The notes under the pieces: generated by a model
Told to the model about the DNA's origin: nothing
What the model saw: only the letters and a program-made list of their open reading frames with translations
Databases searched by the model: none
Made by a program: the position numbers and the translations under genes
Part shown: positions 1 through 41,704 of the stretch, one piece after another
How positions within the stretch are numbered: the stretch's first letter is position 1
Layout of the letters: every line of letters begins with the position of its first letter
NCBI GenBank assembly: GCA_022784065.1
Contig: JALFUO010000086.1
Location: 1 to 41,704 of the forward strand
Origin: Bacteroidales bacterium
GTDB lineage: Bacteria; Bacteroidota; Bacteroidia; Bacteroidales; Bacteroidaceae
Length of the DNA stretch: 41,704 bases
Reading direction: 5' to 3'

Positions 1-16
1 CCTTAAATTGGTTGGC

Positions 17-40
17 GGGCTTTTTGCAAAACGCCCCTAC
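17..40. repeat. Short GC-capped palindrome, family F copy 1
   Basis: The stretch reads GGGC, a T run, GCAAAA and CGCCCCTAC, and can fold into a short hairpin. The same palindrome occurs at 20595-20618, in altered or half form at 30046-30121, and at 41668-41697. It lies 75 bases before the first gene. The rest of 1-114 shows no gene; an ATG-proximal leader for the gene at 115 is all that can be said. Confidence 0.6.
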
Positions 41-114
41 TCTTGTGAGACCTTAATGGCAAACCCTATCAATTTGAGTGATTCAACCAACTCATATACC
101 TGTTACCCGATACT

Positions 115-1191
115 ATGGACGCACAACACCGTAGGCTTGCCTCGTTAGACATTCTGCGGGGCTTTGACCTCTTTCTGCTGGTATTCTTGCAGCCGGTGGC
201 GTGTGCCGTGTTGTGGCAGATAGACGCGCCCGCCACCCGCGCTATCCTTTTCCAGCTCGACCACGAGGCATGGGCGGGCTTCCGCGCGTGGGACTTGGTG
301 ATGCCGCTCTTCCTTTTTATCAGCGGCACGTCTATTCCGTTTTCCTTCGGCAAAATGCTGGCGAACGGCGGCAAGGCGGTGGTCTACCGCAAGGTGGCGA
401 AGCGCTTCGCCGTGCTGTTTCTCTTGGGAATGGTGGTGCAGGGCAACCTGCTCGGCCTCGACCCACACAATATTTATATATATACCAATACGCTGCAGGC
501 CATCGCCGCTGGCTATCTCATCACGGCTATGATAGTGCTGAACTTCAAGGTGAAAGGGCAAATCATAGCCGCCGCGCTGCTGCTTGCGGGCTACACCGTG
601 CCGATGATGCTCCTCGGCGACTATACGCCGGAGGGCAACTTTGCCCTAAGGCTCGATGCGCTGGTGCTGGGACGCTTTCAGGGCGACCCGTCCTATTCGT
701 GGATACTCAGTTCGCTGACGTTTGGCGTAACGGTGCTGCTCGGCGCGTTTGCCGGACAGATTATCAAGAAGCACGGCAAGGCCAATCCCGAAAAAGCCGC
801 GCGGCTCCTCTTTGCCATAGGCATGGCGCTGGTAGCGGCGGGGCTGCTGTGGAGTTTGGAAATGCCAATCATCAAGAGGATATGGACAGGCAGCATGACG
901 CTCTTCTCGGGCGGCTTGTGCTTCCTGCTGATGTGGCTCTTCTACTGGTGGATAGACGTGAAAGGGCACAGCCGAGGGCTGAATTGGCTCAAGATATACG
1001 GTATGAACTCCATTGCCGCCTACATGATAGGCGAGGTGGTGAACTTCCGCAGCGCGGTGCAGTCGGTGAGTTACGGGCTTGCGCCGCTTATGGGCAACTT
1101 CTTTGAGGCGTGGCTCACGTTCGGCAATTTCGCCATCGTATTTGCCCTGCTGCAGGCGATGTATCGCTGCGGCGTGTTCTTGAAGGTGTAA
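115..1191 (+). CDS. DUF5009 / HGSNAT-like multi-pass acyltransferase
   Basis: This 358-residue polytopic membrane protein begins with the SLDILRGFDLF motif typical of DUF5009 proteins and of heparan-alpha-glucosaminide N-acetyltransferase relatives. About ten hydrophobic segments follow. His50 in LDHEAWAGFRAWDL matches the position of the conserved histidine of HGSNAT (DLVFP-type motif just after it), which carries acetyl groups across the lysosomal membrane in animals. Other family hallmarks are NTLQAIAAGYL and the KRIWTGSMTLFSGG stretch. In bacteria the family is presumed to transfer acyl groups from the cytoplasm to a sugar or glycan outside the membrane; the substrate here is unknown. The first ATG fits the family start. 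The glycosidase gene downstream suggests, by context only, a link to glycan metabolism. Family is fairly certain, reaction is inferred. Confidence 0.85.
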   Translation: MDAQHRRLASLDILRGFDLFLLVFLQPVACAVLWQIDAPATRAILFQLDHEAWAGFRAWDLVMPLFLFISGTSIPFSFGKMLANGGKAVVYRKVAKRFAVLFLLGMVVQGNLLGLDPHNIYIYTNTLQAIAAGYLITAMIVLNFKVKGQIIAAALLLAGYTVPMMLLGDYTPEGNFALRLDALVLGRFQGDPSYSWILSSLTFGVTVLLGAFAGQIIKKHGKANPEKAARLLFAIGMALVAAGLLWSLEMPIIKRIWTGSMTLFSGGLCFLLMWLFYWWIDVKGHSRGLNWLKIYGMNSIAAYMIGEVVNFRSAVQSVSYGLAPLMGNFFEAWLTFGNFAIVFALLQAMYRCGVFLKV

Positions 1192-1235
1192 AAGCGAGGG
1201 ACGAAAGGGTTTAAGATAAAAACCGGTAAAAACAG

Positions 1236-1367
1236 TTTGCTGTTGGTGAAGCCCTTTCGGGTTCGCCGCCGGTCTTAAAGCCGAGTCTGTGACCCTATCG
1301 GTTCACGCCTCGTCCTTAATCCCTCCGGCTACGACCGTTAGAAAACGGTCGCTTCACCCACAGCAAG
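1236..1367 (-). repeat. Folded module A1 of element A
   Basis: The outer stem pairs TTTGCTGTTGGTGAAGC (1236-1252) with GCTTCACCCACAGCAAG (1351-1367), 15 of 17 positions matching. Read on the minus strand, an inner hairpin GACCGTTTTCTAACGGTC follows, then GGGATTAAGGACGAG and ACAGACTCGGCTTTAAG. The same order of blocks is seen in module B2 (14186-14312), showing homology despite sequence drift. Confidence 0.65.
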
Positions 1368-1446
1368 AAAAAACCATGAAAAACCCGTGAGACCTTGACA
1401 AGCGAAAAGCAAAAAACACTCCATTGCTGTTTTTAATGGTTTTTCC

Positions 1447-1573
1447 CTTGTGAGGCGTGAAGCGGGCGGGAACCGACCGCAGACTTTGCACATAAAGGAC
1501 GAGACGTGAGCATCTGCTCACAGGCTCGGGCATTATGTGCAAAGGCGTGCCGATAGGCTTCACGCCACACAAG
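1447..1573 (+). repeat. Folded module A2 of element A
   Basis: The outer stem pairs CTTGTGAGGCGTGAAGC (1447-1463) with GCTTCACGCCACACAAG (1557-1573), 16 of 17 matching. The conserved core GGGCGGGAACCGACCGCAG sits at 1464-1482 and is identical at 14203-14221. An inner hairpin GTGAGCATCTGCTCAC and a longer pairing of TTTGCACATAA with TTATGTGCAAA complete a cloverleaf-like fold. Confidence 0.7.
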
Positions 1574-1694
1574 CGGTTTTTAATTGGTTTTTATCCAAGG
1601 GTTGTCACTATCGACACACCAATCTCTGCCCCCTACTCCATTGACAAAACAACTTTTTATTAACTCTATATTATCAACCTAAAACCTCTGTGTA

Positions 1695-4600
1695 ATGCTT
1701 ATGAAAAAGTATTTCTCTTTGATGGCCCTGCTCCTGTGCTTTGCAGGACAGGCGTGGGCCGACAAGATTGAGGCGTCCACGACCGACCCGTCAAACGGTA
1801 AGCCGGAACACCTCTACACAATGGTGAGCGGCAACGGCTATTACGCCAATGGCTACACCGCCCCCACGCAGACAGACGAGAACAAAGCGCTGTTTGCCTT
1901 CTATTCCGCAGGCGTCTCTGATGCCTACTACATTTACTGCTACACTTCCAAGAAGTGGCTGAGCTACACCAAAGCTTCAAGCTACAGCAACAAAACCGGC
2001 TTTATCTCGCTGTCCGACAGCAAGACCACCGGTACTTACTTCCAGTGTCGCAACTATTCGGGCGACAACTACGACATCGCTCCGTACAACACTACCAGTG
2101 TTGCCACCAAGTACCTCAACTGGTACACGGGCATAGGCTCAAACAACCCCTTAGACGGCACCGTTACGCTTGGCCTTTGGCAGGATAACGGTTCAAACGA
2201 CGCCGGCAGTCGCTGGCAGTTTGCCGAAGCCATTATCCAGACCCACACCTACACCATCGTGGCTCCCGCCGGCACAACCGTTACCGTTAACGGCACGGCT
2301 TACACCAACGGCCAGACCGTGACCAGCGAAGGCCGCCTGCAAAAGAGCGCGGTGAGCGCAACGGCACAAGAGGGCAAGTTTGTCATTATCTCCGTGAACG
2401 ACGTGACGAAGACCATCACCGTGGCCTACGCCACCATTCCCGAGCAGCCCGCCACCACGGCCTACACCAACGCCGTGCTCTATCCCGCGCAGCAGGAAGC
2501 CGTGGGCGAAGCCAAAGTGGCAACGACCGCCGACACCTACACGCTCTACAACAACGTGCTGGCTGCCTCGTTCGTAAAGGCTAACAACTCGCTCTACTTC
2601 GCCGGCTCCAACGCTATGAACCTCCTCCCCGGCACGGAAATCTTTACCGTGGCCTTCGGTTCGGGCGACAACGTACCCGCTTCTGCCATGACGCTCAACA
2701 GCGTAGAAATGCAAACCCTCACGGGCGAAAGCACGGCCGTGGGCGGTGCAGAGCACTACAACGGCCACGCACTCGTTGCCAACTACACATATACTTATAA
2801 GGGCGCAACGGTGAACATCGTGTGGAAAGCCGTGCTTCGCGACGGCAGCCATTACCTCCGCACCGAAATGGAGCTCACGGGCGAGAACGACGTGGATATG
2901 TACAACGTCATTCCCCTGCTCTACAATGTGGACACGAATGCCGCAGGCTCTACGCCCGCCACTGTGGGCAACACACGCGGCGCGGTGCTGATGAGCAACA
3001 AGATCTTCGCCGGCCTTGAAAGCCCCGTGGCTTATAACACCGTGGGCGAGGCCGCAGGCACGGAAGACAACTACACGCTCACCACGACGCTCGATCCCAT
3101 TTCGCTCACGGCTTCTTCTTGGAGCACGGTGGCAAGCGCCAGCCTGCCCAACCGCGTTATCGAGGCCACGGGCGCAAACTATCCCAACGTGCTCGCTTAT
3201 GTCAAGGACGGCGTGACGCTCGAAGCTAATCAGAAGGTAGAAATCACCGTGGCTTACACCAGCGGCAACCACCGCCTCAATTTCGGCGGCGCAGACCTCC
3301 TCGACGCTTCCAACGACGTGGCCGCCAGCGATTACCACTCTGGTTATTCTGGCAATGAGCACAGCAACAACACCTTCACCTTCTCTGCTCCCTACGCCGG
3401 CACTTTCAAGCTCCGCGTATTCGTTGAGAAAGCAAGCGAAGAGGTAGATGCCAGCTCTACGATGACCGTGAAGATTTACACGCCGAAGGGAGGCGCAACC
3501 ATCACCACTGACGTAGTGGGCATCCAAGGCCTTTGGAGCCGCAACACGACGCTCGCCGCCGGCGAAACCTGGAAGATTAGCGGCGTTGTGGGCCTGATTG
3601 CCCAGGACGGCTCGCAGGACAACAGCAATATCCACAAGACGCAGAAGCGCCGCTCGTTCCTCGCCTACTCCGAACGCGAACGCGCAGTGCCCTGGCGTGC
3701 TTATCCCTGCTACATCTCTTGGTATGAACTGAACATCGACCGCAACAACGCTGCCAATCCTACCAACAACATGAACGCCAATCAGGTGCTCGACGTGCTC
3801 AACCACTGGAAGAGCGACTTCTACGATGTTTACGGCGTAGGTCCTAAGAGTTTCGTCATCGACGACGGCTGGGACAACTACGGCACGTGGACCTTCCACG
3901 CAGGCTTCCCCAACGAAATGCGCGACATGGCCGCTAAGGCAGCCGAGATGGGCGCAGGCGTTGGCGCATGGCTCGGCCCGGTGGGCGGTTACGGCACCAG
4001 CGGTAACTACCGCCGCAAGTATTGGACCGACAAGGGGCAGTCTATGGTGCTTTCTAACCCCAACTACTACGCAACGTTTAAGGCAGCCGCCGAAAATCTC
4101 ACGAAGAACCAGGGCGACTTCAACTTCTTCAAGTTCGACGGTATCTCCGCACAGTTCTCTGCCGTTGGTCCCGATACAGGCGACACGGGCAATGAGAACG
4201 CCGAAGGCATTATCCGCCTCGAACGCTACGTACGTGAAGAACTCAAGCGCGACATCTTCTTCAACACCACTGTCGGCACATGGGCAAGCCCCTTCTGGTA
4301 CCACTACACCGACGCTACGTGGCGTCAGGAAGGCGACTACGGCACGATTGGCAACAACAGCATCGACCGCGAAAACTGGATTACCTACCGCGACCGCCTC
4401 GTTTACCAGAACTACGTAACGAACTCTCCCATCTGCCCCATCAACACGCTGATGACCCACGGCTTCATTCTCTCTACCCACGGACAGGTGAGCAAGAACA
4501 TGGATTACGAGCCCGCACGCCGCGAACTGCGCTGCGCTTTCGTATGCGGCTCTGGCATGGTGGAACTCTACAACGACTATGAACGCATGAACAGCATCAA

Positions 4601-6071
4601 CGGCGGCGCACTCTGGGGCGACCTCGCCGAGTGCATCAGGTGGCAGAAGAAGAATGCCGACGTATTGCCCGACGCTCACTGGGTGGGCGGCAATCCCTGG
4701 GACGGTTCAAAAGCCAACGTTTACGGCTGGGCTTCTTGGAACGGCACGAAGGCTACCCTCGCCCTGCGCAACGGCGGCAACTCTTCGCAGACCTACACCT
4801 TCACGCTCCGCGACGCGCTCAACATTCCTGCCAACGTGAACGGCGCGATGTACTTCGTTAAGTCGTTCAGCGTACAGGATGCGCTTCAAGGCTTTGCAGA
4901 AGGCCAGGCCATCAGCTACGACACGCAGCTTACCGTGACGCTCCCCGGCAGCAGCCTGTTCGTCTTCGACGGCTCGCTCTCCGAAGTAGAAGCTCCGTCC
5001 AACACGTTCACCTTCACGGCTTCCGACCCTGAAAACGGCAGCCGCCTCGAAAGCCTCAGCACCATTACGCTGACTTTCGCCGATGAAGTGGGCCTCGTAA
5101 GCGAAACGGCCCTCGAAGTGAAAGACGCTTCCAACACGACCGTTACCACCGCCGCCTTCGCCAAGAGCGAGACCGACGGCACGAAGGTAATCGTTACGCT
5201 CGCAGACGAAATCGCCACCAACGGCACGTACCGCATCGCAGTGCCCGAGAAGTTCATCTTCGACAGCAACGTTGATACCTCAGCCGAGGACAAGGGCGTA
5301 AGCAACGGCGCAACCTACAACCCCGCGTTCAACCTCTCTTACACGATTAAGGTTGCCGAGGACTATCCCGTCAACTTCGACAAGGACGCTTCTGCCACCC
5401 GCACCGACCGCTACATCAACAGCATCACTCTGACCGAAAGCGGACAGACGGCGCAAAGCGTCACCCTTTCCAGCCGCAAGCCTTACATCGACCTCACGGA
5501 AGACGAGAATGCGCAATTCACCTGCACCGCAGGCAGCACGCTGACAACAACGTTTGACTGGGAAGGTTCTTGGATGCACGGCTACGTGTTCATCGATATC
5601 GACAACGACAAGCACTTCTCTTTCACCGAAGGCAGCACCACGCAGACCGACACGGAAGTTTATGCTTTCTCGTTCTACTCGGGCAATTTCAACGACGACA
5701 GCAGCGGCTATAACTCGGCAGGCACCCGTCTTACGGGCAATGCCCGCGCTGTGGTTAATCCTCCCTCGTTCACCGCTCCCAGCACGAACGGCACGTACCG
5801 CATTCGCTTCAAAATCGACTGGAACAGCGTAGACCCGGGCGGTCAGCTCGCAGCAGACGGCACGGCTACCGGTGCTAACGGTATCATCGCCAACGGCGGA
5901 CAGATTGTCGACGCCCTGCTCACCATCACGGGCGGCATTGACACGGGCATCGACAACCTCAACACCGAAAGCAAGACGAAGGACGTGATGTATGACCTCA
6001 GCGGCCGCCGCCTCAACGCAGCACCCGCACAGGGCGTATTTATCCTCAACGGCAAAAAGGTTATCAAATAA
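1695..6071 (+). CDS. Large secreted clan GH-D glycosidase (alpha-galactosidase-like) with GEVED and T9SS-like tail
   Basis: This 1458-residue protein starts with a signal peptide (residues about 1-22; ATG at 1695 or, equally possible, 1701). A lectin-like N-terminal part and a beta-rich supersandwich-like region (about 260-640) precede a TIM-barrel region (about 680-1010). The barrel has the DDGW motif (Asp723-Asp724) and the FFKFDG motif with candidate nucleophile Asp815. A DATWRQEGDYG stretch (873-881) probably holds the acid/base. These are hallmarks of GH27/GH36/GH31-type clan D enzymes acting on alpha-linked galactose or related sugars. An Ig-like domain (about 1101-1210), a GEVED-like domain (about 1290-1400) and a C-terminal YDLSGRRL...GVFILNGKK tail follow; the tail resembles T9SS sorting signals. 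It is expected at the cell surface or outside. The precise family and substrate cannot be set by eye. A strong terminator follows at 6101. Confidence 0.8.
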   Translation: MLMKKYFSLMALLLCFAGQAWADKIEASTTDPSNGKPEHLYTMVSGNGYYANGYTAPTQTDENKALFAFYSAGVSDAYYIYCYTSKKWLSYTKASSYSNKTGFISLSDSKTTGTYFQCRNYSGDNYDIAPYNTTSVATKYLNWYTGIGSNNPLDGTVTLGLWQDNGSNDAGSRWQFAEAIIQTHTYTIVAPAGTTVTVNGTAYTNGQTVTSEGRLQKSAVSATAQEGKFVIISVNDVTKTITVAYATIPEQPATTAYTNAVLYPAQQEAVGEAKVATTADTYTLYNNVLAASFVKANNSLYFAGSNAMNLLPGTEIFTVAFGSGDNVPASAMTLNSVEMQTLTGESTAVGGAEHYNGHALVANYTYTYKGATVNIVWKAVLRDGSHYLRTEMELTGENDVDMYNVIPLLYNVDTNAAGSTPATVGNTRGAVLMSNKIFAGLESPVAYNTVGEAAGTEDNYTLTTTLDPISLTASSWSTVASASLPNRVIEATGANYPNVLAYVKDGVTLEANQKVEITVAYTSGNHRLNFGGADLLDASNDVAASDYHSGYSGNEHSNNTFTFSAPYAGTFKLRVFVEKASEEVDASSTMTVKIYTPKGGATITTDVVGIQGLWSRNTTLAAGETWKISGVVGLIAQDGSQDNSNIHKTQKRRSFLAYSERERAVPWRAYPCYISWYELNIDRNNAANPTNNMNANQVLDVLNHWKSDFYDVYGVGPKSFVIDDGWDNYGTWTFHAGFPNEMRDMAAKAAEMGAGVGAWLGPVGGYGTSGNYRRKYWTDKGQSMVLSNPNYYATFKAAAENLTKNQGDFNFFKFDGISAQFSAVGPDTGDTGNENAEGIIRLERYVREELKRDIFFNTTVGTWASPFWYHYTDATWRQEGDYGTIGNNSIDRENWITYRDRLVYQNYVTNSPICPINTLMTHGFILSTHGQVSKNMDYEPARRELRCAFVCGSGMVELYNDYERMNSINGGALWGDLAECIRWQKKNADVLPDAHWVGGNPWDGSKANVYGWASWNGTKATLALRNGGNSSQTYTFTLRDALNIPANVNGAMYFVKSFSVQDALQGFAEGQAISYDTQLTVTLPGSSLFVFDGSLSEVEAPSNTFTFTASDPENGSRLESLSTITLTFADEVGLVSETALEVKDASNTTVTTAAFAKSETDGTKVIVTLADEIATNGTYRIAVPEKFIFDSNVDTSAEDKGVSNGATYNPAFNLSYTIKVAEDYPVNFDKDASATRTDRYINSITLTESGQTAQSVTLSSRKPYIDLTEDENAQFTCTAGSTLTTTFDWEGSWMHGYVFIDIDNDKHFSFTEGSTTQTDTEVYAFSFYSGNFNDDSSGYNSAGTRLTGNARAVVNPPSFTAPSTNGTYRIRFKIDWNSVDPGGQLAADGTATGANGIIANGGQIVDALLTITGGIDTGIDNLNTESKTKDVMYDLSGRRLNAAPAQGVFILNGKKVIK

Positions 6072-6100
6072 AGTATAACCCCAACAACCCCCTAAACGCA

Positions 6101-6138
6101 ACTCCGCACGCAGAACGCTCTGCGTGCGGAGTTTTTTT
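6101..6138 (+). terminator. Rho-independent terminator after the GH-D glycosidase
   Basis: A perfect 14-bp stem (ACTCCGCACGCAGA with its complement, 6101-6132), a 4-base loop, and a run of seven T follow the stop codon by 29 bases. Confidence 0.92.
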
Positions 6139-6330
6139 GTGCGCTGGCAAGGAGGGGGGCTTATGTAAATGCCGTGCAAACGAGCGCTGAGCCAAGTGCG
6201 TTCGGGCAGTGCCGAGTGAAGCCTACTTTATGAAAAACGCCTCGGAAATGAGGCGTGCATTGATTGATGCTATGCGGCGCTCACAACAACAACAGGGCTT
6301 ACAGCGTGTCGAACCTCTCCCATATAACGC
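6139..6330. other. Gene-free stretch with decayed repeat
   Basis: Between two stem-loops this stretch holds a degraded relative of repeat family C (GTGCAAACGAGCGCTGAGCC... GTGCCGAG, about 6172-6219) and a small hairpin GCCTCGGAAATGAGGC near 6239-6254. No convincing gene is visible. Confidence 0.4.
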
Positions 6331-6369
6331 AACGCCGCCCGCAGGACAATCATTCCTGCGGGCGGCGTT
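6331..6369. terminator. Strong stem-loop, probable terminator for the GH20 operon
   Basis: AACGCCGCCCGCAGG (6331-6345) pairs perfectly with 6355-6369 across a 9-base loop. It lies 22 bases past the stop of the minus-strand GH20 gene and converges with the glycosidase terminator. The T tract on the minus strand is poor, so efficiency is uncertain. Confidence 0.65.
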
Positions 6370-6391
6370 TATTTCAGAGATTTGCAAACGG

Positions 6392-8455
6392 CTACAAGTG
6401 GTTTTCCACTTTGAGGTTGGTCACCTTGCTCTTGAAGTTGCCTGCACGGCGCAAGGGGAAGACCAGCGTGCGCTGATAGTAAATCTTATCGGCGGGGTCG
6501 TAAACCTTAGGTTCGAAGAGGGCAGCCTCGCCGCGCTGATAGTGCGCACGGTTGCTCTCGCGCACCACGTAGAGCGTCTTAGGTCCGAGTTCTTCCTTCT
6601 GCTGCCCGTTTTCGAGCAGGCGCGTCATGCGGTTGTTGCCCTGTATGGTCAGCGTAACGGTGCGCCCTTCGGGAATGCGGTAGTTGAAGGTATTGAGATA
6701 ACCGTCGCGCATAAAGCCGAGTTTGCCCTGCTCGGGGTCGGCAAGATAGAAAGTGGCGTTGTCGGAGGAGAAGAGCACCGTGCCTTTTTCCTCTTTTTGG
6801 CCCTCAACCGTAAAGGTGACGGAATAGTCGTAGCCTATTTCCTCAAAGCCGGTTTCGCTGCCGGGCAGTACTTCTGCTTGCTCAAGCACGGTGGCAGGCT
6901 GCGTGCCGTAGCGTGCCAGTTCGTTCACGCCGGGAGCCTCGTGCAGCTGCCAGCGGTTTTTGTCGAAGTCGGCATAAGGCAGCGTGGTGAGTTTTCCCGT
7001 CCACGTCTTGGCGGCAATGGTCTGCAAGGCAGGATACACGCGGTGGTGAATGTCTTTCACGGAGATACCGTTGCCGGCGTGGTCGTTCCAAACGGCAAAC
7101 ATGCCGCCGAGGATAGCGGGGTCGTTTTCTTCAAACTTCTCGCCGCCGATAGTGGCCGGCGTCCAAGCATCGTAGAGCCACTGGCAGTTGAGATAGTCGT
7201 AATAGTAACCGGCGGCGGGCACGATGTAAGAGAAGCCGTCGCTGATGCTCACGAGTTTATATCCCTGCTCCTTCATGTCGCGCGGCTGTGCAAAGCCGTT
7301 GTACCAGCAGTCCATGATGACGTTTTCGGACTTAACAGGCGTGTTGCCGTTGGCGTGCGTGAGCGCACCCCAGAGGACGGCCTGCTTGCCATATTTCTCC
7401 ACATATTTAATATAGTGGTCGGTATATTCGCGGAACTTCTCAACGACTTCTTTCTTGGCGTTGGAATATTCGTCCGTGCCGATATGCACGCGCTTGCCGC
7501 GGAACACGGGCTCCTTGCCGCTGAGATATTCGTCGAAGAGCGCGTCCATAAACTTATAGGTCTCGGGATTGAAAAGGTCGAGGTGGTCTGCGCCATACTC
7601 CTTGCTGGCCAGTTCAGGCTTGTAGTGGGTGAAGGCGAGCGAGTGCGCCGGGCTATCTATTTCGGGAATGATTTCCACGCCCTGCTGCTCTGCCCACTTT
7701 TGCAGGTCGATAAATTCCTGCTTCGTGTAAGAGCCGTCCTTTGCCGTGAGGCCGGGATAAGTGTCGCACTGTAAGCGGAAAGCGGCCTGCGTCTTGCTCC
7801 AATCGTCACCAAAGAACTGCTTGAAGCCGTTGTCGTTGAGGTGAATTTGCAGCGTGTTCATCTTGTAATAGGCCATGATGCTCACGAGGTTGCGCAAGTA
7901 AGCCATGGGAATGTACTTGCGGCCGCAGTCAATCATGAAGCCACGCAGGGGATACTGCGGCACGTCGGTTGCCACGCCCTTGGGGAGGCTGGCTACGCCG
8001 TTTTTGTCGCAGATTTGCAGCACGGTGCGCGTAGCCCACTGCAAGCCCTGTATCGTCTGGGCGTGGAGACTGACGCCTTGGCCTACGGTCATGCGGTAGC
8101 CCTCTTTGCCGAGATTGCCGAGGGGCTTAAGCGTGAGGGTGATGTCGCCTGCTTTTGGCCTGCCCTTTGACACAGCCATCGGCTTGCCCGTCACTTGGCG
8201 GAATTGCTGGGCAAAAAGTTCTGCGAGGCTGTTGAGCGCGGCAGACTTGCCATTTACGATAACGCGCCCGGAGAGTTCGAGCGTGCCTTCCGCGCCTTGC
8301 CATTCTGTGATTTCGGGCACGGTGAAAGGTTTGGGATTAACGGTCTGCGCCTTTGCTGCCGGCGTGAGCAGGAGGGCGGCGATCAACAGGGCGAACAACC
8401 CCATCATGCGTTTGTTTTTCTTCATCATATCAAGATTAGATTTAAGGGTGTTCAT
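6392..8455 (-). CDS. Secreted GH20 beta-N-acetylhexosaminidase
   Basis: The product is about 687 residues and removes terminal beta-linked GlcNAc or GalNAc from glycans. A signal peptide (MMKKNKRMMGLFALLIAALL, ending near AKAQ) follows ATG 8455; starts at 8428 or 8425 are equally good, and the long upstream extension to 8572 is out of place because it covers the preceding gene. An N-terminal GH20b-like domain leads into a barrel with PEIDSPAHS and HIGTDEY, where Asp328-Glu329 is the catalytic pair that stabilises the oxazolinium intermediate and protonates the bond. HIGTDEY replaces the commoner HIGGDE. A beta-sandwich of about 130 residues ends the protein. It follows the small gene at 8461 by 5 bases, so they are cotranscribed. 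Likely periplasmic or surface-bound, used for mucin or N-glycan foraging. Confidence 0.93.
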   Translation of the reverse strand: MNTLKSNLDMMKKNKRMMGLFALLIAALLLTPAAKAQTVNPKPFTVPEITEWQGAEGTLELSGRVIVNGKSAALNSLAELFAQQFRQVTGKPMAVSKGRPKAGDITLTLKPLGNLGKEGYRMTVGQGVSLHAQTIQGLQWATRTVLQICDKNGVASLPKGVATDVPQYPLRGFMIDCGRKYIPMAYLRNLVSIMAYYKMNTLQIHLNDNGFKQFFGDDWSKTQAAFRLQCDTYPGLTAKDGSYTKQEFIDLQKWAEQQGVEIIPEIDSPAHSLAFTHYKPELASKEYGADHLDLFNPETYKFMDALFDEYLSGKEPVFRGKRVHIGTDEYSNAKKEVVEKFREYTDHYIKYVEKYGKQAVLWGALTHANGNTPVKSENVIMDCWYNGFAQPRDMKEQGYKLVSISDGFSYIVPAAGYYYDYLNCQWLYDAWTPATIGGEKFEENDPAILGGMFAVWNDHAGNGISVKDIHHRVYPALQTIAAKTWTGKLTTLPYADFDKNRWQLHEAPGVNELARYGTQPATVLEQAEVLPGSETGFEEIGYDYSVTFTVEGQKEEKGTVLFSSDNATFYLADPEQGKLGFMRDGYLNTFNYRIPEGRTVTLTIQGNNRMTRLLENGQQKEELGPKTLYVVRESNRAHYQRGEAALFEPKVYDPADKIYYQRTLVFPLRRAGNFKSKVTNLKVENHL

Positions 8456-8460
8456 ATCAA

Positions 8461-8790
8461 TCAAAAATTCTCTTCGTCGAAATCGAGCTGCGCCTCGACG
8501 AACGGGGTAAGTTCTGCCGTCGTGAAGTCGCCGATGCCCTCTTTCTTGGCCTTGGCAGCGAGGTATTCGCACACGGCATCGATGTTGATGTCGATAAAAC
8601 CGTTCTTATCGGGCTCGGCATCGAGCACGCCGCTCTCGGCATAATATTCCACTGCGAGGTCGAGGAAGTAGTAAATCACATCTTCGGGAAACTTCTCTTT
8701 GAGTTCTTCGGGCAAATGCTCCTGTATGTATGCCACGGCGCGCGCGTCTTCGGCGGCGTCTGCCAAGAGTTCTTCTTCTAAGGATGACAT
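8461..8790 (-). CDS. Small acidic conserved hypothetical protein
   Basis: The 109-residue product starts MSSLEEELLADAAED at 8790, the first ATG after a poorly coding upstream stretch that carries a family C repeat. It is strongly acidic and helical with no signal peptide or membrane segment, so it is cytoplasmic. A DKNGFIDINIDAV stretch looks superficially like an EF-hand loop, but a second loop is not evident. It lies 5 bases ahead of the GH20 gene and is probably cotranscribed. I do not recognise a characterised family; related small proteins are, to my knowledge, common in Bacteroidales. Confidence 0.75.
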   Translation of the reverse strand: MSSLEEELLADAAEDARAVAYIQEHLPEELKEKFPEDVIYYFLDLAVEYYAESGVLDAEPDKNGFIDINIDAVCEYLAAKAKKEGIGDFTTAELTPFVEAQLDFDEENF

Positions 8791-8815
8791 AATTTCTCTT
8801 TTTAGAAAAAATAAA

Positions 8816-8872
8816 AATTTGTGCAAGGCGAGAGCAGAAGCCAAGTTTACTTGGATTATGCCGAGCCGCCGC
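8816..8872. repeat. Repeat family C copy (GTGCAAGGC...GCCGAGCC)
   Basis: TTTGTGCAAGGC, an imperfect palindrome around CCAAGTTTACTTGG, then TATGCCGAGCCGC. The same layout occurs at 23651-23700 in a perfect form. It lies 25 bases upstream of the gene starting at 8790, so it may sit in its leader. Confidence 0.6.
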
Positions 8873-8890
8873 CAAATGTGCATTAATATG

Positions 8891-8936
8891 AAAAGCACCA
8901 AGCCGAACGCTTTGCAGGCAGCGTCTGGTTTGGTGC
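8891..8936 (-). terminator. Terminator after trxA
   Basis: On the minus strand GCACCAAACCAGACGC pairs with GCGTTCGGCTTGGTGC over a short loop and is followed by TTTT. It sits 18 bases past the thioredoxin stop and separates that operon from the gene at 8790. Confidence 0.75.
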
Positions 8937-8953
8937 GCAAAAATTAGATTTGA

Positions 8954-9262
8954 TTACAGCAGGGCGTTGATTTTATCAACGAATACGTTCTTGGGTGCTG
9001 CGCCCACGTGGCGGTCAACGACTTCGCCGTTCTTGATGAACAGCACGGTGGGCACGTTGCGAATGCCGAATTTTGCAGTGAGTTCGTCGCACTCGTCAAC
9101 GTCGCAAGTGCCGACTACTACGCGGCCGGCGTATTCTTCTGCAAGTTCTTCAATGATGGGCGCAATCTTCTTGCAAGGACCGCACCATGTGGCTGAAAAG
9201 TCAAGCACGAGGGGCTGTGCGCCGCCGAGTACTTCCTGGAAATTAGCGTCAGTGATTACCAT
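8954..9262 (-). CDS. trxA: Thioredoxin
   Basis: The 102-residue protein has the classical thioredoxin fold length and the redox motif WCGPC, with Cys27 and Cys30. It reduces protein disulfides in the cytoplasm; there is no signal peptide. The cis-proline motif RNVPTVLFIKNGE is intact. It is the last gene of a probable operon with the lipoprotein at 9302 (39-base gap) and the Wzi-like gene at 9807, and is followed by a clear terminator. Confidence 0.96.
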   Translation of the reverse strand: MVITDANFQEVLGGAQPLVLDFSATWCGPCKKIAPIIEELAEEYAGRVVVGTCDVDECDELTAKFGIRNVPTVLFIKNGEVVDRHVGAAPKNVFVDKINALL

Positions 9263-9301
9263 AATTATTTGGGTTTATAAGTTAAGATATTAGGTTTATG
9301 C

Positions 9302-9766
9302 TTAATACTTTCTGAATTTAAGACGGGCCTGCCCATTGCTTAGAACGAGCGTGGAACTGTTGAGCGTTTCGATGGCAAACTTGCCGTCGGGGCTTACGCC
9401 GAAATCTTCGGTGAGTTCGGCAGGCTCTGCCTTCTTCTCCGTAGTGCCGTTCCCAACACCCTCTTCTGTCTCTGCGAGTTCCTTGCCCCAGCTATAAATA
9501 TCGCCGAGCAGGAGCGAGTCGCCGCGATTGTAGAAGCGCGCGAGATAGTAATAGCCTCTGTCGATACGGCGAAACTGCATAAGGTCGAGCTGGAAAGAAT
9601 AATAAATGCCCGTTTCGTTGGTCGCCTTTATTTCTCCCGTAGCCTTGTCGCGCCATTCCGTGAGTTGCCATTGCCCGCCGAGGTCGCCGTTGTCGTCCAT
9701 CTTGGCGCAAGAGGCAAAGGCTGCGAAAACAAACAGAAGCAGGAAGGGCATTCGCGCCATTTTCAT
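9302..9766 (-). CDS. Lipocalin-like lipoprotein, function unknown
   Basis: From ATG 9766 the product is 154 residues; ATG 9793 would add a hydrophilic stretch before the signal. A lipoprotein signal MPFLLLFVFAAFASC places the modified Cys at residue 20. The mature part opens with GGQWQLTEWRD, the usual first strand of lipocalin-like Bacteroidetes lipoproteins, and is beta-rich with an acidic glutamate-rich insert (about residues 100-120). It is probably anchored in the outer membrane. Gaps of about 40 bases on both sides suggest one operon with the Wzi-like gene and trxA. No ligand can be predicted. Confidence 0.8.
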   Translation of the reverse strand: MKMARMPFLLLFVFAAFASCAKMDDNGDLGGQWQLTEWRDKATGEIKATNETGIYYSFQLDLMQFRRIDRGYYYLARFYNRGDSLLLGDIYSWGKELAETEEGVGNGTTEKKAEPAELTEDFGVSPDGKFAIETLNSSTLVLSNGQARLKFRKY

Positions 9767-9806
9767 TATCTCCGGATATTTAATCTGTATCATATTTGCT
9801 AATTAT

Positions 9807-11357
9807 TTATTTGCAAAACGCGCCGCGGTATGCCACGGTGAGCATCGCGCCGAAGTTGTCGCCGAGCAGGCTGCCCGCGTTGCCGCCGACTGCGGCGGTG
9901 ATAGAGAGAGCAGGCAGGGGCTTGAGGCGATAGGTGGCTTCGACCATGTAGTAATGGGCGTGGCGCGGCGAGGCAAGGGGTATGGTGTAATTGCCGAGCG
10001 AGGTGGTGTAAGTGTAAAGCACACGGTAGTCAAGCCCCTGCATCGGCGAGCCCGAAAGGCCGAAATGGTGCGACACGATTCGGTTGTGCCAAAAGCCTAT
10101 ATTGTTGTGCGCAAAACTGCGCCCGTCGTACTCGTTGTAGGCAGGGCCGAGCAGGAGGGGCGACCCGATGCCCTGTCCCCAATGCTGCCAGCCGCCGTAG
10201 ATGGCATGGTTGTAATAGTTGTCGATCGCACTGATTTGGTCGGGTATCTGGTCCGTAGCGTCATGATACACCGGGCCGGTTTGGTCGGTGGTGCGCAGAT
10301 GCTCATAGAGCACGGTGCCGACTACGGGGTTCTTGGGCAACTGAAGCTCCACGCCGTAGAGCATATCCTTCCACCCGTATTCGAGGAACATCTGCGAATG
10401 GTCTTCAAAGAAGTGCTCGGCATAAACGGCCGCGCCCCACCCTTTGCCTTTGTAGTCGAAACGCAAATGCCAGCTGCCGAGCTGGTTGCCCTCCACGTTG
10501 GCATAGTCGCCGTCGCGCGGGTCGCTGCCGCCGGGAATAAAGGCGTTGAAGAAAGCTTTCGGACCGTGCCCCATCTTTACATATTCGCCCGTGAAGTCGC
10601 TGCTGTCGTCGGGTCGGCGCCCCACGTTCCACGCCTCGCCGCCGAACTGGGCGTACATCTCGAGTCCGCCGGTAAAGGTGAGGGGGAATTTGTCCGTATT
10701 GCCGATTTTCAGGAAACCGGCCTTGCTGTGGAAGAGCGCGTTGTTAGAATAAGTCATGCCCGGGGCGTGGAACTCGTTCTGCCAAGCATTGTCGGTGAAC
10801 ATGCCGTAAGCCACGTGCCCTTTGAGCGAGAGCCAGCCTTTCGTGCCGGGTATGGCCCAGAACTTAGGCATTTCGAGGCGCACCTGCGGCACGGCGCGGG
10901 CGTTGGCGCTATGCGTGAGGCCGCCGGAGGAAAGGGCTTCGTTTTTAAGTTCCTGCTCAAAGTCGCGCGCGCCGACTGTGAGGCGCAGCATCTTCCATTC
11001 CACCTCGCCATAAAGCTGCTGTATTACGGCATCCGTGCGGTGCGCGCCGCTGCGATGGTTCAGCAAGAAGGCGACATCGAGCCCGTAGCCCGCCCGCCAG
11101 TTTCTCGCCGTGTCTTGCGCCGCCTCGCGCATCAGCATGCCGCGCAGGTAGCCGGAGTTGCTGCGAAGGGTGGAAAGCCCGTGCTTGTTTGCCGTGAACC
11201 AAAACGGGGCTATTTTGCCGTCGCCCGACATCTGCCCCGACATCTCTGCCGTGTACTCGTTGCCGTGCTTGAACGTCGAAAACACTGTCTGCGCACTGCC
11301 GCAAAGGGCAAACATTGCCGCCGCGAGGGCCAGCCAGCTTCGCGTACGTGCGCACAT
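9807..11357 (-). CDS. Capsule assembly Wzi family outer-membrane protein
   Basis: From ATG 11357 the product is 516 residues with a signal peptide (MCARTRSWLALAAAMFALCG, cleavage near SAQT). A start at 11393 would put twelve extra residues before the signal and is less likely. The alternating aromatic and hydrophobic strands, the opening FWFTANKHGLSTL motif and the total length fit the Wzi (PF14052) family. Its Escherichia coli member is an 18-stranded beta-barrel lectin that attaches capsule to the surface. No capsule biosynthesis genes are in the window, so the partner polysaccharide is unknown. It is the first gene of a likely operon with the lipoprotein and trxA. A TAACTTTG promoter element sits 62 bases upstream. 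Confidence 0.88.
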   Translation of the reverse strand: MCARTRSWLALAAAMFALCGSAQTVFSTFKHGNEYTAEMSGQMSGDGKIAPFWFTANKHGLSTLRSNSGYLRGMLMREAAQDTARNWRAGYGLDVAFLLNHRSGAHRTDAVIQQLYGEVEWKMLRLTVGARDFEQELKNEALSSGGLTHSANARAVPQVRLEMPKFWAIPGTKGWLSLKGHVAYGMFTDNAWQNEFHAPGMTYSNNALFHSKAGFLKIGNTDKFPLTFTGGLEMYAQFGGEAWNVGRRPDDSSDFTGEYVKMGHGPKAFFNAFIPGGSDPRDGDYANVEGNQLGSWHLRFDYKGKGWGAAVYAEHFFEDHSQMFLEYGWKDMLYGVELQLPKNPVVGTVLYEHLRTTDQTGPVYHDATDQIPDQISAIDNYYNHAIYGGWQHWGQGIGSPLLLGPAYNEYDGRSFAHNNIGFWHNRIVSHHFGLSGSPMQGLDYRVLYTYTTSLGNYTIPLASPRHAHYYMVEATYRLKPLPALSITAAVGGNAGSLLGDNFGAMLTVAYRGAFCK

Positions 11358-11418
11358 ATATATAATATTGTATAAGCCTTTATCCTTTTTCATATATGAT
11401 AGATTGCATGTCGCTTTG

Positions 11419-11426
11419 CAAAGTTA
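11419..11426 (-). promoter_or_regulatory. Bacteroidetes-type -7 element for the Wzi-like operon
   Basis: TAACTTTG on the minus strand is a full match to TAnnTTTG. It lies 62 bases before the start codon at 11357. The -33 box is not clear. Confidence 0.55.
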
Positions 11427-11791
11427 AGAATTATTCCCATAAAGTGCCGCTTTCCTTATAAGAGATGTTGGAAAATCGCATTTCGTTTTTGCAAAGCCGC
11501 ACTTTTGGTTTTACCATGATTGGTTGCTTGAAAAGGCGCGTCCTATACGCATATTTTATCCCCAAAAAACCATTCAGCCTTTCAGCCTTGCTCTTATTTA
11601 ATTATATTTCAGGGATTTATGACTGAAAGGTTTGAAGCGCAAACCCTTCAGGACTATTCATTGCCAGAGTGCCTTGGAATGCCTCTGCCCTGCCTCCTCG
11701 CCTGCTTTTCAAGGCAGATATTTTTTGCTATCCGCAAGAAAATTTTCCCTAAGCCCGTGATATTTTTCACCATCTGCGCAGGAAAAGTTTA

Positions 11792-11875
11792 TTACAAACT
11801 TGCTAATATATATTACAAACTTTGTAACGCGCGTTACAAAGTTTCGAACAAGCGTTACAAAGTTTGTAATAAAAA
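11792..11875. repeat. Array D1: four 21-bp units
   Basis: Four consecutive 21-base units each start TTACAAA(C/G)TT. Units 1-2 and 3-4 differ at the C/G position so the array is partly palindromic. On the plus strand it encodes the 7-residue repeat YKLCNAR. It matches array D2 at 30995-31078 in length, unit size and flanks (ATCTGCGCAG lies just to the left, but on the right in D2). Confidence 0.8.
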
Positions 11876-12134
11876 CTCTCTTATATGAGCGAAAAAAATA
11901 TCTTGCTGATAATGAAAAATATCTTGCGGAAAGGGACTTTTGCGAGGGGGATTCCTGCACGGGCGTAGAATAAGATGTTGGTAGGAAAGCCGTTAAACTT
12001 GGCCGGTAAATGGCCGATGCATTTCCGGGCAAGGCAATATGAACGATTGTGCAAGGCGAGCGTGAAATTATGCGTCAAGTGCCTGGAAGGCACAAATGTT
12101 ACATGAATATGAATGATTGGTGTCCACGATTATT

Positions 12135-12177
12135 TAGTCCGCGAATTACACGAAAATTCGTGCAATTCGCGGACTAA
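12135..12177. terminator. Long AT/GC stem-loop after the nucleoside kinase gene
   Basis: TTAGTCCGCGAATT (from 12135) pairs with AATTCGCGGACTAA (to 12177), with further pairing inside (CACGAA with TTCGTG). It lies 47 bases past the stop of the minus-strand kinase gene. The CGCGAATTACACGAA type of stem is also seen as a dispersed repeat in many bacteria, so its role as terminator is only likely. Confidence 0.5.
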
Positions 12178-12223
12178 CAACTCATTCGCGACCCTTTCAA
12201 CCAACGAGTACCTCTCTACATCA

Positions 12224-13870
12224 TCAATACTTAAACGTGCTTCCGCCGAGGAACTCGCGCAGGAGCGAGGTGGGCGGCAGGCCTTTCGTGGAAATCGGTT
12301 TGAGATAAGAGAGGAACTTGCGCAGGCGGTAGGCCTCGGAATACTCGGGCGCATTCTCCGGCACCTGCTCCAAGAGCGGCAGGGCCTGCGAGCGCAGGGC
12401 GGCGAACTCGAAGAGCAGCGCGGTGTTGATCATCACGTCGGCCTGTTCCTGGAAAGGGAAAATCCAGCGCTCTTCACCCGCCCGCACGGCCGGCCAACGG
12501 CTGATGGTGTCCTGCGCCGAATAGCCTCGGTATTTGTAGTCGCGCACGATGCGGCGCAGCAGGCGGTTGTCGGTGGTGGGGATATAGTTGTGGTCGTCGA
12601 GGAGAATGGTGGTAAGCGCTGAGGCGTAGATTTTGAATTTGTTCTCCTCGGGAATATCCTTCGTAAGCATGGGGTTGAGGGCGTGTATGCCTTCGAGAAT
12701 GAGCAGCATGTCGGGGGCGAGGCGCAGGCGGTTGCCGCTCTTCTCGCTCAGCCCCGTCTGGAAATTATAGCGCGGCAGTTCCACCTCTTCGCCTTGCAGC
12801 AGGGCGTTCATCTGCTGGTTGAAGAGCGGTATGTTCATCGCCTCGATATGCTCGTAGTCGTATTCGCCGGCGGCGTTGCGCGGCGTCTTCTCGCGGTCCA
12901 CGAAGTAGTCGTCGAGCGAGACTGGGATAGGCTTTACGCCGCAGGCCATGAGCTGCACGGAGAGGCGTTTGGAGAACGTGGTCTTGCCGCTCGAAGAAGG
13001 ACCGGCTATGAGAATGACTTTCAGCTTAGGGTTGGCTGCGATGCGGTCGGCGAGCTGGCTGATTTTCTTTTCCTGCAAAGCCTCCGTCACGTTGATGAGC
13101 TGATTGGTGAGGCCGCGGTCGTTGGCCTTGTTGAGTTCGCCTATGGTGCTCACGCCGAGGATTTCCTGCCAGCGGTGCTGCTCGCGGAACACGTCGAACA
13201 TCTTGCTCTGTTCCACCATAGGGCGCAGCTGCTCGGGGTTTTCGGGGTCGGGCAGGCGGAGCAGCAGCCCGTCGCCATAGGGCACGACATCAAACAGCCG
13301 GATTTGCCCCGTGCGAATGAGCAATGAGCCGTAGAAATAGTCTGCCACGTCGTCGAGCGTGTAGTAGTTGGTATAGAGCGAACCGAGGCCTTCGAGCAGT
13401 TTCGCCTTGTTTTCAAGCCCGTGCTCGCGGAAGAGGGCGATGGCTTCGGAGGTGTGGCAGGTGATGCGGTGGAACGGCAGGTCGGCATCTACGATTTCCT
13501 GCATGCGGCGGCGGATAACGTCCACATCGAACTCGCCATCGAGGCGGCAGTAGTAGCCGTTGCTCACGGGCGTGTCGATGCGCAGGCGGCCCTTGGGGTA
13601 AAGGTCGTGCACAGCCTTGTAGAGCACGAAGAAAAGCGAGCGCGTATAGGTGCGCATGCCGGAGGGCGAGGTGACGTCGAGAAACTCAATGTCCTTGTCG
13701 TTGAAGAGCGTGAAGTGGAGCCCCTCCACCTTGTTGTTCACCTTTGCGCTGGTCACACCGTGCGGCATCTCGATTTCCAGCAGTTCGTAGACCTCTTCGA
13801 GGTTGAAGCCGAGAGGCACGCGGTGCGTGCGGCCGGTGTTCTTGCAAAAGATTGTTACTGTTTTTCCCAT
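12224..13870 (-). CDS. Nucleoside (uridine-type) kinase with TGS and ThrRS-like N-terminal domains
   Basis: The 548-residue protein joins a TGS-like domain (about 1-70), a threonyl-tRNA synthetase second-additional-like domain (about 75-230, with PFHRITCHTSEAIALF), and a C-terminal phosphoribulokinase/uridine kinase domain. The P-loop GPSSSGKTTFSKR places the ATP-binding Lys at 296. SLDDYFVDR and ILEGIHALNP match the uridine kinase substrate and Walker B region. The fusion is widespread in Bacteroidetes and Firmicutes and is usually called a nucleoside kinase; its real substrate is not established. It is cytoplasmic. It stands alone; upstream lies composite element B, so its promoter must lie close to the gene or within the element. 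Confidence 0.9.
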   Translation of the reverse strand: MGKTVTIFCKNTGRTHRVPLGFNLEEVYELLEIEMPHGVTSAKVNNKVEGLHFTLFNDKDIEFLDVTSPSGMRTYTRSLFFVLYKAVHDLYPKGRLRIDTPVSNGYYCRLDGEFDVDVIRRRMQEIVDADLPFHRITCHTSEAIALFREHGLENKAKLLEGLGSLYTNYYTLDDVADYFYGSLLIRTGQIRLFDVVPYGDGLLLRLPDPENPEQLRPMVEQSKMFDVFREQHRWQEILGVSTIGELNKANDRGLTNQLINVTEALQEKKISQLADRIAANPKLKVILIAGPSSSGKTTFSKRLSVQLMACGVKPIPVSLDDYFVDREKTPRNAAGEYDYEHIEAMNIPLFNQQMNALLQGEEVELPRYNFQTGLSEKSGNRLRLAPDMLLILEGIHALNPMLTKDIPEENKFKIYASALTTILLDDHNYIPTTDNRLLRRIVRDYKYRGYSAQDTISRWPAVRAGEERWIFPFQEQADVMINTALLFEFAALRSQALPLLEQVPENAPEYSEAYRLRKFLSYLKPISTKGLPPTSLLREFLGGSTFKY

Positions 13871-13967
13871 AGTGGTTATGGTTTGTATTTACATATTAAT
13901 CAAAGGGATTATAGACAACAAGTTACTTCTGGAGATAACTGTTAGAGATAAAAACCTTGAAAAACAT

Positions 13968-14094
13968 CTTGTTCTGTGTGGGCCTGCGGCTTGCCTTATC
14001 GGATAGTCCCCGAGCCTGAAAGTCTGTCGACTTTCGTCTCGTGTTCTCTCCGCTAAGGCGGCGGTCGGTCCCCTCCCGCCCCACACAGAACAAG
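13968..14094 (-). repeat. Folded module B1 of element B
   Basis: The outer stem CTTGTTCTGTGTGGG (13968-13982) pairs perfectly with CCCACACAGAACAAG (14080-14094). On the minus strand it reads GGGCGGGAGGGGACCGACCG, then a GAAAGTCGACAGACTTTC hairpin, then AGGCTCGGGGAC and GCCGCAGGCC, the block order of the other three modules. Confidence 0.65.
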
Positions 14095-14185
14095 GGAAAA
14101 ACCGGTAAAAACCCGTTGCAATGAAAAAAGCGAGCGTTCCTATTTCGACGGCTTCAAGGTCTCACGGGTTTTTAATGGTTTTTTC

Positions 14186-14312
14186 CTTGCGGCGTTTGAA
14201 GCGGGCGGGAACCGACCGCAGCCGTAGGGATTAAGGGCGAGCGCGTGCCGATTAGGCACGCAGGCTCGGCGTTAAGACCTGCGGCTTGCCCTCGGGCTTC
14301 AAACGAAGCAAG
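14186..14312 (+). repeat. Folded module B2 of element B
   Basis: The outer stem CTTGCGGCGTTTGAAGC (14186-14202) pairs with GCTTCAAACGAAGCAAG (14296-14312), 15 of 17 matching. The core GGGCGGGAACCGACCGCAG at 14203-14221 is identical to module A2. An inner hairpin GCGTGCCGATTAGGCACGC and the pair CCGCAG / CTGCGG are clear. Confidence 0.7.
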
Positions 14313-14395
14313 CGGTTTTTATGGTTTTTATCTAATATCATTTGACTAAATCAACCAACAGGTTTCGGGCAAACTCGTCCATTAATTTTATAATC

Positions 14396-15022
14396 TCACA
14401 GCACCCCGCTTTCCACCTGCCTCACGATGCGTTCCAATTCCTTGTCCTCGCCCTCGGGGTCGTAGGTCTTATTGAGGCTTTGGCCGAAGAGTATGGCGAT
14501 GCCTTGGTAGAGGTTGGCCTTGAACGCGCCGACAAAGGCCTTGGCGATGTTGTAGCCCGTCTGGTTGCACTCGCGGTCGATGAGTTTAATGAGGATTTTG
14601 CCCTGCGAGCGCGTAAGTTTCTTCACCACGGGCGCATATTGCCGCTTGATGCCTTTCTCCACCAGTTTGATGTGCTCGGCCCGCGCCTTCTTGTCGGGCA
14701 GCGTTTCGAGGAAGTCGTAGGTTTCGATAATCGTGTACTTGGCCAGTTTGGCAAGCGGCAGGAGTTTCTTCACGTTGTAGACCGTGCGGTTGTAGCGCGT
14801 ACGCTGCCGGTCGGTCATGGCCGCTTTCGGCGGATATTTGGGAAGGGTTGGGAAGATGACATGCGGAATGCTGTCGCCCTTGTATGCCGCCTTGCCCACG
14901 CGCAGCTCAATGGGCGTTTCGGGCGGCAGGTCGCCCTGCTCCCCCTTTGCGCTCTGCGCGATCAGCGGGAGCGGCAGGCACATGGCACACAATATTATAT
15001 ATATATATAGTCTTAGCATCAT
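14396..15022 (-). CDS. DUF4294 secreted protein
   Basis: The 208-residue product starts at ATG 15022 (or 15019, next codon) with a signal peptide MMLRLYIYIILCAMCLPLPL ending near IAQS. The mature part carries the DUF4294 signature RTRYNRTVYNVKKLLPLAKL, a charged helical middle, and the strongly conserved SQGKILIKLIDREC stretch followed by YDPEGEDKELE. The family is found across Bacteroidetes, is exported to the periplasm or outer membrane, and has no known function. It is divergent from RNase R with a 119-base shared leader. The next gene in its direction is beyond element B, so it is probably monocistronic. Confidence 0.9.
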   Translation of the reverse strand: MMLRLYIYIILCAMCLPLPLIAQSAKGEQGDLPPETPIELRVGKAAYKGDSIPHVIFPTLPKYPPKAAMTDRQRTRYNRTVYNVKKLLPLAKLAKYTIIETYDFLETLPDKKARAEHIKLVEKGIKRQYAPVVKKLTRSQGKILIKLIDRECNQTGYNIAKAFVGAFKANLYQGIAILFGQSLNKTYDPEGEDKELERIVRQVESGVL

Positions 15023-15141
15023 GACAGCGGCGAAATTAGTAAGAAAATTCCGTTTTATGCCGTTATTATATCTTAATTGCAAGCACCTTTCCCCAAAATG
15101 TCGTTACTTTGCATATAAGAAAATCGTTTTATATCCATTTT

Positions 15142-17424
15142 ATGGCAAAAAAGAACAAAGAGAAGGCTACTCGCCTTACTAAGAAAACGGCCTTGAAACA
15201 GTTGCTCGAACTGTTTGAAAGCAATCCAGGAACGACTTATGAGGTGAAAGACCTCTTCCCGATACTCAAAGCAAAGAACCACCCCGCCAAGATGCTCGCG
15301 ATGGACGCCTTGCAGGAACTCGTGCTCGACGACTATCTCACCACCGACGGCAAGGGACGCTACACCTCTGCCACCCGCTCCAACGTGATGGAGGGCACGT
15401 TCCGGCGCAAGCGCAACGGGCGCAACTCCTTCGTGCCCGACGACGGCGGGAAGAGCATTCTCGTGTGCGAGCGCAATTCGCTCGGTGCACTCGACGGCGA
15501 CCGCGTGCGTGTCACGATGCTGGCGCGCCGCCAGGGACATACCCGCGAGGCGGAGGTGACGGAAATCATCAAGCGTGCCCACGACCAGTTTGTCGGCACC
15601 GTGCAGGTGGAGCGCGGTTACGGCTTCCTCGTGTCCGAGAGCCGCGCCCTCGCCACCGATATCTTCATCCCCAAAGAAAATCTCGGTGCGGCGAAGAACG
15701 GCGACAAGGCCGTGGTGAAAATCACCGACTGGCCCAAAGGCTCTAAAAGCCCGGTAGGCAAGGTGATTGACGTACTCGGCCGCCCGGGCGACAATCAGAC
15801 GGAGATGCACGCCATTCTCGCCGAATACGGCCTGCCTTACAAGTATCCGCAGAGCGTGGAGCGCGCCGCCGAACGCCTCAATGCCGACATCACGCCTGAG
15901 GAGATAGCCCGCCGCGAGGACTTCCGCAGCGTCACCACCTTTACCATCGATCCCCACGACGCTAAGGACTTCGACGATGCCCTCTCGCTGCGCACCCTCT
16001 CCGACGGCACGTGGGAAGTGGGCGTGCACATTGCCGACGTGTCCCACTACGTGCAGGAAGGCGACATCATTGACCGCGAGGCGCAGAAACGCGCCACGAG
16101 CGTCTACCTCGTGGACCGCACCATACCGATGCTGCCCGAGCGGCTCTGCAACTTCATCTGCTCGCTGCGCCCAAATGAAGAAAAGCTGGCCTATTCCACC
16201 ATCTTTAAGATGAACGCGCGCGGCGAGGTGCTCTCGTGGCATTTGGCACACACGGTCATCAAGTCCGACCGCCGCTTCACCTACGAAGAGGTGCAGGAAA
16301 TCCTTGAGCGCAACCGCGCCGCCTCCGAAGAAGACCTCGCCCTGCCTGGCGAGCACCCCGAACCCCTGCCCGAGGGAGCGCCGCTCGAAGGCGAGTATGC
16401 CGAAGAACTTGTCACGCTCAACCGCCTTGCCAAACTCTTGCGCCAAAAGCGTTTCAAGAACGGCGCCATCGGTTTCGACCGCGCAGAGGTGCGCTTCGAG
16501 ATTGACGAGAAAGGCCACCCCGTGAGCACTTACGTGAAGGTGGCGAAAGATGCCAACAAGCTCGTTGAGGAGTTTATGCTCCTCGCCAACCGCAGCGTGG
16601 CTGAAATGATAGGCATCGTGCCGAAAGGCAAGAAGCCCAAGACGCTGCCCTACCGCATACACGACGTGCCCGACCCTGAAAAACTCGAGAAACTCTCTGC
16701 CTTCGTGGCGCGCTTCGGACTGAAAGTGCGCACCGACGGCAGCAAGACGGAAGTGAGCAAGAGCCTCAACCGCCTGCTCTCCGACGTGAAGGGGCGCAAG
16801 GAAGAAAACGTGGTGGAGATGGTGGCGCTGCGTGCCATGATGAAAGCCCGCTACAGCGTGCACAACATCGGGCACTACGGCCTTATGTTCCAATATTACA
16901 CGCATTTCACCTCGCCCATCCGCCGCTACCCCGACACGATGGTACACCGCCTACTCACGCGCTATGCCGAGGGCGGACGCTCTGCCAATGCCGATAAGTA
17001 CGAAGACCTTTGCGAACATTCCAGCGCTATGGAACAGCTGGCAGCGACTGCCGAGCGCGCCAGCATCAAGTACAAGCAAGTAGAATTTATGGCCGACCGC
17101 CTCGGGCAGGAGTTCGACGGCACGGTGAGCGGCGTCACGGAGTTCGGGCTTTACGTGGAGGTGGACGAAAATAAATGCGAGGGTATGGTGCCGCTGCGCC
17201 AGTTGCTCGACGACTATTACGAGTTCGACGAGCGCAACTTCTGCCTCGTGGGCCGCCGTTACCATAAGCGTTACGGCCTTGGCGACAAAGTGCGTATCCG
17301 CGTGGACCGCGCCAATATGGAGAAGCGGCAGCTCGACTTTGTGCTCGTAGGCGACGGCAATGCGCCGAAGCCTGCGCCCGCTCCCGCGCCGAAAGGAAAG
17401 GACAAGAAGAAACGAAAAAGATAA
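15142..17424 (+). CDS. rnr: Ribonuclease R
   Basis: From ATG 15142 (MAKKNKEK, preferred over 15109 because an ACTTTG promoter-like element overlaps the longer start) the product is 760 residues. RNase R is a processive 3'-5' exoribonuclease that degrades structured RNA in the cytoplasm. An N-terminal helix-turn-helix-like part and two cold-shock-type OB domains lead into the RNB domain. DPHDAKDFDDA holds the metal-binding Asp270, Asp276, Asp278 and Asp279. A C-terminal S1 domain (GQEFDGTVSGVTEFGLYVE onward) and a basic tail KGKDKKKRKR follow. All are intact and the length is normal. The lipoprotein gene starts 24 bases downstream and may be cotranscribed. Confidence 0.95.
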   Translation: MAKKNKEKATRLTKKTALKQLLELFESNPGTTYEVKDLFPILKAKNHPAKMLAMDALQELVLDDYLTTDGKGRYTSATRSNVMEGTFRRKRNGRNSFVPDDGGKSILVCERNSLGALDGDRVRVTMLARRQGHTREAEVTEIIKRAHDQFVGTVQVERGYGFLVSESRALATDIFIPKENLGAAKNGDKAVVKITDWPKGSKSPVGKVIDVLGRPGDNQTEMHAILAEYGLPYKYPQSVERAAERLNADITPEEIARREDFRSVTTFTIDPHDAKDFDDALSLRTLSDGTWEVGVHIADVSHYVQEGDIIDREAQKRATSVYLVDRTIPMLPERLCNFICSLRPNEEKLAYSTIFKMNARGEVLSWHLAHTVIKSDRRFTYEEVQEILERNRAASEEDLALPGEHPEPLPEGAPLEGEYAEELVTLNRLAKLLRQKRFKNGAIGFDRAEVRFEIDEKGHPVSTYVKVAKDANKLVEEFMLLANRSVAEMIGIVPKGKKPKTLPYRIHDVPDPEKLEKLSAFVARFGLKVRTDGSKTEVSKSLNRLLSDVKGRKEENVVEMVALRAMMKARYSVHNIGHYGLMFQYYTHFTSPIRRYPDTMVHRLLTRYAEGGRSANADKYEDLCEHSSAMEQLAATAERASIKYKQVEFMADRLGQEFDGTVSGVTEFGLYVEVDENKCEGMVPLRQLLDDYYEFDERNFCLVGRRYHKRYGLGDKVRIRVDRANMEKRQLDFVLVGDGNAPKPAPAPAPKGKDKKKRKR

Positions 17425-17448
17425 TCCATTAATTTTACATCTATTGCC

Positions 17449-18000
17449 ATGAAGAAAATCTTTATCATTGCAGCCTCCGCGTTGCTCCTCGCCGCTTGCG
17501 GCGGCAACAAAAACGAAAAAGCCTCCGGCGAAAACGCCGATTCTTGCGCACAAGCCCTTACTGCCGAACTCGACCAAGCACTTGCCGGCGAACAGCCCGA
17601 CGGAAAGGAAGTGGAAGAACTCGTGAAGCGCGGGCAAGATGCCGTGCAGGAACTGATGGCCAAGGGCGACAGCGCGGCCGCCCGTGCCTATGCCGACCGC
17701 CTCAATGCCTATGTGCAGGCCAACATCGAGAAGATAAAGGCTGCCGCGCCCAATGCAGGCGACCTCTTAGAAGGGGTTGCCGCAAAGGGTGAACAGGCGG
17801 TCGATGATGCAAAGGAACAGGCAGAAGATGCCGTGGAAGAGGCAAAAGACCGAGTAGAAGCTGCTGCCGCCGAAGCTAAGGACGAGGCAAAGGCTGCCGC
17901 CGAGCAGAAGGTCGCAGAAGCCGAAGATGCTGCTAAGGCGAAGGTAAACGATGCCGTGAACAAAGGTATTGACCGCCTCAACAATGCGCTGAAGAAATAA
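17449..18000 (+). CDS. Ala/Glu/Lys-rich helical lipoprotein
   Basis: The 183-residue protein has a lipoprotein signal ending LLLAAC, with Cys17 as the lipid site. The mature part is almost entirely alanine, glutamate, lysine and aspartate. From about residue 105 it shows repeated AxxAxEAK-type segments (EDAVEEAKDRVEAAAAEAK and onward) that predict long amphipathic helices, like LEA or apolipoprotein-type 11-residue repeats. There are no aromatic residues in this part. It is probably a periplasm-facing or surface helical rod; a murein-lipoprotein-like or stress-protective role is a guess. It follows rnr by 24 bases and is followed by a terminator. Confidence 0.8.
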   Translation: MKKIFIIAASALLLAACGGNKNEKASGENADSCAQALTAELDQALAGEQPDGKEVEELVKRGQDAVQELMAKGDSAAARAYADRLNAYVQANIEKIKAAAPNAGDLLEGVAAKGEQAVDDAKEQAEDAVEEAKDRVEAAAAEAKDEAKAAAEQKVAEAEDAAKAKVNDAVNKGIDRLNNALKK

Positions 18001-18030
18001 GGCATATGCCCATATATATTCACAAAAAAA

Positions 18031-18067
18031 AGAGAGGCCTCTGTATTCATTGCAGAGACCTCTCTTT
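18031..18067. terminator. Bidirectional terminator between the lipoprotein and tatD genes
   Basis: AGAGAGGCCTCTG pairs with CAGAGACCTCTCT across a short loop. An A run lies to the left and TTT to the right, so it can serve the two convergent genes at 18000 and 18077. Confidence 0.85.
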
Positions 18068-18076
18068 ATATGTTGT

Positions 18077-18874
18077 TTATTCAGAAAAGGCGCGGGGGAA
18101 AATGGATTTTGTGGTGTGCAGGAGTTGCTCCGCCACAGCGTCGGGCGTCAGTTCGTAGATTTCAGAAAGTTTTTGCACCACGAGCGGCAGATATGCCGGC
18201 TCGTTGCGCTTGCCGCGATGGGGCGTGGGAGCAAGGTAGGGTGCGTCGGTCTCTGCCACGATGCGCGAGAGCGGCACGGCGGCACGGAGCGCGGCAGGCA
18301 GGGCAGACTTCTTGAAAGTAACCACGCCGCCGATGCCCAAGGCGAAGCCAAGGAATGTTTCGAGCAGTTCGGAGGCCTCTTCCGCCGTTCCGCCGAAACA
18401 GTGGAACACGCCCGTGAGCCGCGATGCATAGGGGCGCAAGGCTTCCACGATGTCGCGATGGGCGGCGCGGCTATGCACCATCAACGGCAAACCGTAACGC
18501 AACGCCCATTCCGCCTGGCGCACGAAGGCGGCGGTTTGCTCCTCGCGCCGGGAGGCGTCCCAATAGAGGTCGATACCCACTTCGCCGACAGCGATAAACT
18601 TTGCCGCGCGGCTTTCGAGCATTTGCTCCATCTCATCGAGCACGGGCTGCGGATCGGGCGGCAGTTCCGTGGGATGGAGGCCTATCATAGGATAGCATAG
18701 GCCGGGGTATTGGCGGCACAGGCGTAGCATCGGCTCTACGGAAGCGGCGTCGATATTCGGCAAGAAAAGCTTCTGCGCACCGGCCTCAATGGCACGGCCG
18801 ACGACTTCTGAGCGGTCGGCATCGAAGTCGTCGGTATAGATATGAGTGTGGGTGTCGATGAAAGGGAGTGGCAA
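18077..18874 (-). CDS. tatD: TatD family metal-dependent deoxyribonuclease
   Basis: The 265-residue amidohydrolase-fold protein starts MPLPFIDTHTHIYTDDF, where the HxH pair binds metal. Further ligand motifs are VGEVGIDLYWD (metal-bridging Glu), MVHSRAAHRD and GVFHCFGGT, and ETDAPYLAP near the C terminus. Family members are 3'-5' DNA/RNA exonucleases or D-aminoacyl-tRNA hydrolases, acting in the cytoplasm; which applies here is unknown. It lies 24 bases after the polyprenyl synthase gene and is the last gene of the porQ-cmk operon. Confidence 0.92.
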   Translation of the reverse strand: MPLPFIDTHTHIYTDDFDADRSEVVGRAIEAGAQKLFLPNIDAASVEPMLRLCRQYPGLCYPMIGLHPTELPPDPQPVLDEMEQMLESRAAKFIAVGEVGIDLYWDASRREEQTAAFVRQAEWALRYGLPLMVHSRAAHRDIVEALRPYASRLTGVFHCFGGTAEEASELLETFLGFALGIGGVVTFKKSALPAALRAAVPLSRIVAETDAPYLAPTPHRGKRNEPAYLPLVVQKLSEIYELTPDAVAEQLLHTTKSIFPRAFSE

Positions 18875-18898
18875 AATTTTATTAGAGTCAAAAGGTTA

Positions 18899-19861
18899 TT
18901 ATGATTTGCGTCCGAGCAGAGAACCGGCGTATTGCCGCAAGGGTGCTACCCGCTCTGCCGGCAAAGAAAGGGCATCGAGGGCGGCGAGGGCCTCTTTATA
19001 AAGATTGTCTATGGTTTGGAGCGTGAGGGGGCTGATGCCGAGCGCGTCGTAGATTTGCGTAACGGCGGCAATCTTTTCCGCAGCGGGCATATCGCCGTCG
19101 GCAAGGAGCGCGAGCAACCGCTGCTTCTCGGCGGCATCGGCGCGGTTGAGGGCATTGATGAGCAGATAAGTTTTTTTGCCGCAAAGTATGTCGCCGCCGA
19201 TTTTCTTGCCGAACACCTTCGGGTCGCCGTACACGTCGAGCCAGTCGTCCTGCACCTGGAAAGCCAAGCCCATCTTTTCGGCAAAGCGGTAAAGTGTGCC
19301 GGCATCTTCGGGCGAAGCCCCGGCGGCCAATGCCCCAGCCTTTGCGGCGCAGGCCAGCAGTACGGAGGTCTTGAGCCTAATCATCTCCATATACTCACTT
19401 TCCGTCACGTCTGTGCGCCTTTCGAAATTGACATCATATTGCTGTCCCTCGCAAATTTCGAGCGCCGTGTTTGCGAAGAGTTCGAGAATTTGCTCTTTGC
19501 CCTCACAACGGGCTTCGATGAAATGGCGGAAAGCCATAATCAGCATGGCATCTCCCGAGAGCACGGCAGTGTTGGCGTCCCACTTCTTATGCACCGTGGG
19601 CTTGCCGCGCCGCACGTCAGCGTTGTCCATAAGGTCGTCGTGAAGGAGCGTATGGTTGTGGTAGGTTTCAAGTCCTATGGCCAGGGGCAGCGCGGTGTCG
19701 ATATCGTCCTTGAAGAGCGAGTAAGAAAGTAGCAGCAGCGTGGGGCGCAACCGCTTGCCGCCCATAGAGAGCACGTAGCCAATGGGTTCGTAAAGCCCTT
19801 CGGGCTGAGTGGGATAAGGGATATGCGACAAATAGTTTTCTATTGTTTCTGTGAGCGTCAT
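18899..19861 (-). CDS. Polyprenyl diphosphate synthase (trans-prenyltransferase)
   Basis: The 320-residue enzyme condenses isopentenyl diphosphate with allylic diphosphates. ATG 19861 (MTLTETIENYL) is chosen; an upstream start at 19936 would run into the cmk gene. The GGKRLRP motif and both aspartate-rich motifs are intact: Asp75-Asp76-x-x-Asp79 (HDDLMDNADVRRG) and Asp205-Asp206-x-x-Asp209 (QDDWLDVYGD), which bind Mg-diphosphate. Thr and His, not bulky aromatics, lie four and five residues before the first motif, compatible with products longer than C10, but chain length cannot be fixed by eye. It sits 13 bases after cmk. An ATATATAT tract lies just before the start. Confidence 0.92.
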   Translation of the reverse strand: MTLTETIENYLSHIPYPTQPEGLYEPIGYVLSMGGKRLRPTLLLLSYSLFKDDIDTALPLAIGLETYHNHTLLHDDLMDNADVRRGKPTVHKKWDANTAVLSGDAMLIMAFRHFIEARCEGKEQILELFANTALEICEGQQYDVNFERRTDVTESEYMEMIRLKTSVLLACAAKAGALAAGASPEDAGTLYRFAEKMGLAFQVQDDWLDVYGDPKVFGKKIGGDILCGKKTYLLINALNRADAAEKQRLLALLADGDMPAAEKIAAVTQIYDALGISPLTLQTIDNLYKEALAALDALSLPAERVAPLRQYAGSLLGRKS

Positions 19862-19874
19862 GGGGATATATATA

Positions 19875-20573
19875 TTATTGTATAGAATTGACTGCCTTTT
19901 GAAATGCCTGCCACAACCACTCGTCTTGTTCCTCAATCGTCATGTGGCTATTGTCGAGCACGAGTGCATCGGGGGCTTGGCGCAGCGGTGCGACGGCGCG
20001 GTGGGAGTCAATGTAATCGCGCTCGCGCACATTTTCCAAAATCCGCTCAAACTCCACATCTTCGCCCTTTGCCCGTAGTTCGTCGTATCGGCGGCGGGCA
20101 CGCACCTCGTCGGAGGCGGTGACAAATATCTTGAGCTCGGCATCCGGGAAAACGGCTGTGCCGATGTCGCGGCCGTCCATCACGATGCCTTTTTCCTTTC
20201 CCATGAGTTGCTGCTGGCGTGTCATAGCCTCACGCACAAAGGGAAGGGCCGCCACAGGGCTGACGCGGCCACTCACCTCCATGCCTCGGATTTGCTGTTC
20301 CACAACCTCGCCGCCAAGGCACGCGAGTGGCTTGCCCGTCTGTTCGTCGAGGCGGAAAGAAACGGAGACGCCCGGCATCAGGCTTTCCAAGCGCGCAGCG
20401 TCGAGGCTTCCATCTGCTGCAAAGCAACCGTTCTGCATGGCGAAAAGCGTCACGGCGCGGTACATCGCGCCGGTATCAACATATATATAGCCTGCCTCGC
20501 GGGCAAGTTTTTTGGCCATAGTGCTTTTGCCGCAGGAAGAATGCCCGTCAATGGCCACGATGATTTTTTCCAT
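19875..20573 (-). CDS. cmk: Cytidylate kinase
   Basis: The 232-residue product phosphorylates CMP and dCMP with ATP in the cytoplasm. ATG 20573 ([18 protein letters not shown]) gives the standard start with the P-loop GHSSCGKST at residues about 10-18; a longer frame to 20630 runs through repeat E1. [19 protein letters not shown] and the lid RARRRYDEL are all present. It is placed directly after porQ and before the polyprenyl synthase gene; cmk next to porQ is, to my knowledge, a recurrent arrangement in T9SS-bearing Bacteroidetes. An 8-bp-unit repeat sits 12 bases before its start. Confidence 0.95.
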
Positions 20574-20584
20574 AATGTTTTTTT

Positions 20585-20639
20585 TAGTAAACGAGTAGGG
20601 GCGTTTTGCAAAACGCCCGAAAGTAAACAAGTAAACGAG
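20585..20639. repeat. Repeat E1: 8-bp units around a family F palindrome
   Basis: TAGTAAACGAG on the left and AGTAAACAAGTAAACGAG on the right are built from the 8-base unit AGTAAACG. Between them is the perfect palindrome GGGCGTTTTGCAAAACGCCC (20599-20618, extended with GTAG at 20595). It lies between porQ and cmk, 12 bases upstream of the cmk start. Confidence 0.7.
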
Positions 20640-20647
20640 ATGCTTTG

Positions 20648-21643
20648 TTATTTAAACGAATAGGCGAGGCTGCCCATAATGGAAGATGCCGCCAAATGAT
20701 AGCGCGCGTACGACAGTCCGAACTTAAATCCTTTAAGGTCAATGCCTGCGCCGAAAGAGAGGCCTGCCAGTTTGGAAGAGCCGGAGGCTTTCAGTTCGTA
20801 GGCACGGCGGAAGTTATAGCCGGCGGCGATGTAAAGATAGTTAGTCGGCAAGATGTCCAGCCCCACGGCGAAATGGTTGAGCAGTTTCGAGCCGAATTTC
20901 ACTTTCTTGGAGTCGGCATCGGGCAGGGCGTAATAGTCCGACTTCCAGCGCGTCACGTCGGTAAATGCCGCATGAATGCGTACGGGCAGGTGGTCGAAGC
21001 CTTTTGAAAAACCGAGCGTGAGGGTGAAAGGCAGGTGGGTTTTCATACCGTCGTCGTAAGCCTTAACCTGCGTGCCGATGTTCTGCACCGAGAGCGAGGC
21101 AGAGAGGTCTTGTTCTTCGTCGAAATAGTTTAGACCGAGGTCGACGGCAAGCGCTACGGAGGAGTAGTCCGCCAGTTTGGAATAAATCATCTTCAACGCC
21201 GCGCCGCCCGTCCAACGGTCGGAAAAGAGATAACTGTAGCCGCAGTTGATGACGATGTCTTTCGGCGCGAACTCGCCGAGCACGCGCCCCTCCGCGTCCG
21301 TTTCGTCCATCTTTCCGTAGTTCATATATTGCATGGCAAGCGCAGCCGTGTGGCGTTCGCCGAAGGCGTGTACATACTGTGCGCCCATCCACGACGAGCC
21401 GCCGGCGTAGGTCATAAAGTCCAGTCCGGCCGACTTGCCCGACACGTTGGCGTAGAGCGCGGGGTTAGCCCACCCTGCCGTCGGCGTATCCTCCACAAGC
21501 GTGTTGTTCACGCCGCCAAGCGCGGCCACGTGCACCGACACCGGCAACCTCACGGCGTTGAATGAGGAGGAATATTCCTGCGCCCGCCCCGAAACGTAGG
21601 CGAAAAGCAGGAGACATAAGGCAGCGGTTAGGCTTTTTTTCAT
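20648..21643 (-). CDS. porQ: Type IX secretion system protein PorQ
   Basis: The 331-residue protein has a signal peptide ([20 protein letters not shown], then AQ) and a mature part opening [20 protein letters not shown]. This is the PorQ/PorV-type start of the FadL-like outer-membrane barrel family. PorQ belongs to the shuttle or attachment proteins that help T9SS cargo reach the cell surface with PorU, PorV and PorZ in Porphyromonas. The C-terminal half is made of amphipathic strands and ends YSFK with a terminal aromatic-type barrel signal. It leads the operon cmk - polyprenyl synthase - tatD. A TATCTTTG promoter element lies 23 bases upstream. Confidence 0.9.
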
Positions 21644-21665
21644 TGCTTAAACGGAAAATAGTGGT

Positions 21666-21673
21666 CAAAGATA
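21666..21673 (-). promoter_or_regulatory. -7 element for porQ
   Basis: TATCTTTG on the minus strand is a full TAnnTTTG match, 23 bases upstream of the porQ start. Confidence 0.55.
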
Positions 21674-21695
21674 CTATAAATTTAGTTTTTGGCAG

Positions 21696-21703
21696 TAATT
21701 TTG
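21696..21703 (+). promoter_or_regulatory. -7 element for tonB-ispH
   Basis: TAATTTTG fits TAnnTTTG and points toward tonB. A transcript from here would carry repeat E2 in a leader of about 190 bases. Confidence 0.4.
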
Positions 21704-21753
21704 CCATATGAAAAGCCCGTTTTCGGCTCTTCGGCGATGTTTAGCTCGTATAT

Positions 21754-21863
21754 TAGTAAACAAGTTTACGAGTATACAAGTAAACAAGACAGGTTACTCA
21801 TATATATAATATATCAAGGCATTTTTGTCTCGTCTACTCGTCTACTTGTTTACTCGTCTACTA
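21754..21863. repeat. Repeat E2: inverted arms of 8-bp units
   Basis: Left arm TAGTAAACAAGTTTACGAG and so on; right arm ends GTTTACTCGTCTACTA. Both are strings of the 8-base unit (AGTAAACG or complement) around a core with ACAGGTTACTCATATATATA. The core, reversed, matches that of E4. It ends 34 bases upstream of the tonB start. Confidence 0.75.
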
Positions 21864-21897
21864 AATCTGAAAGAATTAGAGTTATCTTTATATAAAC

Positions 21898-22701
21898 GTG
21901 CGCGCCCCCGATTTATTTTCTAAAGAATGGTGTAATCTTGTTTTTGAAGGCAGAAACAAGGATTACGGTGCATACGCCATACGCAGCCGTGCCGGTAAGC
22001 GTTACCGTCGCGCGCTGTTGGCTGTTGTGCTTGTGCTTGCGCTATGGGTGGCGTTTCAGGTGGGATATATGCTGATAAAGCGCAATGCCATAGAGGCGGG
22101 ACTTAAAGCGGCCGAAGAGGCACTTGCCAATATGAAGCGGACGAAGGTGAAAGATGCCTACGAACTCAAATTCGTTTCCACCGGTCGCCGTCCCGTCGCA
22201 GCGCATCAACTGAAAGGAGAAAGCGCCGCCGTGCCCGAGATTACGGAAGAGGCTACGGAACTGAAATCTTTCGGCTACGATGTCCCTGCTTTGACCGAAG
22301 AAGATCTCGACCAAATAGTTTTGCCAGAGGAAACCGCCAGCCCGTTGCAGCAAGACACGCTTGCCCCAGTCGTGGGCAAGGCGTTTGTGCCCACGGAGGT
22401 AGTAACGCAGATGCCGCAATTCCCCGGCGGGCCGAAAGCGTTTATGAAATGGCTCGACGAGAACATTCCCTATCCGCGCCGCTGCCTTAAAGCGCACATT
22501 GGCGGCGAGGTGGTAGCCTCGTTCATCGTGCAGCCAAGCGGCAAGACCGTAGATTATGAAATCGAAAAAAGCGCGCACCCCGACCTTGCCGGAGCCGTGC
22601 TTATGGCACTCAGGCGTATGCCGGGCTGGCAACCGGGGCGCGACGAGCAGGGACTGCCCACGCCGGTGCGCGTCACCGTCCCCGTGAATTTTGAACCGTA
22701 A
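21898..22701 (+). CDS. TonB family energy transducer
   Basis: The 267-residue protein has the Bacteroidetes opening FSKEWCNLVFEGRNKDYGAY, one membrane segment (about residues 39-60) and a periplasmic linker. The C-terminal TonB domain runs from MPQFPGGPKAFMKWLDENIPYP to VTVPVNFEP. TonB proteins carry proton-motive energy from ExbB/ExbD to outer-membrane receptors. The start is GTG at 21898: a stop codon (TAG at 21877) precedes in frame and no ATG lies between, so a non-ATG start is forced unless translation begins inside the conserved region. No exbBD genes are near. ispH follows 33 bases downstream. Confidence 0.9.
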   Translation: MRAPDLFSKEWCNLVFEGRNKDYGAYAIRSRAGKRYRRALLAVVLVLALWVAFQVGYMLIKRNAIEAGLKAAEEALANMKRTKVKDAYELKFVSTGRRPVAAHQLKGESAAVPEITEEATELKSFGYDVPALTEEDLDQIVLPEETASPLQQDTLAPVVGKAFVPTEVVTQMPQFPGGPKAFMKWLDENIPYPRRCLKAHIGGEVVASFIVQPSGKTVDYEIEKSAHPDLAGAVLMALRRMPGWQPGRDEQGLPTPVRVTVPVNFEP

Positions 22702-22734
22702 GAATAGGATACATATTTATATATATATATCATC

Positions 22735-23616
22735 ATGCCCAACCTTCCCACCATAGAAATTGATGAAGCCTCCGGCTTTTGCTTCGGCGTAACGACTGCC
22801 ATCAGCAAGGCAGAGGACGAACTACGCCGCAGCGGCTCGCTCTATTGCCTCGGCGACATCGTGCACAACGGCAGCGAGTGCGAGCGCCTCCATGCCCTCG
22901 GGCTTGCCACTATCGACCACGACCGCTTTGCCCGCCTGCCCGAAGGTTCGCGCGTGCTGCTTCGGGCGCATGGCGAGCCGCCTGCCACGTATGCAGCCGC
23001 TGCCGAGCGGGGCATCGCGCTCATTGATGCCACCTGCCCCGTGGTACTGCAACTGCAACGCCGCATTCGCAAGGTGTATGAAGAAGAGCAACGCCCGCAG
23101 ATCGTGATTTACGGCAAGCGCGGCCACGCCGAGGTGCTCGGGCTTGTGGGGCAGACGGAGGGCGCGGCCGTCGTGGTGGAACAGCTCTCGCAATTAGACG
23201 CGCTCGTAGACTTCCGCCGCGACATCTGCCTTTTTTCCCAAACCACCAAACCGCTTGAAGGTTTCCGCGAAATAGTGGACTACATCACGGCGCACATCGT
23301 TGCGCCCGCCACGTTCCGCTATTTCGATACTATTTGCCGCCAAGTGGCGAACCGCCTGCCCAACATACGCGCCTTTGCCGCCCGCCACGACGTGGTGCTT
23401 TTTGTCAGCGGTCTGAAAAGCAGCAACGGCCGCGTGCTCTATGAGGCATGCCGCGAGGTCAATCCCCGCTCGTATCTCATAGACGGGCCCGCCGCAATAG
23501 ATTTCAGTTGGCTGCACTCTGCCGCCAGCGTGGGCATCTGCGGCGCAACGTCTACGCCCAAATGGCTTATGGAGCAATGCCGCGAAGCGGTGAGCATTAA
23601 TTTTAGGGAAGAATAA
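22735..23616 (+). CDS. ispH: 4-hydroxy-3-methylbut-2-enyl diphosphate reductase
   Basis: The 293-residue iron-sulfur enzyme makes IPP and DMAPP in the last step of the MEP isoprenoid pathway. The three cluster-binding cysteines are in GFCFGV (Cys16), DATCPVV and DTICRQV. The substrate-binding VHNGSE, RAHGEPP and the TSTPKWLMEQ (usual STP) motifs are present. The length is normal. ATG 22735 sits right after an ATATATATAT tract. Its product feeds the polyprenyl synthase encoded on the other strand at 18899. Confidence 0.94.
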   Translation: MPNLPTIEIDEASGFCFGVTTAISKAEDELRRSGSLYCLGDIVHNGSECERLHALGLATIDHDRFARLPEGSRVLLRAHGEPPATYAAAAERGIALIDATCPVVLQLQRRIRKVYEEEQRPQIVIYGKRGHAEVLGLVGQTEGAAVVVEQLSQLDALVDFRRDICLFSQTTKPLEGFREIVDYITAHIVAPATFRYFDTICRQVANRLPNIRAFAARHDVVLFVSGLKSSNGRVLYEACREVNPRSYLIDGPAAIDFSWLHSAASVGICGATSTPKWLMEQCREAVSINFREE

Positions 23617-23659
23617 CTTTTCCTCAACCGATAGGATATTCTCAGGAACGTTTGTGCAA

Positions 23660-23699
23660 GGCTCGGCATAGTCCAAGTTAACTTGGACTATGCCGAGCC
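23660..23699. repeat. Perfect 40-bp palindrome (family C)
   Basis: GGCTCGGCATAGTCCAAGTT is followed directly by its exact reverse complement with no loop, and preceded by TTTGTGCAA. It matches the imperfect copy at 8816-8872. It lies between the convergent ispH and EamA genes, so it could act as a terminator both ways, though T tracts are weak. Confidence 0.85.
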
Positions 23700-23729
23700 G
23701 CAGTCTATCTTATAAAAATAAAATCGGCT

Positions 23730-24653
23730 TTATCGCCCGCCGATAAACAGGCACACCATGCTCAGCAGCACGAGCAGGAGGTCGAAGGCCTTGGCGCGCA
23801 GGTTCTTTTCGCGGAAAAGCCATGCGCCCACGCAAAACGACACGAGCACGCTGCCGCGCCGCACCATCGACACAACGGAAATCAGGGCATCGGGATTGCT
23901 CAAAGCATAGAAATAGGCAAGGTCGGCGGCAGTGAGGAAAAGGGAAATTAGCACAATGCTCCACTTCCATGCGAAAGGTTGCGCCTCCCCGCACCGGCGG
24001 GCGGGCAGCCATAGTACGAGCAGTACGGCGGTCATCATAATGGCCTGATAAAGGTTGTACCACCCCTGCACAAACATGCGGTCGAGCCCCGCGCCGCCCG
24101 ACGCTTCGGGCGCAAGCAGGTATTTGTCGTACAGGCCGCTCATTGCACCCAAGAGGGCGGCGGCCACGAGGAGCAAGATGTGGCGGTTGCGGGCAAAACT
24201 GATGCCTTCGCGCTTGCCGCTGCGCGAAAGCAGGTAGAACGACGCGACGGCCAGCACCACGCCTGCCCACTGCCAGGCGTTTAGCCGCTCTCCGTAGATG
24301 AGCATCGCGCCGAGCAACGTCAGCACGGGGCGCGTGGCGTTAATCGGCCCCACGATTGTGAGCGGCAACTGCTTTATGGCGAAGTAGCCGCACAGCCACG
24401 AGGAAAGCACGATGCAGCTTTTGAGCACCACGAACGCATGCGCCGCCGGCGTGCCGCCGGGAATATAGTACGCGCTGCCCTCGCCTACCGCACCCACCCC
24501 GGAGCCGACGATACCGGGCAGGAATAGGGCGCAGCAGATGCAAGTGTTGATGCAAAGCACGGGAATTACGGCATTGCCGCGCAGGGCATGTTTCTTACAC
24601 ACGTCGTAGCAGCCGAGCAGGGCGGCAGAAAGAAAGGCAAAGGCGAGCCACAT
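23730..24653 (-). CDS. EamA-type drug/metabolite transporter
   Basis: The 307-residue product has about ten hydrophobic helices in two repeats, the layout of the DMT superfamily (EamA). ATG 24653 (MWLAFAFLSAALLGCYDV) starts the first helix directly; the frame upstream to 24689 would run into element G. The repeat motif NATRPVLTLLGAMLIYGERL and, in the second half, VVSMVRRGSVLVSFCVGAWLF, are the typical helix 3-4 and 8-9 regions. The substrate is unknown. Element G begins 10 bases before its start codon, so its promoter probably lies in, or has been replaced by, that element. Confidence 0.88.
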   Translation of the reverse strand: MWLAFAFLSAALLGCYDVCKKHALRGNAVIPVLCINTCICCALFLPGIVGSGVGAVGEGSAYYIPGGTPAAHAFVVLKSCIVLSSWLCGYFAIKQLPLTIVGPINATRPVLTLLGAMLIYGERLNAWQWAGVVLAVASFYLLSRSGKREGISFARNRHILLLVAAALLGAMSGLYDKYLLAPEASGGAGLDRMFVQGWYNLYQAIMMTAVLLVLWLPARRCGEAQPFAWKWSIVLISLFLTAADLAYFYALSNPDALISVVSMVRRGSVLVSFCVGAWLFREKNLRAKAFDLLLVLLSMVCLFIGGR

Positions 24654-24662
24654 AGCGTTTAA

Positions 24663-25006
24663 TTTAAGGTGGGTTCTATAAATTCCCACCGTAAAAAATT
24701 ACAATAATATTGGGTTGACGTTTTGTCATGTTTTCTTTTCGGTCTAACCGACGAACGAGCGAGCGGAGAGCCGAGCTTGCTCGAGCTATTCCGAGCGAGG
24801 AGGAGGAAGGCTCGCCAAATCGTAAGTCTCATCGGTCACGTAGCCCGCTACGCTCCCTCTTCAACCGACGACAAGCCGAGAGCAATATCAAGCTTGCCTT
24901 GAATATGGCCGAGGCGCGAAGGAGGAAGGCGAAAGCCAACTTACCATTCATCCTCGAAAATAAATCCAAAATCTGCCAAAGCGAATTAATAGAACCCACC
25001 TTTAAG
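24663..25006. mobile_element. Element G: 344-bp MITE-like element with 23-bp terminal inverted repeats
   Basis: The left end AAGGTGGGTTCTATAAATTC (to 24685) and right end GAATTAATAGAACCCACCTT (from 24983) are inverted copies, 21 of 23 matching over the full repeat. The interior has two related, palindrome-rich blocks: AGAGCCGAGCTTGCTCGAGC near 24767 and CAAGCCGAGAGCAATATCAA near 24881, both like family C and each followed by GAGGAGGAAGG or GAAGGAGGAAGG. No transposase is encoded. It fills the gap between the EamA gene start and the end of the gene at 24986, whose stop codon lies inside the right terminal repeat. Confidence 0.75.
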
Positions 25007-26185
25007 AAATTTTTCGGTCACATTGTGTAGCGGCACGTAGCAGAAGGCGCGTGCCTCGACAGTGCCGCCCTGCACCAGCGTGCTCTTGGGCACGCGGAAG
25101 GAGATGACATGGTTGTAGCCGTAGTCGCGTTGCAGGGCAAACACGGAGCAGAGCACGTCGTCGCCCTTGCGCTCTTTCACGCCAAAATAAAGCTCACAGC
25201 CTTCCTGCTGGAGGAAGGTGACCAGCGAGGCGAGCGGCAAAAGCAGCGAGTCGCAGGCGTAGCCGTATTTGTCTACTTTTAGCGCCACGTTCACGTGGTT
25301 CTTGCTGATGCCCGTAAGGAGCATGTTGCCCACCGATTGCACAAGTTTCATTGTATCGGCAATCAGCGCGTAAGTCTTTTTGCCGCCTGTCTTTTCAAGG
25401 CGCAGGTAGATGCTGTTGTGGATAGAGGGGCTGAGATATTCCTTGCCGCCCAGCACGCGATAGTTGGCTTGCTGTTTTGTAGAGTCGGTCGCGCTTTCGG
25501 GTTGCGGCAGGTCGAGCAGTTTGAGGTTGGGCGCGGTGCGCTTTATGTCGCGCACGAAGTTGCGTTCCAGCTCAATGGCATCGCAGCCCATAAGGAGTTG
25601 GCAGTCGCAGGCAAAGGCAAGTTGCAGGCTGCGCCCGCCGCGCTTAAAGTTGAAGTAATACTTTTTCAGTCCTTCCTTGCGCAGCGAAAAGTCGTTGATA
25701 TCGCCGGCGGCGGTGAGCGCGTTCCAGTCGCCCTTTGCCGTCATCTGGTCACGATAGATTTTGATGTCGCGCGTCTGCCCCGCGAGGTCGAGTTCGAGGG
25801 CGTAGCGTTCGAGGAAGTCGTAGACGGGCGAGGGGTTGAAGTCTCTCAACGCTTGCGGGAAGCACCAATAGCCGATGTGGGAGATGTCGCCCAGCGCGTT
25901 TTTCTTCACCGCAAGGCGGCGTCCGCGATAGACGAACGTCATGGAGTCCTTACCGCTTGCGGGTATAGCCGCGAGGCGTGCGCCGTTGAGGCGACACTGC
26001 GCCGCCATGGAGCGCAGGCGTTCGGTGGCAAAGGCCACGCTGCCGAGACTTGCGGGCGCAAAGCTATCGGCGGGCATGTCCTTTTCCGTTATCGCGCTCT
26101 TTGCCCCTGCCTGCGGCGAAAGCAGGAACAGGGCGCAAAGGGTGCAGAGCAGCGTTTTAACGCTGTACAAATTCTTGGTTGCCAT
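24986..26185 (-). CDS. Secreted protein of unknown function, last gene of the tubulin-like module
   Basis: The 399-residue product has a signal peptide (MATKNLYSVKTLLCTLCALF, ending near AGAKS). I do not recognise a family. It is rich in alternating strands, with RSLQLAFACDCQLLMGCDAIEL in the middle and a C-terminal strand-rich part. It lies in the periplasm or outer membrane. ATG 26185 overlaps the end of the zinc-ribbon/MORN gene by 29 bases, which argues for translational coupling and a shared task. The last five residues and the stop (KGGFY then TAA) are encoded by the right terminal repeat of element G, so its original C terminus may have been cut or changed. Confidence 0.72.
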   Translation of the reverse strand: MATKNLYSVKTLLCTLCALFLLSPQAGAKSAITEKDMPADSFAPASLGSVAFATERLRSMAAQCRLNGARLAAIPASGKDSMTFVYRGRRLAVKKNALGDISHIGYWCFPQALRDFNPSPVYDFLERYALELDLAGQTRDIKIYRDQMTAKGDWNALTAAGDINDFSLRKEGLKKYYFNFKRGGRSLQLAFACDCQLLMGCDAIELERNFVRDIKRTAPNLKLLDLPQPESATDSTKQQANYRVLGGKEYLSPSIHNSIYLRLEKTGGKKTYALIADTMKLVQSVGNMLLTGISKNHVNVALKVDKYGYACDSLLLPLASLVTFLQQEGCELYFGVKERKGDDVLCSVFALQRDYGYNHVISFRVPKSTLVQGGTVEARAFCYVPLHNVTEKFLKGGFY

Positions 26186-26798
26186 CTTTCCGGTGCAGTT
26201 GTCCCGACATGAGTTTGCCGTCGCGGAACGAGCCGGTCACGTAGTCGCCGCTTTCGGCATAGATGTCCTTAGAGGGCACAACCTGATGGCGGGTGGTGTA
26301 ATAAATGGTGCCCGTGCCGTGGGGCTGTCCGTTCTTCATCGCGCCCTCGTAGTTGCCATAGCCGAGGTTCTTGCTCGTAGAAGAAGCGGCGCTGTTGCCG
26401 CCGGCGGTGGCCTTAGGTCCATCTACCTTCGGTTCTTTTTCCTTAGACTTTCCTGTCTTAGGCTCTGGTGCTTGGGGCGGGGCCACTACGGAGTCTACCT
26501 TTGTGGAATCTACCTGCTCCGTCTGCACTTTTGCGGGCTCTGTCGCTGGTTCTTCCTTGTCGCCGCCGAAAGCGAGGATACCACCGGTGATGCCGCCGCC
26601 GATGATGAGCACGCCTGCGCCGAGCGTCAGTTCACGCTGGTGCTTTTTCCACCAAGGCTGCGTCTGTTGTTTCACTGGATAGAGCGGCTTGCCGCATTCC
26701 TGACACACGAAGTTGGATTTCTCAACTTCCTGAACTACTTTTTCGCTGGCCATGTCGCAACCTTCGTAGTTGTGGCATACGCCTTTTATCTTTGCCAT
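26157..26798 (-). CDS. Zinc-ribbon, single-pass membrane, MORN-type protein
   Basis: The 213-residue protein starts MAKIKGVCHNYEGC at 26798; a longer frame to 26870 reads through repeat E3. Cys8, Cys14, Cys32 and Cys35 (VCQECGKPLYPVK) form a zinc ribbon. One membrane helix (about 56-77, LTLGAGVLIIGGGITGG) follows. A linker rich in Pro, Lys and Glu (about 80-140) leads to a C-terminal MORN-like region, YGNYEGAMKNGQPHGTGTIYY and YVTGSFRDGKLMSGQLHRKDG. The zinc ribbon probably faces the cytoplasm and the MORN part the periplasm, by the positive residues before the helix. It lies between the tubulin-like gene and a secreted-protein gene, and may link the two compartments. No function is known. 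Confidence 0.82.
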   Translation of the reverse strand: MAKIKGVCHNYEGCDMASEKVVQEVEKSNFVCQECGKPLYPVKQQTQPWWKKHQRELTLGAGVLIIGGGITGGILAFGGDKEEPATEPAKVQTEQVDSTKVDSVVAPPQAPEPKTGKSKEKEPKVDGPKATAGGNSAASSTSKNLGYGNYEGAMKNGQPHGTGTIYYTTRHQVVPSKDIYAESGDYVTGSFRDGKLMSGQLHRKDGNQEFVQR

Positions 26799-26818
26799 AG
26801 TTGTAATGTTTTGTTTTT

Positions 26819-26922
26819 TAGTAAACGAGTTTACAAGTAAACGAGTAGACGAGACAGATTTGTCTTGCAAACTATATTTTACATAAATAACTTGTCTTGT
26901 TTACTCGTTTACTTGTTTACTA
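26819..26922. repeat. Repeat E3 inside the tubulin-like operon
   Basis: Left arm TAGTAAACGAGTTTACAAG and so on to ACGAGACA; right arm TGTCTTGTTTACTCGTTTAC to CTA. The core holds GATTTGTCTTGCAAAC. It lies 5 bases after the tubulin-like stop codon and 20 bases before the next start, so an operon transcript would carry it as a hairpin between the two genes. Confidence 0.8.
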
Positions 26923-26927
26923 CTGAT

Positions 26928-29900
26928 TTATAATTCTTTGAGTTCGTGGGTGAAGATGTCTTCTGCTAACTTCTTGTACTTCTGATATTCCGTGCTGAAC
27001 TCGTTGCCTTCACACACGGGCAGGTTGAGGATATGCCCGCGCACCACGTCCATGCCGATGCTGCGGCGCAGCTGTGCTTTTTGGTCGTTGGAGCGCACTT
27101 GCTGCGCAAAGGTCTTGTTGACGATGCGTTCCACCTGTTCGGCAAAGGCGGGCTGCTCTGCGAGGTTGCGCGCCATGTCGAGGTAGTCCTTACCTACGCG
27201 CTGCCAGTCATCGCCGAAGTCGCTTGGGAAGTTGATTGCGAGGAAGCGTTCGCCCGTCACGGGGTCGGACTTCTCAGCGAAAAGTTTCAAGCCCATGGCT
27301 ATCATGAGCGTGCGCTTGAGTTCTTCCATGCGCTCGATGATGCTCTTCTCAAAGAGCGTGGGCAGCGGCTTCTCGAAGGTCTCGGTGTGGAGCACCATGC
27401 GGTTGAGCTGTCCTTCCGTGGGGTCTGCAATCATGCGGTCGTAGCGCTGCTTGAGCACTCCCACGTTGGCCACGTAGCGCAAGGGGAAGCCCGAGGCGGC
27501 CGAAACGATGACTATTTCGTTCTTCTTGTCGCACACCGAAACGTCCTCCGTGGGGTTGAAGCCCGGTGCTACGAGCTTCATCATCTTGATGAGCTTGTCG
27601 CGGAAGCCGGTCTGGTCTTCGGTGAAGAGCGGCAGGCGCAACTGTATCATCTTCATCACGTTGCCGCCGGCGTTGGCGAGCTGCTTGCTCTGCTCCTCGG
27701 AGTTGAACTGCAGGTAGCTCTGCGCCGACTGCACCCAGGAGCGGCAGAGCTGCTCGAGGCGTTCTTCAGAGTTGTACTCCTGCTTGAGCTTTTCGAGAAT
27801 GTTCACGCCCACCATCTTGCTGAGCGGGTCGTTCTTGGCGGCGTTCTCCATGGCGTCGTTGGCGTTCTTGCTGCAGACTTCATAGATCACGTCGGTCGTT
27901 GCGCTGAGGTCGGTCATTTGCAGCATGTTCACAAACGACTTTTCGCCCTCTTCGCCGAGGTTCTGCACGAGGCGGTCGCGGATAGCGCGGGCGTTACCCA
28001 CCTGGCTGTCCTGATTGGCGATGCACTGCTTCACGAAGTCGTGCACACGCTCGGGGTCGTACTTGCGGTCGTTCTGCTGCTGGTCGGCGCCAGTCTGCTC
28101 GTTGCACTTGCTGTCGGCCTGCAATGCCACTTCCTTGAGGATTTGGCCCAGCAATTCCTTATAGGCAAGGATACCTTCAAGCATACGCGAGAGTTCGTTG
28201 ATGACTTCCTGCATCAGAGCGTGCGCAAAGGCATAGGCCGTGACGCGCGTGGCGGCGGTGTAGTAGTTGCAAAGCGCGGTCTTGTACTGTCCCATCACTT
28301 TCTTCGAGGCGCCCGTTATCGTGTCGCGCAGCCAGCCGATGTGGTCCCATTCATCGTTGATGGTCTTAATCTTGGCGGTCTGCTCCTTCATCTCGTTCTC
28401 CTGCACTTCGGTCTGCTCCTTGAACGAGGAGAGGCGGCTGGCGCAGTCGTCGATGAGGATGCGGGTGTACTTTTCGATTTCGAGCAGGCTCTTTTCGCCG
28501 CTGTGCCACTGCTCGAAAAGCTGCTTCTCGATGTGGCGGCGTATGTGCTTGGCATAGCCGAGGCGCTCGCCCATCTGGATTTCAAAGAACTTCTTCACAC
28601 CATGCGTGCGGTACTGGTTCTCATAGTAGTCCTTCACAAGGTCGGTGAAGGCGGCAAACCAGCTCTTCTTGTCCTCGCCGTTCATCACCTCGTCGGCGAA
28701 GGCCTGCGTGCGCTGCTCCCAGGTGATGTCGATGCCCTGCCAACGCTTCGAGGCGGGCGATTCGATGATGGCCTTGCCCAGCGTGAGGTATTCGTTGGAG
28801 AGCATCAGCTTGCCGCGGTTGTTGGTGTTCTTGATTTCGTCCTTGTAGCCCGTGCCGATTTCCTCGATGGAGCGTTCGCCGTAGCCGATGCCGTCCTGCC
28901 AGAAATTGAAGGTGAGCTGGCGTGCAGCGGAGCGTGCGTAGTTGTAGGTCACGCACTCTTCGATTTCTGCCTCCGGGTATTCGATGTGACGTATGCCGAA
29001 GGTCATGAACTTGCGGCTGCGCGTGGCGGCTGCACCCGTGCTGTCGTATTCAGGGCCTGCACCGTCGTTTTCGCAACCGTCGAGGCGTGCCATCTTGCCC
29101 GTGCCGGCCGAGAGCACCGTCTTTTGGAAAATGAAGTCGGCCACCGAGGCGGGCAGTGCCTTGGCGAGGTTGAGCGTCTTGCCTGCCTCGTTCACGTTGC
29201 TGTAAAGGTAGGCGGTGTCGAACGGCTCGATGCCTTCGCAGAGGCGGCGCACCTGGCCCGTGAAGTTGTCCATCGTGCCCGTCACGTCGTAGGGGTGGTA
29301 GGCGCCCACGCTCATGGCGTTAAGCTCTGAAAGGGCGGCATAGCCGTTGGCCTGGTAGAAGCCTGAGTCGTGGCTGGCATTTGCCACGTTGATTTCGGGC
29401 ACGTAGAGGTAGAGATATATCTTATATTGCGTGCCGCCCGGCTGCGGACGGTATTCCTGACGGATTTGCGCGATGGCGTCCACCACGGAGCCGGAGCCCG
29501 TGCCGCCTGCAAGGCCGGCGCAGATGTGGAAGGTGACTTTCTGCTCATTCGTCTCGTTTTGCATGCCTTGCACTGTCTGCTTGAGACGCGACATGAAGTC
29601 GCTGCCGTCGCGGCTGGCGAGGTTGTTGGCAAAGAGCGTGCGGCCGAGGCGGCGGCGCTGACCGCCGATGCCTGCGGTAACGAGCGGGCCGAGCTTGCTC
29701 GTCATCAGGTCGATATCGCCTGAATTGAGGAAGCACTTGATGCCGGGATAGAGCGAAAGGTTCTGGAACATGTTCATGCCGAGCCCGTGGATCGACACTT
29801 TTTGCGCCTCTTTCAGATGCACGGACTTGCCCATCACCTTCCAGCCCTCGCGCGAATTGAGGTCGTCTTCGCTGGAAGCTACATAGAGATAGTTGATGCA

Positions 29901-30011
29901 AGTGCCGTTGGTGGGTTCGTTGGAACGGAATTCCTCATAAACTTTTTTGCGGAACTCGCGCAGCACTTTGCCGCCCGTACCGCCGAGACCGATGAGAAGA
30001 TGGTTTTCCAT
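26928..30011 (-). CDS. Tubulin/FtsZ-like GTPase-domain protein (Tubulin_2 type)
   Basis: The 1027-residue cytoplasmic protein opens MENHLLIGLGGTGGKVLREF, a nucleotide-binding loop as in FtsZ and tubulin. The tubulin signature motif AGGTGSGS lies at residues 168-175 (Gly169 to Gly174), preceded by FHICAGL and followed by VVDAIAQIR. About 300 N-terminal residues form the GTPase part, much like the uncharacterised Tubulin_2 (PF13809) family. The remaining 700 residues are mainly helical, with a coiled coil near EQTEVQENEMKEQTAKIKTI and a glutamine/asparagine-rich turn; they match nothing I know. It is far longer than FtsZ (about 400), so it is not the cell-division protein. It sits between a membrane protein gene and the zinc-ribbon/MORN gene. 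Polymerisation and GTP hydrolysis are inferred only. Confidence 0.88.
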   Translation of the reverse strand: MENHLLIGLGGTGGKVLREFRKKVYEEFRSNEPTNGTCINYLYVASSEDDLNSREGWKVMGKSVHLKEAQKVSIHGLGMNMFQNLSLYPGIKCFLNSGDIDLMTSKLGPLVTAGIGGQRRRLGRTLFANNLASRDGSDFMSRLKQTVQGMQNETNEQKVTFHICAGLAGGTGSGSVVDAIAQIRQEYRPQPGGTQYKIYLYLYVPEINVANASHDSGFYQANGYAALSELNAMSVGAYHPYDVTGTMDNFTGQVRRLCEGIEPFDTAYLYSNVNEAGKTLNLAKALPASVADFIFQKTVLSAGTGKMARLDGCENDGAGPEYDSTGAAATRSRKFMTFGIRHIEYPEAEIEECVTYNYARSAARQLTFNFWQDGIGYGERSIEEIGTGYKDEIKNTNNRGKLMLSNEYLTLGKAIIESPASKRWQGIDITWEQRTQAFADEVMNGEDKKSWFAAFTDLVKDYYENQYRTHGVKKFFEIQMGERLGYAKHIRRHIEKQLFEQWHSGEKSLLEIEKYTRILIDDCASRLSSFKEQTEVQENEMKEQTAKIKTINDEWDHIGWLRDTITGASKKVMGQYKTALCNYYTAATRVTAYAFAHALMQEVINELSRMLEGILAYKELLGQILKEVALQADSKCNEQTGADQQQNDRKYDPERVHDFVKQCIANQDSQVGNARAIRDRLVQNLGEEGEKSFVNMLQMTDLSATTDVIYEVCSKNANDAMENAAKNDPLSKMVGVNILEKLKQEYNSEERLEQLCRSWVQSAQSYLQFNSEEQSKQLANAGGNVMKMIQLRLPLFTEDQTGFRDKLIKMMKLVAPGFNPTEDVSVCDKKNEIVIVSAASGFPLRYVANVGVLKQRYDRMIADPTEGQLNRMVLHTETFEKPLPTLFEKSIIERMEELKRTLMIAMGLKLFAEKSDPVTGERFLAINFPSDFGDDWQRVGKDYLDMARNLAEQPAFAEQVERIVNKTFAQQVRSNDQKAQLRRSIGMDVVRGHILNLPVCEGNEFSTEYQKYKKLAEDIFTHELKEL

Positions 30012-30045
30012 AGCTTTATTTTGAAATAAGATTAATGATTATTCT

Positions 30046-30121
30046 GTGGTTGGGGCGATTTGAAAAACGCCCGGATAAATAGTTATCTCTTTGATTTATG
30101 TCCTGCTGTGCAAAACGCCCC
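30046..30121. repeat. Family F palindromes upstream of the tubulin-like gene
   Basis: GGGGCGATTTGAAAAACGCCC (30052-30072 region) and a half copy GCAAAACGCCCCTAC (about 30109-30122) lie in the 112-base gap between the membrane protein gene and the tubulin-like gene. Confidence 0.6.
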
Positions 30122-30123
30122 TA

Positions 30124-30711
30124 CTAAAAATCATCGCTGCTGCGCGTCCGCGCACTGCTGCCCGTGCGCCGCCGAGAGGCAATGGCGCGTTGCACGTCCA
30201 TGGTCTTGATGACCGCCAGCGCGCCGAGCACAAGGAACAGCAGGCACCAGCCCAAACGTTTCAGGATATAAATGTTTAGGAACTTGTCCAGCGTTTCATG
30301 CATAGAAGCGGCGATGTCGAGCGGCGTATGCCCTTCAAAATCTGCCCAGTCCACGTATTCCGCAATGACCGGAAACACGGCAGTGGCCTCTTTAAAAATC
30401 TCATCGGTCTGCTCCTGCGAGAACTCGTAATCGGGCATAAAAGAGGCCCTCAAGGCGACAATCTCATTGATGCGCGCCTCGATTTCATCGCCGAAACTCT
30501 TGCACGCAAAAGCCCCGCAAATAAGAATGGATTGATAAAGGAAAAAACAGAAGACCACAGCGCCTGCCACATAACTGAGCGGCGTAAACGTGCGGTTCTT
30601 ATACCAGCCCTGAATAGCCAAGAATAAGAGAATTACCCCTCCCAATGCGAACAAAAAGCCTAAAAATATGCTAAGCAGGGAGTTGGTGAAGATGTCGACT
30701 AAAAGTCCCAT
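30124..30711 (-). CDS. Small membrane protein, first gene of the tubulin-like module
   Basis: The 195-residue product (ATG 30711, MGLLVDIFTNSLLSIFLG; the frame to 30765 overlaps the promoter) has three hydrophobic helices at about 10-33, 46-68 and 148-168. Between the second and third is a soluble loop of about 80 residues, and the C-terminal tail is basic and serine-rich (RRRTGSSARTRSSDDF). No family is recognised. The gap of 112 bases to the tubulin-like gene and the same strand suggest cotranscription. A role as membrane anchor for the tubulin-like protein is a guess from context. Confidence 0.75.
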   Translation of the reverse strand: MGLLVDIFTNSLLSIFLGFLFALGGVILLFLAIQGWYKNRTFTPLSYVAGAVVFCFFLYQSILICGAFACKSFGDEIEARINEIVALRASFMPDYEFSQEQTDEIFKEATAVFPVIAEYVDWADFEGHTPLDIAASMHETLDKFLNIYILKRLGWCLLFLVLGALAVIKTMDVQRAIASRRRTGSSARTRSSDDF

Positions 30712-30752
30712 GAATAGAGTTTGTTGGGTTAGTACACAAAGACTATCGCTTG

Positions 30753-30760
30753 CAAATGTA
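30753..30760 (-). promoter_or_regulatory. -7 element for the tubulin-like module
   Basis: TACATTTG on the minus strand is a full TAnnTTTG match 42 bases before the start at 30711. It would drive the whole four-gene cluster. Confidence 0.55.
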
Positions 30761-30921
30761 AACAATTAAAACTATATTTAATAAGAGATAAAGCAAAAAA
30801 AACGCCTGCCCCGACATTTTTCCTAAAATAAAGGATTTATCCGTTATCTTTCGCACGCCTGCCGCCGCTTTGTGCAAGGCTTCTCTCGCGCGCGTATATA
30901 TTAATATTGTATGGCTCGGAG

Positions 30922-31160
30922 CAAATTTTCAGTATCTGCCTCAAAGTTTTTACTATCTGCCTCAAAGTTTTTCCTTTCCCATAGGAAAGTTTTATTACAA
31001 ACTTTGTAACGCGCATTACAAAGTTTGTAACACATGTTAGAAAGTTTGTAACGCATATTACAAAGTTTGTAATAAAAATTATCTGCGCAGATAGCGAAAA
31101 CTTTCAAGGGGATAGTAAAAACTTTCAAGGAGATAGTGAAAACTTTCAAGGGGACAGAAA
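30922..31160. repeat. Array D2: 21-bp units with flanking 21-bp units
   Basis: The centre (30995-31078) is four 21-base units starting TTACAAA(C/G)TT or TTAGAAAGTT, ending TTTGTAATAAAAA. The left flank repeats CTCAAAGTTTTTACTATCTG twice, and the right flank repeats AAAACTTTCAAGG(G/A)GATAGT three times with the same 21-base period, in inverted sense. ATCTGCGCAGAT joins centre and right flank. Array D1 (11792-11875) has the same design in the opposite orientation. The minus strand can be read as 7-residue repeats (YKLCNAR; PLESFYY), but no start or stop context supports a gene. The rest of 30761-31358 shows no other feature. Confidence 0.8.
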
Positions 31161-31358
31161 AAAAGGTCAAGGAGGAAAGAAATATAGATACAGAGCGGCT
31201 TGAACCTTCGGGCGAGGCAAATGAGACCTACAGGCAAGGGGACAAAAAAAATGCGGAAATCCATATTTTTATATATGATAATTTGCTTGCAAAAAAGAAA
31301 AGGCTTAAATTTGGCGACGTGAAAAACATTTTTTTGTCAAACTAATACCAAAAACACC

Positions 31359-34300
31359 ATGAAAAAGATTTACAATCTTTTGGCTCTATTGCTTTTCTTC
31401 GCAATCGGGCTTAGCGGTAATGCCGAGAAGCGTTACACTGCTATTGGTTTCCAAAGCGGCGGCGAACTTACTGCCGACCAGATTGTTGCAGGCACGCCTT
31501 ATGTCCTCAACAATGCCAACAGCACCAACGGCGACTTCTTCCATGGCATTTCTGCCAAAACGGTCTCCATTTCCGATGCCAACCTCGTTACCTTCGAGGT
31601 GGCAGGTACAGACTTGGACGGCACGACGCCGACCTATCGCATGAAACTCGTGACGACGGGCGAGTATCTTCTCGACCCCTCCACGCAGTCGGACTACAAC
31701 ATGCACTTCGAGGCTTCGCAGGCCAAGGCGTTCGTGTTCACCATCAAGACGGGCGATGTCTATGAAGCCGGCGCTATCGAAACCGAGGCCCAAGACTGGA
31801 CCTGTGCCACTACAAGCGAAGGACTGGGCGCACTCGTGTTCACAAAAGCCGGCGTGGCCGACCCCACACTGCGCACTGGCATCGTTCAGCTCGTTACTAA
31901 CGCAGAGGGCAAGGCTCCCGCATTCGGCAATGGCTACGGCCAAAACGCCTGGGCAATCTACGAGGTTCAGCAAATGGACGCGTATGACTACCTCACGGAA
32001 GCCATCAACGAACTCTTCGCCGATAGCGAAGGCGAACTTTACAATCCCGGTTCCGAACCTGGACAAATCAGCCAGGAACTCTACAACGAACTGATGAATT
32101 CCTACGCAGCAGCACAGGCACTCCTGAACACCGACGACTTGACGCAGGAACAAGCCGAAGCAGCCGTAGCACGCTGCGAAGCCGCCATTGCTGCCGCCAA
32201 GGCAGGCGCAGTGCCCATTCAGGAAGGCTGGTACTACTTCCGTTCTATGCGCTCCGAGTCTAATGCCGTTTACGACGACGGCGTGAAGGCACACTGGACC
32301 TACGGACAGTCTTGGGAAATGCCTGAATCGCCTACGGCAAAGGATGCTAAGTACATCTGGAAACTCATTGCCAAGGAAGACGGATCCGGCTATTATGTGC
32401 AGAACCTCGAAACGAAGCGCTACCTCGGCGTGGTTCACGAAAGAGGCACGCACGTTCCCACCACTGAAAAAGCCGAAGAAACCTACCTCGTTTATCCGCA
32501 AAACAAGGATGCCTTCATTATCGAGAGCACCTCTCTGATTGAAAACCCCGTTATCGGTTATCCCGGCGACGGATCTCCCGAATGTACCGCCCTGCACTGC
32601 CCCGGCGACCACGACGCACTCGTAGTGTGGGACACCAAGAGCCCGTACTCTGGCTGGCGCTTCTTCAACGTTTCGCAGGAAGAGGTTGATGCCATTCTCG
32701 GCACGATCGACCAGTTCAAGCGCAACGAAGATCTCGCTTCCCTCGTTTCCGACGTGAAGGCCGCTTACAAGAAGGGCTTTACCTACGAAAGCGATGCCAC
32801 GGCCGACGGCAACTTCAGCAACCACGGCCTGCTCACCGACGTTTCGCAGCTCTGGACCAACGGCGCAGAACCTAATGAAGGCCCGATCGATAACCTCCTC
32901 GACGGCATTATCGACAACGGCAACTTCTTCCACACGGCATGGAGCTCTGAGGGTAAGGCTGCCGCACCGGCAGATACCTATTTCTATCTCGCTGCCGACC
33001 TCGGCGAAGCCGTGCAAGACCTGCAAATCAAGATTGCATCGCGTATCAACAACAACTCGGTTAACGCCAATGACCGCCCGACGCTCGTAGAAGTATATGC
33101 TTCTAACAACGACGCCGTGAAGCCTGCCGAGGGCGCTGCTACCGGCAACGACGAGGCTTGGACTTACATCGACCAGGCAGCCATTACTTACGACATCGAC
33201 TACGTTGTAGACGCTGCTACCACATATTCCAACGACATCGCCATTGCCAACCTCAACCTCGGCGAGGCTTACCGCTACATCCGCCTCGACGTGATTCGTC
33301 GCGGCACGGTGAACCTGCCCAGCGGCGAAAACTATTGGTGGAACTGCTCCGAAGTAGGCCTGTACAAAGCATCTTACAATGCTGAGAAATCGCTCATCAC
33401 GGCCGTGCCCGAAGCAATCGTGACGCGACTGACCGACCTGCTTGCCACGGCTAAAGACGAACTCATCGACGAGGCCGCAACGCAGGAAACCATCGATGCC
33501 CTTCAAGCCGCTTACGAAGAATTCCTCGCCCACTATCCCGACCCGCAGATTGTGCTCAACCTCCTCGAAGAGGCACAGGCTCAACTCGACGCCGCCGACG
33601 ACTCTCAGAATGACCTCGGTTACTTCAAGCCCGGTAGCAAGGACGAACTTGCCAGCACGATTGCCGCGCTCCAAGGTCAGGTTAAGGAAGTGATGACTAT
33701 CGACGAAATCAATGCTATCAAGGACGCCCTCAATGCAGCCCTCGCCAAGTTCAACGCAGCCCTTATCCAGCCCGAAGACGGCGCATATCTCTTGATTAAG
33801 AGTGCCACGACTTCCGTTACTAATGAAGAAACAGGCGAAGAAAAGACTGCTATCGACTCCTACATGTATGCACAGGGCAACGGTTCGCGTCAAGTGAAGT
33901 GGCTCATTCCCGAGGATCTGGGCAACCGCCTGAACTACGTTTGGAAAGCCATCAAGACCGATGAAGGCTACAAGTTCCTCAACGTCGGCACGGGCGAATA
34001 CCTCAACCGCGTGCTTGGCAACGGCCAGGCCGTGACGACCTCTGCCGAAGGCGACACTTGCGTTGTTACCCTCCGCTCCGCTAAGATTGCCGGCGCATTC
34101 AACGTAGTGATGAACGAAGGCGTATTCATGAACGCCGAACCTCAGAGCCACAACGTGGTAACTTGGGGCGTTGCTAATGGCGCCGACAACTCTGCATTCG
34201 TATTTGAAGAAGCAGAATGGATCGACGGCACGTATACTTACAACGTGAGCGCTACTCCCGGCTTCATGACCCTCCCGTTTGAAATCCGAGAGGCTGCCAG

Positions 34301-34841
34301 CGGTACGCTCTACAAGGCACTCGGCGTGAAGGATCATGCTCTGCAACTCCAGGAAGCTACGAGCATTCCCGCAGGCGAACCCTTCTACTATGTGCCTGGC
34401 GTGAACGATGAGAGCCAGGCCATTACGACCGAAAGCTTCACGCTGCCCGCTTCTGATTACAGCGAAGTAGTTACTACGCTCGAAGCCAAGACGGTGAACG
34501 GCCTCGTAGGCGTATTCGAGGCAACCAAGGTTGTCAAGGACTGCGGCTACATCTTCAACGGCACGATCGTTACGACCAATGCCGGCCAGGTAATCGCTGC
34601 CAACAGCGCATACCTCGCAACGGAAGTGGCCACCGAAGAGACCGGCACGATCAATCTCCCGATCGACGGCACGATTAACTCTATCAACAGCATCAGCCTC
34701 GACAGCACGATGCCTGCACAAGTAGACGTTTACACGCTCACGGGTGTGAAGGTACGCTCCAACGTCAATGCCGGCGGCGCAACCCGCGGCTTGAACAAGG
34801 GCCTCTACATCATCGGCGGCAAGAAGATTTTCGTGAAGTAA
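31359..34841 (+). CDS. Large surface protein with FIVAR, lectin-like and discoidin-like domains and T9SS-like tail
   Basis: The 1160-residue protein has a signal peptide (MKKIYNLLALLLFFAIGLSG, cut near NAE). Helical FIVAR-type modules lie at about 239-284, 688-724 and 731-804 (for example SQELYNELMNSYAAAQALL). Two lectin-like beta regions (about 290-440, YIWKLIAKEDGSGYYVQNL; about 808-960, YVWKAIKTDEGYKFLNVG) resemble each other. A discoidin (F5/8 type C)-like domain lies at about 518-648. The C-terminal YTLTGVKVRS...GLYIIGGKKIFVK tail (1121-1160) is like that of the glycosidase at 1695. No catalytic domain is seen, so a glycan-binding or adhesive role at the surface is likely. It is monocistronic, with a strong terminator. 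Confidence 0.82.
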   Translation: MKKIYNLLALLLFFAIGLSGNAEKRYTAIGFQSGGELTADQIVAGTPYVLNNANSTNGDFFHGISAKTVSISDANLVTFEVAGTDLDGTTPTYRMKLVTTGEYLLDPSTQSDYNMHFEASQAKAFVFTIKTGDVYEAGAIETEAQDWTCATTSEGLGALVFTKAGVADPTLRTGIVQLVTNAEGKAPAFGNGYGQNAWAIYEVQQMDAYDYLTEAINELFADSEGELYNPGSEPGQISQELYNELMNSYAAAQALLNTDDLTQEQAEAAVARCEAAIAAAKAGAVPIQEGWYYFRSMRSESNAVYDDGVKAHWTYGQSWEMPESPTAKDAKYIWKLIAKEDGSGYYVQNLETKRYLGVVHERGTHVPTTEKAEETYLVYPQNKDAFIIESTSLIENPVIGYPGDGSPECTALHCPGDHDALVVWDTKSPYSGWRFFNVSQEEVDAILGTIDQFKRNEDLASLVSDVKAAYKKGFTYESDATADGNFSNHGLLTDVSQLWTNGAEPNEGPIDNLLDGIIDNGNFFHTAWSSEGKAAAPADTYFYLAADLGEAVQDLQIKIASRINNNSVNANDRPTLVEVYASNNDAVKPAEGAATGNDEAWTYIDQAAITYDIDYVVDAATTYSNDIAIANLNLGEAYRYIRLDVIRRGTVNLPSGENYWWNCSEVGLYKASYNAEKSLITAVPEAIVTRLTDLLATAKDELIDEAATQETIDALQAAYEEFLAHYPDPQIVLNLLEEAQAQLDAADDSQNDLGYFKPGSKDELASTIAALQGQVKEVMTIDEINAIKDALNAALAKFNAALIQPEDGAYLLIKSATTSVTNEETGEEKTAIDSYMYAQGNGSRQVKWLIPEDLGNRLNYVWKAIKTDEGYKFLNVGTGEYLNRVLGNGQAVTTSAEGDTCVVTLRSAKIAGAFNVVMNEGVFMNAEPQSHNVVTWGVANGADNSAFVFEEAEWIDGTYTYNVSATPGFMTLPFEIREAASGTLYKALGVKDHALQLQEATSIPAGEPFYYVPGVNDESQAITTESFTLPASDYSEVVTTLEAKTVNGLVGVFEATKVVKDCGYIFNGTIVTTNAGQVIAANSAYLATEVATEETGTINLPIDGTINSINSISLDSTMPAQVDVYTLTGVKVRSNVNAGGATRGLNKGLYIIGGKKIFVK

Positions 34842-34868
34842 AAAATCCGCACGACACCTAATTATATT

Positions 34869-34901
34869 AGGAGGCAGCCCATAGGGGCTGCCTCCTTTTT
34901 T
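34869..34901 (+). terminator. Terminator after the FIVAR/lectin protein gene
   Basis: AGGAGGCAGCCC pairs perfectly with GGGCTGCCTCCT over the loop ATAG (34869-34896) and is followed by a run of six T. Confidence 0.95.
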
Positions 34902-34902
34902 G

Positions 34903-34910
34903 TAACTTTG
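34903..34910 (+). promoter_or_regulatory. -7 element for the TauE/SafE gene
   Basis: TAACTTTG matches TAnnTTTG exactly and starts two bases after the terminator T run, 60 bases upstream of the ATG at 34971. Its -33 region would overlap the terminator stem. Confidence 0.6.
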
Positions 34911-34970
34911 CGGCGGAAAATTGTGCTAATCAGCTTTCAGACAGATACAAATCCATCAACAACTAAACAG

Positions 34971-35807
34971 ATGACTATTCTTGCGTTTACCTTAATCCTG
35001 CTTGCGGCATCTTACTGCGCCGGGCTGCTCGGCTCGCTCACCGGCCTTGGCGGCGGCGTAGTAGTAATCCCCGTGCTCACGCTCTGCTTCGGCGTGGACT
35101 TCCACTATGCCGTGGGGGCTGCGCTCGTGGCTTCCATAGCCACGTCGAGCGGTTCGGGCAGTGCCTACGTAAAAGAAGGCGTGACGAACATACGCCTCGG
35201 CATGTTCCTCGAAATCGCCACGACAATCGGCGCCGTATGCGGCGCGGCAGTAGCCATTTACCTCAACTCAAACACCATTGCCATCATCTACGGCGGCGTG
35301 CTCGTGCTCACGGCCATTATGCAGCAGCGCCGCAAGTCGGACCACGACGGCGTGGTTGGCTCTGAAATGGCACGCCGCCTGAAACTCTTCGGCTCGTGGC
35401 CGCAAAAGGACGGCACGATGAAAAGTTATCAGCTACGCCACGTGGGCGGCGGCTTCAGCGTGATGTACGTGGCCGGCGTCCTCTCGGGCATTCTCGGCAT
35501 CGGCTCGGGCGTGCTGAAAGTAATCGCCATGGACGGCATTATGAAAGTGCCGTTCAAGGTTAGCACCACGACCAGCAACTTCATGATGGGCGTCACGGCC
35601 TGCGCCTCTGCCGTGATTTACGTGCAGCGCGGCAACATCGTGCCCGGCATGGCGTGCCCCGTGATGATAGGCGTGCTCTTCGGCGCACTCACCGGCGCAA
35701 AACTGCTCAAGCGCCTCGACGTAAGGCTCCTGCGCCGCATCTTCTGCATCGTTATCCTTATGGTTGCAGCCAATATGATTTACCAAGGCGCAACGGGAAA
35801 GTTCTAA
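34971..35807 (+). CDS. TauE/SafE (TSUP) family anion permease
   Basis: The 278-residue product (ATG 34971, MTILAFTLILLAASY; an upstream TTG start at 34908 would overlap the promoter) has about eight hydrophobic helices. The family repeat motifs GLLGSLTGLGGGVVVIPVL and, in the second half, GVLSGILGIGSGVLKVIAM are both present. TSUP permeases export or import sulfur compounds such as sulfite, taurine or sulfoacetate across the inner membrane; the substrate here is not known. A DUF1634 gene follows 78 bases downstream, a frequent pairing in this family. Confidence 0.92.
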   Translation: MTILAFTLILLAASYCAGLLGSLTGLGGGVVVIPVLTLCFGVDFHYAVGAALVASIATSSGSGSAYVKEGVTNIRLGMFLEIATTIGAVCGAAVAIYLNSNTIAIIYGGVLVLTAIMQQRRKSDHDGVVGSEMARRLKLFGSWPQKDGTMKSYQLRHVGGGFSVMYVAGVLSGILGIGSGVLKVIAMDGIMKVPFKVSTTTSNFMMGVTACASAVIYVQRGNIVPGMACPVMIGVLFGALTGAKLLKRLDVRLLRRIFCIVILMVAANMIYQGATGKF

Positions 35808-35885
35808 ATCACGCTCCTGAAAATCATAAAAACCATAGAGACCATACTTTCTAAATACTCTATCTCAATAATCAGATATACAGTT

Positions 35886-36281
35886 ATGCCTCAAAATCCT
35901 TCTCCCCACGATATGCGCGGCCTCATCGGCAATACCTTGCGCATCGGCGTAAGCGCGGCGTGCCTCGTTGCCTTCATCGGCGGCGTGCTCTATCTCTTCC
36001 AGCACGGCTCAGAGCCTTTGCCCGACTATTCTGACTTCTCTTACGGCAACGCCCCGGCCGAGTACACCACATGGGACGGCATCTTCGCCGGACTCTTCCA
36101 CTTCACCGCTATTGGCTGGATACAGACCGGCGTGCTCATCTTGCTCCTCACGCCCGTGCTCCGCGTGCTGCTTTCGCTGTTTGACTTTCTGCGCGAGCGC
36201 GACTGGCTCTACGCCATCATCACCGCCGTTGTGCTGGCCGTAATCATCAGCAATTCCTTAGAAGGAGCCGTCAGTATCTGA
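35886..36281 (+). CDS. DUF1634 membrane protein
   Basis: The 131-residue protein has three hydrophobic helices (about 16-36, 75-97 and 108-125). The LIGNTLRIGVSAACLVAFIGG opening and the WIQTGVLILLLTPVLRVLLS helix match DUF1634. It is typically encoded directly after a TSUP permease and is presumed to work with it in the inner membrane. Function is otherwise unknown. Confidence 0.88.
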   Translation: MPQNPSPHDMRGLIGNTLRIGVSAACLVAFIGGVLYLFQHGSEPLPDYSDFSYGNAPAEYTTWDGIFAGLFHFTAIGWIQTGVLILLLTPVLRVLLSLFDFLRERDWLYAIITAVVLAVIISNSLEGAVSI

Positions 36282-36297
36282 CAGGTATCGCTTAGAA

Positions 36298-36336
36298 ACA
36301 GCAAACGCCCGAAGGAATGCCTCCGGGCGTTTGCTG
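36298..36336. terminator. Bidirectional terminator between DUF1634 and kbl
   Basis: ACAGCAAACGCCCG pairs with CGGGCGTTTGCTGT around an AGGAATGCCT inner hairpin. It lies between two convergent genes; T tracts are short on both sides. Confidence 0.7.
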
Positions 36337-36359
36337 TAATAATGATTATTGCGCGAAAA

Positions 36360-37547
36360 TTATTTCAACACGCCAAGTTCTTTACCCACCTTGATGAAGG
36401 CGGCGATGCACTTGTCGAGATGCTCGCGCTCGTGGCCGGCAGAAATCTGCACGCGGATACGGGCTTGGTCTTTCGGCACTACGGGATAGTAGAAGCCCGT
36501 CACGTAGATACCTTCTTCCTGAAGTTTCTGGGCGTAAACCTGCGAGAGCTTGGCGTCGTAAAGCATCACGGCGCAAATAGCGCTCTGCGTGGGCTTGATG
36601 TCGAAGCCGGCAGCCATCATCTTGTCGCGGAAGTATTCAACGTTTTCCACCAACTTGTCGTGCAGGGCGTTGCTTTCCTTCAAAATCTTAAAGGTTTCGA
36701 GGGCTGCGCCTACAATAGCGGGCGCTACGGAGTTGGAGAAGAGATAGGGACGGCTGCGCTGGCGGAGCATGTCGATAATCTCCTTGCGGCCCGTGGTGAA
36801 GCCGCCCATTGCGCCGCCGAATGCCTTGCCGAGCGTGCCAGTGTAGATGTCTACGCGGCCGTAGGTGTTGAAGAACTCGCTAACGCCGTGGCCCGTTGCG
36901 CCCACAACGCCTGCGGAGTGGCTTTCGTCCACCATAACGAGGGCGTTGTACTTCTCGGCGAGGTCGCAGATCTTGTCGACGGGCGCCACGTTGCCGTCCA
37001 TAGAGAACACACCATCGGTGACGATGATGCGGAAACGCTGTTCCTGCGCTTCCTGCAAGCAGCGTTCGAGGTCGGCCATGTCGGCGTTGGCATAGCGGTA
37101 ACGTTTAGCCTTGCAGAGGCGCACGCCGTCGATGATGCTCGCATGGTTGAGCGCATCGGAGATGATGGCGTCCTCGGCGGTGAAGAGCGGTTCGAACACG
37201 CCGCCGTTGGCATCGAAGCAAGCGGCATAGAGAATGGTGTCCTCGGTGTGGAAGTAGTCGGCAATGGCAGCCTCAAGTTCCTTGTGCGTGTCCTGCGTGC
37301 CGCAGATGAAGCGTACGCTCGACATGCCGTAGCCGCGGCGGTCCATCATGTCCTTGGCGGCCTGCACGAGGCGGGGGTGGTTGGAAAGGCCAAGGTAGTT
37401 GTTGGCGCAGAAATTGAGTACTTCGCTGTTGGCTACGTTAATGGCAGCCTGCTGCGGTCCTTCGATGAGCCGTTCGCTCTTGTAAAGCCCGGCGTCCTTG
37501 ATGGCTTGCAACTCTTCCTGAAGATGAGTTTGGAAATTTGTGTACAT
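36360..37547 (-). CDS. kbl: Glycine C-acetyltransferase (2-amino-3-ketobutyrate CoA ligase)
   Basis: The 395-residue PLP enzyme of the alpha-oxoamine synthase family cleaves 2-amino-3-ketobutyrate with CoA to glycine and acetyl-CoA, in threonine breakdown. The PLP lysine is Lys241 in GTLGKAFGGAMGG. NNYLGLSNHP, RFICGTQDTHKELE, DALNHASIIDG and VDESHSAGVVG are typical. The length matches the family. No threonine dehydrogenase gene is next to it. The leader of about 150 bases carries repeat E4, and an ATATATAT tract touches the start codon. Confidence 0.94.
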   Translation of the reverse strand: MYTNFQTHLQEELQAIKDAGLYKSERLIEGPQQAAINVANSEVLNFCANNYLGLSNHPRLVQAAKDMMDRRGYGMSSVRFICGTQDTHKELEAAIADYFHTEDTILYAACFDANGGVFEPLFTAEDAIISDALNHASIIDGVRLCKAKRYRYANADMADLERCLQEAQEQRFRIIVTDGVFSMDGNVAPVDKICDLAEKYNALVMVDESHSAGVVGATGHGVSEFFNTYGRVDIYTGTLGKAFGGAMGGFTTGRKEIIDMLRQRSRPYLFSNSVAPAIVGAALETFKILKESNALHDKLVENVEYFRDKMMAAGFDIKPTQSAICAVMLYDAKLSQVYAQKLQEEGIYVTGFYYPVVPKDQARIRVQISAGHEREHLDKCIAAFIKVGKELGVLK

Positions 37548-37583
37548 ATATATAGTTGGGATAAAATATTTAGATGAGTTTTT

Positions 37584-37679
37584 TAGTAGACGAGTAGACG
37601 AGACATGAATGTCTTGCGATATATATATTATATGAGTATTCTGTCTTGTTTACTCGTATACTCGTTTACTTGTTTACTA
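37584..37679. repeat. Repeat E4 in the kbl leader
   Basis: Left arm TAGTAGACGAGTAGACGAG; right arm TGTCTTGTTTACTCGTATAC to TTTACTA. The core ATGAATGTCTTGCGATATAT resembles that of E2 reversed. It lies between a TAACTTTG promoter element and the kbl start, 36 bases upstream of the ATG. Confidence 0.78.
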
Positions 37680-37702
37680 AAAGGTCTTTTATAAATTCAT
37701 TG

Positions 37703-37710
37703 CAAAGTTA
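37703..37710 (-). promoter_or_regulatory. -7 element for kbl
   Basis: TAACTTTG on the minus strand, 155 bases upstream of the kbl start; the transcript would contain all of repeat E4. Confidence 0.5.
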
Positions 37711-37771
37711 CGCATAATTCGCAATATGTGCTATGAAAATGCTTTGCAAGCAAGCGGAAAGCAATTTATTT

Positions 37772-40441
37772 TCATCGCTCGAAGTCTACTAACTGCCCCG
37801 TTCCGGCGATACCGCGGGCTGTGATGTGCAGGCGCGTGCCGCTGCGGGCGTTGTTGAAGAATACGGCGGAGGCGCGGCCGGCAGCATCGGTCTTTACCGA
37901 CGGGCACCAAAAGAGCGTGCGGCGGCGGTCGGCATCGGTGGGCAGTTCCAGTCCGTTATAGCTCGGGCTGAAAAACTTGCGGGGCTGCGTATAGCCCTGC
38001 ACGCGGCGCGTCTCCACGCCTTTGCGCGCCTTGAAGCGAGCAAACTGCGGGTCGAGGTAGATGTTGATAAGATAATCATAATCCTCGCCGCCGCTCAACC
38101 CCATGTTTGCAATTCGAGCCTCCTTGGTTATTATTGCCACCGACTTCACCTCCTCTGCCAAAAGGTCCTCAAGAACAGGATTTGTAAAGGAATTATCGTG
38201 ATTGTTGAACACCACTTTTGCCACACGGCCCCGAAAGCGCAGGCGATTATCGCCGATAGCGGCCACGGAATTATTATCTGAATTCAGCGATGCGCTTGCA
38301 GCCTCCGCACCAGCAGCCTTTTCTGCTGCAATTCCTATTTCCCTGCTCGCTGCCGGAGCCGAGAGCGAAGCATCAAAGTCACGGTCGGGCGTAACGTTAC
38401 CGTCCACATAGGCAAAAAACTCCATGAAATAGTTCGGCCAGTGCCCGGCATCCTTGTAGCGTTCCACTTCGGAGGCGATGTCATAGAACACCGTGGCATT
38501 GCGCATGCCGGCCTTCTCGCCGCCGCGATAAGTGTAGCGGCCGCCCGTAAAGCCGCGATATTGTCCCTTGTGCGTCACGACGGCCTCGCCTAAGTTTTGA
38601 ACTAAATGGCGCGGAATGGTATCTTCCCATTCGAACGTTTCAATCTTTCTGCCGCCGATATGTTTCGCCTCGTTTGCCAGCAAAGGCAAGGCGATGTCAG
38701 TTTCCGTCGGTGCAATTGCCCTTGCGGGCGGCATGAACCAGCGGTCTATGGCGAGGCGCGCCCATTTCTTCTTCCCATCTTCATTGCGCACGGTGAACAC
38801 GGCGGTCCAGTCGCCCGTATAGTCGGCGTTGGAGGTAAAGGCGAAGCGTCCCTCGCTGTCGGTCACGGCGGTGCCCTCCAAAGCTGCGCCCTGCATGGAA
38901 TACATTTTTATATCAAGCTCCATATTAGCGTATGGCTGCTGCTTGTTGTTGTCGCGCAGCACGCGGCCGTTGAGCGTGAGGCGTTCCTCAATAGGTTGCT
39001 CTGGGATAAAATCCTTACTGCCGCACATCTGCTCGAAGTCCGTAGCACTCCACCCTTGCACCATGAGCAGGAGGTCGAGCGCGGCGCGGCGCACGGGGTC
39101 GCCGGGCTGCTCGAAATAGTAGCGCGGCCGGTGCACATAGCCTTTTAATTCAGACGAAAGCAGCATATCCTCCGCGAGCGATGCCGCCGCGCCTTGCGGC
39201 AGTTCGCTTTCGGCATCGCGCACCGACAGAGAGAAGTCGGCCTGCGGCACGGGACGACCTTGCGCGTCTTTCAGTTCCAGTTCCAAAGCCACGGGGGCAA
39301 ACGCTTCATATTGCTCTTCATTCTGCCGCACGGTGAGCGCCAGTTGCCGCTCCTCTGCCTGCCGCCACACCAGCCGGCGGCAGAGGCTCTTGCCTGCGAG
39401 GTCAAAGAGCTCGATGCGGTTCACGCCGCCGTGGAGCGAGGCATTCGGCAGATACATTTCCACCGCTTCGCCGCGCCCGATGCTCAGCGTGTCGAAATAG
39501 CAAACCCTTTCCCGGCACATCACCGCCAATCCGAGCAGCCGTTCCTCTGCCGTAATGGCTGATTGCGGCGTGCGCGTGATAAGCAGGTTCACGCCCTCGC
39601 CGTCGGGCTGCGCCTCAAGCACGTAGCGCCCTTCGGGTTCGGGAGCGGGCAAATCATATTCGTCCTTATCCACGCGCACTTTCCAACCCTCCGCGTCGGC
39701 GGGGAGGGAAAGGAGGCCCATGCCGTCGTGGAGCGGCGCGGCAGCCGCCACGGCTTGCCCGTTAGCATCAATGAGCAGCAGCGTATCGCTTGCGGCGCGG
39801 CCGCGCCCGTCGGTTATCTTAAACGCCACGCGCTGCGCCGCACCGGCAATGCGGTTGCCGCCCTCGGGGAAGAACGAAACGATGCGTTTGCCGCTCTTTT
39901 GCGGCCTCAGCTGCGGGCGCAGGGTGCGCCGCTCGGGGTCGGTGCCGTCGGCCACGGGCGGAATGTCCACCTGCCGCGCCGCGCTATCGTTTTCCCCCAA
40001 TACGGGAATAACGCGCGAAAAACAGGCCTCCTCGCCCCAGTTCACCATTTCGCGCGTATAGGCACGCAGTTCGTAGTAACCGGCGCGCACGGGCAGTTCG
40101 AGCGCAATGTCGCCCTCTGCCCTGCCGAGACTGTCGAGGCGTAGAAGACGGCGTTGAGCTATGCGCCCGCAATCGTCCAGCAATTCCACGTAGAGCACCT
40201 TGCTCACCGGTTCGGGGCGCAGCGTGGAAGCACGCACCACGTAGGCTTTGAACCACAGCGTCTCGCCCTCCATATAGGCATCGTTGTCGGTATGCAGGTA
40301 AACCTTTTCCCGGGGGTACTGGTTGTCGAAGCCGGATAGCGTTTTGAAATATGCAAACAACCGTTCGGCATCGCCGCCTTGCCCTTGCGCGCTGATCCAG
40401 CCAAAGAGAAAGATGACAACAATATATAATGCGTGTTTCAT
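37772..40441 (-). CDS. Macroglobulin-like (MG2-type) secreted surface protein
   Basis: The 889-residue product (ATG 40441, MKHALYIVVIFLFGWISAQG; the 40459 start only adds six residues) has a signal peptide. It opens with the REKVYLHTDNDAYMEGETLWFKAYV motif found in large Bacteroidetes proteins with alpha-2-macroglobulin MG2-like beta domains. Further Ig-like segments follow: an MG-type domain near 380-440, a carboxypeptidase-regulatory-like domain near 490-560, and a TonB-plug-like remnant near 760-830 (RIANMGLSGGEDYDYLINIY). The C-terminal SAVFFNNARSGTRLHITARG is a typical final beta domain. There is no thioester motif and no barrel, so it is neither a protease trap nor a receptor. Probably a periplasmic or surface scaffold or export partner. 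It is divergent from the PorP/SprF gene. Confidence 0.78.
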   Translation of the reverse strand: MKHALYIVVIFLFGWISAQGQGGDAERLFAYFKTLSGFDNQYPREKVYLHTDNDAYMEGETLWFKAYVVRASTLRPEPVSKVLYVELLDDCGRIAQRRLLRLDSLGRAEGDIALELPVRAGYYELRAYTREMVNWGEEACFSRVIPVLGENDSAARQVDIPPVADGTDPERRTLRPQLRPQKSGKRIVSFFPEGGNRIAGAAQRVAFKITDGRGRAASDTLLLIDANGQAVAAAAPLHDGMGLLSLPADAEGWKVRVDKDEYDLPAPEPEGRYVLEAQPDGEGVNLLITRTPQSAITAEERLLGLAVMCRERVCYFDTLSIGRGEAVEMYLPNASLHGGVNRIELFDLAGKSLCRRLVWRQAEERQLALTVRQNEEQYEAFAPVALELELKDAQGRPVPQADFSLSVRDAESELPQGAAASLAEDMLLSSELKGYVHRPRYYFEQPGDPVRRAALDLLLMVQGWSATDFEQMCGSKDFIPEQPIEERLTLNGRVLRDNNKQQPYANMELDIKMYSMQGAALEGTAVTDSEGRFAFTSNADYTGDWTAVFTVRNEDGKKKWARLAIDRWFMPPARAIAPTETDIALPLLANEAKHIGGRKIETFEWEDTIPRHLVQNLGEAVVTHKGQYRGFTGGRYTYRGGEKAGMRNATVFYDIASEVERYKDAGHWPNYFMEFFAYVDGNVTPDRDFDASLSAPAASREIGIAAEKAAGAEAASASLNSDNNSVAAIGDNRLRFRGRVAKVVFNNHDNSFTNPVLEDLLAEEVKSVAIITKEARIANMGLSGGEDYDYLINIYLDPQFARFKARKGVETRRVQGYTQPRKFFSPSYNGLELPTDADRRRTLFWCPSVKTDAAGRASAVFFNNARSGTRLHITARGIAGTGQLVDFER

Positions 40442-40456
40442 TTCAGATATTTTTTG

Positions 40457-40464
40457 CAAAAATA
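40457..40464 (-). promoter_or_regulatory. Possible -7 element for the MG2-like gene
   Basis: TATTTTTG on the minus strand fits TAnnTTTG but leaves a leader of only about 10 bases before the start at 40441. Confidence 0.35.
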
Positions 40465-40665
40465 CGCTTTTCCTGCTTGAAACTCATCTATTTCCTTTTT
40501 GTTATTTACTGAAAACGCCACCCGCGCGCCCTTATTTGCCGGAAAATAAAATTTTCGTCCGTTTTTTACGTTATAGAGAAAGGCCTCGCAGCAAGTACCG
40601 GTCTTTTGCGCCCCTCGCAAAAGTAACTTATCTGCCAAGAAACACGCCAAACAAGCAAAAATATA

Positions 40666-40673
40666 TACCTTTG
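40666..40673 (+). promoter_or_regulatory. -7 element for the PorP/SprF gene
   Basis: TACCTTTG, followed by CAGAAA, is a textbook Bacteroidetes -7 element, 37 bases before the start codon at 40710. Confidence 0.6.
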
Positions 40674-40709
40674 CAGAAAACTATATTAGTTAACTCACAC
40701 ATATATAAT

Positions 40710-41669
40710 ATGTATCGGCTCCATCGCCTTTTTCGCCTTTCGCTTCTGACGCTCCTGCTGTGGGCGGCGGGCGGCCTTGCCGTGCTGCGGGCACAGCAAG
40801 ACCCCTCGTTCGTGCATTACTGGCAGATGGAGACGCAGTTCAACCCCGCCGCCGCAGGGCGCACGCCGCAGCTCAACATCACCGCCGCCCTCCAAACGCA
40901 CGCCATGGGCTACGAGGACGCGGGCAGCACGATGTACGCCGGCGCAGACATGGCGTTTGCCATAAAAAAGACGCGCCACGGCGTGGGCGTGCTCTTCCAG
41001 AACGATGAGTTCGGCCTCTTCTCGCACAAGCGCTTCAGCCTGCAATACGCCTTCCACTTCAAGCTTTGGGGCGGGCACTTGGGCATCGGCGCGGAGGTGG
41101 ACATGCTCAACGAGTCGATAACTGGCTCTAAGGTGGAACTCAACGATTCCAACGACCCGGCATTTCCCAACACAGACCTTTCGGGTTCCAAGTTCGACGC
41201 CTCCGTCGGGCTTTTCTACACACACAAGCACTGGTACGCCGGAGCGGCGATGCAGCACGTTACCGCACCGACCATCTATATGGGCGAGACAAACGAGTAT
41301 AAAGTAAAATCGGTGTATAATTTTACGGCGGGATACAATATTCGCACCAAAAATCCGTTCTTTAACATAGCACCCTCTGTGTTATTGCGCTACGACGGCG
41401 TGAATTTCCGCAGCGACATCACCGCTCTGCTACGTTTCGCCAAGGAGCGCAACAGGATTTACGGCGGCGTGGGTTACAGCCCGCTCCATTCCGTTACCTT
41501 CCTCGTCGGCGGCATGTTCCACGGCGTGGATTTGAGTTATTCTTACGAGGCCAACACCTCGGGCATGACGTTCGGCGCGGGCCAGCATGAGATAACCCTC
41601 GGCTACCGCCTCGACCTCGACCTCGGCAAGAAAGGAAAGAACCTGCACCGCAGCGTGCGCTATCTGTAG
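40710..41669 (+). CDS. PorP/SprF family type IX secretion outer-membrane protein
   Basis: The 319-residue product starts at ATG 40710 (MYRLHRLFRLSLLTLLLWAA), giving a clean signal peptide ending LRAQQ; longer frames upstream are not coding. The mature start DPSFVHYWQMETQFNPAAAG is diagnostic of PorP/SprF. The rest is a beta-barrel pattern ending YRLDLDL...VRYL. Family members either belong to the T9SS core (PorP with PorK-L-M-N) or serve single type B cargo proteins (SprF). No porKLMN genes are near, so the SprF-like role is possible; the MG2-like neighbour on the other strand is not an obvious cargo. An ATATATAATATG tract forms the start context. Confidence 0.9.
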   Translation: MYRLHRLFRLSLLTLLLWAAGGLAVLRAQQDPSFVHYWQMETQFNPAAAGRTPQLNITAALQTHAMGYEDAGSTMYAGADMAFAIKKTRHGVGVLFQNDEFGLFSHKRFSLQYAFHFKLWGGHLGIGAEVDMLNESITGSKVELNDSNDPAFPNTDLSGSKFDASVGLFYTHKHWYAGAAMQHVTAPTIYMGETNEYKVKSVYNFTAGYNIRTKNPFFNIAPSVLLRYDGVNFRSDITALLRFAKERNRIYGGVGYSPLHSVTFLVGGMFHGVDLSYSYEANTSGMTFGAGQHEITLGYRLDLDLGKKGKNLHRSVRYL

Positions 41670-41697
41670 TAGGGGCGTTTTTGAAAAAGCCCCCCCT
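41668..41697 (+). repeat. Family F palindrome after the PorP/SprF gene
   Basis: AGGGGCGTTTTTGAAAAAGC followed by CCCC forms a hairpin just past the stop codon; it could act as a weak terminator. The window ends seven bases later. Confidence 0.6.
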
Positions 41698-41704
41698 AAA
41701 ACAC

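Follow-up and report, generated by a model that had tools for sequence, protein, structure and literature searches.

The Tubulin_2 family, or FtsZl1, was already described in 2010 by Makarova and Koonin (PMC2875224), whose alignment contains a Bacteroides caccae sequence. According to the main text of that study, FtsZl1 genes usually, but not universally, share an operon with a gene for a vWA protein, often together with a P-loop GTPase or an OmpA protein. Tubulin_2 proteins are scattered across bacteria and archaea and, in the family literature drawn on here, are known from sequence only. An initial annotation of the present locus had called such proteins uncharacterised.

Here we analysed a window of 41,704 nucleotides from a Bacteroidales bacterium, in which we could confirm the predicted gene order on the minus strand, that is membrane protein, tubulin-like GTPase, zinc-ribbon/MORN protein (ZR) and secreted protein (SEC). 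We propose, with about an even chance of being right, that these genes make up the first half of an envelope-spanning machine encoded by eight genes, which would act as a transmembrane transducer with exchangeable cytoplasmic heads. This proposal is supported by computation at four points: the predicted tubulin fold, the conservation of the operon, two co-diverging blocks of genes meeting at a transmembrane helix, and the existence of alternative heads.

Results

The GTPase-fold protein, of the Tubulin_2/FtsZl1 type, has 1027 residues (26928..30011, minus strand) and carries the two motifs noted initially, a T1-like loop GLGGTGGK (residues 8-15, 29967..29990) and the tubulin/FtsZ T4 signature AGGTGSGS (residues 168-175, 29487..29510). 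Among 36 aligned GTPase sequences, G8, G10, G11, G13 and G14 of the loop as well as G169 to G174 of the signature are invariant (36/36). Residues 5-363 match the Pfam profile of Tubulin_2 (PF13809) over positions 1-355 of 356 with 180.9 bits (E = 5.5e-53), so that a chance resemblance is ruled out in view of the cut-off of 27 bits. Also, E314 and N315 are present in all 36 sequences and E321 in 35 of them, and by inspection these residues are read as the T7-like stretch.

In the predicted structure, the tubulin nucleotide-binding core is present, and structural alignment of the model finds both the GTPase domain and the second (C-terminal) tubulin domain. The alignments extend to residues 862-890, yet only 304-357 residues are aligned. 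Helices dominate the model at about residues 380-775, and about residues 380-785 would form a long, mostly helical insertion (27657..28874, minus strand) whose boundaries were placed tentatively. What remains of the second domain would span about residues 786-890 (27342..27656, minus strand), with strands at 786-793 and 832-842, a helix at 798-814 and residue 890 as the end of the aligned range. Residues 940-1026 are also helical, at low model confidence. In a PDB sequence search, the GTPase profile matched tubulin beta and did so weakly (best E 0.03). None of the four window proteins had a family at E <= 1 in PADLOC-DB 2023, a collection of known anti-phage defence systems, and an NCBIfam search gave nothing useful.

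Could this protein simply be a filament? In the tubulin superfamily, T6 and T7 residues are required for filaments, and both the T6-like SNxNE and the T7-like EN...E residues are conserved in our alignment. Together with the predicted two-domain fold and with GYF and proline-rich tails of one clade that could cross-link subunits, this would suit a membrane-remodelling or positioning cytoskeleton of the kind that Makarova and Koonin put forward for FtsZl1 in the text of their 2010 paper (PMC2875224). Here, polymers of the GTPase beneath the membrane would give mechanical order to a structure of the envelope. However, the long insertion in the C-terminal domain could block longitudinal contacts, and with the evidence on blocks and heads given below we consider this explanation possible but somewhat doubtful. 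As for division, FtsZ_C (PF12327) had no match in the window GTPase at E <= 1, and the same profile searched against the same genome hit other loci, two of them above cut-off and both on contig C55. The genome thus has two FtsZ genes elsewhere, in agreement with the early suggestion of a role unlike FtsZ division.

The membrane protein has 195 aa from an ATG at 30711 (30124..30711, minus strand); the mechanical open reading frame begins at a TTG at 30765. A Kyte-Doolittle scan finds three to four overlapping hydrophobic stretches, which we read as the three transmembrane helices noted initially, followed by an Arg-rich C-terminal tail. A named family was rejected for this protein, every Pfam match being below cut-off.

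The ZR protein joins a zinc ribbon, a single transmembrane segment and a MORN-type tail, as first annotated. Its mechanical reading frame (26157-26870) starts from a TTG, and the real start is more probably an internal ATG, giving 213 aa (26157..26798, minus strand). Four ribbon cysteines, C32, C38, C56 and C59 in TTG numbering (26694..26777), are invariant in 14/14 aligned ZR sequences, window included, and are predicted to be cytoplasmic. Hydropathy places the transmembrane segment at 26559..26630, and the predicted periplasmic tail (26160..26393) aligns with the tails of the kinase- and TIR-headed proteins described below. The MORN match of the window (21.1 bits, E = 2.7e-4) is just below the Pfam cut-off of 22.5 bits; the tail is found again in relatives, and in the TIR-headed relative L159 MORN is above cut-off (26.3 bits). 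In another locus, L108, the ZR match is a 536-aa reading frame that may be an unrelated MORN protein.

SEC (399 aa, 24986..26185, minus strand) overlaps ZR by exactly the 29 bases claimed, and its residues 277-387 are suggested to have an NTF2-like fold. Its final codons are encoded by one arm of a dispersed MITE-like repeat with terminal inverted repeats (24663..25005, minus strand), and the same repeat sits before the gene S2 on contig C75. The operon counts up to eight genes in relatives, and in the window genome the last four (S2-S5) are on C75. The four genes initially seen as a unit are all present and make up the first half of a longer operon. A permanent truncation of the operon in this genome was considered and dropped, as the missing genes are located on C75; at the SEC-repeat-EamA junction in the window the target-site duplications are ambiguous, so that the sequence may have been rearranged there in the organism or joined in assembly.

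The outer genes leave room for another explanation, an assembly or export platform for surface proteins. Here, the GTPase would power assembly or the delivery of cargo, and the outside cassette would form a ring or a set of chaperones associated with the outer membrane. The LPP20 domain is known from envelope-ring lipoproteins, and the S2 part of an S2-S3 fusion (L195) matches LPP20 (PF02169) above cut-off (8.6e-8), which would make S2 an LPP20-type protein; in the scanned S2 proteins from tubulin operons, Pfam finds no LPP20. Moreover, several loci have S2-S3 fusions and, separately, LPP20 or LPP20-like lipoproteins along with the cassette, and the operon encodes five secreted products. Against such a platform, none of the operon genes scanned with Pfam had a domain of a transporter, channel or secretin above cut-off, and no cargo gene was recognised. 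We hold it to be quite unlikely. No convincing match came from searching PDB sequences with the profiles of S2, S3 and SEC. The S4 family is loosely defined, its divergence correlating with that of the other genes at only 0.06-0.29, so that S4 counts are weak.

When the collection of genome contigs was scanned with the window GTPase alone, no relative was found; an alignment-based scan gave 277 relatives, of which the best 80 were taken as loci, and the viral contig collection gave none. The operon order is kept in most of these best 80 of 277 loci. Counting only those of the 80 with enough flank, which reduces the denominators accordingly, the membrane-protein family lies just upstream of the GTPase in 62/73 loci, the ZR family downstream in 71/71, and the SEC family is present in 67/68. 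In the genome sample, with which the 80 loci overlap (L036, L040 and L059 are contigs of G304, G263 and G018, respectively), SEC occurs in 5/5 genomes with a full-length GTPase vs 5/290 without (p = 1.4e-8), and in 3/3 vs 5/290 (p = 1.3e-5) after removing the two genomes that supplied rows of the profile; three genomes from a single genus with partial matches (model 397-621) were not counted as having the GTPase. With the nucleotide-binding core predicted and the partners co-occurring, the tubulin-like assignment and the partner set both stand. Searching with one sequence detected the GTPase in 2/25 genomes from the genus of the window, many of them incomplete, so that it looks accessory, which counts against our reading. 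Carriers include relatives of Bacteroides and Prevotella from the gut, and the cultured ones are Bacteroides oleiciplenus, Phocaeicola faecicola, Xylanibacter brevis and Mangrovibacterium marinum; X. muris also carries the operon, with a split GTPase frame.

Divergence along the operon falls into two blocks, the membrane protein, GTPase and zinc ribbon on one side and the MORN tail and secreted proteins on the other, with the boundary inside the ZR gene, at its transmembrane helix. First, zinc-ribbon divergence follows that of the GTPase (r 0.87-0.92, for locus pairs that are not independent and after dropping 30/80 loci in which one of seven genes was missing or the GTPase had an unusual length), and MORN-tail divergence follows that of the secreted proteins. 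Second, DNA identity steps at this helix in three genomes (L205-L207), sharply from 49% to 83% between L206 and L207. Third, the more-diverged block switches between clades, and this reversal fits exchange better than rate. Such a meeting of a cytoplasmic-side and an outside block at a membrane helix supports the envelope-spanning arrangement first suggested.

The GTPase of the window has itself diverged much more than would be expected from its partners. In quick trees without bootstraps, it has a branch length of 2.39 and groups with L108, another long branch, while SEC and ZR of the window group with the same-genus locus L059 (support 90 and 93). An AU test gave p = 5.6e-5 against placing the GTPase inside its partners' clade, this clade having been named post hoc from the tree. 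One could argue that there was no exchange, that the blocks differ in rate only, the window GTPase being an accelerated copy and the correlation reflecting shared constraint: two grouped long branches make long-branch attraction possible, and the non-independence of locus pairs points the same way. We judge this very unlikely, because the reversal between clades, the sharp DNA step and the AU test with the placement of SEC and ZR all speak against it. Instead, these comparisons suggest that the cytoplasmic half has been replaced again and again next to an outside half that is conserved.

The same MORN tail carries other domains in the ZR slot, a TIR domain in two loci (one TIR just below cut-off) and a kinase in one, and these proteins directly precede SEC or S3. 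Two results count against our reading: a class-wide MORN-tail search found only tubulin-type loci, with no additional TIR or kinase head, and in the phylum sample most outside cassettes are without a recognised head. TIR or kinase heads on the same outside cassette speak for signalling and are hard to reconcile with a purely mechanical filament, as is a cytoplasmic block swapped while the outside is unchanged. The cytoskeletal or positioning machine of the initial annotation is thus one option only.

Discussion

With an inside half that appears to be swapped, the machine looks more like a device for signalling or surveillance across the membrane than like a ring for cell division. In the transducer that we favour, the tubulin-fold GTPase would be recruited to the cytoplasmic face by the three-helix membrane protein and the zinc ribbon of ZR. 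The single-pass ZR protein would span the inner membrane, and its MORN-type tail may contact the secreted proteins of LPP20 type and NTF2-like fold, whether in the periplasm or at the outer membrane. Through ZR, the condition of the outer cassette would be linked to assembly of the tubulin head, a step dependent on GTP, and the signal would most likely run outside-in. The head would be an exchangeable module for which other lineages substitute a TIR domain or a protein kinase. Here we infer the topology, the hydrolysis of GTP and the polymerisation, the direction of signalling and the signal. A more specific version, which we find rather doubtful, is a surveillance system in which the tubulin GTPase would be one of several interchangeable cytoplasmic effectors (with TIR domains and kinases) that share one kind of outer cassette. 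Selection from inside the cell, for example by phage-encoded inhibitors, would then favour shuffling of the cytoplasmic half, which extends from the membrane protein to the ZR helix, between strains.

If heads are indeed exchangeable, a tubulin GTPase would be the signalling or effector part of a system resembling a receptor, and such a role is not usually assigned to the tubulin superfamily. New here are the two-block divergence with its boundary at the ZR helix, the same MORN tail with TIR or kinase heads, and the excess divergence of the window GTPase relative to its partners. The family should be amenable to experiment, given its fixed partner set, its cultured carriers and the sharp change of blocks at a single transmembrane helix.

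Like FtsZl1 as described in the text of PMC2875224, the window protein has an N-terminal tubulin-like GTPase domain, a long helical middle, about 1000 aa and membrane-associated partners. Unlike the FtsZl1 operons described there, no vWA, P-loop GTPase or OmpA family was found by Pfam in the operon genes scanned (the four window genes, S2-S5 on C75 and downstream genes of L021, L023 and L027). Neighbours in L024, L025, L029 and L032 had looked vWA-like by eye; Pfam found none there, and a sub-threshold vWA in L026 only. The words MORN, zinc and ribbon are absent from the main text of PMC2875224, while its supplementary context families A1-B9 may already include some of the partners. Also, T6-H7 and the C-terminal tubulin domain, unidentified in the text of that paper, are visible here in the model and the alignment. 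Compared with CetZ, TubZ and tubulin, to which it is 10-17% identical in structural alignments, the window GTPase is about 1000 aa long, has a helical insertion in the second domain and is part of an envelope operon. The likeness to LPP20 lipoproteins (PF02169) concerns the S2 part of L195, unlike the scanned S2 proteins of tubulin operons. Finally, the locus recalls membrane receptors with TIR domains or Ser/Thr kinases, which likewise combine a cytoplasmic TIR or kinase, a single transmembrane segment (here read from sequence) and an outside part; unlike in those receptors, the outside part here is a MORN-type tail common to ZR, in the slot before SEC or S3.

Conservation of the tubulin operon in Bacteroidota

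All four genes of the module proposed by the initial annotation were found on the minus strand, at the positions assigned to them: a small membrane protein (TM, 30124-30711), the tubulin-like GTPase (TUB, 26928-30011), a protein combining a zinc ribbon, a single transmembrane helix and a MORN-type tail (ZR, 26157-26798) and the secreted protein SEC (24986-26185). The large protein, described there as tubulin-like, is a clear member of the Pfam family Tubulin_2 (E 5.5e-53), and the 29-base overlap between the zinc-ribbon and secreted-protein genes is exact. TM starts at the ATG at 30711, matching the coordinates implied by that annotation, and ZR more probably starts at the ATG at 26798 than at a TTG. 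Upstream of the operon (window 30900-31180), we noticed by eye three near-copies of CTTGAAAGTTTT(C/T)(A/G)CTATC and several ACAAACTTTGTAA-like units, and these repeated units are possibly regulatory.

By scanning genome_contigs with an alignment, we found 277 encoding loci, of which the best 80 were retained. In these 80 loci, nearly all from Bacteroidota, the genes follow the order TM, TUB, ZR, SEC, S2, S3, S4, S5 in a single direction. With gene models trained on these same loci and denominators that vary, TM was present in 62/73, ZR in 71/71, SEC in 67/68, S2 in 64/67, S3 in 60/60, S4 in 54/56 and S5 in 32/55, and of the 54 loci sufficiently covered on both flanks, 30 had all eight genes. 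At one locus (L023, 2981-8714, minus strand), a region divergent to the tubulin operon has matches to Peptidase_C14 (caspase) and DUF4384, and weak ones to sigma-70 region 4.

Among 295 genomes of the order, SEC was detected in 5/5 genomes with full-length TUB versus 5/290 others (p 1.4e-8), and still in 3/3 versus 5/290 (p 1.3e-5) once the two genomes supplying profile rows were removed. S3 was present in all five full-length-TUB genomes and in 29 others. When the MORN tail was used by itself as a profile, matches were found in six genomes among 370 of the class, and TUB adjoins in all six; two of these gave query rows, a third is the record of locus L089 and three are fully new.

We also observed variants of the GTPase in relatives. 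L085, L098, L109 and 17 other relatives, forming one clade, encode a Tubulin_2 protein with a proline-rich C-terminal tail, a type absent from the window-type GTPase. GYF_2, a proline-binding domain, was present in all three of these relatives that were scanned (L085, L098 and L109). In one genus, proteins of 657-709 residues (L154 8829-10916, L156 8888-10861, L161 9225-11354) match the helical middle of the GTPase only (model 397-621, E down to 2.5e-23), and a domain scan of one of them, that of L154, found no tubulin domain.

The two ends of ZR belong to different co-diverging blocks

We compared pairwise identities over all pairs of 50 loci. The N- and C-terminal parts of TUB and the part of ZR preceding its helix form a first block (correlations of 0.87-0.98), while the ZR tail, SEC, S2 and S3 form a second one (0.76-0.88), with only 0.29-0.43 between blocks. 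TM follows the first block (0.59-0.62) more closely than the second (0.33-0.48), and S4 tracks neither (0.06-0.29). The two ends of the single ZR protein correlate at 0.31, against 0.62, 0.74 and 0.79 for 78-residue ends of SEC, S2 and S3, and the correlation with TUB is higher for the part before the helix than for the MORN tail by 0.49 to 0.68 (bootstrap over loci).

Among 146 sampled pairs whose S3 proteins share at least 48% identity, TUB is at most 40% identical in 43. Three loci from genomes outside the order (L205-L207) share 26-39% identity in TUB and 31-35% in the zinc ribbon, versus 82-91% in the MORN tail, 72-73% in SEC and 70-78% in S3. Their DNA identity rises at the first codons of the ZR helix, from 49 to 83% for L206-L207. 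In the two remaining pairs, it goes from 45 to 72% and from 47 to 73%, then dips in the linker before a lasting rise. The L074 clade displays the opposite pattern, L074 being 65-83% identical to L088, L072, L064 and L069 in TUB but 35-46% in SEC. A uniform difference in rate cannot yield both patterns, and therefore exchange of the cytoplasmic block against the outside block fits best. Such an exchange predicts a topology with the zinc ribbon inside and the MORN tail outside, with which the charges flanking the helix agree (KKHQR before, DKEE after).

The GTPase of the window was likely replaced in place

The partners encoded in the window are nearly as similar to those of L074, L088, L072, L064 and L069 (TM 30-40%, SEC 30-38%, S2 35-42%, S3 53-61%) as the partners within that group are to those of L074 (33-45%, 35-46%, 41-50% and 62-76%, respectively). 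ZR is lower, at 35-39% versus 51-65% within the group. The GTPase itself is only 28-31% identical to those of the five loci, which share 65-83%. Over the 22 loci with S3 at least 50% identical to that of the window, TUB identity is 27-31%, compared to 33-90% (median 62.5) when S3 is 50-62% identical between other loci (84 pairs sampled). In the tree, the window GTPase adjoins L108, far from the L074 clade, and joining it to this clade with the same-genus locus L059 was rejected by the AU test (p 5.6e-5, for a clade named after the tree was seen). SEC and ZR of the window, for their part, group with L059 (support 90 and 93). The GTPase may be an accelerated copy drawn to its position by long-branch attraction, but replacement in place is the likely reading.

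In this genome, S2, S3, S4 and S5 sit on another contig, C75, S2 lying roughly 200 bases from the contig end. The S3 gene of C75 belongs to the clade of tubulin operons, the starred sets (7 and 15 rows) being entirely of tubulin type. A MITE-like dispersed repeat of 343 bases with terminal inverted repeats (window 24663-25005, ends AGGTGGGTTCTAT...ATAGAACCCACCT) starts within the last SEC codons. Copies of it also lie ahead of S2 on C75 and on contigs C39, C31 and many others. When 326 bases of this repeat were used as a query, 102 pieces matched in the assembly (2.2 Mb); many of them were partial, and many lay at contig ends. A true rearrangement may have separated SEC from S2, but the most economical interpretation is a single operon whose fourth and fifth genes are separated by a mobile repeat, the assembly having been broken or mis-joined there. 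The genome also encodes, at L121 (contig C55), two tandem FtsZ paralogues of 409 and 457 residues (606-1835 and 1843-3216, minus strand), both above the FtsZ_C cut-off and directly following a gene that resembles FtsA on visual inspection, so that division probably does not need TUB.

Three outer cassettes carry alternative, predicted cytoplasmic heads

Alignment of three cassettes found via S3 revealed different proteins ending in the same MORN tail. The head is a Ser/Thr kinase in L158 (Pkinase 4.7e-28), preceding SEC, S2 and S3, and a TIR domain in L159 (3.5e-14), preceding SEC and S3, and in L162 (4.6e-6, just under the cut-off), preceding S3. The S3 of L158 is nested within tubulin-type loci (support 95). 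No recognised head was found in three (L152, L153 and L155) of the five genomes of the order sample that encode SEC but lack TUB, nor in most cassettes of the phylum sample. Next to headless SEC-S2-S3 cassettes we noticed a lipoprotein, LPP20-like below the cut-off in L165, and a gene that by eye resembles an ABC-transporter ATPase (L165 5493-6990, L169 12681-14339, L176 5511-7008, L177 12373-13867).

S2 and S3 form a single fused protein in 15 of 17 loci (L181-L197) chosen for long S3 frames, and therefore very probably work together. The fused proteins of L182-L197, all from Bacteroidota, are secreted, about 600 residues long and LPP20-type in their S2 part, and S4-like genes often adjoin. 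Pfam LPP20 matches above the cut-off were obtained for the fused protein of L195 and for the neighbouring lipoprotein of L196.

We put at about even the chance that the system is a transducer that spans the envelope and has exchangeable cytoplasmic heads. The tubulin head would switch or assemble with GTP, and might report the state of the outside cassette or act on it. A cytoskeletal or membrane-remodelling machine appears rather unlikely, and an export or assembly platform quite improbable. As judged from titles and the opening lines of abstracts, no published description of the operon or of the block exchange was found, and the supplement of PMC2875224 may list some partners. The Tubulin_2 family itself, the FtsZl1 of Makarova and Koonin, has already been described (PMC2875224; PMC9871819).
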